From contig NZ_CP136628.1 in NCBI RefSeq assembly GCF_032918005.1, positions 5,937,501-6,001,500 on the forward strand: a DNA stretch of 64,000 nucleotides, in the 5' to 3' direction. This DNA is from Bradyrhizobium sp. NDS-1. GTDB lineage: Bacteria; Pseudomonadota; Alphaproteobacteria; Rhizobiales; Xanthobacteraceae. Each line of letters starts with the position of its first letter. Position 1 is the first letter of the stretch. The position numbers and the translations under genes were made by a program. Shown here in pieces: positions 1 through 64,000 of the stretch. The notes beneath the pieces were generated by a model. That model was not told the DNA's origin. It saw only the letters and a program-made list of their open reading frames with translations, and did not search any database.

Positions 1-579
1 GTGCCAGAACAGCGCAAAGCACAGCATCCGGCGCAGGATGTCGGCTCGAAAGCCCTTTGCGAAGACCTGGGCCATCATGGTGAGCAGCCACAGCACACCG
101 GCGGAAACGTGCAGGCCGTGGCAGCCGACCAGCGAAAAGAACGCAGTCAGGAACGCGCTGCGCGACGGGCCGTAGCCGCGCTCGATGAGATCGGCGAACT
201 CGCGGAACTCGAGGACGAGAAAGATCAACCCGAGCACACAGGTCGCGGTCATGCTGAGATAGAACCAGAACCGGTTGCGCACATCGGCGGCGATGCTGGC
301 CATGCCGCAGGTGAAGCTCGACAAGAGCAGGCAGACCGTCTCGATCGCGACGTTCTTCTGCTCGAATATCTCAGAGCCCTTCGGGCCGCCTGCAGTCTGG
401 CCAGACAGCACGGCATAGGCGGCGAAGAAGCAGGAGAACATCACGATGTCCGAGAGCAGGAATATCCAGAACCCGTAGGCGGTCACGATCCGCTTCGACG
501 CAGGTCCGGGATGCTCGATGACGAGCCCGACATGATGGGGATCGGCATGCGCGTGGCCGGCAGTCGCGGTGAGCGCCAT
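1..579 (-). CDS. cyoC: Cytochrome bo3-type quinol oxidase subunit III (partial)
   Basis: Subunit III of the terminal quinol oxidase, an integral inner-membrane protein. The first 193 codons are visible and the 3' end lies beyond the left edge. The start ATG (577-579) overlaps the cyoB stop codon by one base, so the two are translationally coupled. Several hydrophobic segments are visible, with typical subunit III stretches such as GFWIFLLSDIVMFSCFFAAY near residue 36 and SLVGCHGLHVSAG near residue 148. The order cyoA-cyoB-cyoC is that of the standard operon; cyoD would be expected outside the window. It was identified from family resemblance and operon context. Confidence 0.93.
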   Translation of the reverse strand, partial: MALTATAGHAHADPHHVGLVIEHPGPASKRIVTAYGFWIFLLSDIVMFSCFFAAYAVLSGQTAGGPKGSEIFEQKNVAIETVCLLLSSFTCGMASIAADVRNRFWFYLSMTATCVLGLIFLVLEFREFADLIERGYGPSRSAFLTAFFSLVGCHGLHVSAGVLWLLTMMAQVFAKGFRADILRRMLCFALFWH

Positions 580-2579
580 CAGATTGCCCCCGCCATGCTG
601 ACGAGGCTGCGCCGCTCCTCGATATTGACGCGGTCTATCGCCGCAACCTGCTCGGCCGGGATGACGTATTCGTCGTGATCCCGCCAGGCGAACACGACGA
701 AGGTCGCCCACGCGCCCAAGCCGCCGAGGATCACCATCCACCAGATGTGCCAGATCAACGCAAAGCCCATGATCGTGGCGAAGAAAGCGCAGACGAAGCC
801 GGTCGGGGAATTCCGGGGCATCTCGATGTCCTGATACTCCGGTCGGTCAGCATCGAGCGATTGCTCTTTGGCACGGGCCTTCATCTCCCAATAGGTGTCC
901 TCGCCTCGCACGTCGGGATTGAACGCGAAATTGAACACCGGCGGCGGCGATGAGGTCGCCCATTCCAGCGAGCGCCCGTCCCAGGGATCGCCGGTACGAT
1001 CGCGCAAGGCCTCGCGGTTGCGGACGCTGACGACGAGCTGCACGACCTGACAGATCACGCCGATCGTCAGCACCGCCACGCCGACCGCCGCAACGATCAT
1101 CCAGGGCCGCCACGCAGCGACGTCGTAATGCTGCATCCGCCGCGTCATGCCGAGCAAGCCGACGATGTAGAGCGGCATGAAGGTGATGAAAAAGCCGACG
1201 AAAGTGAACCAGAACCCGGCCTTGCCCCAGCGTTCGTCGAGGCGGAAACCGAATGCCTTCGGAAACCAGTATTCGAGGCCGGCGAAGACCCCGAACAGCA
1301 CGCCGCCGATGATGACGTTGTGGAAATGCGCCACCAGGAACATGCTGTTGTGGAGGATGAAGTCGGCCGGCGGCACCGCGAGCAGCACGCCCGTCAATCC
1401 GCCGATGATGAACGTCACCATGAACCCGATTGCCCACAGCATCGGGGTCGCAAAGCGGATGCGGCCGCCATACATCGTGAACAGCCAATTGTAGATCTTC
1501 ACGCCTGTCGGCACCGCGATGATCATGCTGGCGATGCCGAAGATGGCGTTGACGTTTGGCCCCGCCCCCATCGTGAAGAAGTGATGCAGCCAGACCATGA
1601 AGGAGATGACGCAGATCGCCATGGTGGCGAGCACCATCGAGCGATAGCCGAACAGCGCCTTGCCGGAGAAGGTCGAGACCACTTCGGAGAAGATGCCGAA
1701 GGCGGGCAGCACGAGGATGTAGACCTCCGGATGCCCCCAGGCCCAGATCAGGTTCATGAACATCATGACGTTGCCGCCGGCCTCGTTGGTGAAGAAATGG
1801 AAGCCGAGGTAGCGGTCGAGCAAGAGCATCGCCAACGTGGCAGTGAGGATCGGAAAAGCTGCGACGATGAGAAGGTTCGAGGCCAGCGTGGTCCAGCAGA
1901 ACATCGGCATGCGCAGATAATTCATGCCCCTGGTGCGCAGCTTCAGCACCGTCGTGACCAGATTGATGCCGGCCACCAGTGTCCCGACGCCGGAGATTTG
2001 AAGCGACCAGGCGTAATAGTCGACGCCGACGCCGGGCGAGTAGGACAACTCCGACAGCGGCGGAAAGGCGAGCCAGCCGGTGCGGGCGAACTCGCCGACC
2101 ACGAGCGAGATATTGACCAGCAGCGCGCCCGTCGCCGTCAGCCAGAAGCCGACCGAATTCAGCGTCGGAAACGCGACGTCGCGCACCCCGAGTTGCAGTG
2201 GCACGATCAGGTTCATCAGTCCGATCACGAACGGCATGGCCACGAAGAAGATCATGATGGTGCCGTGCGCCGAGAAGATCTGATTGTAGTGCTCGGGCGG
2301 CAGATAGCCCTGCGACTGGTAGGCGACGGCCTGCTGGATCCGCATCATGATGGCGTCGCTGCCGCCGCGCAGCAGCATCACTGAGGCCAGCAGCACATAC
2401 ATGACGCCGATGCGCTTGTGATCGACGCTGGTGATCCATTCGTTCCAGAGGTAGGGCAGATGGCCCTTCACCACGACCCAGGCCAGCACGCCCAGGATTG
2501 CGACCAGCACCACCGCGCCTGCGATGAGCGGTATCGGTTGATCGAATGGAATGGCCGACCAATCGAGCTTACCGAGCAT
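579..2579 (-). CDS. cyoB: Cytochrome bo3-type quinol oxidase subunit I
   Basis: Catalytic subunit of the haem-copper quinol oxidase, 666 aa, close to the 663 aa of E. coli CyoB. It reduces oxygen to water and pumps protons in the inner membrane. The N-terminus (MLGKLDWSAIPFDQPIP) and the segments WAWGHPEVYILVLPAFG, VWLHHFFTMG and LVAHFHNVIIGG hold the histidine ligands of CuB and the haems, including the His-Pro-Glu-Val cross-linked Tyr motif. The ATG at 2579 was chosen over an upstream in-frame codon because the protein then starts exactly as family members do. The start overlaps the cyoA end by 11 bases. Confidence 0.97.
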   Translation of the reverse strand: MLGKLDWSAIPFDQPIPLIAGAVVLVAILGVLAWVVVKGHLPYLWNEWITSVDHKRIGVMYVLLASVMLLRGGSDAIMMRIQQAVAYQSQGYLPPEHYNQIFSAHGTIMIFFVAMPFVIGLMNLIVPLQLGVRDVAFPTLNSVGFWLTATGALLVNISLVVGEFARTGWLAFPPLSELSYSPGVGVDYYAWSLQISGVGTLVAGINLVTTVLKLRTRGMNYLRMPMFCWTTLASNLLIVAAFPILTATLAMLLLDRYLGFHFFTNEAGGNVMMFMNLIWAWGHPEVYILVLPAFGIFSEVVSTFSGKALFGYRSMVLATMAICVISFMVWLHHFFTMGAGPNVNAIFGIASMIIAVPTGVKIYNWLFTMYGGRIRFATPMLWAIGFMVTFIIGGLTGVLLAVPPADFILHNSMFLVAHFHNVIIGGVLFGVFAGLEYWFPKAFGFRLDERWGKAGFWFTFVGFFITFMPLYIVGLLGMTRRMQHYDVAAWRPWMIVAAVGVAVLTIGVICQVVQLVVSVRNREALRDRTGDPWDGRSLEWATSSPPPVFNFAFNPDVRGEDTYWEMKARAKEQSLDADRPEYQDIEMPRNSPTGFVCAFFATIMGFALIWHIWWMVILGGLGAWATFVVFAWRDHDEYVIPAEQVAAIDRVNIEERRSLVSMAGAI

Positions 2580-3402
2580 CGTGGCCTCCGCTGTGCGGAC
2601 GGCCGGCATCGGAGATCAACTCCGGCCCTGGCCCCGGTGGAATGTGCTGCGTCGCGATCAGGTCGAACAGGCGCGGGTCTTCGAGACGATAGGTCGGCCT
2701 GCCCTTCTCGATGCCCTGCTGCATCAGCTTCTTGTAGCTGTCCTCATTCAGCACGGCGTCAGACTTTGCCGTGGCCGCGACCCAATCGGGAAACGCGAGC
2801 GGCGAGACTACGTTGACGTCGAACATCATGTCCGGAAAACCGTCGCCGGAGAAATGCGCCGACAATCCCTGCAGCTTGCCTTCGTTGTCGGCGCGCAGGT
2901 TCAGCTTCGTCACCATGCCGTTCATGGTGTAGATCATGCTGCCGAGCTGCGGGATGAAGAACGTGTTCATCACGCTCGATGACGTCAGCTGGAAATTCAG
3001 CTCGGCACCGGCCGGCACCGTCAGCGAGTTGACGGTGGCGATGCGCTGATCCGGATAGATGAACAGCCATTTCCAGTCGAGAGAGACAGCCTGGATTCGC
3101 ACCGGGCTGCCGGTGCCCGGCACGGGCGCGGCGGGATCGAGCTGGTGCGAGCCGATCCAGGCGACGCCGCCGAGCAGGATGACGGTGAGCGCCGGAATAG
3201 CCCACACCACCATCTCGATACGGCCGGAATAGACGAAGTCAGGCTGGTAGCGCGCCCTGGTATTGGAAGCGCGAAACCAGAACGCAAAGGCCAAAATCGC
3301 GAAAATGGTCGGCACCACGATCACGAGCATGATGAAGACGGAGTCGACCAGGATGGTGCTGTTGGCCGCAGCTACGGGTCCTTGCGGATCGAGCAGATTC
3401 AT
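2569..3402 (-). CDS. cyoA: Cytochrome bo3-type quinol oxidase subunit II
   Basis: Subunit II, 277 aa from the ATG at 3402. Two transmembrane helices (about residues 17-39 and 62-82) precede a periplasmic cupredoxin domain. The CuA ligands of cytochrome c oxidases are absent: the loop reads SAHFSGDGFPDMMF rather than a Cys-containing CuA site. This supports quinol rather than cytochrome c as electron donor. An in-frame GTG at 3438 is possible, but it overlaps the best promoter -10 hexamer, so the ATG is preferred. With either start there is no lipoprotein signal (no lipobox cysteine), unlike E. coli CyoA. Confidence 0.93.
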   Translation of the reverse strand: MNLLDPQGPVAAANSTILVDSVFIMLVIVVPTIFAILAFAFWFRASNTRARYQPDFVYSGRIEMVVWAIPALTVILLGGVAWIGSHQLDPAAPVPGTGSPVRIQAVSLDWKWLFIYPDQRIATVNSLTVPAGAELNFQLTSSSVMNTFFIPQLGSMIYTMNGMVTKLNLRADNEGKLQGLSAHFSGDGFPDMMFDVNVVSPLAFPDWVAATAKSDAVLNEDSYKKLMQQGIEKGRPTYRLEDPRLFDLIATQHIPPGPGPELISDAGRPHSGGHDAR

Positions 3403-3438
3403 CGGCAAGCTACTGGCGGTTGGGAAGCCCCGGGACAC

Positions 3439-3467
3439 AGCCTAGCGCGGGAAAGGCTCCGCAACAA
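3439..3467 (-). promoter_or_regulatory. Putative sigma-70-type promoter of cyoABC
   Basis: On the minus strand TTGTTG (3462-3467) and TAGGCT (3439-3444) are separated by exactly 17 bases, about 37 bases upstream of the cyoA ATG. The fit to the consensus is moderate. If it is used, transcription starts near 3432, which makes the upstream GTG codon an unlikely start. Confidence 0.4.
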
Positions 3468-3658
3468 ACGCGGCGACTTCGGAACGGTTCCTGAACCACT
3501 GGGGTCGACGACGCACGGCGGACCGGCTGCATTATGCAATTCCACGTGATGTCAATGACATGAACGCAGGAGCGGCGCCCTTCTCGCCGCTGAGGGCCGT
3601 TGCTAGTCTGCACGAAATTAATGGGATGAACAGGACGAGAGCCGGGGAGTGAAATGAG

Positions 3659-4459
3659 ATGCGCTTGAAGGACAAGGTCGCGATCGTCGTCGGAGCCGGC
3701 CAGAGCCCCGGCGAAGGGATGGGCAACGGCCGCGCCACCGCGCTGACCTTCGCGCGCGAAGGCGCGAGGGTCCTGTGCGTCGATCATCATCTGGAGTCGG
3801 CCCAGGAAACGGTTGCGATGATCACGGCAAAGCAAGGAACGGCCGCGACGTTCAAAGCCGATGTGACCAAAGCTGCCGACATCAAGGCAATGGTGGCGGA
3901 CGCGCAGTCGCGCTGGGGCCGCATCGACGTGCTGCACAACAATGTCGGCGTCAGCCTGTCCGGCGGCGATGCGGAGCTGCTTCAACTGACCGAAGAGGCG
4001 TTCGACCGCGTGGTCGCCATCAATCTCAAGAGCTGCATTCTCGCGGCAAAAGAAGTTGTCCCGATCATGCGGACGCAGCGCAGTGGCGCCATCATCAACA
4101 TCTCTTCGATGGCCGCGATTACGACCTATCCTTACGTCGCCTACAAGGCGACGAAATCGGCGATGATTGCGTTTACCGAACAGCTCGCCTACCAGAACGC
4201 CGAGTACGGCATCCGGGCCAACGTCATCCTGCCCGGCCTGATGAATACGCCGATGGCGGTCGATACCCGTGCCCGCGAATGGTCCAAGACCCGCGCCGAG
4301 GTCGAAGCCGAACGAGACAGCAAGGTGCCGCTGCGCAAGAAAATGGGCACCGGATGGGATGTCGCCAATGCCGCACTATTCCTGGCGTCGGACGAAGCGG
4401 GCTTCATCACCGGCGTGACATTGCCGGTGGACGGCGGGGCGAGCGTGAGGCGGGGGTAG
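3659..4459 (+). CDS. SDR-family NAD(P)-dependent oxidoreductase
   Basis: Classical short-chain dehydrogenase/reductase, 266 aa. The Rossmann nucleotide-binding motif is a longer variant, GAGQSPGEGMGNG at residues 12-24. It is followed by NNVG, the catalytic Ser in ISSMAA, and the Tyr-x-x-x-Lys pair in YKATK. The C-terminus has the usual GxTLPVDGGAS. The start has a GGGAG ribosome-binding site. It stands alone, divergent from cyoABC by about 250 bp. The substrate cannot be told from sequence. Confidence 0.9.
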   Translation: MRLKDKVAIVVGAGQSPGEGMGNGRATALTFAREGARVLCVDHHLESAQETVAMITAKQGTAATFKADVTKAADIKAMVADAQSRWGRIDVLHNNVGVSLSGGDAELLQLTEEAFDRVVAINLKSCILAAKEVVPIMRTQRSGAIINISSMAAITTYPYVAYKATKSAMIAFTEQLAYQNAEYGIRANVILPGLMNTPMAVDTRAREWSKTRAEVEAERDSKVPLRKKMGTGWDVANAALFLASDEAGFITGVTLPVDGGASVRRG

Positions 4460-4633
4460 GCGGAGACGAACTCAGTGCCCCTTCCCGTCTCCCCCTTGTG
4501 GAAGAAGGTGGCGTGCGCCGAATGAGGGGGCTGGCTCCGCGCGTCCCGATGCGCATGAAGGCGGGAGACGGACCCCTGCCCCCAGTCTGAAAATCAACCG
4601 GCGGCGATGCCCTCCACGAGGGACGGTCGCAAA

Positions 4634-4993
4634 CTAGAAACACCTCACCTCAGCCTCCGCCTGCGCCCGCCTCAAATCATTCACCGCCGTGTTCGCCTGC
4701 TCCGAGGTGCGGAACTGAACGCCAAGATTGCCGCGGACCTGAGACATGCTGAGCGCGGTCTCCGCGGTAACATAGCGCTCATAAGGGACGATTGAGGCCA
4801 CCACGTCGATCGAGCAGGAACATTGCTCGATCGACTGCCGGCTCTCGCCATTGGCCTTCATGCAGCCATAAACGTACTCCGCGCGCGCCGACGTGGGATA
4901 ATCATTGGCTTCCTCGGCCCGCGCCACGCACACCGTCGCCGCCAGCACCGTCAATGCGGCGACAATCGGTCGTAGCTGTCCGGCCAGTTTCAT
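4634..4993 (-). CDS. Small exported cysteine-containing protein, unknown function
   Basis: Hypothetical protein of 119 aa with a Sec signal peptide (MKLAGQLRPIVAALTVLAATVCVARA). The mature part has four cysteines: one in YVYGC, two in the QCSCS cluster, and one next to the C-terminus (RCF). Start 4993 is chosen because GGGAGG lies six bases upstream of it; the in-frame ATG at 4999 would abut that site. It is divergently transcribed from the ABC importer that begins at 5081, so it may share control with it. No family is recognised. Confidence 0.75.
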   Translation of the reverse strand: MKLAGQLRPIVAALTVLAATVCVARAEEANDYPTSARAEYVYGCMKANGESRQSIEQCSCSIDVVASIVPYERYVTAETALSMSQVRGNLGVQFRTSEQANTAVNDLRRAQAEAEVRCF

Positions 4994-5080
4994 GCGCATC
5001 CTCCCGCTGGTTGCGACCAAAGCTATGCTATGCGTATTGTCCTGAAAAGCACTCTGTCAGAGGAAACGGCTCACAAGGTG

Positions 5081-6079
5081 ATGAGAGCACTCGGTGTGAC
5101 AAGGGCACTTGGTCGAACATTGGCGCTCGCAACGGCGCTGGCGCTGACGCTGGCCGCGCCCGGGCGCGCCGCTGATACCATTCGCCTTGCGGTGCAGAAA
5201 ACCGGAACATTCTCCTGGGAGCTGGCTGCGATCCGCGCGAACGGTCTCGACAAGGAAGCGGACCTCTCGCTGGAAGTCTCCGAGCTCGCGAGCACCGAGG
5301 CCGGCAAGATCGCCATGCGCGCAGGCGGCGCCGACATCATCCTGTCGGACTGGCTGTGGGTGTCGCGCGAGCGGGCGCTCGGCGCCAAGCTCACCTTCTA
5401 TCCCTATTCCAGCGCGCTTGGCGCGGTGATGGTCCCAGCCTCGTCGCCGATCAAGTCGCTCGCCGACCTGAAGGGGCGCAAGCTCGCGGTTGCCGGCGGA
5501 GCCATCGACAAGAGCTGGCTGCTGCTCCAGGCGCGCATGAAGCAGGACGGCATCGACCTGAAGACGGAGGCAACTATCGCCTATGGCGCTCCGCCCTTGA
5601 TCGCCGCCAAATCCCTGGACGGCGAGATGGATGCAAGCCTCAATTTCTGGAATTTCTGCGCCCAGCTCGAAGCCAAGGGTTTTAGGCGCCTCGCCGGCAT
5701 CGAGGACATCTTGCCGAAGCTTGGAGCCAAGGGCGCTGTCTCGGCGGTCGGCTATGTCTTTGACGAGCGTTGGGCCGCCAGCCATCGCGAAGCGGTGGCG
5801 CGCTTCATCGCCATGACCCGCAAGGCCAAGCAGCTGCTGGTGAGCTCGGATGCGGCCTGGGACAAGATCGCGCCACTGACAGGCACCAGCGATGCCACCC
5901 TGCTCAAGACCTATCGCGACCGCTATCGCGACGGCATTCCGCGCCGGAGCATCGAGGACGAAGAAAAGGATGCGCGCGTGCTCTACCGCGTGCTGGCCGA
6001 GATCGGCGGCCGCGACCTCGTCGGCCCCGCCGCCGAGCTCGATCCCGGCACCTTCTATCACGCCGTGCCCGGAGACTGA
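5081..6079 (+). CDS. NitT/TauT-type ABC transporter substrate-binding protein
   Basis: Periplasmic binding protein of about 332 aa with a signal peptide ending near APGRAA. Mature features are typical of the NMT1/SsuA/TauA fold: RLAVQKTGTFSWELAA at the N-terminus and SPIKSLADLKGRKLAVAGG mid-protein. An in-frame ATG at 5030 exists, but the ATG at 5081 gives a conventional signal peptide; ribosome-binding sites are weak for both. It is the first gene of a three-gene importer (permease, ATPase) and lies just ahead of the pqqA-lanM-xoxF region. The ligand is unknown; a role in lanthanide or lanthanide-chelator uptake is inferred from position only. Confidence 0.85.
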   Translation: MRALGVTRALGRTLALATALALTLAAPGRAADTIRLAVQKTGTFSWELAAIRANGLDKEADLSLEVSELASTEAGKIAMRAGGADIILSDWLWVSRERALGAKLTFYPYSSALGAVMVPASSPIKSLADLKGRKLAVAGGAIDKSWLLLQARMKQDGIDLKTEATIAYGAPPLIAAKSLDGEMDASLNFWNFCAQLEAKGFRRLAGIEDILPKLGAKGAVSAVGYVFDERWAASHREAVARFIAMTRKAKQLLVSSDAAWDKIAPLTGTSDATLLKTYRDRYRDGIPRRSIEDEEKDARVLYRVLAEIGGRDLVGPAAELDPGTFYHAVPGD

Positions 6080-6080
6080 G

Positions 6081-6818
6081 GTGCTGCGTCTTCTATCGTT
6101 CGCCCTGTTCCTCGTGACCTGGTGGATTGCCGCACTGTTCGTCGGTGGCGCAAAGCTGCCCTCCCCGCCGGCCGTGCTCGAGGTGATGATCGCGGAAGCC
6201 TCATCGGGCGCGCTGTTCCTGCATCTCGGCGCCACGCTGGCGCGGGTCACGCTCGCCTTCGTGCTGGCGATGTCGCTCGGCAGCGCGATCGGCTATCTGA
6301 TGGGACGGGTCAGGCTCGCCGACCGGCTCGGCGATCCCTGGCTGATCCTGCTGCTCAACCTGCCTGCGCTGGTCGTGATCGTGCTGGCCTATATCTGGGC
6401 CGGACTGACCGAGACCGCCGCAATCGCAGCGATCGCCATCAACAAGCTGCCGACGGCGGTCGTCACCTTGCGCGAGGGCACCCGCGCGCTCGACCGCTCG
6501 CTCGACGAGATGGCGAGCGTGTTCGCGATGCCGCGTTGGCGCGCATTCCGCCATGTCGTGTTGCCGCAGCTTGCGCCCTATATCGCCGCCGCGGCCCGCT
6601 CCGGACTGTCGCTGGTGTGGAAGATCGTACTGGTCGCCGAGCTGCTTGGGCGTCCGAACGGCGTCGGCTTCGAGATCGGCGTCGCCTTTCAGCTGTTCGA
6701 CACGCCGCGGCTGCTCGCTTATTCGCTGACATTCGCCGCGGTCGTGCTCGTGATCGAAACCTTGCTGGTGCAGCCGTTCGAAGCCCGCGCAACACGGTGG
6801 CGGCCCCGTGCGGCTTGA
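6081..6818 (+). CDS. ABC transporter permease (NitT/TauT type)
   Basis: Inner-membrane permease of 245 aa with several transmembrane helices and a binding-protein-dependent transport signature. The EAA-like loop lies around LDEMASVFAMPRWRAFRHVV. The GTG start at 6081 is one base after the stop of the binding protein and is preceded by GGAG. It overlaps the ATPase gene by 11 bases, so the three genes are one transcription unit. Confidence 0.88.
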   Translation: MLRLLSFALFLVTWWIAALFVGGAKLPSPPAVLEVMIAEASSGALFLHLGATLARVTLAFVLAMSLGSAIGYLMGRVRLADRLGDPWLILLLNLPALVVIVLAYIWAGLTETAAIAAIAINKLPTAVVTLREGTRALDRSLDEMASVFAMPRWRAFRHVVLPQLAPYIAAAARSGLSLVWKIVLVAELLGRPNGVGFEIGVAFQLFDTPRLLAYSLTFAAVVLVIETLLVQPFEARATRWRPRAA

Positions 6819-7518
6819 GGTCGAAATTACCGGCAAGACGTTCAAAAGTGCCGCCGGCGGGATGCACGAGGTGCTGGCGCCGCTCAAATTCGTGCTTAAC
6901 CCTGGCGAGGTCGGCGTGCTCATTGGCCCCTCGGGCTGCGGCAAGAGCACGATGCTGCGTATCATCCTGGGGCTCGATGGCGATTTCAGGGGCCATGTCG
7001 CCCGTCCACCGCAGGCGCGGATCGGAATGGTGTTCCAGGAGCCGCGACTGTTGCCGTGGCGCTCGGTCGAGCAGAATGTGCGGCTGGCGGCGCCAAACGT
7101 GACCGAGGCAAAGCTGTCGGAGCTTTTCCGAATTCTCGAGCTGGACGCGCACCGCAGCCACTTTCCCGGCGAGTTGTCGCTTGGCCTTGCCCGGCGCGTC
7201 GCGCTCGCCCGCGCCTTTGCAGTCGAGCCCGATCTGCTGGTGCTCGACGAGCCCCTCGCCTCGCTCGACGACGCGCTCGCCGGCCGCTTGCGCGACGAGA
7301 TCGCAACGCTGGTGGCGAGCCGCCCGGTGATGACGCTGCTCGTCACCCACAGTCTCGACGATGCGATCCGGCTCGGCGACCGCCTGTTCTTCTTGTCGCC
7401 GCGCCCCGCGCGCATCGTGCAGGAAGTCCCGATTGCCATTCCGCGCGCGATGCGCAGTGAGGCCGAACTCGGCAGGATCAGGGCGGAGCTCCCAACCTTG
7501 CAGCTTGAATCGAAATGA
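6808..7518 (+). CDS. ABC transporter ATP-binding protein with degenerate signature
   Basis: ATPase of the importer, 236 aa, GTG start. Walker A is GPSGCGKST, the Q-loop is in MVFQEPRLLPW, Walker B is LLVLDEP and the H-loop is TH in LLVTHSLDDA. The signature that is usually LSGGQ/LSGGM reads LSLGL (ELSLGLARRVALARA), so both glycines of the LSGG core are not kept. Otherwise the domain is complete. It probably pairs with the permease encoded immediately upstream. Confidence 0.88.
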   Translation: MRLEVEITGKTFKSAAGGMHEVLAPLKFVLNPGEVGVLIGPSGCGKSTMLRIILGLDGDFRGHVARPPQARIGMVFQEPRLLPWRSVEQNVRLAAPNVTEAKLSELFRILELDAHRSHFPGELSLGLARRVALARAFAVEPDLLVLDEPLASLDDALAGRLRDEIATLVASRPVMTLLVTHSLDDAIRLGDRLFFLSPRPARIVQEVPIAIPRAMRSEAELGRIRAELPTLQLESK

Positions 7519-7564
7519 AAACTCGTGGTCAACTGAAGCAAACGTTGTCGAGGGAGGTTCACCA

Positions 7565-7918
7565 ATGCGGCTTAGGCTGATTGCGATCGGCATCCTCTTG
7601 GTCGCAGTGCCGGGTGCGGCGCTGGCGCAAGCCAAGGGCAAGGGCATCAGGCTCTGGAACCTGACGACGGAAACGATCTCCGGCTTCCAGCTCTCACCCG
7701 CCGGCAAGGCGGACTGGGGCCCGAACCTGTGTTTGAATGACAAGGACAAGGAGGTCGACCACGACGAGCGGCTGCGCATTACCGGCGTCGAGCCGGGCCG
7801 CTACGACGCCAAGGTCAGCTATCCCAGCGCGCGGCAGTGCGTCGTTCGCAACATCGAGATCAGGGCGGACGCAGTGTTCTCGATCGCCGACAAGGACCTG
7901 AAGGACTGCACCAAATAG
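7565..7918 (+). CDS. Small exported protein with an acidic loop, unknown function
   Basis: 117-aa protein with a clear signal peptide (to about residue 22, ALAQA). The mature region has three cysteines and an acidic segment at residues 58-68 (NDKDKEVDHDE) that carries six Asp/Glu in ten residues. It is not a canonical EF-hand because the glycine and spacing are missing. It has a GGGAGG-like ribosome-binding site and follows the ABC ATPase by 46 bp in the same direction, so it is probably in the same operon. A periplasmic metal-related role is conceivable but unproven. Confidence 0.8.
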   Translation: MRLRLIAIGILLVAVPGAALAQAKGKGIRLWNLTTETISGFQLSPAGKADWGPNLCLNDKDKEVDHDERLRITGVEPGRYDAKVSYPSARQCVVRNIEIRADAVFSIADKDLKDCTK

Positions 7919-7946
7919 GTCAAACGCTCGAACAGGCCGTTGCGCC

Positions 7947-8156
7947 TTACGCCTTGTCGTTCGGGCGGGGGTATTCGCAGCGCCACCGCACCGCCTGCCA
8001 CTTCGGGTGTTCTTCGACCCATTGCGCGATATAAGGCGGCGCGGCCATGGCGCATTGCTGCGGCGACCCACTATAGTTGAACATCAGATGCTGCTCCTCG
8101 CAGGTCGCGGGCGAGAGCACCGCACACACGGTCACCACCAGGTCAATCGGGTTCAT
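7947..8156 (-). CDS. Conserved small protein, four cysteines
   Basis: 69-aa protein starting MNPIDLVVTVC, with cysteines in TVCAVL, ATCEE, QQCAM and RWRCEY. The pattern ends in HPKWQAVRWRC. It resembles short uncharacterised proteins commonly seen in Rhizobiales. The start at 8156 has GAGAGG eight bases upstream. It is convergent with the exported protein that ends at 7918. A partly hydrophobic N-terminus may target it to the periplasm. Confidence 0.65.
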   Translation of the reverse strand: MNPIDLVVTVCAVLSPATCEEQHLMFNYSGSPQQCAMAAPPYIAQWVEEHPKWQAVRWRCEYPRPNDKA

Positions 8157-8341
8157 GCCGGGATCCTCTCGCAAGGGCGAACAAGTTTAGCACGAAAGGT
8201 TACGTTCCACGGAGGGGGAAGTTTCAGGTCTGGGCGAGCGATTACAGGCCGGGAACTGAACGTGGATGCCTGGCCCTTCGCCGCGGCGAAGCGGCTTCGG
8301 CCGTGCAGGCGGGACAGGCCCGGGCATGACGATTTCCCGAG
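8157..8341. repeat. Intergenic segment with hairpin-forming GC-rich repeat-like sequence
   Basis: The stretch around 8262-8335 has self-complementary runs (CTTCGCCGCGGCGAAG and neighbours) and ends GGCCCGGGCATGACG. It has the look of the dispersed intergenic repeats common in Bradyrhizobium genomes, but only one copy is visible here, so the repeat status rests on recollection of the style rather than on a second copy. Confidence 0.35.
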
Positions 8342-9208
8342 CTAAAAATTCACCCCGAACACCATCCGGGCCTGGTGACGCTCGAAATTGACGAGGTCGA
8401 GATTTGCGGATGAACCGGCCGGACGCCCCCAGGCCTGCATGCTCCAGCTCAGGGTAAGCCGTGAGCGCTCGGATAGCTGGAAATAGGCGGTCGGGCCGAC
8501 GAACAGCGCCTGGCCGGAAAACTCCCCAAGGCCGATGCCTTCATATTGCCGGAAGTAGCGCAGCTCCCCGCCGAGCAGCACATTGGGCCGCAGGCGCACC
8601 AGGCCGGCAAACGCCGCCCCGATCGTCGAGCTCTTCTCGGACACTCCGGCCATCTCGAAGCGCGCCCATTCCGGCTGATAGATCAGGTTGAGGGCGCCGA
8701 TGGCGAAGTTCGGGATGAGCTCGCGGTCGATGGCGAGAGTGAGTTCGGTGCCGTACATCCGCCCTTTCGCACCGCTGGTCTCGTCGATGCGGTCACCATG
8801 GAGCTCGGCGGCGATGGTGAGACCGAACGGCGCGCGCTCGCGGTCGAGCAGGCGATAACGCAGGTCGAGCGAAGCGCCCTGGAAGTTGAGCTGGCGGCGG
8901 TCGTCGATATCGGGGACGCCGGTGATGTCGTGGAAGCTGGCGGTGCCGCCGACTTCGACGCGAAAGTTCGGCAGCGGCACGACCTCGATCTCGAACTCGT
9001 GCTCGAGGGCGCGATATGTGCCGCCCTTGCCGAGGCGGCCAGTCGTCTGGGTCTGGAATTCGCGTTCGCCGGGATTGCCGACATCGGTGCCGATCATGAA
9101 GCCGAAGATGTGCTCGGTATCGAAGCCTTCCTCGGCGCTGACGCATACGGGTAAAAGCGCGACCGTACAGGCAGCAATAGTGCAGAAGCTATTGGCTCTC
9201 GCGCGCAT
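8342..9208 (-). CDS. Putative outer-membrane beta-barrel protein
   Basis: 288 aa with a signal peptide (cleavage near CVSAEE) and alternating hydrophobic/polar strands. It ends in a C-terminal phenylalanine (RMVFGVNF), the usual outer-membrane insertion signal. Start 9208 is the second in-frame ATG; an earlier ATG at 9244 is possible and neither has a textbook ribosome-binding site. It lies 60 bp downstream of pqqA on the same strand, so it is probably co-transcribed with it. It is not a TonB-dependent receptor (too short, no plug). Its cargo is unknown. Confidence 0.7.
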   Translation of the reverse strand: MRARANSFCTIAACTVALLPVCVSAEEGFDTEHIFGFMIGTDVGNPGEREFQTQTTGRLGKGGTYRALEHEFEIEVVPLPNFRVEVGGTASFHDITGVPDIDDRRQLNFQGASLDLRYRLLDRERAPFGLTIAAELHGDRIDETSGAKGRMYGTELTLAIDRELIPNFAIGALNLIYQPEWARFEMAGVSEKSSTIGAAFAGLVRLRPNVLLGGELRYFRQYEGIGLGEFSGQALFVGPTAYFQLSERSRLTLSWSMQAWGRPAGSSANLDLVNFERHQARMVFGVNF

Positions 9209-9268
9209 TCCTGACACTACCACGGCTCCGACGGCGTTTGCCATCGAAGCCGCGGCAGGTCGTCAGTC

Positions 9269-9349
9269 TTACTTGCGCGAAGCGCAGGCGTACATGTTGA
9301 TTTCCATGCCGACCGGCACTTCCACGATCTTCGGAGCTTTCCAAGCCAT
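9269..9349 (-). CDS. pqqA: Coenzyme PQQ precursor peptide PqqA
   Basis: 26-codon gene; the peptide starts MAWKAPKIVEVPVGMEI and ends NMYACASRK. The Glu-x-x-x-Tyr motif (EINMY) is the pair that PqqE cross-links to build PQQ, and the sequence matches alphaproteobacterial PqqA throughout. GGGAG lies eight bases upstream of the ATG. No pqqB, C, D or E is in the window, so this is a solitary copy placed among the quinoprotein genes. Confidence 0.95.
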   Translation of the reverse strand: MAWKAPKIVEVPVGMEINMYACASRK

Positions 9350-9471
9350 TCGGGGTCTCCCAAGGTATTGAGCGCGACATCGCGCGGCGCAAAACCTAGG
9401 GCTGCGTCAATTGCAGTTCAAGCCTCGATTCGGCTGTCGAGCGCGTCTGTGTCGATTCTTCGCGACGGCAT

Positions 9472-9508
9472 TTCTCTCTGGGACAAAGCCAGTTCTCTCT
9501 TGGTCAAA
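9472..9508. promoter_or_regulatory. Two direct repeats upstream of pqqA, 21-bp period
   Basis: TTCTCTCTGGGACAAA (9472-9487) and TTCTCTCTTGGTCAAA (9493-9508) match at 13 of 16 positions and are spaced exactly two helical turns apart. They lie 123-159 bp upstream of pqqA. A near-identical element occurs upstream of xoxF. They look like a tandem binding site for a dimeric regulator. Confidence 0.5.
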
Positions 9509-9585
9509 CACGACCTGCAAGACGCTGCCAAGTGACTGCCTTGTGCGACGCACCGCGTCGAATCGACACCGACGACACTGCGCCG

Positions 9586-9915
9586 TCAGCAGCCCTTGTC
9601 GGCCATCGAGGCGTCCGGCTTCGCACCGTCGGCCCGCTGAGCCGCCGTCGGCTGGCTCTGCATTTGCCGCTGCGCATCTTCGGATGATGCCGGCGTTTCA
9701 CCGCTCGCGCGATTCATCGTGCTGGTCGGCGGATGCTGGCTGCTGTCGCTCGCCGGGCTGGACGAGTGCGACTGCGCCGAGCCTACGGTGACCGGACCAG
9801 AACCGGCATCCTTGTCGGTGCTGGCGCTGCCCGTGTTGCACGGGCCTGCGATGGCAGCGCCGGCGCTCAACATCAGGATCGCGCAGGCGGCAAGAACGGA
9901 ACGTTTCGTGTTCAT
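9586..9915 (-). CDS. Small exported Ser/Gln-rich protein
   Basis: 109 aa with a signal peptide (MNTKRSVLAACAILMLSAGAAIA). The mature part is a low-complexity Ser/Pro/Gln/Asp-rich chain with one cysteine near its N-terminus (GPCNTG) and one as the last residue (DKGC). Start 9915 is set by GAGGAG six bases upstream. It lies downstream of lanM on the same strand with a 140-bp gap. No domain is recognised. Confidence 0.65.
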   Translation of the reverse strand: MNTKRSVLAACAILMLSAGAAIAGPCNTGSASTDKDAGSGPVTVGSAQSHSSSPASDSSQHPPTSTMNRASGETPASSEDAQRQMQSQPTAAQRADGAKPDASMADKGC

Positions 9916-10055
9916 CTGCATCTCCTCTTCTCCCGCCGCGCCGCCCCGGCGCCAGGCAGGACATCGCGAAGAGAACAGGCCGAGCTGCCCGATGTTCCGA
10001 GTTTCGGAGCGGAAATGCTCGCAAAAGCCACCCGCCCCGTCCTGTTCCGTTGCAC

Positions 10056-10448
10056 TCACTGCAACAATCGCAGCAGCGTTCGGCCCGGGCGCGCGTTCAG
10101 CTCCTTCCCATCCAGCGTTCCATCCTTGTCCGGATTGGCCGCATTGAAGCGCTGCTCGACCACCGACAGATATTCGTCGAGCGTCAGCGTCCCATCGCGG
10201 TCGGGATCGGCGGCGGCGAGTTGTTTCGCCGTCAATCGTCCGCGCAATTCGCGCGCGTCAAGCGTGCCATCGCGATCGGGATCGAGCTTTGCGAACAATG
10301 CGGCACCCGCCTTCTTCACCTCGGCAAGATCGAGCGTGCCGTCATTGTCGGTATCGAACAACTTGACCGCGTTGCCGGAGGCCGACCAAGCCGGACCGGA
10401 CAACAATGCAATCGTGAGCGCAAGCGCAATCGAGTGGCGCGAAATCAT
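10056..10448 (-). CDS. lanM: Lanmodulin, periplasmic lanthanide-binding EF-hand protein
   Basis: 130 aa: signal peptide to about residue 23, then four EF-hand loops at residues 32-43, 56-67, 81-92 and 105-116 (DTDNDGTLDLAE, DPDRDGTLDARE, DPDRDGTLTLDE, NPDKDGTLDGKE). Loops 2-4 have proline at position 2 and loop 4 begins with Asn, as in Methylobacterium lanmodulin. The loops are only 12-13 residues apart, which is the lanmodulin hallmark. Differences: loop 1 has Thr at position 2 and loop 3 has Thr instead of Asp at position 9. The start at 10448 has GGGAGG upstream. It is divergent from an ExaF-like dehydrogenase. Confidence 0.93.
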   Translation of the reverse strand: MISRHSIALALTIALLSGPAWSASGNAVKLFDTDNDGTLDLAEVKKAGAALFAKLDPDRDGTLDARELRGRLTAKQLAAADPDRDGTLTLDEYLSVVEQRFNAANPDKDGTLDGKELNARPGRTLLRLLQ

Positions 10449-10778
10449 CAAGTCCTCCCAGACAAAGCCCCCCGGTGCAAGCCGGGGCAGCAACGAGATA
10501 AATCCCCAAGCGGCTCCCGGTTCAAGTCCGAAATGCAACTTGCGCGCGCTGCAACTCGCGGAAACGGAACGCTCGCCCTGACCAGTTCAATCGGAGGTGC
10601 TTCGTGGTGCGGAATTTCCCAGCGTCTCCACGCAAGCGGAGCCGGTTTCCGTGAGGTGACCGACAATCGCATTCAACGATATCGGCACGACATCTGCGAC
10701 TTTCGTATTGACGCGTTTTGGTTTCCGACGGAGATTTGCTTCCGCAGCGTCAAAAGGCGCGCATATTGGGAGGAACGG
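10449..10778. promoter_or_regulatory. Divergent promoter region of lanM and the ExaF-like dehydrogenase
   Basis: 330 bp without a gene. It contains two direct copies of TGCAACT(T/C)GCG 16 bp apart in start position near 10533-10559, which could be a regulator site. No convincing -35/-10 pair was found. The 21-bp-spaced motif seen upstream of pqqA and xoxF was looked for here and not found. Confidence 0.4.
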
Positions 10779-12443
10779 ATGAAACGCTTTGCGATGGCCG
10801 CGAGCCTCGTCATGCTTGCATCGACTTGTGCAAGCGCACAGACCACCGAGCAACTGGTCAAAGGCGCGACCGATACATCGAACGTTCTCAATTACGGGAT
10901 GGGTTACCATCTGCAGCGCTTCTCGACGCTGAACCAGATCAACAAGGACAGCGTCAAGAACCTTGTCCCGATCTGGAATTACTCTTTCAACGACGATCGC
11001 AGCGAGGAATCCCAGCCCATAGTCTATCAGGGCGTGATCTATGTGACCTCGCACAATGCGACCATGGCGGTGGACGCCAAGACCGGCAAGCAGATCTGGA
11101 AGAGCAAGATCGAATATCCCGCCGAGACGCCCCGAATCGTCTGCTGCGGCATCATCAATCGCGGCGTCGCAATCCACGAGGGCAAGTTGTTTCGCACGAC
11201 GCTCGATGCCAACGTGGTTGCGATTGACGCAAAGACAGGCAAGGAGCTGTGGCGTCAGAAGGCCGCCGACATCAAGGAAGGCTATTCGATGACGGTGGCC
11301 CCGCTGGTCGCCGATGGCGTCGTCATCACCGGTGTCTCCGGCGCCGAGTTCGGCACCAGGGGCTTCATCGACGGCTGGGATCCGGCGACAGGCAAGCACC
11401 TGTGGCGCACCCATTCGATCCCGTCACCGGAAGAGCCCGGCGGCGACACCTGGAAGGGCGACACCTGGAAGCTCGGCGGCGGCTCGACCTGGATCACGGG
11501 CTCTTATGACCCCGAGCTGAACACCGTGTATTGGGGCATCGGCAATCCCGGCCCGTTCAATTCAGCGGTGCGCCCGGGCGACAATCTCTACACCTGCTCC
11601 GTGCTGGCGATGGACCCCAAGACCGGCAAGATCAAGTGGCACTACCAGTTCTCACCGAACAATCCGTTCGATTACGATGCGGTCGCCGAGATGGTGCTCG
11701 CGGATGTGAACGTCGAGGGCAAGCCGACCAAGACGCTGATGAATGCCAACCGCAACGGCTTCTTCTACGTGCTCGACCGCACCAACGGCAAGCTGCTGGC
11801 GGCCAACCCTTACGTGAAGGTGAATTGGGCGACCGGCGTCGACATGAAGACGGGCCGTCCGATCGAGACCGACGTCGCCAAGGAGGCGCGCGAGGGCAAG
11901 AAGGTGACGGTCTATCCCTCGATCCTCGGCGGCAAGAACTGGGAGCCGATGTCGTTCAATCCGCAGACCGGCCTCGCTTATGCCAACACGCTCAACTTCG
12001 GCGGCAAGTACAAGGCCGAGCCCGTCACCTTCAAGCAGGGTGAATGGTATCTCGGCATGGACCTGACCGATCCCTGGGAGTTCGGGGACGGACCGCGCGG
12101 TCACCTCAAGGCCATCGACCCGATGACGGGTAAGTCGAAGTGGGAAGCGCCGAGCGACATTCCACGCTTCTCAGGCGTGCTGTCGACCGCGGGCGGCGTT
12201 GTGTTCTCGGGCGCCCTGACCGGGGAGTTCGAGGCCTTCGACGCCGACACCGGCAAGAAGCTCTGGCAGTTCCAGACCGGGTCCGGCATCGAGGGCCAGC
12301 CGGTGACCTGGCAGCAGGACGGCGTGCAGTATGTCGCGGTGACCAGCGGTTATGGCGGCGTCTACTCACTGTTCTCCGGCGACGAGCGGCTTGCCAAAGT
12401 GCCGCCCGGCGGGTCGCTTTGGGTCTTTGCGGTCAAGCAGTAA
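10779..12443 (+). CDS. PQQ-dependent alcohol dehydrogenase, lanthanide type (ExaF-like)
   Basis: 554-aa periplasmic quinoprotein with a signal peptide (CASAQ). The eight-bladed propeller contains repeated tryptophan-docking motifs (DAKTGKxxW). The vicinal cysteines are at 122-123. The catalytic Asp298 is followed by Asp300 (FDYDAV); the second Asp marks lanthanide-dependent members, where calcium enzymes usually have Ala, Ser or Thr. Ribosome-binding site GGGAGG. It is followed by a cytochrome c and a MoxJ-type gene, the usual partners of such enzymes. Substrate may be ethanol, methanol or another alcohol. Confidence 0.9.
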   Translation: MKRFAMAASLVMLASTCASAQTTEQLVKGATDTSNVLNYGMGYHLQRFSTLNQINKDSVKNLVPIWNYSFNDDRSEESQPIVYQGVIYVTSHNATMAVDAKTGKQIWKSKIEYPAETPRIVCCGIINRGVAIHEGKLFRTTLDANVVAIDAKTGKELWRQKAADIKEGYSMTVAPLVADGVVITGVSGAEFGTRGFIDGWDPATGKHLWRTHSIPSPEEPGGDTWKGDTWKLGGGSTWITGSYDPELNTVYWGIGNPGPFNSAVRPGDNLYTCSVLAMDPKTGKIKWHYQFSPNNPFDYDAVAEMVLADVNVEGKPTKTLMNANRNGFFYVLDRTNGKLLAANPYVKVNWATGVDMKTGRPIETDVAKEAREGKKVTVYPSILGGKNWEPMSFNPQTGLAYANTLNFGGKYKAEPVTFKQGEWYLGMDLTDPWEFGDGPRGHLKAIDPMTGKSKWEAPSDIPRFSGVLSTAGGVVFSGALTGEFEAFDADTGKKLWQFQTGSGIEGQPVTWQQDGVQYVAVTSGYGGVYSLFSGDERLAKVPPGGSLWVFAVKQ

Positions 12444-12451
12444 TCCCCGGC

Positions 12452-12811
12452 ATGATGCTGAGAGACATTTTTGACAGGACGGCGGCGACCTTCGCCGCCG
12501 CCCTGGTGCTGACGGTCGCGCTTGCGGCGATCGTTCGTGCCGCCGACGAGCCGACCGGCAATCCCATGCAGGCGCAGATCGACCACGGCAAGTCGACCTA
12601 TGCCGAGAAATGCTCGCACTGCCACGGGCCGAACCTGATGAACTCCGGCACCATCACGCCGGATCTGCGCGCCATCCCCGACGACAGGACGCGCTTCGTC
12701 ACCACGGTAAAGAACGGCAAGAACAACAAGATGCCGCCCTGGGGCGACATCCTCAGCGACGATCAGATCGGGGATCTCTGGGCCTTCATCTCGAGCCGGA
12801 GAAAGCCATGA
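12452..12811 (+). CDS. Small periplasmic c-type cytochrome
   Basis: 119 aa with an N-terminal signal anchor or peptide and one haem-binding CSHCH at about residue 52. A methionine for the sixth ligand is in KMPPWGD. The start could be either of two tandem ATGs (12452 or 12455). It is eight bases after the dehydrogenase, and its stop overlaps the next start (ATGA). It is the likely electron acceptor of the upstream quinoprotein. Confidence 0.88.
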   Translation: MMLRDIFDRTAATFAAALVLTVALAAIVRAADEPTGNPMQAQIDHGKSTYAEKCSHCHGPNLMNSGTITPDLRAIPDDRTRFVTTVKNGKNNKMPPWGDILSDDQIGDLWAFISSRRKP

Positions 12812-13737
12812 GGGGCCGGCATATCGCATGGAGTCTCTCGGCTGTTCTGTCGATGATGGCATCGGTCGCTCTTGCGGCCGACGATCCTCTGAAAATCTGC
12901 CTCGACGAGGACCGGCCGCCGCTCTCGATGCATCAGCGCGACAAGCCGGATGCCGGCTTCGACGTGCTCCTGGCTCAGGCGATCGCGGAGCGGCTCGGAC
13001 GGCCGCTGACGATCCAGTGGTTCGAGAGCAAGCTGGACGAGGATGCGAGCCCACAGCTCGAAGCCAACGCGCTGCTCTCCGATGGGCGCTGCTCGCTCGT
13101 CGGCGGCTATGCGCTGACCCAGGATTCGCTCGTCGTCCCAGGAATGAAGACGGCGCGCTTGCCGGGTTTCGCCGGGGCCAAACGCGACGATCGCCGGCGC
13201 CGCGTCACGCTCGGCGTGCTCGCGCCGAGCCAGCCTTACGTCTATTCGCCGATGACGGTGGTACTCGGGCCGAAGGCAAGCGGCCGCAAGATCGGCGACA
13301 TCGGCGATCTCGCCGGGCTCCGTCTGGTCGTCGAAAGCGGCTCGCTCGGCGACGCCATCCTGATGACCTTCGAGAAGGGGCGGCTGATCGACAGCATCAC
13401 CCATCTCGTCCCCGGCCGCGACGATCTCTTGGGCGCGCTCCAGCGCGGCGACCATGACGCGACACTGATTGATCTCGCGCGCTTCGACGCTCATCGCGCC
13501 GCACACCCCGACAGTACGCTGAAGGCCTCCGGCTATTACTATCCGATCGGCGCCAATCGCGGCTATGTCGGGCTTGCCGGCGATGGCGCACTGATCGACG
13601 CCGTCAACAAGGCGCTGAGCGCCCTCGCGGCCGAGGGCAGGATCGCCGAACTCGGCAGGCAGGCCGGCCTCACCTACCTGCCACCGCGCGAGCCCGCGAT
13701 TCTGGGCGACGTCTGGACGAAGATCATTCAGCGGTGA
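12808..13737 (+). CDS. Quinoprotein dehydrogenase-associated binding protein (MoxJ/XoxJ-like)
   Basis: 309-aa periplasmic protein with a signal peptide (VALAADD). It has the type 2 periplasmic-binding (family 3) fold and begins LKICLDEDRPPLSM, with GFDVLLAQAIAERLG after it. This is the family found next to methanol dehydrogenase genes and thought to help activate the dehydrogenase rather than to feed a transporter. No permease or ATPase follows it, which agrees. It overlaps the cytochrome gene by four bases (ATGA). Confidence 0.85.
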   Translation: MRGRHIAWSLSAVLSMMASVALAADDPLKICLDEDRPPLSMHQRDKPDAGFDVLLAQAIAERLGRPLTIQWFESKLDEDASPQLEANALLSDGRCSLVGGYALTQDSLVVPGMKTARLPGFAGAKRDDRRRRVTLGVLAPSQPYVYSPMTVVLGPKASGRKIGDIGDLAGLRLVVESGSLGDAILMTFEKGRLIDSITHLVPGRDDLLGALQRGDHDATLIDLARFDAHRAAHPDSTLKASGYYYPIGANRGYVGLAGDGALIDAVNKALSALAAEGRIAELGRQAGLTYLPPREPAILGDVWTKIIQR

Positions 13738-13922
13738 GGCTCTCTGGTGCCGGACGCGCAGCAAACACCCTTTTGGCGTTGCGGCGCAGAGCGTGACCCA
13801 TGCGGTATTGCTCGCAACCGAGGCTGCGCTCTAATGGATTCGGGTCCGCGTGCCGCACCCATCCCGTGAATGACGGATGATGCAGCGAATGCGCCAATCT
13901 GTCTCGCCTGAGGCCCGTGGCA

Positions 13923-13937
13923 GCACCAGCCTGGTGC
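13923..13937. promoter_or_regulatory. Perfect palindrome ahead of a binding-protein gene
   Basis: GCACCAGCCTGGTGC is a perfect 7+1+7 inverted repeat 30 bp upstream of the next start codon. It could be an operator or a small RNA hairpin in the leader. Confidence 0.35.
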
Positions 13938-13966
13938 AGTACCCTGCCCAAAACCGGGAGAGAATC

Positions 13967-14968
13967 ATGTCCACAAAAATCGATCGCCGCCACTTCATCG
14001 CCGCCGGAGCCGGCGCATTCGCAATGCCTTTCATCTCGCGCAGCGTCTCTGCGCAAGCTGCATCACAAGGCACATGGCCGGCGCGGCAGATTCGCATGAT
14101 TTGCAGCTATCCCGCCGGCGGGCAGACCGACCTGCTCGCGCGCGCCTACGGCGAATTCATCTCCAAGCAGGTCGGCAAGCCTGTGGTCGTCGAGAACAAG
14201 CCGGGCGCCTCCGGCGCGATCGGCACGGCGGAGGTCGCCCGCGCCGAGCCCGACGGCCACACCATCCTGTGCTCAATCTCGACCACCTACATCATGAACC
14301 GGGTGGTGATGAAGAATCCCGGCTACGAGATGGACAAGGACTTGACGCTCGTCAGCGTCATTCCGGGCGCCGGCCTGTTGCTGGTGGCGAACCCGAAGAC
14401 CGGGGTCAAGACGCTGGAGGATTTCGTCGCATTCGCCCGCAAGAGCGGCAGGGTGAACTTCGGGACCTACAGCGCGGGCTCGGCCCCGCACATGACGATC
14501 AACGAACTCAACAAGCAGTACGGCCTCAACATCGAGCCGGTCCATTACCGCGGCGAGGCTCCGATGTGGACGGGGATGCTCGAGGGCACGCTCGATGCCG
14601 CGATGGGAAGCTACACCGCAGCACAGTCGGTGCTGCAAAGCGACCGCGGCACCGTGTTCGCGGTGCATTCGAAGAAGGTCAACGCGATCCCTGCCATCAA
14701 GACCCTCCCGGAGCAGGGCGCCTCCTCGAAATTCTTCACCGTGAGCGGCTTTTCGGGCTGGGCCTTGCCCAAGGCAACGCCGCAGCCGATCGTCGACCGC
14801 CTGGCGGAGCTCTGCGTCGCGGCCAACAACGATCCGAAAGTGAAGGAGGTTCTCACGACCTTCGTGCTCGAGCCCGCGATCGGCTTCAAGGAGACCAACG
14901 AACTGTATCAGCGCGAACTGCCGATCTGGATCGAGAGCGCAAAGTCGCTCGGCCTCGAGCCGGCCTGA
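13967..14968 (+). CDS. Tripartite tricarboxylate transporter (Bug-family) substrate-binding protein
   Basis: 333 aa with a twin-arginine signal (DRRHFIAAGAGAFAMP). Family hallmarks are RMICSYPAGGQTDLLAR, VVENKPGASGAIG and VARAEPDGHTIL. It is a periplasmic binder of an organic anion. Ribosome-binding site GGGAG. The membrane subunits TctA/TctB are not nearby, so it is an orphan Bug protein, which is common in this type of genome. It is followed by a possible terminator. Confidence 0.92.
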   Translation: MSTKIDRRHFIAAGAGAFAMPFISRSVSAQAASQGTWPARQIRMICSYPAGGQTDLLARAYGEFISKQVGKPVVVENKPGASGAIGTAEVARAEPDGHTILCSISTTYIMNRVVMKNPGYEMDKDLTLVSVIPGAGLLLVANPKTGVKTLEDFVAFARKSGRVNFGTYSAGSAPHMTINELNKQYGLNIEPVHYRGEAPMWTGMLEGTLDAAMGSYTAAQSVLQSDRGTVFAVHSKKVNAIPAIKTLPEQGASSKFFTVSGFSGWALPKATPQPIVDRLAELCVAANNDPKVKEVLTTFVLEPAIGFKETNELYQRELPIWIESAKSLGLEPA

Positions 14969-15018
14969 GTCTCGGGGCGAAGCGTAACGCGCCGCGCCGG
15001 CGCCCTTCGAGGTCGCGA

Positions 15019-15054
15019 CTTCCGACCAAAAGCCTAGTGTCGGAAGCGCGTTTT
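15019..15054 (+). terminator. Hairpin followed by a short T run
   Basis: CTTCCGAC (15019-15026) pairs with GTCGGAAG (15039-15046) over a 12-base loop, followed by CGCG and TTTT. It lies 50 bp after the Bug-protein gene. The T run is short, so termination strength is uncertain. Confidence 0.45.
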
Positions 15055-15097
15055 CCCGCTATGATTGCACACCTCTGCGGACAGGAAGGCCGATCGC

Positions 15098-15523
15098 ATG
15101 ACACCGGATGCAGTCGCCGTCGCCGTTATGATCATCCTGCTGTTTCCGATGAGCTATTTCACGCTGGCCTCGCCCGCTTTCCTGCTGGTGAAGCTCGATA
15201 TCCAGCCCGTCGCCCAGTTGCTGCGCGGAATGTTCAACGCCCATTTTCTGGTGATGCGCGTCGCCGGCATCATTGGAACCGTGGCGCTCCTCCTCGACGG
15301 CCGCCTGCTTGCCGCGCTGGGCGTTGGCATGATCGCTGCCGTGGCGATCTGGGGACGCCGCTGGTTCATGCAAAGAGTGGACGACCAGCTCAGCGCAAGG
15401 GAGGCCGGGGATGCCGATGCGCCGCGTCGGTTGCGCCGGCTGCATTGGAGCGGAATGCTGGGGAACGCGGTGGCGCTCGTCGCCCTCGTGGCCGGCATTC
15501 CCTATGTCGCCTCGTCCGCGTGA
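15098..15523 (+). CDS. Integral membrane protein, unknown function
   Basis: 141 aa with about four hydrophobic segments: residues 5-26, about 45-58, 61-76 and 115-136. A charged Arg-rich stretch (DAPRRLRRLHW) precedes the last helix. AGGAAGG lies nine bases upstream of ATG 15098; an earlier in-frame ATG at 15065 lacks such a site. It is convergent with the AraC regulator gene. No family is recognised. Confidence 0.65.
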   Translation: MTPDAVAVAVMIILLFPMSYFTLASPAFLLVKLDIQPVAQLLRGMFNAHFLVMRVAGIIGTVALLLDGRLLAALGVGMIAAVAIWGRRWFMQRVDDQLSAREAGDADAPRRLRRLHWSGMLGNAVALVALVAGIPYVASSA

Positions 15524-15584
15524 AACGTCGCCGTCCGCGCGACCGGCCCGACGATTGTCGCGTGGAGCATTCGCTGGAAAGCGG

Positions 15585-16553
15585 CTAGTGTTCGCCCGAA
15601 CTCGCCGTGCCCTGCTGCGCCTTGTGGATCGAGGACGGCACCACGCCAAAGTATTTCCTGAACACCCGGCTGAAATGCGATGAGCTGGAGAAGCCCCAGG
15701 AGAACGCGACGTCGGTGATGGTCTTGCCGGCGTGAGCCTCGAGTTCCTGGCGGCAGTTCTGCAAGCGCGCTTGCCAGATGTAGTCGCTCACCGTGGTGCC
15801 ACGCTCCGAGAACAGCATGTGCAGATAGCGCTTGGAGCAGCCGAGCTCGGCGGAGATCTGGTCGATGCACAGATCCGGGTCGCGCAGATGCTCGCGGATG
15901 AAGAATTGCGCGCGCACATACATCGCTTCGGGGCCGACCCGGTCGAACATCGTGTCCGCTTCGCGCAACGGCAGCAGTAGCAGGTCGATCAGCGAATCAG
16001 CGACGCCGACCGCGCTGTTCGCCGACAGCTTGGCCGCCTCGTCGAACGTGGCATGGACGAACTCGTGTGCGATCCGCCCCGTGCCCGTCTTCGACGTCAG
16101 CTTGCAGGCGGGCATCCGCTGCGACGGGAATCCGCGGTCGCGCAGCAGCGCCTTCGGCACGATCACCACGTCGTGACGCGTGAAGGCAGGGCTGATGATC
16201 GAATGCGGGCAGGAGACGTCATAGGCGATGATATCGCCGGGATTGATTTCGATGTGGCGGCCTTCCTGCTCGAAATAGGACACGCCATAGGTCTGGAAGT
16301 GGATCTTGATGTAGGGGTGTTCATTGGCCTTGGCGCGTGCCAGCGTGTGCGCGATGCGATGCTGGCTCACCTCGATCTGGCAGAGCTTCAGGCGCGAGAC
16401 GCTCGTGTAGTCGATGCGGCCTTCGAGCGAGGACGCCTCCAGCGGGTCGACGTCGAAATGCCCACACAGGCTCGTCAGCCCGTCGATCCAGCTCTGGATC
16501 TGGCGCTTCGGCGTCATACCGGTCGTCGAGAGCGTGTGAATGGTGTCGGACAT
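15585..16553 (-). CDS. AraC/XylS-family transcriptional regulator
   Basis: 322 aa. The N-terminal part (to about residue 190) is a cupin-like ligand-binding domain with PYIKIHFQTYG and GDIIAYD. The C-terminal part holds two helix-turn-helix motifs, with DQISAELGCSKRYLHMLF and TDVAFSWGFSSSSHFSRVFRK; the second matches the AraC signature. Start 16553 has GGA four bases upstream; an ATG at 16565 is also possible. It is divergent from xoxF across a 514-bp gap and is a candidate regulator of xoxF. Confidence 0.9.
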   Translation of the reverse strand: MSDTIHTLSTTGMTPKRQIQSWIDGLTSLCGHFDVDPLEASSLEGRIDYTSVSRLKLCQIEVSQHRIAHTLARAKANEHPYIKIHFQTYGVSYFEQEGRHIEINPGDIIAYDVSCPHSIISPAFTRHDVVIVPKALLRDRGFPSQRMPACKLTSKTGTGRIAHEFVHATFDEAAKLSANSAVGVADSLIDLLLLPLREADTMFDRVGPEAMYVRAQFFIREHLRDPDLCIDQISAELGCSKRYLHMLFSERGTTVSDYIWQARLQNCRQELEAHAGKTITDVAFSWGFSSSSHFSRVFRKYFGVVPSSIHKAQQGTASSGEH

Positions 16554-17067
16554 TAATCCAGCCACTGGTTTGATCCGGAGATTCGACGCGAATCGCGACC
16601 AGCGCTGCCGGAGCCCTCAGCCATGATTGCGAGACGTTTACCTCGAATTTGAGCGGTCTATTGGCACGAGCGCCATCGTTCCATTGCCACCCTAGAAACG
16701 TAATCCTCCGCCTTAGTTGCAGCGCCGTCAAGGGGAACCTGATCGCTGGAAGCGGCCTGGATGCCGCGCGGAAGCCGCTGAATTCGCTACTGCAAAATCA
16801 AAATCTTTCCCTCCGTGCGCTGTCGAGCAAACCGGCTTCTCTCTTGGGCAAGTTTCCCGATTGCGAAGTCGTTAGGGATTGCGGCAGGAACAACAAGAAC
16901 GGGCCGCTCCTGCACGTGGACCCGTGGCTCTCATCAGGAGGAGGAAACAGCACAGCATCGTTTCTGGTCCCAATCGTGACCGCCCTGCACGAGCAGACGC
17001 CGGACGAGAAGCCCGGCGATTGAGCATTGCTTCGGAAACAATAAACGAGACCAACGGAGGAATAACT
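16554..17067. promoter_or_regulatory. Regulatory region between the AraC gene and xoxF
   Basis: 514 bp without a convincing gene. It holds TTCTCTCTTGGGCAAG (16837-16852), which matches the repeat upstream of pqqA. Exactly 21 bp before it, TGCGCTGTCGAGCAAA (16816-16831) keeps 10 of the 16 positions of that repeat. The tandem element is about 220 bp ahead of xoxF. The xoxF ribosome-binding site (GGAGG) closes the region. Confidence 0.5.
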
Positions 17068-18876
17068 ATGCGCAAGGTGCTACTGGCGACCTTTCTTGGC
17101 TCAGCGGCGGCTCTCGCCGTCGGGAGCGCCTCAGCCAATGACGAGCTGATCAAGATGTCGCAGAACCCGAAAGACTGGGTAATGCCGGCGGGCGACTACG
17201 CCAACACCCGCTATTCCAAGCTCAACCAGATCACCGCACAGAATGTAGGCAAGCTCCAGGTTGCCTGGACCTTCTCCACCGGCGTGCTGCGCGGCCACGA
17301 AGGCGGTCCGCTGATCATCGGCAACATCATGTACGTCCATACGCCGTTCCCGAACAAGGTCTACGCTCTTGACCTTTCGCAGGAGAACAAGATCATCTGG
17401 AAGTACGAGCCGAAGCAGGATCCGAACGTCATTCCGGTGATGTGCTGCGACACCGTTAACCGTGGCCTGGCCTACGGCGACGGCAAGATCTTCCTGCATC
17501 AGGCCGACACCACCCTCGTCGCGCTCGATGCCAAGACTGGTCAGGTTGCATGGTCCGCCAAGAACGGCGATCCCGGCAAAGGCGAGACCGGCACATCGGC
17601 AGCGCTGGTCGTAAAGGACAAGGTGCTGGTCGGCATCTCCGGCGGCGAGTTCGGCGTTCAGGCCCATATGACCGCCTACGACATCAAGACCGGCAAGCAG
17701 GTCTGGCGCGGATACTCGGGAGGCCCGGATGACCAGATCCTGGTCGACCCCGAGAAGACCACTGCGCTCGGTAAGCCCATCGGCAAGGACTCGAGCCTCA
17801 AGACCTGGCAAGGCGATCAGTGGAAGATCGGCGGCGGCGCCACCTGGGGCTGGATCTCCTACGATCCGGAGCTGAACCTTGTCTATTACGGATCGGGCAA
17901 TCCCTCGACCTGGAATCCCAAGCAGCGTCCTGGTGACAACAAATGGTCAATGACGATCTTCGCGCGCAATCCGGACACCGGAATGGCCAAGTGGGTCTAC
18001 CAGATGACGCCTCATGACGAATGGGACTATGACGGCGTCAACGAAATGATCCTCTCGGATCAGTCGATCAACGGCCAGCCGCGCAAGCTGCTGACGCATT
18101 TCGACCGAAACGGCCTCGCCTACACCATGGACCGCGCGACGGGCGAACTGCTGGTCGCCGAAAAGTACGATCCGAAGGTGAACTGGACCTCTGGCGTCGA
18201 CATGGACAAGAACTCCCCGACCTACGGCCGTCCGAAGGTGGTCACCCAGTACTCGACGGAAGCTGGCGGAGAGGACAAGAACACGAAGGGCATCTGCCCG
18301 GCCGCGCTCGGCACCAAGGACGAGCAGCCGGCGGCCTACTCGCCGGACACGCAGCTGTTCTACGTTCCGACCAACCACGTCTGCATGGACTACGAGCCGT
18401 TCAAGGTGAGCTACACCGCGGGCCAGCCCTATGTGGGTGCGACGCTCTCGATGTATCCGCCGCAGGGTGAAACCCACATGGGCAACTTCATCGCCTGGGA
18501 CGGCAAGACCGGCAAGATCGTCTGGTCGAACAAGGAGCAGTTCTCGGTCTGGTCGGGTGCGCTCGCTACCGCCGGTGGCGTGGTGTTCTACGGCACGCTC
18601 GAAGGCTACCTGAAGGCGGTCGACGCCAAGACCGGCAAGGAGCTCTACAAGTTCAAGACTCCCTCCGGCATCATCGGCAACGTCACGACCTATGAGAACG
18701 GCGGCAAGCAGTATGTCGCAGTACTCTCCGGCGTCGGCGGCTGGGCCGGCATCGGTCTGGCGGCGGGTCTGACCGATCCGACCGCAGGTCTCGGCGCAGT
18801 CGGTGGCTATGCGGCTCTCAGCAACTACACGGCACTCGGCGGTACGCTGACCGTGTTCTCGCTGCCGAACAACTAG
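17068..18876 (+). CDS. xoxF: Lanthanide-dependent methanol dehydrogenase XoxF
   Basis: 602-aa periplasmic quinoprotein with a signal peptide (SASAND). It oxidises methanol using PQQ and a lanthanide. Evidence: vicinal cysteines 126-127 ([10 protein letters not shown]), catalytic Asp320 with the additional Asp322 (EWDYDGVNE) that coordinates the lanthanide, GGGATWGW, and closing propeller blades ending in TLTVFSLP. Length and sequence fit the XoxF5 group. GGAGG lies seven bases upstream of the start. It is followed by xoxG, flhA and gfa in one direction. Confidence 0.97.
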
Positions 18877-18893
18877 GCCCCATCAGCATCGCT

Positions 18894-18922
18894 CCGGCGC
18901 GTGGATTAACTCCACGCGCCGG
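18894..18922 (+). promoter_or_regulatory. Perfect 12-bp hairpin between xoxF and xoxG
   Basis: CCGGCGCGTGGA pairs with TCCACGCGCCGG over a five-base loop (TTAAC). No T run follows, so it is not a classical terminator. It may stabilise the xoxF message or reduce read-through into xoxG, which would favour abundant dehydrogenase. Confidence 0.65.
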
Positions 18923-18947
18923 CTCGTCCCCCCGGGCTCCTTCGAGG

Positions 18948-19478
18948 ATGAATCTCTTGCGTAAAATCTGCTCTGTCATTGCTGCGACGATTCTGGTTGC
19001 GTCCGGAGGATTTGCGGTCGCGGACGGTCCGGGCGACCCGACCGCCGTGAAGAAGGAAGACGACGGAAAGTGGCTCGATAAGGAAGGAACACCGACCTAC
19101 AAGATTTCGGCCGACGGCACCGTGGACTGGTTCACCTATTCCGGATACCGCCGCTATCACTCCGACTGCCATGTCTGCCATGGCCCCGACGGCATGGGCT
19201 CGACCTACGCGCCGGCGCTCAAGGATTCCGTCAAGTCGATGAGCTATGGCGACTTCATCGGCGTAATCGCCTCCGGTCGCAAGAACATCTCGACCGCGCA
19301 GGAGAACGTCATGCCTGCCTTCGGCGACAACCCGAACGTCGCCTGCTACATGGACGATCTCTACGTCTATCTGCGCGCCCGCTCCACCGAAGCTTGGGGC
19401 CGGCAGCGTCCCGCCAAGAAGGAAGACAAGACACCGGAGTACACCAAGGCGGAAGACGCCTGCATGGGCAATAAGTGA
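18948..19478 (+). CDS. xoxG: Cytochrome c XoxG, electron acceptor of XoxF
   Basis: 176-aa periplasmic cytochrome with a signal peptide and one haem site CHVCH at residues 75-79 (SDCHVCHGPDGMG). Methionine ligand is probably in NVMPAFGDNP. Its position directly after xoxF and its size fit the cytochrome cL-like XoxG family. The annotated ATG abuts its GAGG site, so an in-frame TTG at 18957 with better spacing is an alternative start; both keep the signal peptide. Confidence 0.92.
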   Translation: MNLLRKICSVIAATILVASGGFAVADGPGDPTAVKKEDDGKWLDKEGTPTYKISADGTVDWFTYSGYRRYHSDCHVCHGPDGMGSTYAPALKDSVKSMSYGDFIGVIASGRKNISTAQENVMPAFGDNPNVACYMDDLYVYLRARSTEAWGRQRPAKKEDKTPEYTKAEDACMGNK

Positions 19479-19538
19479 ACGTTGCCGGGATTGCCGAGAC
19501 GACGTCCTGGCGTCCTATGAGAATTTGAGGAGCTTACG

Positions 19539-20648
19539 ATGAAGACACGTGCCGCCGTTGCTTTCGAAGCCAAGAAGCCGCTCGAGATCGTCGAGGTCGA
19601 CCTGGAAGGACCGAAGGCCGGCGAAGTCCTGGTCGAGATCAAGGCAACGGGCATCTGCCATACCGACGCCTATACGCTCGATGGGTTCGACAGCGAGGGA
19701 ATCTTCCCGTCGATCCTGGGACATGAGGGTGCAGGCATTATCCGCGAGATCGGTCCCGGCGTGAGCTCGGTGAAGCCGGGCGACCACGTCATCCCGCTCT
19801 ACACGCCGGAATGCCGGCAGTGCAAAAGCTGCCTCAGCCAGAAGACCAATCTCTGCACCGCGATCCGCGCGACGCAAGGCAAGGGCGTGATGCCCGACGG
19901 CACCAGCCGCTTTTCCTACAAGGGCAAGCCGGTCTACCACTACATGGGCTGCTCGACCTTCTCGAACTTCACCGTGCTGCCGGAGATCGCGGTCGCCAAG
20001 ATCCGCGAGGACGCCCCCTTCGACAAGAGCTGCTACATCGGCTGTGGCGTCACCACGGGCGTCGGCGCCGTCGTCAACACCGCGAAGGTCACGCCGGGCT
20101 CCAACGTGGTCGTGTTCGGCCTCGGCGGCATCGGCCTCAACGTGATCCAGGGCGCCAAGATGGCCGGCGCCGACAAGATCATCGGCGTCGACATCAACGA
20201 CGCCAAGGAGGATTGGGGCCGCAGGTTCGGCATGACCGAATTCGTCAACCCCAAGAAGGTCACCGGCGACATCGTCCAGCATCTCGTCGGCCTCACCGAC
20301 GGCGGTGCCGACTACACTTTCGATTGCACGGGCAACACCACGGTGATGCGCCAGGCGCTGGAAGCCTGCCATCGCGGCTGGGGCACCTCGATCATCATCG
20401 GCGTTGCCGAGTCAGGCAAGGAGATCGCCACCCGCCCGTTCCAGCTCGTCACCGGACGCAACTGGCGCGGCACCGCCTTCGGCGGCGCGCGCGGCCGCAC
20501 CGACGTGCCGAAGATCGTCGACTGGTACATGAACGGAAAGATCCAGATCGATCCGATGATCACCCACGTGCTCAAGCTCGAGGAGATCAACAAGGGCTTT
20601 GACCTCATGCACGAGGGCAAATCCATCCGTTCAGTCGTCGTGTTCTAG
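19539..20648 (+). CDS. flhA: S-(hydroxymethyl)glutathione dehydrogenase (class III alcohol dehydrogenase)
   Basis: 369-aa cytoplasmic zinc enzyme. It oxidises the glutathione-formaldehyde adduct to S-formylglutathione with NAD. Evidence: catalytic-zinc region [12 protein letters not shown] and [12 protein letters not shown], the four-cysteine structural zinc loop ([15 protein letters not shown]), and the nucleotide-binding [14 protein letters not shown]. Length is that of the family. GAGGAG ribosome-binding site. Also called adhI or frmA. It follows xoxFG and removes the formaldehyde formed from methanol. Confidence 0.97.
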
Positions 20649-20682
20649 CTCGAAAGCGTCACCCCCCAAGGAGGATCGACCC

Positions 20683-21246
20683 ATGACTGTTGCACTCCAT
20701 CCCTCGATCGACAATGGCCTCAAACAGGGCAGCGGCAGCTTCGCCGGCGGCACGCTGGTCTGCAAATGCAAGGACCACCAAGTCAAGGTCGGCATCAAGG
20801 GCGATGTCGCGCATAACCACGCCTGCGGCTGCACCAAGTGCTGGAAGCCGCAGGGCGCGACGTTCTCCGTCGTCGCCGTGGTGCCGCGCCAGAACGTCAC
20901 GGTGCTCGAGAACGGCGACAAGCTCCAGGTTGTCGATGCCTCCGCGGTGATCCAGCGCCACGCGTGCAAGGCATGCGGCACGCACATGTATGGCCGCATC
21001 GAGAACACGGGCCATCCGTTCTACGGCCTCGACTTCATCCATCCCGAGCTGTTCCAGGAACAGGGCTCGCAGGCGCCACAATTCGCCGCCTTCGTCTCCT
21101 CGGTGATCGAAGCCGGCGTGAAGCCGGAGCAGATGACGGGCATCCGTTCGCGGCTGAAGGAAATCGGGCTCGAGCCCTATGATTGCCTGTCGCCAGCGCT
21201 CATGGATGCGATCGCGACCCACGTCGCCAAGGCCAAAGCCGCCTGA
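20683..21246 (+). CDS. gfa: Glutathione-dependent formaldehyde-activating protein Gfa
   Basis: 187 aa, member of the GFA/CENP-V zinc family. The zinc-binding cysteines are in [15 protein letters not shown] and CKACG. The protein promotes or binds the S-hydroxymethylglutathione adduct used by FlhA. GGAGG lies upstream of ATG 20683. It is the last gene of the xoxF-xoxG-flhA-gfa unit; the terminator is 240 bp downstream. Confidence 0.95.
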
Positions 21247-21877
21247 GCAAGGCTGCCTGACGTTCGCCGACCCCGTCCGATCGCCGGCCTCGACCAGCGC
21301 CAGCGAACCGGACGGGCCCCGGCCCCGGGGGCGATTGCAGCGATGCCGCCGCCTCCGCAACTTGCGCGTATACGAGGGTGACGAGCTCCCTCAGTCCTGG
21401 TCTTCTGAATGACTGCGCAGCGCCGCCACCTTCCGTCTTGAAGACCCGGCCCTGTGTTTCTCCCTCCCTCGACTGAGGCATCCTGCTTCGTCCGCGCAAT
21501 CTTCTGGCGGACGAAGCTTTTTTCGTCCCCCTGGCTGCGACGAGCGCGGACGAGCGGCGCGATCACGCGCCCTGCTTTTGACAAATCATCGATGCAATCT
21601 TTTCCCGCTGAGAACACCCGGCTGTGAACGCCGGGACGGCGCGACCTCTGTTACGATCGCGTCGTCACGATGCCGCGCGAAATACAATCAATTAAGAACA
21701 AAAACGGGAGGTATCGAACACCCATCTGAACATCGAGATTCGCGTTCCTGCCTCGTGCCGGGATCTGCCCGTGCCGGATCGTGGGCCGGAATGTGACGAG
21801 ACGACGCAACTGGCATTGCGCCGACTGGCGTCGGCCAGTTCTAAATTTGGCATACTTATGAAGAGTGAGGGATGATC
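21247..21877. other. Long intergenic region with terminator and promoter of the next operon
   Basis: 631 bp. Apart from the terminator at 21485-21523 no convincing gene is seen on either strand. The 3' half is AT-richer than the surroundings (around 21680-21710) and presumably carries the promoter of the molybdenum hydroxylase genes, but no clear -35/-10 pair stands out. Confidence 0.5.
21485..21523 (+). terminator. Strong rho-independent terminator of the xoxF operon
   Basis: GCTTCGTCCGC (21485-21495) and GCGGACGAAGC (21507-21517) form a perfect 11-bp stem with an 11-base loop, followed directly by six T residues. It lies 239 bp after the gfa stop codon. Confidence 0.88.
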
Positions 21878-22330
21878 ATGATCAAGGTGAAGATCAACGG
21901 CCAGGAACAGAGCTGGGACGGCGACCCGGATCTCCCGCTACTCTGGTTCCTGCGCGACGAGGCCGGGTTGACCGGCACCAAATACGGCTGTGGCCAGGCC
22001 CTGTGCGGCGCCTGCACCGTCATCGTCGACAAGCAGGCGGTGCGCGCCTGCATCACGTCGGTCAACGACGTCGCCGGGCGTGAGATCACCACGATCGAAG
22101 GGCTGCATCCGACCGGCGATCATCCGGTGCAGAAAGCCTGGCGGCAGGTCAACGTGCCGCAATGCGGCTTCTGCCAGGCCGGCCAGATCATGCAGGCGGC
22201 AGCCCTCCTGATGGACAACCCGAAACCTTCGCACGACCAGATCCGCGAAGGGATGGCCGGCAACATCTGCCGTTGCGGCTGCTACCAGCGCATCGAGAAC
22301 GCCGTCCATCTCGCATCGACGGGAGTGTGA
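21878..22330 (+). CDS. [2Fe-2S] subunit of a xanthine-oxidase-family dehydrogenase (IorA-like)
   Basis: 150 aa with two [2Fe-2S] clusters. The N-terminal plant-type cluster is in GCGQALCGACTV and its fourth Cys in RACITS. The C-terminal cluster is QCGFCQAGQ with NICRCGCYQR. It transfers electrons from the molybdenum subunit encoded two bases downstream. Start 21878 is preferred over the ATG at 21872, because the GAGGG site touches the latter. The two-subunit arrangement without an FAD subunit is that of isoquinoline 1-oxidoreductase or periplasmic aldehyde dehydrogenases. Confidence 0.92.
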   Translation: MIKVKINGQEQSWDGDPDLPLLWFLRDEAGLTGTKYGCGQALCGACTVIVDKQAVRACITSVNDVAGREITTIEGLHPTGDHPVQKAWRQVNVPQCGFCQAGQIMQAAALLMDNPKPSHDQIREGMAGNICRCGCYQRIENAVHLASTGV

Positions 22331-22331
22331 C

Positions 22332-24644
22332 ATGAACTTCATCGACAACCCCAGCAAGCTTCGCGGCTTCGAAAAGAACATCAGGGTCGAGAAGGTCTCG
22401 CGCCGCAGCATCCTGAAGGGTCTCGGCATCACCGGCGGCTTCGTGCTCGCAGCCCCCGTGATGTCGCGCCAGGCGCTTGCCTATGAGACCGGTGCGGGAA
22501 AGATGCCGCACGGCGTCGTGGTCGATCCGCGCGTATTCGTTTCGGTCGCCCCGGACGGCATCGTGACCATCGTCGGGCATCGTTCGGAAATGGGCACCGG
22601 CGTGCGCACCAGCCTGCCGCTGATCGTGGCTGAGGAGATGGAGGCCGACTGGTCCAAGGTCAAGGTTCAGCAGGCCCACGGCGACGAGGTGAAGTTCGGC
22701 AATCAGGACACCGACGGCTCGCGCAGCACGCGGCACTATCTGATCCCGATGCGGCAGATCGGCGCCTCTGCCCGCACCATGCTGGAGCAGGCGGCTGCGA
22801 AGCGCTGGGGCGTACCGGCGACCGAGGTCAAGGCCGTCAATCACGAGGTCGTCCACAGCGCCAGCGGGCGTAAGCTCGGCTTCGGCGAGCTGGCTGCCGA
22901 CGCAGCCAAGGAATCGGTGCCCAGCATCGAGGGCCTCAAGCTGAAGGACCCCAAGAACTTCCGCTATCTCGGCAAGGGCCAGATCGGCATCGTCGATCTC
23001 CACGACATCACCACCGGCAAGGCGCATTACGGCGCCGACGTGCGGCTGCCCGGCATGAAATATGCCGTGATCGCCCGCCCGCCTGTAACCGGCGGCAAGC
23101 TGGTCAAGTTCGAGCCGGAGGCGGCACTGAAAGTGCCCGGCGTCGAGAAGGTGATGCAGGTGCGCGGCTGGCCGTGGCCGTCCAAGTTCCAGCCGCTCGG
23201 CGGCGTCGCCGTGATCGCGCGCAACACCGGCGCGGCGATCAAGGGCCGCGATGCGCTGAAGCTGACTTGGGACGACGGTCCCAACGGCAAATACGACTCG
23301 GTCGCCTATCGCAAGGAGCTCGAGGAGGCCTCGCGCAAGCCCGGCCTCGTCCTGCGCAAGGAGGGCGATGCGGACGCCGCCTTGAAGAGCGCCGACAAGG
23401 TGATCGTCGGCGAATACTATCTTCCCCATCTCGCCCACGTCGCCATGGAGCCGCCGGTCGCAGTCGCCGACGTCAAGGGCGACAAGGCGGAGATCTGGGC
23501 GCCGGTGCAGAGTCCGGGCGGCACCCGCGAGGACGTCGCCAAGACGCTCGGCATTCCGGAGGCCAACGTGACGGTCAACGTCACGCTGCTGGGTGGCGGA
23601 TTCGGGCGCAAGTCGAAATGCGACTTTGCGATCGAGGCCGCGCTGCTCTCGAAAGAGCTCGGAGCACCGGTGAAGGTGCAGTGGACGCGCGAGGACGACC
23701 TCCATAACGGCTTCCTGCATACGGTCTCGGTCGAGCGGATCGAGGCAGGTCTGGACAAGAGCGGCAAGGTGATCGCCTGGCGCCATCGCAGCGTGGCCCC
23801 CAGCATCGCCTCGACGTTCGCTGCCGGGACCGTACACCAGGCGCCCTTCGAGATCGGCATGGGCCTCGTCGACATGCCGTTCGAGATCGCCAACATCTCC
23901 TGCGAGAATCCGGAAGCTGCGGCGTTCACCCGCATCGGCTGGTTCCGCTCGGTCTCGAACATCCCGCGCGCCTTCGCGGTGCAATCGATGGTCAGCGAGA
24001 TCGCGCAGGCGACCGGCCGCGACCAGAAGGAGACACTCCTCGCCCTGATTGGCAGCCCGCGCATCGTCAAGCCCGAGGTGAAGGATCTCTGGAACTACGG
24101 TGAGCCCCAGGACAGCTACCCGATCGATACCGCGCGTCTGCGCAAGGTGGTCGAGTTGGTGGCCGAGAAGGGTGAGTGGGGCCGGAAGGTGCCGAAGGGC
24201 CACGGTCTCGGCATCGCCGTGCACCGCAGCTTCGTCAGCTACATCGCGACCATCGTCGAGGTCGCGGTCGATGACAAGGGCAAGTTGACGGTGCCGCGGG
24301 TCGACACGGCGATCGATTGCGGTACCTATGTCAACCCCGAGCGAATCGCCTCGCAGATCGAGGGCGCCGCGATCATGGGGCTGAGCCTCGCCAAATACGG
24401 CGAGATCACCTTCAAGGACGGCAAGGTCCAACAGAAGAACTTCGACGACTTCCAGGTCGTCAGGATGGATGACTCCCCCGTGGTGACGAACGTCTACATC
24501 GTGCCGCCTGGGCCGGACACGCCGCCCAGCGGCGTCGGTGAGCCCGGCGTGCCGCCATTCGCACCCGCGCTGATCAACGCGATCTTCGCCGCGACGGGAA
24601 AACGTATCCGCTCGCTTCCGATCGGCAAGCAACTGGAGGCGTGA
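22332..24644 (+). CDS. Molybdopterin-binding subunit of a xanthine-oxidase-family dehydrogenase (IorB-like)
   Basis: 770 aa with a twin-arginine signal (SRRSILKGLGITGGFVLAAP), so the complex is periplasmic. The molybdenum-cofactor domain shows GGGFGRKSKCDFAIEA and, near the end, the GVGEPGVPPFAPA loop with the expected catalytic glutamate. With the small iron-sulfur subunit it would hydroxylate an aldehyde or N-heterocycle and pass electrons to a cytochrome. Its position after the formaldehyde genes makes an aldehyde substrate possible, but this is inference. Confidence 0.9.
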   Translation: MNFIDNPSKLRGFEKNIRVEKVSRRSILKGLGITGGFVLAAPVMSRQALAYETGAGKMPHGVVVDPRVFVSVAPDGIVTIVGHRSEMGTGVRTSLPLIVAEEMEADWSKVKVQQAHGDEVKFGNQDTDGSRSTRHYLIPMRQIGASARTMLEQAAAKRWGVPATEVKAVNHEVVHSASGRKLGFGELAADAAKESVPSIEGLKLKDPKNFRYLGKGQIGIVDLHDITTGKAHYGADVRLPGMKYAVIARPPVTGGKLVKFEPEAALKVPGVEKVMQVRGWPWPSKFQPLGGVAVIARNTGAAIKGRDALKLTWDDGPNGKYDSVAYRKELEEASRKPGLVLRKEGDADAALKSADKVIVGEYYLPHLAHVAMEPPVAVADVKGDKAEIWAPVQSPGGTREDVAKTLGIPEANVTVNVTLLGGGFGRKSKCDFAIEAALLSKELGAPVKVQWTREDDLHNGFLHTVSVERIEAGLDKSGKVIAWRHRSVAPSIASTFAAGTVHQAPFEIGMGLVDMPFEIANISCENPEAAAFTRIGWFRSVSNIPRAFAVQSMVSEIAQATGRDQKETLLALIGSPRIVKPEVKDLWNYGEPQDSYPIDTARLRKVVELVAEKGEWGRKVPKGHGLGIAVHRSFVSYIATIVEVAVDDKGKLTVPRVDTAIDCGTYVNPERIASQIEGAAIMGLSLAKYGEITFKDGKVQQKNFDDFQVVRMDDSPVVTNVYIVPPGPDTPPSGVGEPGVPPFAPALINAIFAATGKRIRSLPIGKQLEA

Positions 24645-24698
24645 GACGGAACAGAAGCGGCCTCGCGCCGTTTCCATCGATCTGACAGGAGCAGATCG

Positions 24699-24959
24699 AT
24701 GATCAACATCTCCAGGGCGCTCGCAGTCTCGTTGCTGTCGGGCGCCTTTCTTCTGACGGCCTCCGGCGCATTCGCGCAGAGCAATACGACGCCGCCGACC
24801 ACGGCGACGCGCCCCACCGCGCCGGACCAGAACTCGCTTCCCAATGCCAGCGCCCCGCCCGCCTCGACCACCCAGACCACCGGGCAGCACAATCCGGATC
24901 CCAAGATTCGTGAGATGAACCAGAAGGAAAAGGACAAGGTCGAGCGCTCCGGGAAATAG
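24699..24959 (+). CDS. Small exported Pro/Thr-rich protein
   Basis: 86 aa with a signal peptide (SGAFAQ). The mature chain is rich in Thr, Pro, Asn and Ser and ends with a Lys-rich charged tail (NQKEKDKVERSGK). ACAGGAG is placed well ahead of the ATG. It is 54 bp downstream of the molybdenum subunit. It belongs to no family that I recognise and is compositionally similar to two other small exported proteins of the window. Confidence 0.6.
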   Translation: MINISRALAVSLLSGAFLLTASGAFAQSNTTPPTTATRPTAPDQNSLPNASAPPASTTQTTGQHNPDPKIREMNQKEKDKVERSGK

Positions 24960-24992
24960 GCTTGGCGCCTGCACGGCAAGGGCACATGCAGA

Positions 24993-25022
24993 AATGCGGC
25001 GGACGTTACCGTCCGCCGCATT
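24993..25022. terminator. Perfect 13-bp hairpin between convergent genes
   Basis: AATGCGGCGGACG and CGTCCGCCGCATT pair fully around a TTAC loop. It is located between the ends of two convergent transcription units, so it can act as a bidirectional terminator. There is no long T run. Confidence 0.7.
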
Positions 25023-25066
25023 CGCCACCCCCCTGCTGCTCCGCCTCTTTCGATCCGCCCGCGGAG

Positions 25067-26791
25067 CTATTTCTTCAGCGCGAATACCCAGACGACGCCG
25101 CCCTGCGGCACGTTGGCCTCGATACCGATATTGTTGGTCACGAGTGCATCCTGGATGCGCTGTGCGTCCACGCCCCAACCCGACTGGATCGCGATGTACT
25201 GCGTGCCGTCGATCTCATAGGACACCGGCATGCCAACGATGCCGGAGTTGGTCTTCTGTTCCCACAGAAGCTCGCCGGTCTTGGCGTGGAAGGCTCGGAA
25301 GTAGCGGTCGTTGGTGCCGCCGACGAAGACGAGATCGCCCGCCGTCGCCGTGACCGATCCGAACAGCTGCGACTTGGGGAAGTTGTGCTGCCAGACCTTC
25401 TTGCCCGTGACGGGGTCCCAGGCCTGGAGCTCGCCGAAATGATCCGCGCCCGGCCTCGTCGTCAGGCCGATGTCTTCCGGCTTGGTGCCAAGCCAGAGCT
25501 CGCCCGGCTTGAGCGGGAGCTTCTCGCCGGTGAACCCGCCGCAAAAGTTCTCATTGGCCGGCACGTAGACGAGGCCGGTCCTCTGGCTGTAGGCGGCTGA
25601 CGGCCAGTCCTTGCCGCCCCACAGCGACGGACAGAACTCGACGCGCTTGCCGATCACCGGCTTGTGCGCGGGATCGACGATCGGCTTGCCGCTCTCGTCG
25701 ATGCCCTTCCAGACGTCGGTGTAGACGAACGGCCAGCCGGCGACATAGTTGATCTTGGTCGGCGTCCGCTCGAGCACCCAGAAGATCGCGTCGCGTCCCG
25801 GATGGACCAGGCTCTTGATGTTGCGACCGTTGCGTTGCAGATCAATCAGCATCGGCGCATCGACCTCGTCCCAATCCCAGGAATCGTTCTGGTGGTATTG
25901 GAAATAGGTCTTGATCTTGCCGCTGTCGGGATCGAGCGCGAGCACCGATGCAGTATAGAGATTGTCGCCGGGATGGGTTTCGCCGGGCCATGGCGCCGCG
26001 TTGCCGATGCCCCAATAGATCGTCTTGGTCTCCTTGTCGTAATTGCCGGTCATCCAGGCCGACCCGCCGCCGTTCTTCCAGTCGTCGCCCTGCCAGGTAT
26101 CGTGACCGGGCTCGCCTTCGCCGGGGATGGTGTAGGTCCGCCAAAGCTCCTTGCCGCTCTTTGCATCATAAGCCACGATATAGCCGCGTACGCCGAACTC
26201 ACCGCCGGAGCCACCGACGATGACCTTGCCATCGACGATCAACGGCATCAGGGTCAAGTACTGACCCTTCCTGTAGTCCTGCACCTTGGTGTCCCACACC
26301 ACCTTGCCGGTCTTGGCATCGAGCGCGACCACGTGGTCGTCCGTGGTGGCGAGGTAAAGCTTGTCTTCCCACAGGCCGACGCCCCGATTGGTCGGATGCA
26401 GCTGGAACAGATCGTCAGGGAGCTGCCGCTTGTAGCGCCAGTATTCGTCGCCGGTCTTCGCGTTCAGCGCGATCACCTGTCCCATCGGAGTCGTCACGAA
26501 CATCGCGCCATTGTTGACGATCGGTGGCGCCTGATGGCCTTCGACCACACCGGTGGAAAAAGTCCAGACCGGCGTGAGGTTCTTCACGTTCGAGGTGTTG
26601 ATCTGGTCGAGCGGGCTGTAGCCCTGCCCGTCATAGGTACGCCGATAGAGCATCCAGTTGTTTGGCTCCGGATTTTCCAGGCGCTGCGCCGAGACCGGAG
26701 AATAATTCTCGATCGGGCCGCACACGGCGGCGGTCGAGGCAAGACACGTAAAGGCGACGAAGCCGGACAGTAACCATTGCTTCCTGGTCAT
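25067..26791 (-). CDS. Quinoprotein alcohol dehydrogenase without vicinal cysteines
   Basis: 574 aa with a signal peptide and the full propeller (repeated LDAKTGKxVW motifs). It clearly belongs to the PQQ methanol/ethanol dehydrogenase family. Unlike the two other dehydrogenases here, the place of the Cys-Cys pair reads DDLFQLHPTNRG (about residues 127-136). The catalytic region is SWDWDEVD, with Asp306 and Asp308, so the lanthanide-type second Asp is kept. There is no neighbouring cytochrome c or MoxJ gene; a Rieske protein gene lies upstream on the same strand. Substrate unknown. Confidence 0.9.
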   Translation of the reverse strand: MTRKQWLLSGFVAFTCLASTAAVCGPIENYSPVSAQRLENPEPNNWMLYRRTYDGQGYSPLDQINTSNVKNLTPVWTFSTGVVEGHQAPPIVNNGAMFVTTPMGQVIALNAKTGDEYWRYKRQLPDDLFQLHPTNRGVGLWEDKLYLATTDDHVVALDAKTGKVVWDTKVQDYRKGQYLTLMPLIVDGKVIVGGSGGEFGVRGYIVAYDAKSGKELWRTYTIPGEGEPGHDTWQGDDWKNGGGSAWMTGNYDKETKTIYWGIGNAAPWPGETHPGDNLYTASVLALDPDSGKIKTYFQYHQNDSWDWDEVDAPMLIDLQRNGRNIKSLVHPGRDAIFWVLERTPTKINYVAGWPFVYTDVWKGIDESGKPIVDPAHKPVIGKRVEFCPSLWGGKDWPSAAYSQRTGLVYVPANENFCGGFTGEKLPLKPGELWLGTKPEDIGLTTRPGADHFGELQAWDPVTGKKVWQHNFPKSQLFGSVTATAGDLVFVGGTNDRYFRAFHAKTGELLWEQKTNSGIVGMPVSYEIDGTQYIAIQSGWGVDAQRIQDALVTNNIGIEANVPQGGVVWVFALKK

Positions 26792-26816
26792 GGACGTTCC
26801 CCTTTTTCATCCGTTC

Positions 26817-26852
26817 GAATTCTTGTCGTGAATTCTTGTTTTGAATTCTTGT
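26817..26852. repeat. Three tandem copies of a 10-bp core, 13-bp period, upstream of a dehydrogenase gene
   Basis: GAATTCTTGT occurs at 26817-26826, 26830-26839 and 26843-26852 with spacer TCG or TTT-like triplets. It sits 26-61 bp ahead of the quinoprotein gene on the minus strand, between it and the Rieske gene. It may be a regulator array or a slippage-prone repeat. Confidence 0.75.
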
Positions 26853-26921
26853 CGCTCGTCCCGTCGTCCGCCCATCGGCGGATGCGGCCTTTCCTGACGC
26901 GGGCACGGCCCGCACCGCCCG

Positions 26922-27575
26922 TCATCCTGGTTGCGCGCCACCTACCTTTCCGATGAAGTTGCCGGCGACGCTGAGCGAACCGTCAGCGAGCGCCAGCGGC
27001 AGCGCTGCGAGCCGTCGCGGCGCCGGTCCGAACACGACCTGCGCGCCGGCGCGAGGGTCGAATTCGGAGTTGTGGCACATGCACTTGAACACCTCCTTGT
27101 CGCCGACATCGCTCTTCACCCAAGCGGTGACAGGGCAGCCGGCATGAGCGCAGATCGCCGAATAAGCGATGATGCCGTCGACGGCGCGCGCGCGCGTTTT
27201 CTCGTCGAGTTCGGCGGGATCGAGCCTGATGATCAGGATCTCGTTGAGCCGCGAGGCGCTGCGCACCACCTGTGTCTTGGGATCCTTCGGCCAGGCATGC
27301 ACCGGCGGTCCGCCAGCAGGCAGGTCGGCCGCGGTGATGAGCTTTCCTTCCTTGTCGCCTTCAGAGAAGACGAGCACATCGCCTTTCTGGGGCCGTTCGT
27401 CGGAGCCAGGCGGCTCCTCATTCGCGCGCGCATGCGCGGAACAACCTAGGCAGGCGGTGGTGGCGATTGCACCGAGCAGGACCGTTCGCCGCGTCTGCTC
27501 GTGGCAAGCGCCGGCTTCGGGTTCCGTGATGCTCTCGGATGATGAGGAATGGGTCGTGAGTGATGAGCGAGACAT
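26922..27575 (-). CDS. Rieske [2Fe-2S] protein, exported
   Basis: 217 aa. A twin-arginine-like stretch (TRRTVLLGAIATTACLG) near residue 30 indicates export of a folded protein. The Rieske cluster motifs are CAHAGC and CMCHNSEFDP, with the two histidine and two cysteine ligands plus the extra disulfide cysteines typical of bc1-type Rieske proteins. No cytochrome b or c1 gene is adjacent. The pairing with the downstream quinoprotein gene suggests a shared electron-transfer role. The start ATG has a weak ribosome-binding site. Confidence 0.88.
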   Translation of the reverse strand: MSRSSLTTHSSSSESITEPEAGACHEQTRRTVLLGAIATTACLGCSAHARANEEPPGSDERPQKGDVLVFSEGDKEGKLITAADLPAGGPPVHAWPKDPKTQVVRSASRLNEILIIRLDPAELDEKTRARAVDGIIAYSAICAHAGCPVTAWVKSDVGDKEVFKCMCHNSEFDPRAGAQVVFGPAPRRLAALPLALADGSLSVAGNFIGKVGGAQPG

Positions 27576-27828
27576 GCCACAAGCAGGCGCTGGAACTCTG
27601 CCGAAAAAAAGGCGAGGAGTTGGCGCCGCAGCGCATCAATATGGCTTTGCTCGCTTTGATTGAACAACGATGAACGCATTCAAACGTGTTTTCACAGTTT
27701 CAACGTTACGCCGCGCGACCGGCATGATAATTTTGCAGATCAGACCGATAACGCCGGAATTGGTGCAGCGCGCTCTCCGCCGCGCTGCGCAAATTATATC
27801 CGCATAGCTTGCGGGGCCGTCCGTCGCG

Positions 27829-28293
27829 TCAGGACCTGAGCACGTGACGCGGCGCGGCGATAGAACCGGCGACGGTTGCCGATGCCATTTCAAAACTGTC
27901 GGCGATGCGACGTGCCTTGTCGATGAACAGCGCAGCCGCCGGCGGTGGGCAGACCTCGCGCGCGGTCTGCTCGAACAGATCGAGCCAGCGGTCGAAATGA
28001 TCGCCCACCAGGCTCAGCGGCAGATGTGCCCGCATCGGCGAGCCGTGATAACGGCCGCTCATCAGCACGACCGAGGACCAGAAATCCCTGAGCTTGGCCA
28101 GATGCTCGTCCCAGTCCTCTACCACCCCAAACACCGGCCCCAGCCGCGCATCTTCGCGCACGCGCCCGTAGAAGCGAGTGACGAGTTCCCCGATCATTTC
28201 CTCGGTGATCCCGGTTCGCTCGATCGCATCCTGGGTCAGCACGTTCCGCCGTGCGGCCGCCGCCTCGCGCTCGGCCTTCAATCGATCCGACAT
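27829..28293 (-). CDS. Group III truncated haemoglobin
   Basis: 154 aa from ATG 28293 (longer forms starting at 28341 or 28365 are possible). The globin core is recognisable: GELVTRFYGRVREDARLGPVF, LRDFWSSVVLMSGRYHG, the proximal-histidine segment MRAHLPL, and FDRWLDLFEQT. These fit the group III (Ctb/Cgb-like) family involved in oxygen or NO chemistry. It is monocistronic between the Rieske and hydroxyacyl-CoA dehydrogenase genes. Confidence 0.85.
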   Translation of the reverse strand: MSDRLKAEREAAAARRNVLTQDAIERTGITEEMIGELVTRFYGRVREDARLGPVFGVVEDWDEHLAKLRDFWSSVVLMSGRYHGSPMRAHLPLSLVGDHFDRWLDLFEQTAREVCPPPAAALFIDKARRIADSFEMASATVAGSIAAPRHVLRS

Positions 28294-28430
28294 GTCCTTC
28301 GTTATCCGTTCCGTTGTTTCCGCGGGCCGCCCATTCGACATTGTCGGGCCAATTGCGCGCGGCATCTTTGTCGCAGCGCAAAGTGCGGAATCCGGCGGCG
28401 GACGCCAAAGGCCCGCCGCCGACGCCCTGG

Positions 28431-29282
<852 letters not shown>

Positions 29283-29597
29283 TGCCTCTTATCCTTCATC
29301 CTTGCGGCCCGCGCCGGCACGACACGGCCTGTTGTTCCTGCACCAGGGTCTAGCACCGCCAGCGGGCTGCTGCGACCTGATCCTGCCCCTTCCTTAAAGC
29401 ATCCATAGCTGGAATAAAGCCGCCAGACGGGCTCCAAACGACGCCCTCAGACGCTCCAGAGGCCGGTTTTGAGACCTCGGCGCCCTCCGCCGTCCAGTCC
29501 TGATTTCCGCCCGCCACCCCGGGTCTTGATTTTGGCAGCCGCAACGTCGAGAACGTACATCGCGCGAGGCTCGCGGAAGGAAGTTGCCTGAGGCCGG
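29283..29597. other. Divergent intergenic region, no gene seen
   Basis: 315 bp between the hydroxybutyryl-CoA dehydrogenase gene and tupB. Promoters for both must lie here, but no clear box, operator or molybdate/tungstate-regulator site was recognised. Confidence 0.4.
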
Positions 29598-30296
29598 ATG
29601 AACGACTTTGCACGCTCCATCGGCTCCGCCCTCTCTCTGATCGCCGAGGCCGACGCCGAGCTGCTCGGCATCGTCGCATTGTCGGTGCGGGTCAGCCTGA
29701 CCGCCAGCATCGCCGCGCTCCTGATCGGCGCACCGTTCGGAGCCCTGCTTGCGATCACCCGTTTCCGGGGACGTCAGGTTGTCATCATCCTCACCAATGC
29801 GCTGCTCGGCCTTCCGCCGGTCGTAGTGGGGCTCGCACTCTATCTCCTGCTGTCGCGGTCCGGCCCATTCGGGATGGCCGGACTGTTGTTCACGCCGGCC
29901 GCGATGGTGATCGCGCAGACCCTGCTGGCGACGCCGATCGTGGTGGCGCTGGTGCACCGGCCCGCGAGCCTGCTGTGGGCCGAGTATGGCGATCTGGCCC
30001 GGATCGACGGCCTCTCGGCCTTTCGCAGCATGGCGCTTTTGTTCGCGCTCGGCCGGACCTCGCTGCTGACGGCGTTTCTCGCGGCGTTCGGGCGCGCCAT
30101 CGCCGAAGTCGGCGCCATCATCATCGTCGGCGGCAACGTCCGCGGCTTCACGCGCACGATGACGACCGCGATCGCGCTGGAGACCAGCAAGGGCGATCTG
30201 CCGCTGGCGCTCGGGCTCGGGCTGATCCTGCTCGCGCTCAGCGTGGCAGTGTCGACCATCGCCTTCCTGCTAGTGGGACGCGTTGGGGAAAAATAG
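29598..30296 (+). CDS. tupB: Tungstate-type ABC transporter permease
   Basis: 232-aa inner-membrane permease with about five hydrophobic segments. It resembles TupB/WtpB-type permeases: LLGLPPVVVGLALYLLLSRSGP, then the EAA-like loop region GRAIAEVGAIIIVGGNVRGFTRTMTTAI. The 3' end overlaps the convergent tupA gene by 27 bp. No ATPase gene follows, so the transporter set here is incomplete. Confidence 0.88.
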   Translation: MNDFARSIGSALSLIAEADAELLGIVALSVRVSLTASIAALLIGAPFGALLAITRFRGRQVVIILTNALLGLPPVVVGLALYLLLSRSGPFGMAGLLFTPAAMVIAQTLLATPIVVALVHRPASLLWAEYGDLARIDGLSAFRSMALLFALGRTSLLTAFLAAFGRAIAEVGAIIIVGGNVRGFTRTMTTAIALETSKGDLPLALGLGLILLALSVAVSTIAFLLVGRVGEK

Positions 30297-31079
30297 CTGC
30301 TCGCCGCCGACCTTGTACCCGGCGATCGCCTCCTGCCCCTTCGACGAGACGAGCCAGTCGATGAAGGCCTGTCCATCCTTCACCTTCACGGTCGGATGCG
30401 TGGCGGGATTCACCAGCATGACGCCGTACTGGTTGAACAGCCGCTTGTCCCCTTCGGTCAGGACGGCGAGTTCGCCGCGGTTCTTGAACGACAGCCAGGT
30501 GCCGCGGTCCGACAGAAGATAGGCGTTCGACGACGAGGCCATGTTCAGCGCCGGACCCATGCCCTGGCCGATCTCCCGATACCAATCGTTCTTTACCGCG
30601 CCGAGGTCGACGCCCGCTTCCTTCCAAAGCCGGAGCTCGGCGGCATGCGTGCCGGACTTGTCGCCGCGCGAGATGAACAGCGCCCCCGCCGCCGCGATCT
30701 TGCGCAGCGCGTCCGCAACGTCCTTGCCGCCGGCGATCTTTGCGGGATCACTCTTCGGGCCGACGATGACGAAGTCGTTGTACATGACGTCGAAGCGCTT
30801 CACGCCCTGCCCTTCCGACATGAACTTGTCTTCGGCGGACCTGTCATGGACAAACACCACGTCGGCATCGCCGCGCCGCCCGATATCCAGCGCCTGGCCG
30901 GTGCCAACGGCGACGACCTTAACACCAATGCCCTCGGCCTTCGTGAACAGCGGCAGCAGATGGCCGAACAGGCCTGATTGCTCAGTCGACGTGGTCGAGG
31001 CGACCGTGATGGTGCGATCCTGCGCGAAGGCGATGGTGGACCAGAGCAGAACCGCTCCCAGGGTGGCAATCTTCCTCAT
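30270..31079 (-). CDS. tupA: Tungstate-binding periplasmic protein
   Basis: 269 aa with a signal peptide (STIAFAQ). The oxyanion site is marked by TTSTEQSGLF, then TGQALDIGRRGDADVVFVHD and SRGDKSGTHAAELRLW. These fit the TupA family rather than ModA. GAGGAA ribosome-binding site ahead of ATG 31079. It would supply tungsten or molybdenum for enzymes such as the two molybdenum-hydroxylase systems in this window; that link is inference. Confidence 0.9.
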   Translation of the reverse strand: MRKIATLGAVLLWSTIAFAQDRTITVASTTSTEQSGLFGHLLPLFTKAEGIGVKVVAVGTGQALDIGRRGDADVVFVHDRSAEDKFMSEGQGVKRFDVMYNDFVIVGPKSDPAKIAGGKDVADALRKIAAAGALFISRGDKSGTHAAELRLWKEAGVDLGAVKNDWYREIGQGMGPALNMASSSNAYLLSDRGTWLSFKNRGELAVLTEGDKRLFNQYGVMLVNPATHPTVKVKDGQAFIDWLVSSKGQEAIAGYKVGGEQLFFPNASH

Positions 31080-31241
31080 GCGTCGTTCCTCAACCAACAA
31101 TGACGATCCTGAATAGCCCCTGTCGATGAAATCGGGAACCCCCGACGTCAGACCGCATAGAGTTGAACGGGTGACTACAAAGCGGCAGGAACGTCGTTGG
31201 CGCAGGCGGATTGTCTGGGAATGTAAGTCAAGGAGAATCCA

Positions 31242-31532
31242 ATGAAGAAGATCATCTTGGCATCCACATGCATCATGGCGCTTGCAACCGGTGGCGCCGT
31301 CGCTCAGACACAACCCGCGCCGAGCGCCTCAGGCCAAAGCGATGTCGGTCCCTCATCGCGAGGTCCCGCCACCAAGGGCATGACGACCGGACGTTCGTCG
31401 AACATGCAGAACGAGGCCAGCGACGGCAAGGGGGCGCAGCAACCATCGGCCGGCGGCACCAACACCAACAACATGGGCAGCCCGGCCGGCGGCGGCAGCG
31501 CCGGCTCCGGCTCGGGCTCGGGCGGGCGATAA
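31242..31532 (+). CDS. Small exported Gly/Ser-rich protein
   Basis: 96 aa with a signal peptide (GGAVAQTQ). The mature protein is a low-complexity chain ending in a Gly-Ser run (GGGSAGSGSGSGGR). AAGGAG ribosome-binding site. No domain is seen. Confidence 0.6.
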   Translation: MKKIILASTCIMALATGGAVAQTQPAPSASGQSDVGPSSRGPATKGMTTGRSSNMQNEASDGKGAQQPSAGGTNTNNMGSPAGGGSAGSGSGSGGR

Positions 31533-31783
31533 GTCTGCAGCTCGGCCAGGAGCTCGCTGCACGCGTTCTCTCCGAGGCTCGCGAATCAGGCGCCGCATGC
31601 GGTGCTGCGAGTCTCGGATCGCGTTAGTAGAGTGGAGCACGCGCACGAGCGCGCTTGCAGTTGCAAGGTATCTTCCAGGATCCTGAACCCGAGCCAGCGT
31701 ATCCATCACGGCACGGCCGCACTGTGTCGCGGTCACACGCACATGTGCGGATGTTCTGCAATTGATCTCACCTTGACAGAGAT

Positions 31784-33088
31784 GTGACGACCGGGGCAGT
31801 TTTTCATATTGCTGACGAATCAGCGATTGCCTCACGCCGAGTACCTCTTGGACAACTCCTAGTGCTTTCGAGACTGATATCGTTGCTGCGCCGCATCCCC
31901 GCGGTGAAATGGGCATTCACCCGGCTTCGGCCCGTGCCGCATGGCGGCAGCATTGACGTCAACCCGCTCACCGCAGACATCTCGTCCGTCATCGCCGAAG
32001 GCATCGCGGCCGAGAACATCACGAAAGCCGCTCCGGCTCAAATCACCGATATCAGCGCAGTTTCGGCGCGCGACGACGTCGAGATCGCGTGCGCGACTCG
32101 GTCCGCCGAAGTTGACGTCGCCATCTCTGTCATGGCGGAGAGCCCGCCGGCAGCCCCAGCCGATGCCGGCGGCAGCGACGATTCTTCGCGGGAGACGCCG
32201 TCGGAGATCGAACCGGTCATCGTGGAGCGGGCTTCGGTCTCGACCATCCAGATCGAAATCGCGACAGCCGATGAATCCGTCGCCAGCGATGACCCGGCTA
32301 TTGAAATCTCGACGAACGTCGAGGCCGTAGATCCGGACCCGGCCGCGGTCGGCGTCGTCAGCGAACCGACCGACGCTGGGTTCGTTGTCGCGGAGGAGGC
32401 ATCGCCGTCGTCCGTCGGTGTCGAGAGCGCGCCGGATGCCGCCCGCGCTCTCGCCGTCAACGATGATAGTTCCCCTGCCGTCATGGTGGATGTTGAGGCG
32501 ACCGTAGAGGAGCCGTGTGTCACGCTTGTCGGCAGCGAGGGGCTGGCAGAGCCATTCCCTGAGGCTCGTTTCCACAGCGATCCTTTCCCCGGCGCCATGG
32601 CGGCAACCGAGCCGGGTGCTGCGGACGTTGCTGCGCCCGTCACAGCGGTGGCCGCGGCGCAGAGTACCCCCGACACAGCCGGCGTCGCCACCGACATCGA
32701 GCCGGCTCTCGTGTCTCCCTCTGCCGAGAGCCTCAGCACGCCGAAAGGCCGCGCAAGGGCCGCAGAACCTGCCGATCGCACCGCGCTGATCCGGCAGCGC
32801 TGGGCGGAAACCGGGATCAGGATGTGGAATCCGCGGCTGCACGGCACCGGCGAGGCCACGCTGAACATTCAGGGAAGCGTTGGGCTGCTGCCACCCGCCC
32901 CCGGCGAGACGATGCCGCGCTACGACAAGCTGGAATTCAAGATGCTCGGCGGACAGATCGTCTGCGAGGGCGTTATCCTCGAGGCGCCCGGGCAGGCGAG
33001 CCGGCACAGTTTCACGCGGCTCGCGGAGCCCTCGAAAATCGAGCGCGCCCGCGAACCAGCGCAGGAACGCCAGGCCGCTCTCGCCTGA
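31784..33088 (+). CDS. Large low-complexity protein with a conserved-looking C-terminal segment
   Basis: Up to 434 aa from a GTG start with no clear ribosome-binding site; a shorter version from GTG 31862 would begin at LSRLISLLRRIPAVKWAF. After a short hydrophobic/basic N-terminus comes about 260 residues rich in Ala, Val, Glu, Asp and Ser, probably disordered. The last 110 residues look structured (RQRWAETGIRMWNP, GEATLNIQGSVGLLPP, YDKLEFKMLGGQIVCEGV). The antisense strand also has a long open frame, but its composition is that of a shadow. Function unknown. Confidence 0.55.
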   Translation: MTTGAVFHIADESAIASRRVPLGQLLVLSRLISLLRRIPAVKWAFTRLRPVPHGGSIDVNPLTADISSVIAEGIAAENITKAAPAQITDISAVSARDDVEIACATRSAEVDVAISVMAESPPAAPADAGGSDDSSRETPSEIEPVIVERASVSTIQIEIATADESVASDDPAIEISTNVEAVDPDPAAVGVVSEPTDAGFVVAEEASPSSVGVESAPDAARALAVNDDSSPAVMVDVEATVEEPCVTLVGSEGLAEPFPEARFHSDPFPGAMAATEPGAADVAAPVTAVAAAQSTPDTAGVATDIEPALVSPSAESLSTPKGRARAAEPADRTALIRQRWAETGIRMWNPRLHGTGEATLNIQGSVGLLPPAPGETMPRYDKLEFKMLGGQIVCEGVILEAPGQASRHSFTRLAEPSKIERAREPAQERQAALA

Positions 33089-33270
33089 TCCCTTTCTCCC
33101 GCGATCAACCTAAAGTGGCTTTCTGTCGACACGCTCTTGTTCCCGCGCGGCACGTAAATTTTCCTCATACGAAGCCGTTGCCCGTAACGCCGGCTGCAAC
33201 GTAACCTGCGCGCGGTCGAGCCCCGACATCCGCCCGATCAGAACGACAAGAACACTATGGGAGGAAAACC

Positions 33271-34155
33271 ATGAGAACATTCACGGCCGCGCTGTGCGCA
33301 CTGGCATTGTTCGCGACGGGCGCGCAAGCACAGACCCTCAAGGCTTTCCTGGCGTCGGTCATGCAGAAGTGGACAGCACCTTTCGAGCCGTTCCAGCTCA
33401 TCGGCAACATCTACTATGTCGGAACCGAAGGCATTGCCGTCTATGTCATCAAGACATCGCAGGGCCTGATCCTGATAGATACGGCAATGCCCCAGTCAAC
33501 CGGCATGATCAAGGACAACATCGCCAAGCTCGGCTTCAAGGTTGCCGACATCAAGATCGTCCTCAACTCGCACGCGCATCTCGATCACACCGGCGGTTTT
33601 GCCGAGATCAAGAAGGAGACCGGTGCGCAGCTCGTGGCCGGCGAGCGCGACAAGCCTCTGCTGGAAGGCGGCTACTATCCCGGCGAAGAGAAGAACGAGG
33701 ATCTCACCTTTCCCCCGGTGAAGGTCGACCGCACGGTGAAGGAAGGCGACAAGGTCACGCTCGGCGACGCTACCCTCACCGCACATGCAACGCCCGGCCA
33801 TTCGCCCGGCTGCACGAGCTGGGAGATGACCGTTGGGGACGGCGACCAGAACCGCCAGGTGCTGTTCTTCTGCAGCGGCACGGTGGCCCTGAACAGGCTG
33901 GTCGGCCAGCCGACCTATCCGGGCATCGTCGACGACTACCGGGCGACCTACGTCAAGGCCAAGGCGATGAAGATCGACGTGCTGCTCGGGCCACACCCGG
34001 AGGTCTATGGCATGCAGGCCAAGCGAGCGCAGATGAAGGACGGCGCGCCGAATCCATTCGTCAAACCGGGCGAGCTTGCGACCTATGTGACCGGCCTGTC
34101 GGAAGAATTCGACAAGCAACTCGCCAAGCAGACCGCGGCGCTGGAAAAGAAGTAG
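33271..34155 (+). CDS. Subclass B3 metallo-beta-lactamase, BJP-1 type
   Basis: 294-aa periplasmic zinc hydrolase with signal peptide (GAQAQ). Zinc-binding motifs: NSHAHLDHTGG (His-x-His-x-Asp-His), His in ATPGHSPGCTSW and His in LLGPHPEVYGM. Length and sequence are very close to what I recall of the Bradyrhizobium enzyme BJP-1. GGGAGG ribosome-binding site. It is monocistronic. It is presumably intrinsic rather than acquired, as nothing nearby suggests mobility. Confidence 0.93.
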   Translation: MRTFTAALCALALFATGAQAQTLKAFLASVMQKWTAPFEPFQLIGNIYYVGTEGIAVYVIKTSQGLILIDTAMPQSTGMIKDNIAKLGFKVADIKIVLNSHAHLDHTGGFAEIKKETGAQLVAGERDKPLLEGGYYPGEEKNEDLTFPPVKVDRTVKEGDKVTLGDATLTAHATPGHSPGCTSWEMTVGDGDQNRQVLFFCSGTVALNRLVGQPTYPGIVDDYRATYVKAKAMKIDVLLGPHPEVYGMQAKRAQMKDGAPNPFVKPGELATYVTGLSEEFDKQLAKQTAALEKK

Positions 34156-34175
34156 CGGCGATCGGATTCGGCCTG

Positions 34176-34202
34176 GCACCTTTCCCGGACCGGGAGAGGT
34201 GC
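34176..34202 (+). terminator. Hairpin after the lactamase gene
   Basis: GCACCTTTCCCGG and CCGGGAGAGGTGC pair over 13 positions with one T-G wobble. It begins 20 bases after the lactamase stop codon. The loop is minimal and no T run follows. Confidence 0.45.
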
Positions 34203-34437
34203 GGCAGGTCGTCAGTCCGACGCGCGTGGTTAGCAAAGCGTAGCGCGGCTTTGCAGAACTTTGCAGCCAAAGCGCTGCATTTGCGGCCCCTATCCTTAAC
34301 GCCGCCTCACCAACGCACGGGCCCGAAATGTCCGCGGTAGCGTGCAACCTGCGCTGGCCCTTGGCGCACGATCGATCTAACGCGCCCTTTACCGCCACCA
34401 TGCAAGATCGGCCGCGTTTTCAGGGGCTCGTATTTCA

Positions 34438-34688
34438 ATGCCTGTTGCCGATTTGAAGTCTCACCTCGCCGCCGCAATGCGGCTGTTTCGCGTTCCGGCC
34501 GACAATCCGGATCTGATGCGGGCGCAGTTCGACGCTTTCGCGCCCAGCTCGACACCCTGCGCCGCCTGGGGTGCGACTTCATCCAGGGCTATTATTTCGC
34601 AAAACCCATGCCGGGCGATGCGATTGGCGACTATCTGGCGAAGGAGCAATTCCGCCTCGACGGCGCCGGGGCCAAGGTCGTGGCCTGA
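34438..34688 (+). pseudogene. Remnant of a GGDEF/EAL cyclic-di-GMP gene with internal deletion
   Basis: The first part (frame of ATG 34438) reads MPVADLKSHLAAAMRLF and then RVPADNPDLMRAQFDAF, like the N-terminus of membrane GGDEF-EAL proteins. From 34539 a different frame reads RAQLDTLRRLGCDFIQGYYF and then AKPMP, the end of an EAL domain, to a TGA at 34686-34688. The middle of the gene (membrane part, GGDEF and most of EAL) is missing and the two ends are out of frame. It ends two bases before the convergent livF stop. Confidence 0.75.
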
Positions 34689-34690
34689 GG

Positions 34691-35410
34691 TCACACCGCG
34701 CAATAGCGCTCCTGGATGTCCTTGTCCGCGAGCAGCGCCGCGGCGCTGCTCTGATGCACCACCTCGCCCTGGTCGATGATCACGGCGCGATCGGCCAAGC
34801 GGAGCGCCCATTCGACGTTCTGCTCCACCAGCAACAGCGTCTTGCCCTCGTCACGCAGGCGGCGGAACAGCGCGCCCATCTCCTCGACCAGAACGGGCAT
34901 GATGCCCTCCGAGGGCTCGTCGAGCAGGATCATTTTGGGCCTCGCAATCAACGCGCGCGCGATCGCCAGCATCTGTTGCTCGCCGCCGGAGAGCGTCACG
35001 CCCTCCTGGTCGAGGCGCTCCTTCAGGCGCGGAAAGGTCTCGGCGATCTCGTCGATCGCCGCCCGTTCCTCGATGCCGCTGCCGGCAGCGACGAGGCCGA
35101 GCCGGAGGTTCTCGCGCACGGACAGGCCCGGGACGATGCGACGCTCTTCGGGCACGTACGCGAGGCCGAGGTGGAAGCGCTGATGCGCACGCAATGGCAG
35201 GAGCTCCCTGCCCGCGAAGCGCACGCGGCCGGTCGCCTTCGGCATCAGACCCATCATCGCCCGCAAGGTTGTGGTCTTGCCGGCGCCGTTGCGGCCGACG
35301 AGAGCGACCACCTCGCCCTCCTTCACGTGCAGGGAAATGCCGTGGAGGATGTGGCTGGCACCATACCAGGCGTGCAGGTCCTCGATTTCGAGCAGTGCTG
35401 TCTCAGCCAT
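34691..35410 (-). CDS. livF: Branched-chain-amino-acid-type ABC transporter ATPase LivF
   Basis: 239 aa. Walker A GRNGAGKTT, signature LSGGEQQ, Walker B MILLDEPSEG and H-loop region EQNVEWAL are all intact; the LAYVPEERRI segment is typical of LivF. It is the last gene of livK-like, livH, livM, livG, livF. Start 35410 overlaps the livG end by eight bases. The ligand may be an aromatic or other small acid rather than an amino acid, given the neighbouring molybdenum hydroxylase. Confidence 0.92.
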   Translation of the reverse strand: MAETALLEIEDLHAWYGASHILHGISLHVKEGEVVALVGRNGAGKTTTLRAMMGLMPKATGRVRFAGRELLPLRAHQRFHLGLAYVPEERRIVPGLSVRENLRLGLVAAGSGIEERAAIDEIAETFPRLKERLDQEGVTLSGGEQQMLAIARALIARPKMILLDEPSEGIMPVLVEEMGALFRRLRDEGKTLLLVEQNVEWALRLADRAVIIDQGEVVHQSSAAALLADKDIQERYCAV

Positions 35411-36158
35411 AGCCTTCACTCTGTCCGAGATAGACCCGGCGGACGTCCGGATTACTCCTGATCTCGTCGGGCGCGCCGTCCGCGAGCAGGCGGCCGTGGT
35501 GCAGCACGACGACGCGCTTGGACAGGCCCAGCACCATCTTCATCTTGTGCTCGACCAGGAGCACGGTGCGTTTGTCGGCGAGGCGCTCCAGCAGCGCAAC
35601 CATCTCCTTGGTCTCTTCGGGCCCCATGCCGGCGGTCGGCTCGTCGAGCAGCAGCAGTTCCGGCTCCGAGACCAGCGCGATCGCGATCTCCAGCGCCCGC
35701 TGTTGGCCATGCGCGAGGAACTTTGCCAGATCGCTGCGCTTGCCGAGCAATCCGACAGCCTCGAGCGCACCGTCAGCACGCGCATTCAGCTCGGACAGCC
35801 GGGTGCGGTTGCGCCAGATGTCGTAGCTCACGGACAGTGCCTGCGCCGCCACGCGGACGTTCTCGTGGACGGACAGGTCCGGAAAGATGTTCGTAATCTG
35901 ATACGAGCGCGAAATGCCCCGATGGACGAAGCGGTGCTGTGGCAGGCCGTTGAGCTCGCGCCCCTTGAAATGGAGATTGCCCGACGTCGGAGTCAACGCA
36001 CCGGAGAGAATGTTGAAGAATGTGCTCTTGCCAGCACCGTTCGGCCCGATGATCGAGGTGAGCTGGCCGGCTGCGAACGACACCGTGATGCCTTCGAGCG
36101 CGACGAAGCCGCCAAAGCGTTTGCCGATCCCTTCGGCGCGAAGCAACTCCTCGCTCAC
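35403..36158 (-). CDS. livG: Branched-chain-amino-acid-type ABC transporter ATPase LivG
   Basis: 251 aa, GTG start at 36158 overlapping the livM stop (GTGA). Walker A is GPNGAGKST and Walker B is LLLLDEPTAGMGP. The signature position reads LAHGQQRALEIA, the variant usual in LivG proteins. SRSYQITNIFPDLSV is a LivG hallmark. Confidence 0.92.
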   Translation of the reverse strand: MSEELLRAEGIGKRFGGFVALEGITVSFAAGQLTSIIGPNGAGKSTFFNILSGALTPTSGNLHFKGRELNGLPQHRFVHRGISRSYQITNIFPDLSVHENVRVAAQALSVSYDIWRNRTRLSELNARADGALEAVGLLGKRSDLAKFLAHGQQRALEIAIALVSEPELLLLDEPTAGMGPEETKEMVALLERLADKRTVLLVEHKMKMVLGLSKRVVVLHHGRLLADGAPDEIRSNPDVRRVYLGQSEGYG

Positions 36159-37153
36159 GGCCGCGCCTTTCCGACGCCGAGAGCGTCCAGCAGCGTTCCC
36201 CAGATGCCCTTGGGCAGGAATAGCACGAACAGGACGAAGATCGCGCCGACGAAGATCTGCCAATGCGGCGTCCAGAGCGAGATGACGTCCTCCAGGATCA
36301 GGAAGCTGGCCGCGCCGACGAAGGGCCCGAAGAAGCTGCGAGCGCCCCCGAGCAACACCATCATCACGATCATGCCCGAGGTCTGGTAGTGCAAGATGTC
36401 GAGCGGCACGATCGATAGATGCAGCGCCAGCATGCAGCCGCCGAGTGACGAGATCGCGCCCGACAGCATGAACACGAGCAGCTTGCTGCGTTCGACGTCA
36501 TAGCCGCAGGCCCGCGCCCGCTGTTCGTTCTCGCGGATCGCCTCGATGACGGCCCCGAACGGCGAGTTGAGGATGCGCGACTGGAACCACATCGCCAGCG
36601 CCGCAAAGGCCATCAGTACGTAGTACTTGTTGACGGGGTCGAGGAAATTGACCTGAAGGCCGAACAGGCTGATGCGGTCGACGGTGAAGCCGCGCAGGCC
36701 GTTCTCGCCCCCGGTGAAGGAGGCCGCCTGAAGCGCGACGTAGTAGACGAGCTGCGCCAGCGCGAGCGTCACCATGGAGAAATAGATGCCGCGGGTGCGC
36801 GTCGAGATGATTCCAATCACCGCCGCGAGGCAGGTGCTGAGCAGTACGGCAAGCGCGACCGCGGCAAACCACGGCACGCCGTAGCGGCCGATCGCAATGC
36901 CGGTGAAGTACGCTCCCGCACCGAAGAACGCCGCCTGACCGAACGACAACAGCCCCGTGTAGCCAAACAGCAGGTTGTAGCCCATCACCACGATGCCGTA
37001 GATCAGGACGTTGACGGCCAGCGCCTTGGACGGCAGCAGCCAGGGCAATATGGCCAGAACGATGATCGAGAGCAGCACGCGGTGGTCGAGAATCCGGTCG
37101 AGCCCGCCCGACGCAGATTTGGCGAGAGCCTCGCCGCCAGAAGGGTGCGTCAC
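36155..37153 (-). CDS. livM: Branched-chain-amino-acid-type ABC permease LivM
   Basis: 332-aa permease with about eight to nine hydrophobic segments. Signatures: YNLLFGYTGLLSFGQAAFFG, AIRENEQRARACGYD and GARSFFGPFVGA. The GTG start at 37153 is preceded by GGGAGG and overlaps the livH stop; the longer open frame upstream is only the antisense-free extension over livH. Confidence 0.92.
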   Translation of the reverse strand: MTHPSGGEALAKSASGGLDRILDHRVLLSIIVLAILPWLLPSKALAVNVLIYGIVVMGYNLLFGYTGLLSFGQAAFFGAGAYFTGIAIGRYGVPWFAAVALAVLLSTCLAAVIGIISTRTRGIYFSMVTLALAQLVYYVALQAASFTGGENGLRGFTVDRISLFGLQVNFLDPVNKYYVLMAFAALAMWFQSRILNSPFGAVIEAIRENEQRARACGYDVERSKLLVFMLSGAISSLGGCMLALHLSIVPLDILHYQTSGMIVMMVLLGGARSFFGPFVGAASFLILEDVISLWTPHWQIFVGAIFVLFVLFLPKGIWGTLLDALGVGKARP

Positions 37154-38025
37154 GCTGTCCTCCCTCTCACGCCGAACAGGCCCTGCGGGCGGATCAGCAG
37201 CACTACCGCCATCAACGCGAACATGACGATGGTCGCCATCTCCGGCGCGAACAGCGCGACAAGGCTGATGGAAATGCCGACCATGAGGCCGGCCACAACC
37301 GCACCGACGATCGAGCCGAGGCCGCCAATCACGGTGACGACAAAGGCTTCGGCCAGCACCAGAGAGCCCATTTCCGGGTTGACGCTGCGCATCGGCCCCG
37401 CGAGCACGCCGCCCAGCGCGGCAAGCCCGACACCAAGTCCGAAGATCGCAAGCCAGACCCGGCCGATATCGACGCCGAGCACCTGCATGATTGTGGGATC
37501 GCGGGCGCCGGCGCGCACGATCAGGCCGACGCGGGTCTTCTCCAACGCCAGCCAGAGCGCCAGCAACACCACCGCCACGAGCGCGATGACGAACAGGCGG
37601 TAACGCGGGAAGAATCCGATGCCGAGATCGAGCACGCCGATCAGCTGCGGCGGGGTCGGAAACGGAATTCCGTCGCTCCCGAATACGATACGCACGCCCT
37701 CGACCAGGACATAGCTGAGGCCGAAAGTAAGCAGCAGCGGATCGTCGATCGAGCGCCCGTAGAGTCTGCGGATCAGGACGAACTCGATCAGCATGCCGAA
37801 GGCGCCGATCAGGATCGGCGCGAGCAACAGCCCCCACCAGAAGCTGCCGGTGAGCGATGCCAGATACAGTCCCGCATAGGCACCGATCATGAACAGCGCG
37901 CCATGGGCGAAGTTGACCACCCCGAGCATGCCGAACACGATCGTCAGCCCAAGCGCAGTGATCACCAGGACCGCCCCAAGGGCGATCCCGGAGAGAAGCT
38001 GCATGATGATCAGCGACAGGTCCAT
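37150..38025 (-). CDS. livH: Branched-chain-amino-acid-type ABC permease LivH
   Basis: 291-aa permease. It has the N-terminal LLSGIALGAVLVITALGLT and GVVNFAHGALFMIGAY typical of LivH, and GGLGSIVGAVVAGLMVG near the end. It starts ten bases after the binding-protein gene and overlaps livM by four bases. Confidence 0.93.
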   Translation of the reverse strand: MDLSLIIMQLLSGIALGAVLVITALGLTIVFGMLGVVNFAHGALFMIGAYAGLYLASLTGSFWWGLLLAPILIGAFGMLIEFVLIRRLYGRSIDDPLLLTFGLSYVLVEGVRIVFGSDGIPFPTPPQLIGVLDLGIGFFPRYRLFVIALVAVVLLALWLALEKTRVGLIVRAGARDPTIMQVLGVDIGRVWLAIFGLGVGLAALGGVLAGPMRSVNPEMGSLVLAEAFVVTVIGGLGSIVGAVVAGLMVGISISLVALFAPEMATIVMFALMAVVLLIRPQGLFGVRGRTA

Positions 38026-38035
38026 CGGTCAGGCT

Positions 38036-39277
38036 TCAGGTGGCGTGGCCGAGCTCGCTGCAACTGCGCAGCATGTCGTCCGAGCCTGCGGCGTTGGCGA
38101 GGATCGCGAACAAATCGTTGTCGCCCGCCATGGCCGACTTCTTCTTGGATTCCAGCACCAGCACCGACTGTACCGATTGATGGTCGCATTTGCGGTAGTG
38201 CTGCGGGCCCTTGGTCAGATCGTATTGCAGCTTTTCGAGCGCATCGACGACCTTGTCGGTGTCGGTGCCGCCCGCGGTCTGCATCGCGGCCAGCAACGAT
38301 CCGACACCCGAATAGCCGTAGGCGCCGTAATCGGTCGGGATGGCGCCGCCATTGGCGGCCTTGAACGCGGCGTTGAACGCGGCTGCCGACTTACTCTGCG
38401 CCTCCAGGCCCCAGTAGTAATTGGCGCCGCCGACCACGCCCTCGAACACATCGGGGCCGACCGCGAGCCGCTGGTTGTGCAGGATGACGGGCACGACGAT
38501 TTTCATCTGCTGCTTGACACCGAAATCCACCGCCTGCTTGATCGCATTGGCCTGGTCGCGACCGAAATTGGAGATGCAGAGCACGTCGGGCCGCATCGAC
38601 ATCAGGCGCGGCATGAAGGTGGAATAGTCGGCAGCGCCGAACGGATGCAGGATCTCGCCGACATTGTCCGCGCCGATCGCCGCCTGCGCGCGCTTGAAGC
38701 CGCGCAGCATTTCATGCCCGTAGGCATAGTCGGCGACGAGATGCGCAACTTTCATGCCTTTCTTCAGGGTCTGCCGCGCCACTGCCGCCGTCGTCATGTG
38801 CGGGTTGAGCGCCTCGTGGAAGGTGTACTTGCTGAAATCCTTGGCCTCGTTGATGGTGTCCGACTGGCTGATCGAGACGTAGATCACGCCGCGGGCGCGC
38901 GTGACCTCGTTGACCGCGAGTTGCACCGCGCTGGAGAGCGCGCCGACCACGGCATGAACCTTGTCCTTCTCGATCAGCTCGAGCGTGCGGGTCGCGGCCT
39001 CACCGGCGTTGAGCTTGTCGTCGCGTACCAAGAGGTCGACCTTGCGGCCGCCGATGCCGCCCTTGTCGTTGACGAGCTTCACCGCGAGCTCGGCACATTT
39101 GACCTGATCGCGCGCTTCCGCCGCGAAGGGGCCGGTGAGCGGGGTCGGAAAGCCGATGCGGATCGTCTCGTCGGCCGCGCGGCCGATCCGGGGCATGGCG
39201 AGCAAAGCTGCGCCGGCCGAAAGGCCGACGAGCGCGGTGCGGCGGGTTATTCTCGGGGTCGAGCCGGATTTGGGCAT
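38036..39277 (-). CDS. Branched-chain-amino-acid-type ABC substrate-binding protein
   Basis: 413 aa with a twin-arginine signal (ITRRTALVGLSAGAALLAMP). The binding domain begins TIRIGFPTPLTGPFA and includes NDKGGIGGRKVDLLVRDDKL. GGAGGAAACC precedes ATG 39277. First gene of the liv-type operon and only 23 bp downstream of the molybdenum-hydroxylase large subunit on the same strand, so uptake and oxidation of one substrate are probably coupled. Confidence 0.92.
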   Translation of the reverse strand: MPKSGSTPRITRRTALVGLSAGAALLAMPRIGRAADETIRIGFPTPLTGPFAAEARDQVKCAELAVKLVNDKGGIGGRKVDLLVRDDKLNAGEAATRTLELIEKDKVHAVVGALSSAVQLAVNEVTRARGVIYVSISQSDTINEAKDFSKYTFHEALNPHMTTAAVARQTLKKGMKVAHLVADYAYGHEMLRGFKRAQAAIGADNVGEILHPFGAADYSTFMPRLMSMRPDVLCISNFGRDQANAIKQAVDFGVKQQMKIVVPVILHNQRLAVGPDVFEGVVGGANYYWGLEAQSKSAAAFNAAFKAANGGAIPTDYGAYGYSGVGSLLAAMQTAGGTDTDKVVDALEKLQYDLTKGPQHYRKCDHQSVQSVLVLESKKKSAMAGDNDLFAILANAAGSDDMLRSCSELGHAT

Positions 39278-39300
39278 GGTTTCCTCCAATGGTCTTTTTT

Positions 39301-41676
39301 CTAGAATCGCTTCAGGGCTTTCAGAACTTTGGCAGGCGTGATCGGGATAGAATTGATCGTCGCATCGAACGGGGCGAGCGCGTCGTTGACGGCGTTGAGC
39401 ACGGCAGCCGAGGCCGCGGCGGTGCCCGCTTCGCCGACACCCTTGGCGCCGAGCTCGGTGTCGGCGGTCGGCGTCTCGACATGGGCGATGACGATGTCCG
39501 GCATCTCCATTGCCATCGGAACAAGGTAATCGGCGAGCGAGCCGTTCATGAGCTGGCCGGTCTCGCTGTAGCGGCATTCCTCGAACAGTGCCGCGCCCAG
39601 CCCCTGCACGATACCGCCGCGAAGCTGCTCGTCGACCAGCATCGGATTGATGACGCGGCCACAATCCTCGACGATGAAATGCTTCAGGAGCTTGATGAAG
39701 CCGGTCTCGACGTCGACCTCCAGCGAGCAGCCCTGGATGCCGTTGGTGAAGGCAAACGGATAGCCCTGCGGCGCGAAATGATGGCTTACGGTGAGCTGCG
39801 CCTGTGTGCCCGGCGGAAGCGTGTCGGAGCGGAAATAGGCGATGCGCGCGATCTCGGAAATCGGCAGGCGCGTGTTGCGCGTCGCGGCGTCGACCACCTT
39901 GCCATCGACGATATCGAGTGCCGACGGCTGCTCCTGCAAGATGAGCGCGGCGATCTCCAGGATGTTGCGCTTGAGAGCGCGCGTGGCCTGCAGCGCGGTT
40001 TCCCCTCCGATGCCGGCGCCGCGGCAGGCCCAGGTGGCACCGCCATGCGGCGTCACCTCGGTATCGCCGGTGACGACCTTGACGTGCTCCTGCGCGAGGC
40101 CAAGCTGATCGGCAACGATCTGGCTGATGATCGCCTCGGTGCCCTGCCCCTGCTCAGTGACCGAGATCAGGCAACGCACCTCGCCCGACGGGGTCAGACT
40201 GACGATCGCGCCATCCTGTGACGAGATTCGCGCGCCACCGACGCCGTAGAAGGCGGGGCTGGGATTGGTGATCTCGACAAAGGTCGCAATACCAATGCCG
40301 CGATGAACACCGCGCTTTCGCAAATCCGCCTGCTCGGCACGCAAGCTGTCATAGTCCATGATTTCACGCAGCCGCTTCAGGCAAGCCTGATGCGACAATG
40401 CCTCGAAGCGGTATCCGGTTGGCGACGTCTGCGGATAGGCATGATCCGCAATCACGTTCTGCACGCGGATGGCGAAGGGATCGAGGCCAATCTTCGCGGC
40501 AGCCATGTCGACCAGCCGCTCGGTGACGGCGCAGGCGATGGGATGGCCGACGGCGCGATATTGGCTGGTCTGCACCTTGTTCTGGAAGATCACTTCAAGG
40601 GCAGCACGATAGTTCTTGAAACGATAGGGCGCGCCGATCAGGCGGATCACCTGGTTGCCCTCGACGACGCTGGTGCGCGGGTAGGTCGAGAACGCGCCGA
40701 TCGCGGTCAAATCGAGCACGTCCATCGCCAGGATCTCGCCCTTGGCATCCAGCGCCATGCGGGCGCGCACGCGGTGGTCGCGGGCGTGGATATCGGAGAC
40801 GAAGGATTCCATGCGATCAGCGACGTACTTCACGGGCCGGCCCAGCAGGATCGAGAGGCCCACCACCGCCATGTCCTCGTGATAGACATGCAGCTTCATC
40901 CCGAAGGAGCCGCCGATGTCAGTTGCGATCACGCGAACGCGGGCCTCGGCGATGCCATAATGCCGCGAATAGAGGTCCTGGAATTGGTACGGCGTTTGGG
41001 TGCCGTGATGCACGGTGAGCATGCCGGCAGAAGGATCGTAGTCGGCGACGATGGCGCGCGGCTCCAGCGTCACCGCGGTGTGGCGGCCGAAGGTGAACTC
41101 CTCTTCCACCACGTGGGCGGCATGCGCAAAGGCGTCATCGACAGTGCCGCTCTCGAGCTGGCTGCGGAAGCAGGTGTTATTCGCACTGCCGGGATTGACC
41201 AGCGCACTGCCGGCCTCTCGTGCGCCGTCAATGTCGACGACCACAGGAAGATCCTCGTAGTCGACCTCGATCAGTTCCAGCGCGTCCTCGGCGATCGCCC
41301 GGGTTTCAGCGACGACAGCGACCACGGCCTGCCCGGCCCAGACCACGCGATCCAGCGGCAGCGGCAGTTGCGGCGCGGAGGTCATGCCCTTGAAATGATC
41401 GAGCGTGCCGGTCCAAGGCGTGCAGATCTTGGCGAGCTCGGCGCCCGCGGCAACGAGATGCACGCCTTCGAGCGCGCGCGCCTCGTCGATATTGATCGAG
41501 ACGATCCTCGCATGCGCATGCGGGCTGCGCAGGAACGCAGCATGGAGCATGCGTGGCAGCCTGAGATCGCTGACATAGCGCCCGCGCCCGGCGAGCAGGC
41601 GCTTTGCGTTGGGCCGCGGCACAGAGCGGCCGATATAGGAGTTCGGGCGGTCGATCGAGGTCAGCGGCGCACTCAT
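39301..41676 (-). CDS. Molybdopterin-binding large subunit, CoxL/xanthine dehydrogenase family
   Basis: 791 aa. Family features: IGRSVPRPNAKRLLAGRGRY at the N-terminus, IGGSFGMKLHVYHED, and AKGVGEAGTAAAS with the catalytic glutamate near the C-terminus. The active-site loop that in true CO dehydrogenase holds AYRCSFR reads QYRAVGHPIA, so CO is not the substrate. There is no signal peptide, so the enzyme is cytoplasmic. The three subunit genes overlap in the order FAD, [2Fe-2S], molybdenum. Confidence 0.92.
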   Translation of the reverse strand: MSAPLTSIDRPNSYIGRSVPRPNAKRLLAGRGRYVSDLRLPRMLHAAFLRSPHAHARIVSINIDEARALEGVHLVAAGAELAKICTPWTGTLDHFKGMTSAPQLPLPLDRVVWAGQAVVAVVAETRAIAEDALELIEVDYEDLPVVVDIDGAREAGSALVNPGSANNTCFRSQLESGTVDDAFAHAAHVVEEEFTFGRHTAVTLEPRAIVADYDPSAGMLTVHHGTQTPYQFQDLYSRHYGIAEARVRVIATDIGGSFGMKLHVYHEDMAVVGLSILLGRPVKYVADRMESFVSDIHARDHRVRARMALDAKGEILAMDVLDLTAIGAFSTYPRTSVVEGNQVIRLIGAPYRFKNYRAALEVIFQNKVQTSQYRAVGHPIACAVTERLVDMAAAKIGLDPFAIRVQNVIADHAYPQTSPTGYRFEALSHQACLKRLREIMDYDSLRAEQADLRKRGVHRGIGIATFVEITNPSPAFYGVGGARISSQDGAIVSLTPSGEVRCLISVTEQGQGTEAIISQIVADQLGLAQEHVKVVTGDTEVTPHGGATWACRGAGIGGETALQATRALKRNILEIAALILQEQPSALDIVDGKVVDAATRNTRLPISEIARIAYFRSDTLPPGTQAQLTVSHHFAPQGYPFAFTNGIQGCSLEVDVETGFIKLLKHFIVEDCGRVINPMLVDEQLRGGIVQGLGAALFEECRYSETGQLMNGSLADYLVPMAMEMPDIVIAHVETPTADTELGAKGVGEAGTAAASAAVLNAVNDALAPFDATINSIPITPAKVLKALKRF

Positions 41677-42197
41677 GTCGCGCCTCCGCTTTCGCGGCGC
41701 GCTTTCGCCACAGCATCGATGGCGTCGATGATCGCCTCATAGCCGGTGCAGCGGCAGTAATTGCCCGAAAGTGCGTCGCGGATGTCCTCCCGACTCGGCT
41801 GCGTCGCTTGCGAGAGCAACTCCTGGGCATTGACCAACATGCCCGGCGTGCAGAAGCCGCATTGCAGCGCATTGCGGCGGTGGAACTCAGCCTGGAGGTC
41901 GGCGATCACTCCGCTCTCGGTCAGACCTTCGATCGTCTCAATCCTGGCGCCGTCGGCTTGCACCGCAAAGATCAAGCAGGAATGCGCGGCACGGCCGTCA
42001 ATCTGCACCAGACAGGCGCCGCAGGCTCCCATCTCACAGCCCGCATGCGTACCGGTCAGCTCCAGCTTGTCGCGCAGACAATCGACCAGCGTCTCGCGCG
42101 GCGCGACCTCACAGGCGATCTTGCGGCCGTTGACGACCAGGCGAATGCGCACCGTCTCGTCGGTCTCGTCCAGCAGAGTTTCGTCGAAGCTGCTCAT
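41673..42197 (-). CDS. [2Fe-2S] small subunit, CoxS-like
   Basis: 174 aa. The plant-type cluster is in GCEMGACGACLV with Cys in HSCLIF; the second cluster is QCGFCTPGM with NYCRCTGYE. It overlaps both the FAD subunit (four bases) and the large subunit (four bases), so translation is coupled. Confidence 0.93.
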   Translation of the reverse strand: MSSFDETLLDETDETVRIRLVVNGRKIACEVAPRETLVDCLRDKLELTGTHAGCEMGACGACLVQIDGRAAHSCLIFAVQADGARIETIEGLTESGVIADLQAEFHRRNALQCGFCTPGMLVNAQELLSQATQPSREDIRDALSGNYCRCTGYEAIIDAIDAVAKARRESGGAT

Positions 42198-43054
42198 GCG
42201 CCCTCTCCGAGACGTCCGAGCAGGCGTCCCAGCAACACGCGCGCGAGATGCAGGCGCATCGCCGGAGGCACCTCGTCGCTGTCGGGCGGCGCGAGATCGC
42301 CTTCGAGCGCTCCTTGCGCGGCCGCGATGCGTTCCGCATCCAGCCTCGCGCCGATCAATGTGGCCTCAACCCCCTTCACCCGCGTTGGCGTATTTCCGAC
42401 CGAGAAGAAAGAGATGCGGATGTCGTCGATACGCTCGTCGGTGCAGGTTGCGAGCATGCCGCACCCGACCAGCGCGTAATCCCCGCGCCGCCGCGCCAGC
42501 TCGTCGAAGGCAAAGCGCTGACCGACCTTGAACAGCGGAACGTAGATTGCGGTGATCAGCTCGCCAGCCTGCAACGCGGTCTCGAACAGGTCGATGAAGA
42601 AATTGTCGGCCTTGACGCGCCGGCGGCCGGAAGGGCCGGCGATCTCGACCTCGGCATCGAGCGCCAGCGTCATCGCCGGAAATTCGGAGGCGGGATCGGC
42701 GAGGGCAATGCTGCCCCCGAACGTGCCGCGGTTGCGGATGGCCGGATGCGCGACGAACGGCGCCGCCGCGTGCAGCAGCGGCGCAAACTCGGCGATCAAC
42801 GGCTCGCTCAGCATCTCGCAATGGCGCGTCAGCGCGCCGATGCGCAAAGCATCGCCTTCGCGCCTGACACCGCGCAGTTCGTCAATGTGGGTGATGTCGA
42901 TCAGCAGCCGCGTCGCCTGGAGCCGCAGCGACAGCGCCGGCACCAGGCTCTGGCCGCCGGCGATGAAACGCGCATCGTCGCCGGCACGCGCGTGAGCGTC
43001 GAGCGCCTGGTCGATTGTCGCAGCACGAAAATAGCTGAAAGCCCTCGCCTTCAC
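42194..43054 (-). CDS. FAD-binding middle subunit, CoxM-like
   Basis: 286 aa from a GTG at 43054 with GAGGAAACGGCA upstream. FAD-binding signatures AGGQSLVPALSLRL and HPAIRNRGTFGGSIALADPASE are intact. First gene of the operon; the divergent TetR gene and two operator-like sites lie immediately upstream. Confidence 0.92.
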   Translation of the reverse strand: MKARAFSYFRAATIDQALDAHARAGDDARFIAGGQSLVPALSLRLQATRLLIDITHIDELRGVRREGDALRIGALTRHCEMLSEPLIAEFAPLLHAAAPFVAHPAIRNRGTFGGSIALADPASEFPAMTLALDAEVEIAGPSGRRRVKADNFFIDLFETALQAGELITAIYVPLFKVGQRFAFDELARRRGDYALVGCGMLATCTDERIDDIRISFFSVGNTPTRVKGVEATLIGARLDAERIAAAQGALEGDLAPPDSDEVPPAMRLHLARVLLGRLLGRLGEGA

Positions 43055-43104
43055 TGCCGTTTCCTCGAGATACCTCGGCCCATCAGCCGGGGACGCCAGA
43101 TTTG

Positions 43105-43123
43105 TAACCATCTGGTCTCAAAA
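43105..43123. promoter_or_regulatory. Operator-like site 1 of the TetR regulator
   Basis: TAACCATCTGGTCTCAAAA, an imperfect inverted repeat that shares ACCATxTGGTC and CAAAA with site 2. It is 51 bp ahead of the molybdenum-hydroxylase operon start. Confidence 0.6.
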
Positions 43124-43158
43124 TCCTGACACGGCCCCCAAGGGTCGTCAACAGGAAC

Positions 43159-43177
43159 TGACCATTTGGTCACAAAA
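43159..43177. promoter_or_regulatory. Operator-like site 2 of the TetR regulator
   Basis: TGACCATTTGGTCACAAAA, with a perfect TGACCA-TT-TGGTCA inverted repeat. It lies 29 bp ahead of the tetR-type start. The two sites are 54 bp apart in start position. Confidence 0.65.
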
Positions 43178-43205
43178 GCACCTTGGGCTATGAAGGAAGC
43201 AAGGC

Positions 43206-43931
43206 GTGCGATTCAGCGACGAAATGGCCCGAAAAGCGCAGAGAACGGCGAAGCGACCGCCCCGCAAGGGGACCGAGACAGGCAGCAAGTCTGCGCCAAA
43301 GCGCCGCAACATGCGTGCCGCTGACCGCGAGCGCGCGATCGTGGACGAGGCGATCCGCTTCTTCGCCGAGCGCGGCTTCGAGGGTCAGACCCGCGAGCTC
43401 GCCAAGCGCATGGGCATCACGCATTCGGCGATCTATCGCCACTTCCCGAGCAAGGAAGCACTGATCGAGCGGGTCTATCAGGAGGTTTATCTCAGCCGCT
43501 GGTCACCCGATTGGGGACCGATGATCCGCGATCGTTCGTTGTCGCTGGAAGCGAGGCTGACACGCTTCTATCTCGACTATGTCGACCGCGTGTTCGAGTA
43601 CAATTGGGTGCGGATCTTCGTGTTCTCCGGCATGAAGTCGTTCGGCATCACCAGCCGCTATCTCGACATCGTCAGACGCGAGATCATCGAGCCCGCGGCC
43701 GCCGAGCTGCGCCACGAGCTGAAGCTACCCGACGCAAAGGCTCACGCATTGAGTGAACGCGAGACCGAGCTGTTCTGGGGCCTGCACGGCCGCATCTTCT
43801 ATCTGGCTATCCGCAAGTTCATCTACGAGACGCCGATTCCATCAGACCTCGACGCGATCGTCCGCGACGCCGTCCAGACATTCATGGACGGCGCGAAGAC
43901 GACGATGCCGAGGCTTCTGGAGAGCGACTGA
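43206..43931 (+). CDS. TetR/AcrR-family transcriptional regulator
   Basis: 241 aa. A basic N-terminal tail precedes the helix-turn-helix region (IVDEAIRFFAERGFEGQTRE, then LAKRMGITHSAIYRHFPSKEAL). The rest is the ligand-binding domain. The GTG at 43206 has a good GGAAGCAAGG region; ATG 43224 is an alternative. Divergent from the molybdenum-hydroxylase operon, which it likely represses until the substrate appears. Confidence 0.9.
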   Translation: MRFSDEMARKAQRTAKRPPRKGTETGSKSAPKRRNMRAADRERAIVDEAIRFFAERGFEGQTRELAKRMGITHSAIYRHFPSKEALIERVYQEVYLSRWSPDWGPMIRDRSLSLEARLTRFYLDYVDRVFEYNWVRIFVFSGMKSFGITSRYLDIVRREIIEPAAAELRHELKLPDAKAHALSERETELFWGLHGRIFYLAIRKFIYETPIPSDLDAIVRDAVQTFMDGAKTTMPRLLESD

Positions 43932-43936
43932 AGGCG

Positions 43937-45607
43937 TTACGTGGAAAGGCTCGGCAGATCGAGCCCCTTCTCGCGCGCGCAGTCGATCGCGAAGTCGTAG
44001 CCCGCGTCGGCATGGCGCATCACACCGCTCGCAGGATCGTTCCAGAGCACACGTTCGATCCGCTTGGCCGCTTCCGGGGTGCCGTCAGCAACGATCACCA
44101 TGCCGGCGTGCTGCGAATAGCCGATGCCGACGCCGCCGCCATGGTGCAGCGAGACCCAGGTCGCGCCGCTTGCGCAATTGAGCAGCGCGTTCAGCAGCGG
44201 CCAGTCGGACACCGCATCCGATCCGTCCTTCATCGCCTCGGTCTCTCGGTTGGGACTTGCCACCGAGCCGCTGTCGAGATGATCGCGGCCGATCACGATC
44301 GGGGCTTTCAACTCGCCGCGCGCCACCATCTCGTTGAAGGCAAGGCCGAGCCGGTGACGATCGCCAAGGCCGACCCAGCAGATCCGTGCCGGCAGGCCCT
44401 GGAATTTGATGCGCGCCTTCGCCATGTCGAGCCAATTGTGCAGATGCTTGTCGTCAGGCATCAGCTCCTTCACCTTCGCGTCGGTCCTGAAGATGTCCTC
44501 AGGGTCGCCCGAGAGCGCGGCCCAGCGGAACGGGCCGACCCCGCGGCAGAACAGAGGGCGGATATAGGCGGGCACGAAGCCCGGGAAATCGAACGCGTTC
44601 TTGAGGCCCATGTCCTGCGCCATCTGGCGGATGTTGTTGCCGTAGTCGAGCGTCGGAATGCCCTGCGCGTGGAAGTCCAGCATGGCCTGGACGTGCTCGA
44701 CCATCGAGGTCTTGGAGGCGCGCTCGACCGCCTTCGGATCGGAGCCCCGCCTGGCTTCCCACTCGGCGAGCGTCCAACCCTTCGGCAAGTATCCGTTGAC
44801 CGGATCATGCGCGCTGGTCTGGTCGGTGACGATGTCGGGCTTGACACCGCGGCGCACCAGCTCAGGAAAAATCTCCGCGGCGTTGCCGAGCAGGCCGACC
44901 GAAATGGCCTGCTTCGTCTTCGCGGCGTCAGCCATGATCGCCAGCGCTTCGTCGAGCGTTGCAGCCTGCTGGTCGAGATAACCGGTGCGTAGCCGCATCT
45001 CGATGCGGCTCGGCTGGCATTCGACCGCGAGCATCGAGGCGCCGGCCATGGTCGCCGCCAGCGGCTGCGCACCGCCCATGCCACCAAGGCCGGCGGTGAG
45101 GATCCATTTGCCGGCGAGGCTGCCGCCGTAATGGCGACGTCCGACCTCGACGAAGGTCTCGTAGGTGCCCTGCACGATGCCCTGGCTGCCGATATAGATC
45201 CAGGAGCCGGCCGTCATCTGACCGTACATCATCAGGCCCTTGCGATCGAGCTCGTTGAAATGATCGAGCGTCGCCCAGTGCGGCACGATGTTGGAGTTCG
45301 CGATCAGCACGCGCGGCGCGTCAGCGTGGGTGCGAAACACGCCGACCGGCTTGCCGGACTGGACCAGCAGCGTCTGGTCGGCTTCGAGCCTGCGCAGGGC
45401 CGCAACGATCCGGTCAAAACTCTCCCAGTCGCGCGCGGCGCGGCCGATGCCGCCATAGACGACGAGCTCGCTCGGGCGCTCCGCGACGTCGGGATCGAGG
45501 TTGTTCATCAGCATGCGCAGCGGCGCTTCCGTCAGCCAGCTCTTGGCGCTGATATCGCTGCCGCGGGGAGCGCGGATGGTGCGGTCATTGTCCAGTCGGC
45601 GGTTCAT
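43937..45607 (-). CDS. hutU: Urocanate hydratase
   Basis: 556 aa, the usual family size. It converts urocanate to imidazolonepropionate with NAD as electrophile. Signatures: [52 protein letters not shown] and the active-site cysteine in [21 protein letters not shown] ribosome-binding site. It follows hutH by nine bases. Confidence 0.97.
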
Positions 45608-45616
45608 GCGGACCTC

Positions 45617-47176
45617 TTAATCAAGTCTCGGAAACGGATCTGATGAAAGTGCCGCGATCGCCGCGGCCGGAAGTGCATCGGCCTCGACCAGCGCGGCGGC
45701 CTTGGCGAGATCGCCGGCCATGTAGCGATCAGCGCCGAGCGCGGGCACCTGCTCGCGCAGCGCGGCGATGACGGCAATGAGCGGCACGCTGGTCGCATGC
45801 GGCGCGCGCAGCGTGATGCCTTGCGCGGCGACCAGCAGCTCGATGCCGAGGATGGCGGCGAGATTGTCGGCCATGTCGGACAGGCGCCGCGCGGCATGCG
45901 CCGCCATCGAGACGTGATCTTCCTGATTGGCGCTGGTCGGGGTCGAGTCGATCGAACAGGCAGAAGCGCGCTGCTTGTTCTCGGCATAGAGCGCCGCCGC
46001 CGTCACCTCGGCGATCATGAAGCCGGAATTGATGCCGGGGTCTGGCGTGAGGAACGGCGGCAGGCCGAAATTGAGCGCGGGATCGACCAGCGTTGCGATG
46101 CGCCGCTCGCTGATCGCGCCGATCTCGGACAGGGCAAGCGCGATCGCGTCGGCGGCAAAGGCCACCGGCTCGGCGTGGAAATTGCCGCCGGAGACGATCT
46201 CGCCGCTCTCGACCAGCACCAGCGGATTGTCGGTGACGGCGTTGGCCTCGACGAACAGCGTTCGCGCGGCCTGCGTGATCAGGTCGAGCGCCGCGCCTGC
46301 GACCTGCGGCTGGCAGCGCAGGCAATACGGATCCTGCACGCGCTCGTCGCCTTCGAGATGCGACAGGCGGATGTCACTGCCATCCAGCAGCGCCATCAGC
46401 GTCGCCGCCGCGGCGATCTGCCCGGCATGGCCGCGCAGCGCCTGGATCTCGGGGCGGAACGGCGCGGTCGAGGCCATCGCCGCATCCACCGACAATGCGC
46501 CGGTCACGAGTCCGGCTCGCGCCAGGCGGAATGCACGCAGCACGCCTGATATCGCGTAGGCCGTCGAGAACTGCGTGCCGTTGATCAGCGCGAGGCCTTC
46601 CTTGGGGCCGAGCGTCAACGGCGCAAGGCCGGCGGCGGCGAGCGCCTCGCTGCCGGACACGGTCTTGCCATCAACGATCGCCTGCCCCTCACCGATCATC
46701 ACGGCAGTCATATGTGCCAGCGGGGCAAGATCGCCGGAGGCGCCGACAGAACCCTGCTGCGGCACCAGAGGAAAGACGCCCCGCGCCAGCATGGCCTGCA
46801 ACTGCTCGATCACCTCGCGGCGCACGCCGGAGGCGCCGCGCCCGAGCGAGACGATCTTCAGCGCCATCATCAGGCGAACGATCGGCTCGGGTGTTGCGGG
46901 ACCGACGCCGCAGCAATGCGACACGATCAGATTGCGCTGGAGCAGCTCGGTCTGGTCGGGTGGAATGCGCTTCGACGCCAGCTTCCCGAAGCCCGTGTTG
47001 ATGCCGTAGACGGGGGCTTCGGCTCGCGCGGCCTTCGCGACAATCTCCGCAGCCGCTTCCACGCGCGGCCAGAACGAGGGATCTAGCACAACAGGCGCGC
47101 CTGCAAGCACGCGCGTGAGATCGTCGAGGCTGACCGTTCCCGGCGTGACGACGATCGCTGCCCCCTGCTCCGTCAC
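45617..47176 (-). CDS. hutH: Histidine ammonia-lyase
   Basis: 519 aa. It deaminates histidine to urocanate. The Ala-Ser-Gly that forms the MIO cofactor is in [14 protein letters not shown]. Other motifs: [12 protein letters not shown] and NQEDHVSM. Start: GTG 47176, overlapping the hutI stop (GTGA) with GGAGGGGG ten bases upstream; a TTG at 47188 is less likely. Confidence 0.96.
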
Positions 47177-48387
47177 TGCCCCCTCCAAACTCTGCGATGC
47201 AGCGGATTGAATCCGATGCGGTAGACGAGTTCAGCAGGCCGCTCGATATCCCAGATCGCGAGATCGCACCATTTGCCGGCTTCCAGCGTCCCGGTTTCAT
47301 CGAGCACGCCGAGCGCCCGCGCGCCTTCACGGGTGACACCCGCAAGGCACTCGGCCACGTTCATCCGGAACAGCGTCGCGGCCATGTTCATGGTGAGCAG
47401 CAACGAGGTCAGTGGCGAGCTGCCGGGATTGCAGTCGGTCGCGAGCGCCATGTGGACGCCGTGCCGGCGAAAGATCTCGACGGGCGGCTTTTGCGTCTCG
47501 CGGATGAAGTAGAATGCGCCGGGCAGCAGCACGGCGACCGTTCCGGCCTTTGCCATCGCGGCGGCGCCGGCCTCGTCGGTGTGCTCGAGGTGATCGGCGG
47601 ACAACGCTGAGAATTTCGCAGCGAGCGCAGCGCCGCCGAGGTTCGAGAGCTGGTCGGCATGAAGCTTGACCGGCAGGCCGAGTCCCGCCGCCGCCTCGAA
47701 CACCCGCGCCGTCTGCTCGGCGGAGAACGCGATGCCCTCCATGAAGGCGTCGACGGCATCTGCAAGGCCAGCCTTTGCAACAGCCGGCAGCATCTCCTTG
47801 CAGACGAGATCGATGTAACGATCCTTGTCGCCGTCGGCTTCCACCGGCAGCGCGTGCGCGCCGAGGAAGGAAGTGCGAATCGCAACCGGCCGTTGACGAC
47901 TGATGCTGCGCGCCGCGGCGAGCTGGCGCATTTCGGTTGCGGTATCGAGGCCATAGCCGGATTTGACCTCGACGGTGGTGGCGCCCTCGCCGATCAGCGC
48001 ATCAAGCCGCGGCAACGCGCTTGCAACGAGCTCGGCCTCACTCGCCTTGCGCGTGGCGGCGACCGTCGAGACGATGCCGCCGCCGGCGCGCGCGATCTCC
48101 TCGTAGCTTGCACCCTTCAAGCGCAGCTCGAATTCGTGGGCGCGGTTGCCGCCGTAGACCAGATGGGTGTGGCAGTCGACGAGCCCCGGCGTGATCCAGC
48201 GCCCCTGGCAATCGATCCGCTCGACGGCGTCCGCATCCGCCGGGAAATCTGCTTCTGCACCGGCGTAAACGATGCGGCCGCCGCGCGCTGCGATCACGCC
48301 ACGCTCGATCTCGCCGAGATCGGGACGGTCCGCCCGCATCGTAGCGAGCCGGGCATTGTGCCAGATCCTGTCGAAGCGCTCTGCCAT
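47173..48387 (-). CDS. hutI: Imidazolonepropionase
   Basis: 404-aa amidohydrolase-fold enzyme that opens imidazolonepropionate to N-formimidoylglutamate. Metal ligands are in [13 protein letters not shown], the KSGYGLD and [10 protein letters not shown] segments, and the Asp in [16 protein letters not shown] ribosome-binding site. First gene of the minus-strand hutI-hutH-hutU unit, divergent from hutF. Confidence 0.96.
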
Positions 48388-48417
48388 GCAACGGTCCCTT
48401 CACGTGGGATGCTTGAC

Positions 48418-48437
48418 TTATATGTCTAGACATATAA
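48418..48437. promoter_or_regulatory. Perfect 20-bp palindrome between hutI and hutF, probable HutC operator
   Basis: TTATATGTCTAGACATATAA is perfectly self-complementary. It sits in the 84-bp divergent gap 31 bp ahead of hutI and 34 bp ahead of hutF and includes a TATAAT-like hexamer (48433-48438), so binding would block both directions. HutC-family repressors bind such AT-rich palindromes. Confidence 0.85.
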
Positions 48438-48471
48438 TCGTGGGGCGGTTCTGTCCAGCCGGCGTGTAATC

Positions 48472-49830
48472 ATGACCCGACTGCATTTCGCTTCCGCGCT
48501 CCTGCCCTCGGGCTGGGCCAATGACGTGCGGGTGGTGATCACCGCCGGCGCGATCGCGGAGGTGACGCCGGGCGTGACGCCGGCTGCCGGTGATGAGCGC
48601 CACGCCATCGCGCTACCGGGGCTGGCGAGCCTGCACAGCCACGCCTTCCAGCGCGGCATGGCCGGGCTCGCGGAGCTGCGCGGTGACAGCACCGACACGT
48701 TCTGGACCTGGCGCGAGACGATGTATCGCTTCGCCCTCGCCATGACGCCTGATGACGTCGCCTCTGTCGCGACGCTGCTTTACGTCGAGATGCTGGAGCA
48801 GGGTTTCACCCGCGTCGGCGAATTCCACTATCTACACCACGACCGCGACGGCTCTCTCTATGCCGATATTGCCGAGATGGCTGCGCGGATTGCGCAAGCT
48901 GCCGAGGCCTCCGGCATTGCTCTGACGCTGCTGCCGAGTTTCTATGCGCACGGCTCGTTCGGCGGCGCGGCGCCGCATGCTGGCCAGCGCCGGTTCATTT
49001 GCTCGGTCGATCAGTTCGCGACATTGATATCAGCATCGCGCAAGGCGATCAGCGCATTGCCGGGCGCCAATATCGGCATCGCACCGCACAGCCTGCGTGC
49101 GGTCACGCCGGACGAGCTTGCGGCGATCATTCCACTGGCCGACGGCGGGCCGGTGCATATCCACGCCGCCGAGCAGGTCCGGGAAGTCGAGGATTGCCTG
49201 GCCTGGTCGGGTCGCCGCCCGGTGCAATGGCTGCTGGCGCACGCGCCCGTCGATCGGCGCTGGTGCCTCATTCACGCAACTCATACGACGGACGAGGAAG
49301 TCGCCGCTTTCGCACGGACCGGCGCTGTCGCCGGCCTCTGCCCCATCACCGAGGCGAGCCTTGGCGACGGCATCTTTCCCGCGCGCGAATTCCTCGATGC
49401 CGGCGGCGCGTTCGGTATCGGCACAGATTCGAACGTGCTGGTCGGCGTCACCGACGAATTGCGCCAGCTCGAATACGGCCAGCGGCTGAAGCACCGCGCG
49501 CGCAACGTGCTCTCCGCCGGTGCAGGTCGCTCGACGGGACGCACGTTGTTCGACCACGCTCTTGCGGGCGGCGCGCAGGCGCTGGCGCAGCCGACAGTCG
49601 GCCTCGCAGCCGGCGCGCGCGCCGACATCGTCACCCTCGACACGACGCATCCTTCGCTGGCGGGGCGCGCCGGCGACGCGGCGATCGACGGCTGGGTCTT
49701 TGCCGCAGGGACTGGCGCGATCGATTGCGTCTGGGCCGGCGGCCGCAAGGTCGTGGAAGGCGGCCGGCACAGATTGCGCCAGGCCGCACGCGAACGCTTC
49801 AACGCGACAGTGCGGAGGCTCGTCGCATGA
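48472..49830 (+). CDS. hutF: Formimidoylglutamate deiminase
   Basis: 452 aa, amidohydrolase fold. It turns N-formimidoylglutamate into N-formylglutamate and ammonia. Evidence: metal motif SLHSHAFQRGMAG, HIHAAEQVREVEDC and GIGTDSNV. Presence of hutF means the five-step hut route. The ribosome-binding site is weak. Its stop overlaps the hutC start (ATGA). Confidence 0.95.
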   Translation: MTRLHFASALLPSGWANDVRVVITAGAIAEVTPGVTPAAGDERHAIALPGLASLHSHAFQRGMAGLAELRGDSTDTFWTWRETMYRFALAMTPDDVASVATLLYVEMLEQGFTRVGEFHYLHHDRDGSLYADIAEMAARIAQAAEASGIALTLLPSFYAHGSFGGAAPHAGQRRFICSVDQFATLISASRKAISALPGANIGIAPHSLRAVTPDELAAIIPLADGGPVHIHAAEQVREVEDCLAWSGRRPVQWLLAHAPVDRRWCLIHATHTTDEEVAAFARTGAVAGLCPITEASLGDGIFPAREFLDAGGAFGIGTDSNVLVGVTDELRQLEYGQRLKHRARNVLSAGAGRSTGRTLFDHALAGGAQALAQPTVGLAAGARADIVTLDTTHPSLAGRAGDAAIDGWVFAAGTGAIDCVWAGGRKVVEGGRHRLRQAARERFNATVRRLVA

Positions 49831-50555
49831 GCCTCGCGACCGATACCGCCGACAAGCCGACGCTCTACAAGCGCATACGTGCCGACATCGAGAAACGCAT
49901 CCTGACCGGCGAATGGCCGCCCGGACATCGCATCCCGTTCGAGCACGAGCTGGTGGCACGTTACGGCTGCTCGCGCATGACGGTGAACAAGGCGCTGTCG
50001 GAGCTCGCGCAAGCCGATTTGATCGAGCGGCGGCGGCGTGCCGGCTCCTTCGTGCGCCGGCCGCAGCATCAGTCGGCGGTGCTCAAGATCGCCGACATCC
50101 GCGCCGAGATCACCGCGCTGGGGCGCGCATACGGCTATGAGCTGATTCATCGCAAGCTGCGCACCGCGACTACCGCCGACCGCGATCGCCTCGGCGTGAA
50201 GAAGGCCGGCAAGGTGGTCTCGATCACCTGCCGGCACAGCGCTGACAGCGTGCCGTTTGCCGTCGAAGACAGGCTGATCGACCTTGCATCCGTGCCGGAT
50301 GCCGCGACCGCCGATTTCTCGCGCGAGCCGCCCGGCTCGTGGCTGCTTCACCATGTTCCATGGACCGAAGCCGAGCACACGATTAGCGCCATCGTTGCGG
50401 ATGACCACACGGCGGACGCGCTCGCGATCGCAGTCGGCGCCCCCTGTCTCGTGATCGACCGTTACACCTGGCGTAGCGCGCGCACGATCACCGCGGTGCG
50501 CCTGCTCTATCCCGGTGACTCTCACCGCCTTGTCGCGCGATTCAAGGGAGGCTGA
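49827..50555 (+). CDS. hutC: GntR-family repressor of histidine utilisation
   Basis: 242 aa. The N-terminal winged helix reads YKRIRADIEKRILTGEWPPG, then YGCSRMTVNKALSELAQADL and IERRRRAGSFV. The C-terminal UTRA domain would bind urocanate. It overlaps hutF by four bases. The palindrome at 48418-48437 is its probable site. Confidence 0.95.
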   Translation: MSLATDTADKPTLYKRIRADIEKRILTGEWPPGHRIPFEHELVARYGCSRMTVNKALSELAQADLIERRRRAGSFVRRPQHQSAVLKIADIRAEITALGRAYGYELIHRKLRTATTADRDRLGVKKAGKVVSITCRHSADSVPFAVEDRLIDLASVPDAATADFSREPPGSWLLHHVPWTEAEHTISAIVADDHTADALAIAVGAPCLVIDRYTWRSARTITAVRLLYPGDSHRLVARFKGG

Positions 50556-50640
50556 GAGGGAATGTCGGCACAAATCGTGCAACGCTTCATGAAGAGACCA
50601 ACAGGACGTCAATCCATCGATCGGCAAGAGGACGACAATC

Positions 50641-51585
50641 ATGCGTAATTCGACGATATTTGCGACAATCATTGCTCTGGCGGCCTCCACTCCCGTGCTC
50701 GCCGACGACGTCAAGGTCGGCGTCGGCATCTCCGGATGGACCGGCTTTGCGCCGCTGACGCTGGCGAAGGAGGCCGGCATCTTCAAGAAGAACGGCCTCG
50801 ACGTCACGATCAAGAAAATCCCGCAGAAAGACCGCCATCTCGCCATCGCCTCCGGCGATATCCAGTGCGCGGCAACCACGGTCGAGACCTGGATCTCCTG
50901 GAACGCCAATGGCGTTGCGACCAAGCAGATCTTCCAGCTCGACAAGAGCTTCGGCGCCGACGGCATGGCCGTGCGCAACGACGTCAGCGCGATCAAGGAC
51001 CTGAAGGGCAAGACCGTCGCGGCCTCCGCGCCCGGCACCTCGCCCTATTTCGCGCTGGCCTGGATGCTGAAGAAGAACGGCCTTTCGGTGAAGGACGTCA
51101 CTGTCGTCAACCTCGAGCCGGCTGCCGCTGCACAGGCCTTCGTCTCCGGCCAGAACGATGCAGCGATGACCTATGAGCCGTATCTTTCGACGGTGCGCGC
51201 CGCGCCCGACAAGGGCAAGATCATCGCCACCACGCTGGACTATCCAATGGTCATGGACACCTTCGGCTGCACGCCGAAGTTCCTCACCGACAATCCCAAG
51301 GCCGCCAAGGCGCTCGCCGACAGCTACTTCGAGGCGCTCGAGATGATCGCCAAGGACCAGGCCAAGGCTTACGAGATCATGGGCGCCGACGTGAAGCAGA
51401 CCGGCGAGCAGTTCGGCAACTCGGCGAAATATCTGCGCTGGCAGGACAAGGCCGCGAACCAGAAGTTCTTTGCCGGCGACTTCCTGACGTTCAACAAGGA
51501 GGCGGCCGACCTGCTGCTCGAAATCGGCATCATCAAGGCCGCGCCGAAGGTCGAGGACCTCTTCGACGCGAGCTACATCAAGTAA
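50641..51585 (+). CDS. ABC transporter substrate-binding protein (NitT/TauT type) near hut genes
   Basis: 314 aa with a signal peptide (STPVLADD). The fold signature is GISGWTGFAPLTLAKEAGIF and LKGKTVAASAPGTSP. It starts a four-gene group with permease, ATPase and an M20 amidohydrolase, downstream of hutC in the same direction. The ligand may be a histidine-pathway compound such as formylglutamate or urocanate, or something unrelated. Confidence 0.9.
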   Translation: MRNSTIFATIIALAASTPVLADDVKVGVGISGWTGFAPLTLAKEAGIFKKNGLDVTIKKIPQKDRHLAIASGDIQCAATTVETWISWNANGVATKQIFQLDKSFGADGMAVRNDVSAIKDLKGKTVAASAPGTSPYFALAWMLKKNGLSVKDVTVVNLEPAAAAQAFVSGQNDAAMTYEPYLSTVRAAPDKGKIIATTLDYPMVMDTFGCTPKFLTDNPKAAKALADSYFEALEMIAKDQAKAYEIMGADVKQTGEQFGNSAKYLRWQDKAANQKFFAGDFLTFNKEAADLLLEIGIIKAAPKVEDLFDASYIK

Positions 51586-51599
51586 ACCCCTCGAGAGCC

Positions 51600-51627
51600 G
51601 CCGGCCCCGTCTCGCGGCAGGGCCGGC
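51600..51627 (+). promoter_or_regulatory. Hairpin between binding protein and permease genes
   Basis: GCCGGCCC and GGGCCGGC pair perfectly (8 bp, 12-base loop) 15 bases after the binding-protein stop. No T run follows. Such hairpins often make the binding protein more abundant than the membrane part. Confidence 0.55.
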
Positions 51628-51658
51628 AAATCTGTTCAGCGCCCGGATAGACAGTTTG

Positions 51659-52432
51659 ATGCGTCCCCTGGACCCTGTTACATCGAAGCAGCGCGTGGCC
51701 TACGGCCTCGCGTTCTTCGTTCTTTTCGTTGCCCTCTGGTCGTGGGCGACGCTCGGCGGCCATGTGTCGAAGACCTTTCTCGCAAACCCCTTGACCATGG
51801 TGCAGGAGGGTTATGACCTCTTGGCCAAACAGGGATTCGCCTACGACATTGGCATGACGATCTGGCGCGTCGTCGGAGGCTTCGCGCTCGCGGCCATCAT
51901 CGCGGTCCCGCTCGGCGTGCTGATGGGCGCCTACAAGCCGGTCGAAGCCTTCCTCGAACCGTTCGTCTCCTTCGCGCGCTATCTGCCCGCCTCCGCCTTC
52001 ATCCCGCTCCTGATCCTGTGGGCCGGTATCGGTGAATTGCAGAAGCTGCTCGTCATCTTCATCGGCTCGGTGTTCCAGGTCATCCTGATGGTCGCAGTCA
52101 CGGTGGGCGCCACCCGGCGCGATCTGGTCGAGGCGGCCTATACGCTCGGGGCCAGCGACCGCGGTATCATCCGCCGCGTACTGCTGCCCTCCTCCGCCCC
52201 CGAGATCGCGGAAATCCTGCGGCTGGTGCTGGGCTGGGCCTGGACCTACGTCATCGTCGCCGAACTGATCGGCTCGTCCTCGGGCATCGGCCACATGATC
52301 ACCGACAGTCAGGCGCTGCTCAACACCGGCCAGATCATCTTCGGCATCATCGTGATCGGCCTGATCGGCCTCCTCTCGGATTTCATGTTCAAGGCGTTCA
52401 ACGCCTGGCTGTTTCCGTGGAGGCTCGCATGA
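51659..52432 (+). CDS. ABC transporter permease (NitT/TauT type)
   Basis: 257 aa with about six hydrophobic segments. The EAA-type loop is in VEAAYTLGASDRGIIRRVLL. ATG 51659 is preferred to a TTG three bases before it. It overlaps the ATPase start by four bases (ATGA). Confidence 0.92.
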   Translation: MRPLDPVTSKQRVAYGLAFFVLFVALWSWATLGGHVSKTFLANPLTMVQEGYDLLAKQGFAYDIGMTIWRVVGGFALAAIIAVPLGVLMGAYKPVEAFLEPFVSFARYLPASAFIPLLILWAGIGELQKLLVIFIGSVFQVILMVAVTVGATRRDLVEAAYTLGASDRGIIRRVLLPSSAPEIAEILRLVLGWAWTYVIVAELIGSSSGIGHMITDSQALLNTGQIIFGIIVIGLIGLLSDFMFKAFNAWLFPWRLA

Positions 52433-53214
52433 CGATCCTCAAGATCGAACAGGTCTCGCGCACATTCCCCGCACGCCACGGCAACGCGCCGACCAAGGCG
52501 CTGGAGCCGACCGACCTCACCATCGGCAACAACGACTTCGTCACCATCCTCGGCCCTTCCGGCTGCGGCAAGTCCACGCTGCTCCGCATCGTCGCCGGCC
52601 TCGATCGTCCGACCGGCGGTCGCGTCACGCTCGATGGGCGCGAAGTCACCGGGCCGGGAGCCGATCGCGGCATGGTTTTCCAGTCCTACACGCTGTTTCC
52701 CTGGCTCAGCGTGCGCGAGAACATCGCCTTCGGCCTGCGCGAGCGCGGTGGGGCCGAGGCGGAGCGCAACAAGGTCGCCGACACCCTCATCCGTCAGGTC
52801 GGATTGTCCGGCTTCGAGAACCATTGGCCCAAGCAACTCTCCGGCGGCATGCAGCAGCGTACGGCGATTGCCCGCGCGCTCGCCAACGATCCCAAGATCC
52901 TGCTGCTCGACGAGCCGTTCGGTGCGCTCGACAACCAGACCCGCGCCCTGATGCAGGAGATGCTGCTCGGGATCTGGGAGCGCGACCAGAAGACCGTGCT
53001 GTTCGTGACCCACGACATCGAGGAAGCGATCTTCCTCGGCAGCCGCGTCATCGTCATGACTGCACGCCCCGGCCGGATCAAGGCCGAGATCAATGTGGAG
53101 CTGCCGCATCCGCGCTCCTACAAGATCAAGACGACGCCGGAGTTCGTCCAGCTCAAGGAGCGGCTGGTCGAGGAGATCCGCACCGAGGCGCTCAAGGTTG
53201 CCGGACATGCCTGA
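52429..53214 (+). CDS. ABC transporter ATP-binding protein (NitT/TauT type)
   Basis: 261 aa. Walker A GPSGCGKST, Q-loop MVFQSYTLFPWL, signature LSGGMQQR, Walker B LLLDEPFGALD and H-loop VTHDIEEA are all canonical. It starts at the ATG overlapping the permease stop; an in-frame ATG at 52417 exists. It overlaps the next gene by eight bases. Confidence 0.94.
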   Translation: MTILKIEQVSRTFPARHGNAPTKALEPTDLTIGNNDFVTILGPSGCGKSTLLRIVAGLDRPTGGRVTLDGREVTGPGADRGMVFQSYTLFPWLSVRENIAFGLRERGGAEAERNKVADTLIRQVGLSGFENHWPKQLSGGMQQRTAIARALANDPKILLLDEPFGALDNQTRALMQEMLLGIWERDQKTVLFVTHDIEEAIFLGSRVIVMTARPGRIKAEINVELPHPRSYKIKTTPEFVQLKERLVEEIRTEALKVAGHA

Positions 53215-54439
53215 CACAAATCCGCGCGCCAATGGTCAGCGCGTTCTCGCCGATCTCAATGCGCTCCGTGCCATCGGCGCTTACAAAACCGGTGTGCACA
53301 AGCCGACCTTCTCCGAGCCGCACAAGCTTTCGCTCGAATGGCTGATGCGCGAGCTGCCCGCGGCGCGTCTCTCCGCTTCGATCGACGGAATCGGCAACGT
53401 CTTCGGCACCAGCGCCAAGCCCGGGCCCAAGCTGCTGGCCGGCTCGCACCTGGAAAGCCAGAACTATGCCGGATGGCTCGATGGCCCGCTCGGCGTCGTC
53501 TACGCGCTCGAGGCTGCCCGCGTGCTCAATGCCGATCCTTCCGTCAAGGGCGCGGTCGAAGTCGCCGCCTGGTGCGACGAGGAAGGACATTTCGGCCATT
53601 TCCTCGGCTCGCGCTCCTATGTCGGGCAAGTGACGGAAGCCGACATCGACGCCGCACGCGACCGCACCAGCGGCCGCACCATGCGCGACGCGCTCGCCGA
53701 TATGGGGCTCGCCAACCGCCCGCGCGTCGGCGTCGAGCCGGGCCGCCACGTCGGATATCTCGAGGCGCATATCGAGCAGGGCGACACGCTCGAAAGCGGC
53801 AGGCTCGCGGTCGGGGTCGTGACCTCCATCGTCGGCATCTGGCAATACCAGATCAATTTCACCGGCGAGCAGAATCACGCGGGCACCACGCGGATGGCCG
53901 TGCGCAGGGATGCAGGCCTGGCGCTGGCAAAATTCTGCGTCGCGCTCGACGAGCGTTTTCCGGCCGCCTGCGGCCCACGCACGGTTTGGACAACCGGCCG
54001 CATCACGCTCGATCCGGGCGCACCGAGCATCATTCCGGGCGGAGCCGAAATGCTGTTCCAGATCCGCGATGACGATCCAGCCGTCATCGCCCGGCTCGAG
54101 CAGTTGCTCCGGACTATGGCGGACGAGGCCAGTGCGAGCGGTCCCTGCACCGTCGCCGTGACGAAGCTGCGCACCGGCGCGCCCGCCATGATGAACGCCC
54201 GCTTCCAGGATGCGATCGAAGCCGCGAGCAAGGCGCTCGCCGGTGGGCGATCCATTCGCATGCCCAGTGGCGCCGGTCACGATGCGCAGATGCTGGCAAC
54301 GGTCATGCCCGCCGGCATGCTGTTCGTGCCGTCGATCGGCGGCATCAGTCATCACTGGACTGAAAACACCGCCGACGCCGATATCGTCACCGGTGCAGAG
54401 GTCTTCGTCGACGCCTGCCTGCGAATCCTCGGCGGCTGA
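53207..54439 (+). CDS. M20-family amidohydrolase (carbamoylase/allantoate-type)
   Basis: 410-aa zinc-dependent enzyme of the N-carbamoyl-L-amino-acid hydrolase / allantoate amidohydrolase group. Metal and substrate motifs: GSHLESQNYAGWLDGPLGV, AAWCDEEGHFG, EAHIEQGDTLE and GEQNHAGTTRM. It overlaps the ABC ATPase, so the importer and the hydrolase act on the same compound. No hutG is seen in the window, and an N-formyl or N-carbamoyl amino acid would be a fitting substrate (inference). Confidence 0.9.
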   Translation: MPDTNPRANGQRVLADLNALRAIGAYKTGVHKPTFSEPHKLSLEWLMRELPAARLSASIDGIGNVFGTSAKPGPKLLAGSHLESQNYAGWLDGPLGVVYALEAARVLNADPSVKGAVEVAAWCDEEGHFGHFLGSRSYVGQVTEADIDAARDRTSGRTMRDALADMGLANRPRVGVEPGRHVGYLEAHIEQGDTLESGRLAVGVVTSIVGIWQYQINFTGEQNHAGTTRMAVRRDAGLALAKFCVALDERFPAACGPRTVWTTGRITLDPGAPSIIPGGAEMLFQIRDDDPAVIARLEQLLRTMADEASASGPCTVAVTKLRTGAPAMMNARFQDAIEAASKALAGGRSIRMPSGAGHDAQMLATVMPAGMLFVPSIGGISHHWTENTADADIVTGAEVFVDACLRILGG

Positions 54440-54506
54440 CATGACGACAACCGATTGCGCGATCCGGAGCGGATGCTGCGGGCAGGCGTCCCGCATCACC
54501 GGGGGT

Positions 54507-55439
54507 TCACCCGTTTGTGCCGGAGGTGCCGGGCATCTGTCGGCGCCACACCGCCGGGCTGACGCCGACAATTGAGGAAAACACCCGCGTGAAGTGACTC
54601 TGGTTGGCAAATCCGGCGGAGATCGCGATCTCCGAGAGAGGCAGGCTGCGAACGCTCATCAACTGCTGGGCGGCCTTCACCCGCTGATGAAGCAGCCATT
54701 GGTGCGGCGGCAAACCGACGGAAATTCGAAATGCGCGGGAAAAATGGCTGACCGAAAGGTCGAGCTCGGCCGCGATCTTCTGCAACGAGAGCTTGCCGCC
54801 GAGATCCGCCCCGAGAACCTCGCAGGCGCGCCTGGCTTGCCACGACGCGAGCCCCCCGCGGGCCGGCTCCGTCCTGCGCTGAAGTCCACCATAAGTCTGG
54901 GCAACATGCGTGGTCAGGCCGAGCATCATGTGATCGATGAAAAGCTGATTGGCTTCGTGCGGCCGGCGCAGCCCGTGCTGCAGTGCCGCTCCGATGTGAC
55001 GGATGACCTCGTCGTCGTGGCCGACGCCAATTCGACAGTCGAGCTGATCGATACGTTTCGCACCGCATTGCTCGGCGACGCCATCGAGGGCCGAGCGTGG
55101 AAGGTAGAAGAAAAGCGAATGGAACGGCTTGTCGATCACATAGCGCGGATCGAGCTTGAGGTCGTAGAGGTAGGTCGCGCCGGCGCGAACGTCTGCCTTC
55201 ATGAGGAATTTGCCGCGCTGCCAGAGCTCGCAATCCGGGTAATCGCGAAGCTTCAGGCTGACGAGAAACGCGTCTTCCGTGGTGAGCGAGCCCGACAGAC
55301 CCGTCAGCGGACGATCATTCCGCGTTTCGGTGACCGCAAGCTCGGCGCTGCGCAGCGAGCGCGTGACCAGGGAGGGCGGCGCTTCCTTCAAACGCAGGAA
55401 TTGCCCGAGCTTCTCTCCGTAGGCGCCTGCCTGGGTCAT
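54507..55439 (-). CDS. AraC-family transcriptional regulator
   Basis: 310 aa. The C-terminal 100 residues form the double helix-turn-helix with KIAAELDLSVSHFSRAFRIS and SEIAISAGFANQSHFTRVFS. The N-terminal 190 residues are the effector domain. It is convergent with the M20 amidohydrolase gene and has no partner on its own strand nearby. The target is not evident. Confidence 0.9.
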   Translation of the reverse strand: MTQAGAYGEKLGQFLRLKEAPPSLVTRSLRSAELAVTETRNDRPLTGLSGSLTTEDAFLVSLKLRDYPDCELWQRGKFLMKADVRAGATYLYDLKLDPRYVIDKPFHSLFFYLPRSALDGVAEQCGAKRIDQLDCRIGVGHDDEVIRHIGAALQHGLRRPHEANQLFIDHMMLGLTTHVAQTYGGLQRRTEPARGGLASWQARRACEVLGADLGGKLSLQKIAAELDLSVSHFSRAFRISVGLPPHQWLLHQRVKAAQQLMSVRSLPLSEIAISAGFANQSHFTRVFSSIVGVSPAVWRRQMPGTSGTNG

Positions 55440-55856
55440 CGGATTAGCCCTTCTGTGGAAGTCCGCGCGCAGGCCACAGTGTCCCGCTGTTGCAGGAGCG
55501 CATTACAATATTTGACAGCGATTGTCCACGTGCGCGCACGAAGCGAGCTTCACAGGTTTTCACAAGCGCACGATCGGATGGCGCGACGTGGGTTCATACG
55601 ACACCGGGCTTGTTGTGGCGCGGCGAGCCAGCGACGTGCCGTTGCCGACCCTGAACTCCTGGACGACTTCATATTTGTCCTCTTCGAAGCTCCGCCGACA
55701 AGCCGCTGCACTCGCAATGACGGTGTTGTCGATCCCGCGCACGCCCGCGACGCGGCTATCGCTGAAGGCGCGAGGCGACGCGTAGATGGTTGGCACGCTG
55801 GCGCTTTGCTCACCCAACGACGTCCGAACTTGTGACACGCAGATACCCGTGAAGCG
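55440..55856. other. Intergenic region, possibly with a decayed gene fragment
   Basis: 417 bp with no convincing intact gene. On the minus strand (about 55560-55838) a frame reads DNTVIASAAAC and DKYEVVQEFRVGNGTSLA, which recalls YVTN-type beta-propeller repeats; it may be a remnant. A CACGTG palindrome occurs near 55528. Confidence 0.3.
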
Positions 55857-57191
55857 TCATCGTGGCACGCTCGTCACGCGCCAGATCGTGCCGTTGCCGT
55901 CCTCCGACACCAGCAGGGATCCGTCTTTCGCGACCGCCACTCCCACCGGCCTTCCCCAAACTTCTGTGTCGCTCACGACGAACCCCGTAACGAAATCCTC
56001 GTACTCGCCCGTCGGCTTGCCATCCTTCATCCTGATGCGGATCACCTTGTAGCCGGTGCGCTTCGACCGGTTCCAGGAGCCGTGCTCGGCGGCGAAGGCG
56101 TCGCCCTGATACTCGGACGGAAACTGCGTCCCTTGATAGAACGTCATGCCGAGCGACGCCGAATGCGGCTGGATCAGCACGTCCGGCACCGTCACTTTGT
56201 CCTTGAGGTCCGGCCGCGCTCCGGCGTGGCGCGGGTCTTCATTGTTGCCGATATAGAACCACGGCCAGCCGTAGAAGGCGCCCTCCTTCACGCTGGTCAC
56301 GTAGTCGGGCACGAGGTCGTCGCCGAGGCCGTCGCGTTCGTTGTTCGAGCACCAGGGCAGGCCGGTCTGCGGCTGGATCGCGAGGCCGACGCAATTGCGG
56401 ATCCCGGTGGCGTAGATCTTGCGCTCCTTGCCGTCTGGATTGAAGGCCAGCACGGCGGCGCGCTCGGTCTCGCTCGCCCATGTCGCGCCAAGCGGTTGGG
56501 CTTTCGACCAGGCCTCCAGTCCCCCCGGCGGCGTGCCCATGCCTTCGGCGACGTTGCTGAGCGAGCCGACCGACACCAGCATGCGCTTGTTGTCGGGCGT
56601 GAAGACGATGTCGCGGGTGGAATGGCCGCCATCATGCGGCAGGCTCGCCACGATCGTCTCCGCCTTGCCGCGCGCCTTGAGATCGCCGGCCTGATAGGGA
56701 AAGCGAACGACGCTATCGGTATTGGCGACATAGACCCATTGCGGATTGTCGCCGTTCGGAAAGAAGGCGATGCCGAATGGCTGCCTCAATCCGGCTGCAA
56801 ACACCTCGCTGGTCGCGACCTTGCCGCCCTCGCCCGCGCGCAGGACGCGGACGCTGCCGGCCCGCGTCTCCGCGACGAATACATCGCCGTTCGGCGCGAC
56901 GCGAATGATGCGCGGCGCGCGCAGGCCTTCGGCGAACAGTTCGATCTTGAATCCCGCCGGCACCTGAAGCTCCGCCTCTGACGGACGTGGCACCACGCGC
57001 GATGAGCTCGCCACCGACCGCGTCGCACCGGGCCTGACCAGATCCTGGGGCCGGATCAGCCTGACCGTACCGGGCTTGTCGGCGCGCCAATCGCCATAGG
57101 CGTCCTTGCCCTGCAACACCGGCTCGGCCTGCGCGGCAGTCGCAGCCAGCAGCCCCGCGGATATTGCTGCGGATACAATTCTGCTCTTCAC
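55857..57191 (-). CDS. Soluble PQQ-type sugar/sorbosone dehydrogenase-like beta-propeller protein
   Basis: 444 aa from GTG 57191 with GGGAGGACAAG upstream. A signal peptide (ATAAQAEP) indicates the periplasm. The propeller has the features of the glucose/sorbosone dehydrogenase superfamily: GFKIELFAEGLRAPRIIRVA, LRQPFGIAFFP, GGHSTRDIVFTPDN, GIRNCVGLAIQP and AEHGSWNRSKRTGYKV. PQQ as cofactor is likely but not certain for this subgroup. It is divergent from the puuD-type gene. Confidence 0.88.
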   Translation of the reverse strand: MKSRIVSAAISAGLLAATAAQAEPVLQGKDAYGDWRADKPGTVRLIRPQDLVRPGATRSVASSSRVVPRPSEAELQVPAGFKIELFAEGLRAPRIIRVAPNGDVFVAETRAGSVRVLRAGEGGKVATSEVFAAGLRQPFGIAFFPNGDNPQWVYVANTDSVVRFPYQAGDLKARGKAETIVASLPHDGGHSTRDIVFTPDNKRMLVSVGSLSNVAEGMGTPPGGLEAWSKAQPLGATWASETERAAVLAFNPDGKERKIYATGIRNCVGLAIQPQTGLPWCSNNERDGLGDDLVPDYVTSVKEGAFYGWPWFYIGNNEDPRHAGARPDLKDKVTVPDVLIQPHSASLGMTFYQGTQFPSEYQGDAFAAEHGSWNRSKRTGYKVIRIRMKDGKPTGEYEDFVTGFVVSDTEVWGRPVGVAVAKDGSLLVSEDGNGTIWRVTSVPR

Positions 57192-57281
57192 CTTGTCCTC
57201 CCGGCCTGCGATCTCGACATCGACCCGATCGCGGCAGGTCGAAGCCCTGCCGCATACCAGGTCAACCGATGCCCGCACGAT

Positions 57282-57296
57282 GTGCATCAGATGCAC
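57282..57296. promoter_or_regulatory. Perfect palindrome in the divergent promoter region
   Basis: GTGCATCAGATGCAC is a perfect 7+1+7 inverted repeat between the sugar-dehydrogenase-like gene and the urate oxidase gene. It could be an operator for either. Confidence 0.5.
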
Positions 57297-57398
57297 TCAT
57301 CGTACTGGAAAACGCCGCGGATAGGTGCGACACATTGTAAGAGCAGGGGCCGCGGTCATCAAAGCTGCGGCATCGCTGTCGCGACTGATGGGAAGATC

Positions 57399-58589
57399 AT
57401 GTGGGGATCCATCATATCGGAATGGGCGAGCCTGCTGCTCCGCTGGCTGCACGTGGTCGCCGCAATCGCCTGGATCGGAAGTTCCTTTTATTTCATAGCC
57501 CTCGATCTCAGCCTCAAGCCGAAGGCTGGGCTGCCTGACGGCGTGCAGGGCGAGGCCTTGCAGGTCCATGGCGGCGGCTTCTACCGGATCATGAAATATC
57601 TGGTGGCGCCGAGCCAAATGCCGGACGAGCTGACCTGGTTCAAATGGGAGGCCTACACCACCTGGCTGTCCGGATTCGCGTTGATGGTGGTGGTCTATTA
57701 TCTCGAGGCCGATCTGTTCCTGGTCGACAAGTCGATCCTCGACCTCACGCCATTCCAGGCCGGCCTGTTCAGCTTTTGCAGCCTCGCTCTCGCCTGGCTG
57801 CTTTATGAAGCCGCATGCCGCAGCGGACTTGCGCAGCGCGAGCTGCCCTTTGCGGTCGGTGGCTATCTGTTCCTGGTCGTGCTGACCTACGCCTTCACCC
57901 ATGTGCTGAGCGGCCGCGGCGCCTTCAACCAGATCGGCGCGATCATCGGCACGATCATGGTCGCCAACGTCTTCGCGCTGATCATCCCGAACCAGAAGAA
58001 GATCGTGGCCAGCCTGATCGCGGGGCAAGCACCCGATCCAAAGCTGGGCAAGGCCAGCAAGGAGCGTTCGGTCCACAACAACTATCTGACCCTGCCGGTC
58101 GTCGTGTTGATGATCAGCAACCACTATCCCCTGCTCTACGCCACGCGCTTCAACTGGATCATCGTCGCGATCATCCTGGCCCTCGGCCCCGTGATCCGCC
58201 ATTTCTTCAACGAGCGCCATGCCGGACGCAAATCGCCGTGGTGGGTGTGGGGTGTCGCGGCAATCGGCGTGCTTGCGATCCTCTTCCTCTCCGCGGCCGG
58301 CCCGCGCGAGGTGAAGACAGGCGCGCTGTCGTCTCAGCCGACGCTCGCCAATGCCGAGGAGATCGTGATGTCCCGTTGCAGCATGTGCCACGCGACCGAG
58401 CCGGTCTGGGCCGGCATCGTGACCGCGCCGAAAGGCATTTTGCTCGATGCGCCCGAGCACATCCATCGCAATATCCGCCTGATCGGGCGTGTCGCGGCCT
58501 GGTCCAGCGCGATGCCGCCGGGCAACATCACCGAGATGACCAGCGAGGAGCGCGCGATCCTTGCCGCCTACATCGAGCAGGCGCGCTGA
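57399..58589 (+). CDS. puuD: Membrane urate oxidase with C-terminal cytochrome c domain (PuuD)
   Basis: 396 aa. About eight transmembrane helices (N-terminal RWLHVVAAIAWIGSSFYFIA with conserved histidine) form the urate hydroxylase domain. A periplasmic cytochrome c domain follows with CSMCH at about residue 327 and a Met in SSAMPPGN. It oxidises urate to 5-hydroxyisourate and feeds electrons to the respiratory chain without making peroxide. The ribosome-binding site is weak. Other purine genes are not adjacent. Confidence 0.93.
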   Translation: MWGSIISEWASLLLRWLHVVAAIAWIGSSFYFIALDLSLKPKAGLPDGVQGEALQVHGGGFYRIMKYLVAPSQMPDELTWFKWEAYTTWLSGFALMVVVYYLEADLFLVDKSILDLTPFQAGLFSFCSLALAWLLYEAACRSGLAQRELPFAVGGYLFLVVLTYAFTHVLSGRGAFNQIGAIIGTIMVANVFALIIPNQKKIVASLIAGQAPDPKLGKASKERSVHNNYLTLPVVVLMISNHYPLLYATRFNWIIVAIILALGPVIRHFFNERHAGRKSPWWVWGVAAIGVLAILFLSAAGPREVKTGALSSQPTLANAEEIVMSRCSMCHATEPVWAGIVTAPKGILLDAPEHIHRNIRLIGRVAAWSSAMPPGNITEMTSEERAILAAYIEQAR

Positions 58590-58740
58590 CGCCACCCCGC
58601 GCGTCGATGCTGCATTTCGCGGAATGAAATTCCATATCGCCCGTCGATTAGAAAATGACTTGACCGCTTATCCGGCGTAGACAAGACCTTGCGGTCGCCG
58701 GCGCGGCCTGAAGTCAGTTTGCATTCTCGGGGAAAGAACA

Positions 58741-59598
58741 GTGGCCCTCAACAACGTCATCGGGATCGACCACGCCGTGGTCATGGTGCAGGACCTCGAC
58801 GCGGCCGCCGAGAACTACCGGCGGCTCGGTTTCACCGTCTCCCCGCGCGGCACCCACAGCGCCCATATGGGCACCGGCAACTACACCATCATGTTCGACC
58901 CCGACTATATGGAGCTGCTCGGCGTGCTCGCTGCGACCGAGCACAACGCGCCGGCGCGCGCGTTCCTGGACAAGCGCGGCGAAGGCATCGAGCGCATTGC
59001 CTTCACCGCCGTCGATTCAGCCGCAGGCGCGGAGGAGATCCGCGCGCGTGGCCTGACGCCGATCGGTCCGACCGATTTCGAGCGGCCGGTGACGCTGCCT
59101 GATGGCACGGTCTCGGCGGCAAAGTTCCGCACCTTCATGTGGCCGACCGCGGAAGCGCCCGGCGGCGTGCGCATTTTCGCGTGCCAGCACAAGACGCGCG
59201 AGACGGTGTGGATTCCGGAGTTGATGAAGCACGCCAACGCGGCGAAGCGGATCAAGCAGATTCTGATCGCAACGCCCGAGCCGGCGCAGGAAGCCGCGCA
59301 TCTCGGACGGCTGATTGACCGCGAGCCGAAGGCCGAGACCGACGGCGCCGTGACCGTTCCCTCCGGCGGCGACCGCGCCGACTTTGTCTATCTCACGCTG
59401 GAGCAACTCGGAAAGCGCTATCCCGGCGTACCGCTCGCCGGCCTCGCCGAGCGCGGCGGCGCGGCGCTGGTGCTCGTCAGCGGCGATCTCGCCGCGACGG
59501 AGAAGGTGCTGGGCTCGGCGGCCGTGCGCAGCGGGCCCGCGATCTGCGTGCCGCCGGCCAAAGCCAACGGCACCCTGCTCGCCTTCGTTGCCGGCTGA
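58741..59598 (+). CDS. VOC-family (glyoxalase-like) protein
   Basis: 285 aa, GTG start with GGGGAAAG upstream. The first domain begins NVIGIDHAVVMVQDLDAAAE, a typical beta-alpha-beta-beta-beta unit, and includes DPDYMELLGVL. The second half is more divergent. The fold is that of the glyoxalase/dioxygenase superfamily; the reaction is not known. Confidence 0.85.
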   Translation: MALNNVIGIDHAVVMVQDLDAAAENYRRLGFTVSPRGTHSAHMGTGNYTIMFDPDYMELLGVLAATEHNAPARAFLDKRGEGIERIAFTAVDSAAGAEEIRARGLTPIGPTDFERPVTLPDGTVSAAKFRTFMWPTAEAPGGVRIFACQHKTRETVWIPELMKHANAAKRIKQILIATPEPAQEAAHLGRLIDREPKAETDGAVTVPSGGDRADFVYLTLEQLGKRYPGVPLAGLAERGGAALVLVSGDLAATEKVLGSAAVRSGPAICVPPAKANGTLLAFVAG

Positions 59599-59612
59599 TT
59601 TGAACGAATTCT

Positions 59613-60650
59613 CTAACGCGTATTGGCGGCGCGCTTGCCGGCCGCCTTGCCCTGCTGCTTCGAGGACGCTTCCGTCGGCGCATCGAGGAAGACGACGGGT
59701 GTGCCGCGCTTGACGTTCTCGCCGAGCACGCGCGCGTCCCAATTGGTCAGCCGGACGCAGCCGTGGGACGCCGACTTGCTGACCCTGTCCGGCTCCGCGG
59801 TTCCATGAATGCCGTAGCCCTGCGCCGACAGACCGATCCAATATGCGCCCACCGGGTTGTTTGGCCCCGGCTTGATGTTGAAGGGCTTCCTGGATTTCAC
59901 GCTCTTGAACCTGTATTCCGGATTGTAGCGATAGGTCGGCTGCTCATGGCTCGAGGTGACCTTCAGCGTTCCTGTCGGCGTCGGGCGATCCGGACTGCCG
60001 ATTGACGCCGGATAAAACGCGCTCAGGCGACCGGTCTCGTCGAACGCCTTGAGCGTTTCGCTTGCCTTGTCGATCTCGATCCGTGCGATGCGCGGGATCT
60101 CTCTCCGCGTCGGCACATTGGCCACGACGACCGTCTCGCCGGCTTTGTCGAAGGCCTTCCCGGGATTGAGTGCCTTCAACAGCTCTTCGCTCATGTGGAA
60201 TTTTTCCGCGAGCCCTTCGAGCGGAGTGGTGTAGCTCAGCGCCTCCAGCGACTTCATGTCATCGAGCTTGGCCGGCAGCTTCTTGAGAAACGGTCCCTTC
60301 ATATCTGCGTCGGTGATCTTGTAGTCGACGAGAACAGCACCTTCGCTCGCTGCGTTCAGCTTGTCCCAGAGTTCAGGGGCGATGGTTTTGTCGAAGCCGA
60401 CACCGTTCTGCTCGGCAAACGCCTTCAGCGCCTTCTGCGCGTTTTCGCCGAGCTTGCCGTCGATCTGGCCGGGGGAGAATTGCGCGCGGTCGAGCAGAAT
60501 CTGAAGCTTCGTCACCGGCGCGGTGATCTTGTCGCCGGCCGGCTGTTTTTCCGGACGCGCAGCGTCATTCACCGCTTTCGCATCGAGATTGCCTGCGAGC
60601 GCAGGGCAGATGAACGACAGCGACATCACCGCGGCAAGCATCCATCGCAT
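59613..60650 (-). CDS. L,D-transpeptidase with peptidoglycan-binding domain
   Basis: 345 aa with signal peptide (CPALAGN). A peptidoglycan-binding segment (LLDRAQFSPGQIDGKLGENA) precedes the YkuD catalytic domain, whose active site is GIHGTAEPDRVSKSASHGCV with catalytic Cys followed by RLTNWD. It makes 3-3 cross-links or anchors proteins in the periplasm. Start ATG 60650 is preferred to a TTG at 60677. Confidence 0.93.
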   Translation of the reverse strand: MRWMLAAVMSLSFICPALAGNLDAKAVNDAARPEKQPAGDKITAPVTKLQILLDRAQFSPGQIDGKLGENAQKALKAFAEQNGVGFDKTIAPELWDKLNAASEGAVLVDYKITDADMKGPFLKKLPAKLDDMKSLEALSYTTPLEGLAEKFHMSEELLKALNPGKAFDKAGETVVVANVPTRREIPRIARIEIDKASETLKAFDETGRLSAFYPASIGSPDRPTPTGTLKVTSSHEQPTYRYNPEYRFKSVKSRKPFNIKPGPNNPVGAYWIGLSAQGYGIHGTAEPDRVSKSASHGCVRLTNWDARVLGENVKRGTPVVFLDAPTEASSKQQGKAAGKRAANTR

Positions 60651-60825
60651 CTTGATCGTCCCGAAAATGACCCGCAAAATCGCGGGCAGTTTCTCTTTGG
60701 GAACACCGTAGTAACACCGAAGGAACCGGCGAGATCGCAGCTTTGCCGCAATCGGAAGGTTAAGAACTTCCTATCGCCGGCGCATCGCTGGCCGTTCACC
60801 CCACAGTTCGAGGTTGCCCCAGCAA

Positions 60826-61803
60826 ATGCGATTTGTCGTCGCGGCTTGCGCCGCGTTTCTGATTCTGATGTGCGATCTCGATCCGTCGGCGTCGCGGCAA
60901 ACATCGACTATCAACACCACCGTTCTCAAGAACGATCATGCCTCACCACTTGTTCCAGTGGTCGAGCTCTTCCTCGCCAGCGTGCAGGCCATCGACGTCG
61001 CCAATGCGCGCGCGGCGCATGAGGAAACAATCGAACCGCCGCGCGCGGCCGAGCCTGCTTCGGACGAGCCTGTCGCAGACCAGCCGATTTCACCGACGGA
61101 AAAGTTCTGCCATGCGCTCCGCGGGGCCGCCGAGGCCAGCGGGATTCCGGTGCCGTTCTTCGCGCGTTTGATCTGGCAGGAGAGCCGCTTCAAATCGAAC
61201 GAAGTCAGCCACGCCGGTGCACAGGGCGTCGCGCAGTTCATGCCGGCGACGGCCGCCGAGGTCGGGCTCGATGATCCCTTCGATCCCATGAAGGCGCTGC
61301 CGGCATCGGCGAAGTTCCTGCGCAAGCTGCGCGACGATTTCGGCAATCTCGGCCTCGCCGCTGCCGCCTATAATGCCGGCCCGGGCCGCATCCAGAAGTG
61401 GCTTGCCAGAGAGAGCCAGCTGCCACGCGAGACGCGCGACTATGTCCGCATCATCACCGGCACCAAGGCCGAGGACTGGACCGAGCGCTCCGAGGCGCTT
61501 GCGATCCGGATCGACCTGCCGCGCGAAGCGCCCTGCGAAGGTTTCGGCAGTCTCTCGAAGGCCAAGGACGTCGCCTGGGTTCCGGTCAACCTGACCCCTT
61601 CGGTCACGACCATCATTCGCAAGGCCGAGCAGCTTGCCGCGCGCCAAACGACGAACCATGCGCGCAAGCGGTTCGCAATCATGCTTCGGAAGAATGCCAC
61701 GGCTCACGGCAAGGCACGCAGCATGATTGCGGCACGCGCGGCCGGCAAGAGCGCGAAGGCCCGCGCCGTTCGCTTCGCCTCACGCGAACGGCCATCCGGT
61801 TAG
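60826..61803 (+). CDS. Lytic transglycosylase (SLT family)
   Basis: 325 aa. N-terminal signal/anchor, then the SLT domain with catalytic Glu in LIWQESRFKSNEVS, GAQGVAQFMPATAAE and AAAYNAGPGRIQKWL. The C-terminal 80 residues are Arg/Lys/Ala-rich. It cleaves peptidoglycan glycan strands. It is divergent from the L,D-transpeptidase gene across 175 bp, so the two cell-wall genes may be co-regulated. An in-frame TTG at 60814 is an alternative start. Confidence 0.92.
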   Translation: MRFVVAACAAFLILMCDLDPSASRQTSTINTTVLKNDHASPLVPVVELFLASVQAIDVANARAAHEETIEPPRAAEPASDEPVADQPISPTEKFCHALRGAAEASGIPVPFFARLIWQESRFKSNEVSHAGAQGVAQFMPATAAEVGLDDPFDPMKALPASAKFLRKLRDDFGNLGLAAAAYNAGPGRIQKWLARESQLPRETRDYVRIITGTKAEDWTERSEALAIRIDLPREAPCEGFGSLSKAKDVAWVPVNLTPSVTTIIRKAEQLAARQTTNHARKRFAIMLRKNATAHGKARSMIAARAAGKSAKARAVRFASRERPSG

Positions 61804-61844
61804 TGTTCGGAGCCACCCGCTCGAGTGGCTCCGACATTTACCCG

Positions 61845-62966
61845 CTAATCGATCTCCTCGATCACGCGCCGCTCACGCGGCTCGATGAGATAGGTCCGCG
61901 TGTCGCGGTGGATGTAGCGGTATTCCCGCAGATCCGGCGCGTCCCGATAGACCGTGCTCGGGAATTCCTCCACCTCGACGCTCTCGGGGAGACGGTCACC
62001 GACGCGAATCTCCGTGCGTGCGGTGCTCCCGGTGGTGCGCGCCTCGGTCCGCCCTTCGGTGCGGGTCTTCGCATGCTTGCGAATTGCATCACGATCGCGA
62101 TCGGAGAATTTGCTGGCGCTGCGCTCGCGCGTGGTCGTCGTCGTGGTCGCGGTGGACTGCCCTGAATACGGCAGCACCGTCACGATCTTGTAGGTCGCCG
62201 GATCGACCACGACGATCTGATCCTTGACCAGTGCGAAGCTGTAGCCGCGATATTGCGGCACGATCTCGACGACGTCAGGCGGCAGTATCGAGAGATGTAC
62301 GTCGCGCGGCACCACCGTGCCGACATTCAGCGAGAAATTGACGCTGGTCACGGGCCGAACGTTCAGGCGCGAGATCGAGGTGCTGATCCTGGTCTCCTGC
62401 TGCCGGTTGAGATTGACGTCGGTCTGCGCGGCCGCCTGTGTGCCGGCGTTGGACTGCCCGCCCTGGGCCTGATTGCCGGCTGGCGCATTCGGCGCCTGCT
62501 GAGCTTGGTTGGTCCCTGATGCGGCAGGCGCCTGTTGAGCCTGATTGCTGTTGGCCGGCGGCGGATTGGACCGATCCTGCGCCTGGTTGGTGTTCGCAGG
62601 CGGCGGGTTGGCGCTCTGCTGGGCGGCGGGCGGGTTGCCGGTCGTATTCGAGCTTGCCGTGCCGCTCTGCGGCCGCGAGGTGTCCGTGCTGTTCGCGGCA
62701 TTGTTGGATGTGCCGGAGCCGGAATTGGCAGCCCCGGATGACGGCGCGGGGCTCTGCGTGGTCTGCGTCGAGTTTCCTGTCGCCGGTGATTGCTGCGGCT
62801 GCGACGTCGTTTGCTGCGTTCCGGATGACGGGTTGGTCGAGGGCGCCGTGGAATTTGATTGGGACGGCGGGCTCTGATCGGACTTCGTTGTCGTGCCGGG
62901 CGATTGCGCAAAGGCGGCGTTCGCCAGCACCAGCCCTAATGCTGTGGTTGCCAGCAGGCGGATCAT
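61845..62966 (-). CDS. Exported DUF1236-type protein with long low-complexity region
   Basis: 373 aa with a signal peptide (ANAAFAQ). Residues 20 to about 185 are a Ser/Thr/Pro/Asn/Gln-rich chain with imperfect repeats of the type NPPPANxNQAQ. The structured C-terminal part holds SRLNVRPVTSVNFSLNVGTV, LSILPPDVVEIVPQYRGYSF, and the terminal REYRYIHRDTRTYLIEPRER typical of DUF1236. GGGAG ribosome-binding site ahead of ATG 62966. Function unknown, probably envelope-related. Confidence 0.82.
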   Translation of the reverse strand: MIRLLATTALGLVLANAAFAQSPGTTTKSDQSPPSQSNSTAPSTNPSSGTQQTTSQPQQSPATGNSTQTTQSPAPSSGAANSGSGTSNNAANSTDTSRPQSGTASSNTTGNPPAAQQSANPPPANTNQAQDRSNPPPANSNQAQQAPAASGTNQAQQAPNAPAGNQAQGGQSNAGTQAAAQTDVNLNRQQETRISTSISRLNVRPVTSVNFSLNVGTVVPRDVHLSILPPDVVEIVPQYRGYSFALVKDQIVVVDPATYKIVTVLPYSGQSTATTTTTTRERSASKFSDRDRDAIRKHAKTRTEGRTEARTTGSTARTEIRVGDRLPESVEVEEFPSTVYRDAPDLREYRYIHRDTRTYLIEPRERRVIEEID

Positions 62967-63160
62967 GATTTCACTCCCGTTTATCAAATGAACGTTCGCT
63001 ACTAACCTGCGTTAGAACGACCTGTTCCACTTTTTCCCGAGAGAAGGATAAGCCGTTTCCGCACGGAACCTCCGATGCCATCGAAGCGTGCCGGGATCAT
63101 CGTCAAGCGCCGGCCGCTGGAGGTTCGCCTCGTTCATCCCGGCACTCGCCGACCCACGTC

Positions 63161-64000
63161 CTACTCAGCCTTGATGTTGGCGGCCGTCACGACGTCGGCG
63201 AGCTCTTTCGTCTCCTTGGCGATCTTGGCGGCGTACTCGGCCGGGCTGAGCACGGACACGACGCCTTGCGAGCCGAGCTTCTCCGCGACCGCCGGGTCCC
63301 TGGCAGCTGCGACGATCTCCCGGTGCAGCGTCTCGAGGATCGGCGCCGGCGTCGACTTCGGCATGAAGAACCCGACCCAGAACGAGATGTCGAAGCCGGG
63401 ATAGCCTGCTTCCGCAACGGTCGGCACATCGGGCAGCGCCGGCAGCCGTTCGGCTGACGACACCGCGAGCGCGCGCAGCTTGCCGGCCTTGACCAGCGGC
63501 ACGGCGGAGAGCGGATCGAACACCGCAAGCACCTCCTGCGCGAGGATGCCGACCTCGGCGGCCGAACCTCCGCGATAAGGCACGTGGATCATCTTGATTC
63601 CGGCCTTCTGGCTGAGCAACTCCATGGCGAGGTGGGCAAGGTTGCCGTTGCCGCCCGAGCCGTAAGCCAGTGCGCCGGGCGCGGCCTTGGCCGCTGCGAC
63701 GAGATCGGCCACGGTCTTGATATCAGCCGTCTTGGGGTTCTCCGGATTGACTACGAGCACGAGCGGCGCCGACACGATGGTGGTGAGCGGCGCGAAGTCG
63801 CCTTGCGGGTCGTAGCGGATGTCCTTGAACAACGTCTTGTTGAGCGTGATGGTGGAGGAGTTGCAGGCGAGCATCGTGTAGCCGTCCGCCTCCGCACGCG
63901 CAACGCCTTCGGCGGCGATCATGCCGTTGGCGCCGGCGCGGTTCTCGACCACGAAGGGTTGCCCGAGCTTGCTGCTCAAGCGATCGCCGACGATGCGGGC
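63161..64000 (-). CDS. Tripartite tricarboxylate transporter (Bug-family) binding protein (partial)
   Basis: 279 residues visible; the 5' end lies beyond the right edge. Typical Bug features: QPFVVENRAGANGMIAAEGV, ARAEADGYTMLA, GGNGNLAHLAMELLSQKAG and VPYRGGSAAEV. The frame is open to the last base of the window. It shares the family of the protein at 13.97 kb but differs clearly from it. Confidence 0.92.
   Translation of the reverse strand, partial: ARIVGDRLSSKLGQPFVVENRAGANGMIAAEGVARAEADGYTMLACNSSTITLNKTLFKDIRYDPQGDFAPLTTIVSAPLVLVVNPENPKTADIKTVADLVAAAKAAPGALAYGSGGNGNLAHLAMELLSQKAGIKMIHVPYRGGSAAEVGILAQEVLAVFDPLSAVPLVKAGKLRALAVSSAERLPALPDVPTVAEAGYPGFDISFWVGFFMPKSTPAPILETLHREIVAAARDPAVAEKLGSQGVVSVLSPAEYAAKIAKETKELADVVTAANIKAE

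Follow-up and report, generated by a model that had tools for sequence, protein, structure and literature searches.

A Bradyrhizobium lanmodulin with threonine in its third EF-hand loop, encoded beside a PedH-like dehydrogenase

The locus studied here raises the question of whether a small, exported-looking EF-hand protein of Bradyrhizobium sp. NDS-1 is a lanmodulin and, if so, what it serves beside genes for quinoprotein dehydrogenases. The window, that is, the whole stretch of DNA analyzed, comprised 64,000 nucleotides of a genome consisting of one contig of 7.65 Mb. An earlier note had proposed a lanmodulin gene (lanM) at this position; its coordinates were found to be exact, the strand, which it had left out, was minus, and its other descriptive details held. 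Translation of 10056-10448 on the plus strand gave an unrelated sequence, and the plus-strand frame 10050-12443 was rejected as a TTG extension into the dehydrogenase. The features of the locus are collected in Table 1.

Table 1. Features of lanM and its surroundings, in window positions
Feature	Coordinates	Strand	Basis and remarks
lanM, lanmodulin	10056..10448	-	130 aa + stop; ORF, NCBIfam profile, solved-structure sequences, model fold
Signal-peptide-like leader, residues 1-22	10383..10448	-	By-eye reading; pLDDT <50 for residues 8-25
Shine-Dalgarno-like GGAGG	10454..10458	-	By-eye reading; 5 nt ahead of lanM ATG
EF1 loop DTDNDGTLDLAE	10320..10355	-	Residues 32-43; Thr2, Asp9
EF2 loop DPDRDGTLDARE	10248..10283	-	Residues 56-67; Pro2, Asp9
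EF3 loop DPDRDGTLTLDE	10173..10208	-	Residues 81-92; Pro2; Thr9 codon 10182-10184
EF4 loop NPDKDGTLDGKE	10101..10136	-	Residues 105-116; Pro2, Asn1
PedH-like PQQ alcohol dehydrogenase	10779..12443	+	Divergent from lanM; D-Y-D lanthanide-type motif; nearest 6zcv, 6zcw
Small c-type cytochrome	12452..12811	+	Family profiles
XoxF methanol dehydrogenase	17068..18876	+	Nearest 6oc5; D-Y-D
Methanol-metabolism c-type cytochrome	18948..19478	+	TIGR03874
Third PQQ dehydrogenase of genome	25067..26791	-	Nearest 6zcv; D-W-D motif
SsuABC-like ABC transporter (binding protein, permease, ATPase)	5030..7518	+	Frequent lanM neighbour
Exported-looking protein, no family	8342..9244	-	Between transporter and lanM in 29/39 genus regions
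Divergent intergenic region	10449..10778		Between lanM and PedH-like gene

The N-terminus of the protein, read by eye, has a basic start followed by a hydrophobic stretch and ends in ...PAWSA. Lanmodulins are marked by four EF-hand motifs in fewer than 200 residues, Pro at position 2 of at least one loop, and neighbouring EF-hands 12 to 13 residues apart. Here, four loops were found in 130 aa at spacings of 12, 13, and 12 residues, Pro2 was present in loops 2, 3, and 4, and the fourth loop began with Asn, as had been described. In a profile search, the protein scored 172.8 bits (E 3.4e-51) against the NCBIfam LanM equivalog NF053806, which has a cut-off of 135 bits, and comparison with the sequences of solved structures gave 110 bits for Mex-LanM, 81 for Hans-LanM, and 28 for the best natural calcium EF-hand protein. 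The predicted structure corresponded to the three-helix LanM fold, far ahead of calcium proteins, although the weight of this match is limited by the possible inclusion of the 2018 lanmodulin entry in the predictor's training data. The rival identity is an ordinary calcium-binding EF-hand protein of the calmodulin or calerythrin type, and it draws some support from database labels on relatives, which read "calcium-binding protein," and from matches to generic EF-hand Pfam models. In such proteins, however, the EF-hands form standard pairs with a spacing of about 25 residues; neither this pairing nor a best match to calmodulin or calerythrin was seen, and with the loop spacing, Pro2 in three loops, a score above the equivalog cut-off, and the fold all against it, the calcium-protein identity is very improbable and was rejected. 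Glu9 in EF1 to EF3, which marks the Hans-type dimeric lanmodulins, was likewise not found, the residues being Asp, Asp, and Thr. On the profile and the predicted model, the product of 10056..10448 is confirmed as a true lanmodulin, a member of a known family.

LanM homologues numbered 3,064 proteins at E<=0.001 among 3,571 candidates, of which the best 120 were listed. A whole-genome search at the same threshold found no second LanM in the source genome, leaving 10056..10448 as the sole copy. The closest named relative, from Bradyrhizobium diazoefficiens SZCCT0449, was 99% identical, and the 80 nearest named loci ranged from 72 to 99% identity, with 78 titled Bradyrhizobium and the other two Frankia sp. 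RB7 and a Bradyrhizobiaceae bacterium. The record titled Frankia sp. RB7 (L163) carries a Bradyrhizobium-like lanM (86% identity) and is probably a mislabelled or mixed assembly. Against 79 of these 80 loci, the median dN/dS of lanM was 0.14, from a position-by-position comparison anchored on EF3 without gap handling, in which one locus was missed by the pattern. LanM exceeded the family cut-off in 200 of 265 Bradyrhizobium genomes, and the gene is therefore ordinary for the genus; across 397 sampled genomes of the order, it did so in 29, 10 of them Bradyrhizobium. Second or relocated LanM copies were also seen within the genus (L070, L087, L089, and L096).

The earlier note had pointed to Thr in place of Pro in loop 1 and Thr at position 9 of loop 3 as departures from the archetype that might alter metal selectivity, a suggestion that is still a guess. 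Both residues are present, but neither is peculiar to this gene, and their uniqueness was rejected: Thr9 was found throughout the genus samples and Thr2 in Methylobacterium aquaticum 22A. Position 9 of EF3 was Thr at 39/39 loci of the best-scoring genus matches, at 79 of the 80 nearest named loci (Ser in the other), and in 39 of 40 LanM sequences from the chosen genus regions (Ser in one); these three samples partly overlap and favour high-scoring copies, with low-scoring copies barely covered. In a separate count covering the query and the 120 best-listed homologues, 99 sequences had Thr and 12 had Ser (n = 111), the other 10 of the 121 having been dropped where four loops were not found by the pattern. 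Outside the genus, 40 LanM-like proteins had Asp (23), Glu (11), Thr (3), Gly (2), or Asn (1) at this position; the 25 above the family cut-off accounted for Asp 22, Thr 2, and Asn 1, and the 15 below it for Glu 11, Gly 2, Asp 1, and Thr 1. The three non-genus Thr9 sequences grouped adjacent to Bradyrhizobium in a tree of all alignment columns (96/86); with the position-9 column removed, all 41 genus sequences still fell on one side of a branch (96/99), but the Thr/Ser state required two changes; both trees come from a short alignment, with many unresolved forks and long branches on the three non-genus Thr sequences. In contrast to Thr9, EF1 Thr2 and EF4 Asn1 were variable in Bradyrhizobium, other members having Pro2 and Asp1. 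By sequence comparison, the apparent loss of the acidic residue from the EF3 loop is the most unusual feature of the protein, and it is common to the Bradyrhizobium lanmodulins compared.

The EF1 substitution has precedents in the literature: the 22A protein is described as changing conformation on La3+ despite its EF1 Thr2 (PMC9260416), and replacement of the prolines of Mex-LanM is described as lowering selectivity over calcium while lanthanide affinity is kept (PMC12603986). For EF3, Asp9 of Mex-LanM is described as hydrogen bonding to metal-bound solvent and Glu9 in EF3 of Hans-LanM as a ligand that shifts between La and Dy; because of these roles, it is plausible by analogy that Thr9 alters affinity or size preference. 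Put more strongly, the third site, with no Asp9 side chain, might have a lower affinity for lanthanides or a changed size preference, which would refine the main reading given below and not compete with it. Such an altered site is suggested by Thr or Ser9 in all genus LanM sequences aligned, against Asp or Glu in 34/40 outside the genus, and by the published metal-site roles of position 9 in the two characterized proteins. Codon usage points the same way: across 79 of the 80 named loci, the position-9 codons were ACG (70), ACC (5), ACT (2), ACA (1), and TCG for Ser (1), a slight variation consistent with the residue being kept. However, Thr9 is also found in working calcium EF-hands, and engineered position-9 variants of Mex-LanM reportedly keep high affinity; the altered third site is regarded as possible, with the balance tilted somewhat against it.

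That quinoprotein dehydrogenases adjoin the gene, as had been claimed, was borne out by three in the window (Table 1), and no other gene of the genome exceeded the TIGR03075 cut-off. All three carry D-x-D, as in the lanthanide enzymes compared, while 1flg has D-F-S there. The nearest structures to the first and third, 6zcv and (for the first) 6zcw, are of a quinoprotein ethanol dehydrogenase that we take to be PedH. Conservation of the arrangement was surveyed in 37 genus genomes, which yielded 39 regions; selection among the listed matches favoured long contigs and was not random. A PedH-like gene (91 to 100% identity) was divergent from lanM in 36 of these regions; in L087 and L089, lanM lay beside another quinoprotein (38 to 39%), and L096 had none in the region. 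The SsuA-like binding protein, the cytochrome, and a second binding protein were each present in 35/39, and homologues of 8342-9244 and 9586-9915 lay near lanM in 29 and 9 regions, respectively. Outside the genus, the PedH-like/lanM pairing occurred in 0/21 regions, and a XoxF-like gene (45 to 51%) was near lanM in two of the 21. In an alignment of 36 intergenic sequences, the window's included, conservation was strongest over roughly 80 bases (about 10700-10778) that immediately precede the PedH-like gene and are perhaps its promoter or an operator. No known RNA element exceeded its gathering score in 9000-20000. Family searches gave no match for the small exported-looking protein at 7562-7918, and no Pfam or NCBIfam match for those at 8342-9244 and 9586-9915. 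A lanthanide role for the SsuABC-like transporter is only a guess. A lut-like cluster was located at 1.846-1.857 Mb, about 4 Mb from lanM. It contains no lanM, and its products are relatives (40 to 68% identity) of the TonB receptor, the binding protein, the ABC proteins, and the beta-propeller encoded around lanM in L103, for which the names LutH and LutA were inferred from position beside lanM. Homologues of lut have been published for B. diazoefficiens 110 (PMC12628762).

Co-occurrence was examined in 265 genus genomes, counting LanM as present in 201 (the 200 that exceeded the cut-off plus a single further match at E 3.4e-34, with 16 weak matches scored absent) and the PedH-like and XoxF proteins as present at a best E <=1e-200. 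LanM and the PedH-like protein occurred together in 185 genomes, LanM alone in 16, the PedH-like protein alone in 12, and neither in 52 (phi 0.72); for LanM and XoxF, the corresponding numbers were 199, 2, 48, and 16 (phi 0.41). Within the 247 XoxF genomes, the LanM/PedH-like counts were 183, 16, 11, and 37 (phi 0.67). These associations are confounded by the shared ancestry of the genomes and the physical linkage of lanM with the PedH-like gene, so that the Fisher values cannot be taken as true probabilities. Of the 12 genomes scored as having the PedH-like protein but lacking LanM, the four with a listed location were inspected, and no LanM was found at these four loci. All four keep the PedH-like gene, XoxF, an AraC regulator, the cytochrome, and the second binding protein, as well as a homologue of 8342-9244 (truncated in one by the end of the contig); the transporter was present in three, the contig ending first in the fourth, and a homologue of 9586-9915 in one. 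At one of them (L232), a 22-residue EF4-like stretch (about 5722-5787, E 0.21) lies where lanM is missing and is suggestive only of a possible remnant. It appeared that lanM is dispensable. In M. aquaticum 22A, lanM deletion is described as leaving methanol growth unharmed (PMC9260416), and because LanM-less genomes keep the PedH-like and XoxF genes, delivery to the dehydrogenases would not be essential.

The main reading, to which we give a probability of roughly 0.86, is that the gene encodes an exported Bradyrhizobium lanmodulin that folds on lanthanides and acts as a periplasmic buffer or carrier between the uptake system and the adjoining PQQ dehydrogenases. It is based on the family, the fold match of the predicted model, the gene neighbourhood, and the co-occurrence observed here, to which the characterized lanmodulins add, by analogy, export, lanthanide binding, a disorder-to-order switch, and buffering or carrying. 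Lanthanides would enter by the lut-like TonB/ABC system encoded elsewhere in the genome. The protein would be exported to the periplasm and would probably remain largely unfolded until lanthanide ions filled the EF loops, whereupon it would adopt the compact three-helix fold. It would then most likely buffer or carry lanthanides to the adjacent PQQ alcohol dehydrogenases, above all the PedH-like enzyme, and would be helpful without being required, as in 22A. A periplasmic sponge or sensor, limiting free lanthanide or signalling its level and not carrying it to enzymes, would fit the retention of dehydrogenases at LanM-less loci (4/4 inspected, of 12) and the description of the 22A lanM deletion mutant as somewhat outgrowing the wild type (PMC9260416). 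Such a role is nevertheless rather unlikely, since lanM is paired divergently with a single kind of dehydrogenase in 36/39 regions and LanM tracks the PedH-like protein more closely than XoxF, both of which suggest a role in enzyme supply. The Bradyrhizobium proteins could form a distinct subclass, marked by EF3 Thr/Ser9 and PedH-type pairing, with the third site retuned (weaker or size selective) so that lanthanides pass to an ethanol-type, lanthanide-dependent dehydrogenase and not chiefly to XoxF; this proposal is speculative and is considered unlikely as it stands.

The new points are modest: EF3 Thr/Ser9 throughout the genus samples, the frequent PedH-like pairing, and the LanM-less but largely kept loci. 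In the open-licence literature searched, no prior report was found of a Bradyrhizobium lanM beside pedH/exaF, of EF3 Thr9, or of LanM-less, otherwise largely kept loci, and the terms lanM, EF-hand, and calcium-binding are all absent from the main text of PMC12628762, the paper closest to the subject. Lanmodulins serve rare-earth separation, and position 9, which differs between the two best-studied ones, is described as taking part in metal binding; the natural set with EF3 Thr/Ser9 provides ready-made variants. The gene pair and the LanM-less dehydrogenase genomes allow the purpose of lanmodulin in plant-associated bacteria to be asked, a question that published deletions have not settled.

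Among known systems, Mex-LanM (Methylorubrum extorquens AM1; 6mi5 and 8fns) is 53 to 55% identical over the mature part and shares the spacing, the fold, and Asn1 in EF4, but has Pro2 in all four loops and Asp9 in EF3, where the present protein has EF1 Thr2 and EF3 Thr9. Its gene is described as lying within the lut uptake cluster (PMC7391723), whereas here lanM lies beside the PedH-like gene. The lanmodulin of M. aquaticum 22A resembles the present one in EF1 Thr2 and in a gene away from lut, and differs in Lys2 of EF2 and in its gene neighbours, according to its description (PMC9260416). Hans-LanM (Hansschlegelia quercus; 8dq2 and 8fnr) has the same fold, spacing, and family and is 37 to 42% identical in structural alignments, but it is described as having Glu9 in EF1 to EF3 and a lanthanide-dependent dimer, in contrast to Asp9, Asp9, and Thr9 here. 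The closest likeness is to other Bradyrhizobium lanmodulins, which have Thr or Ser9 in EF3 and usually the same divergent PedH-like gene.
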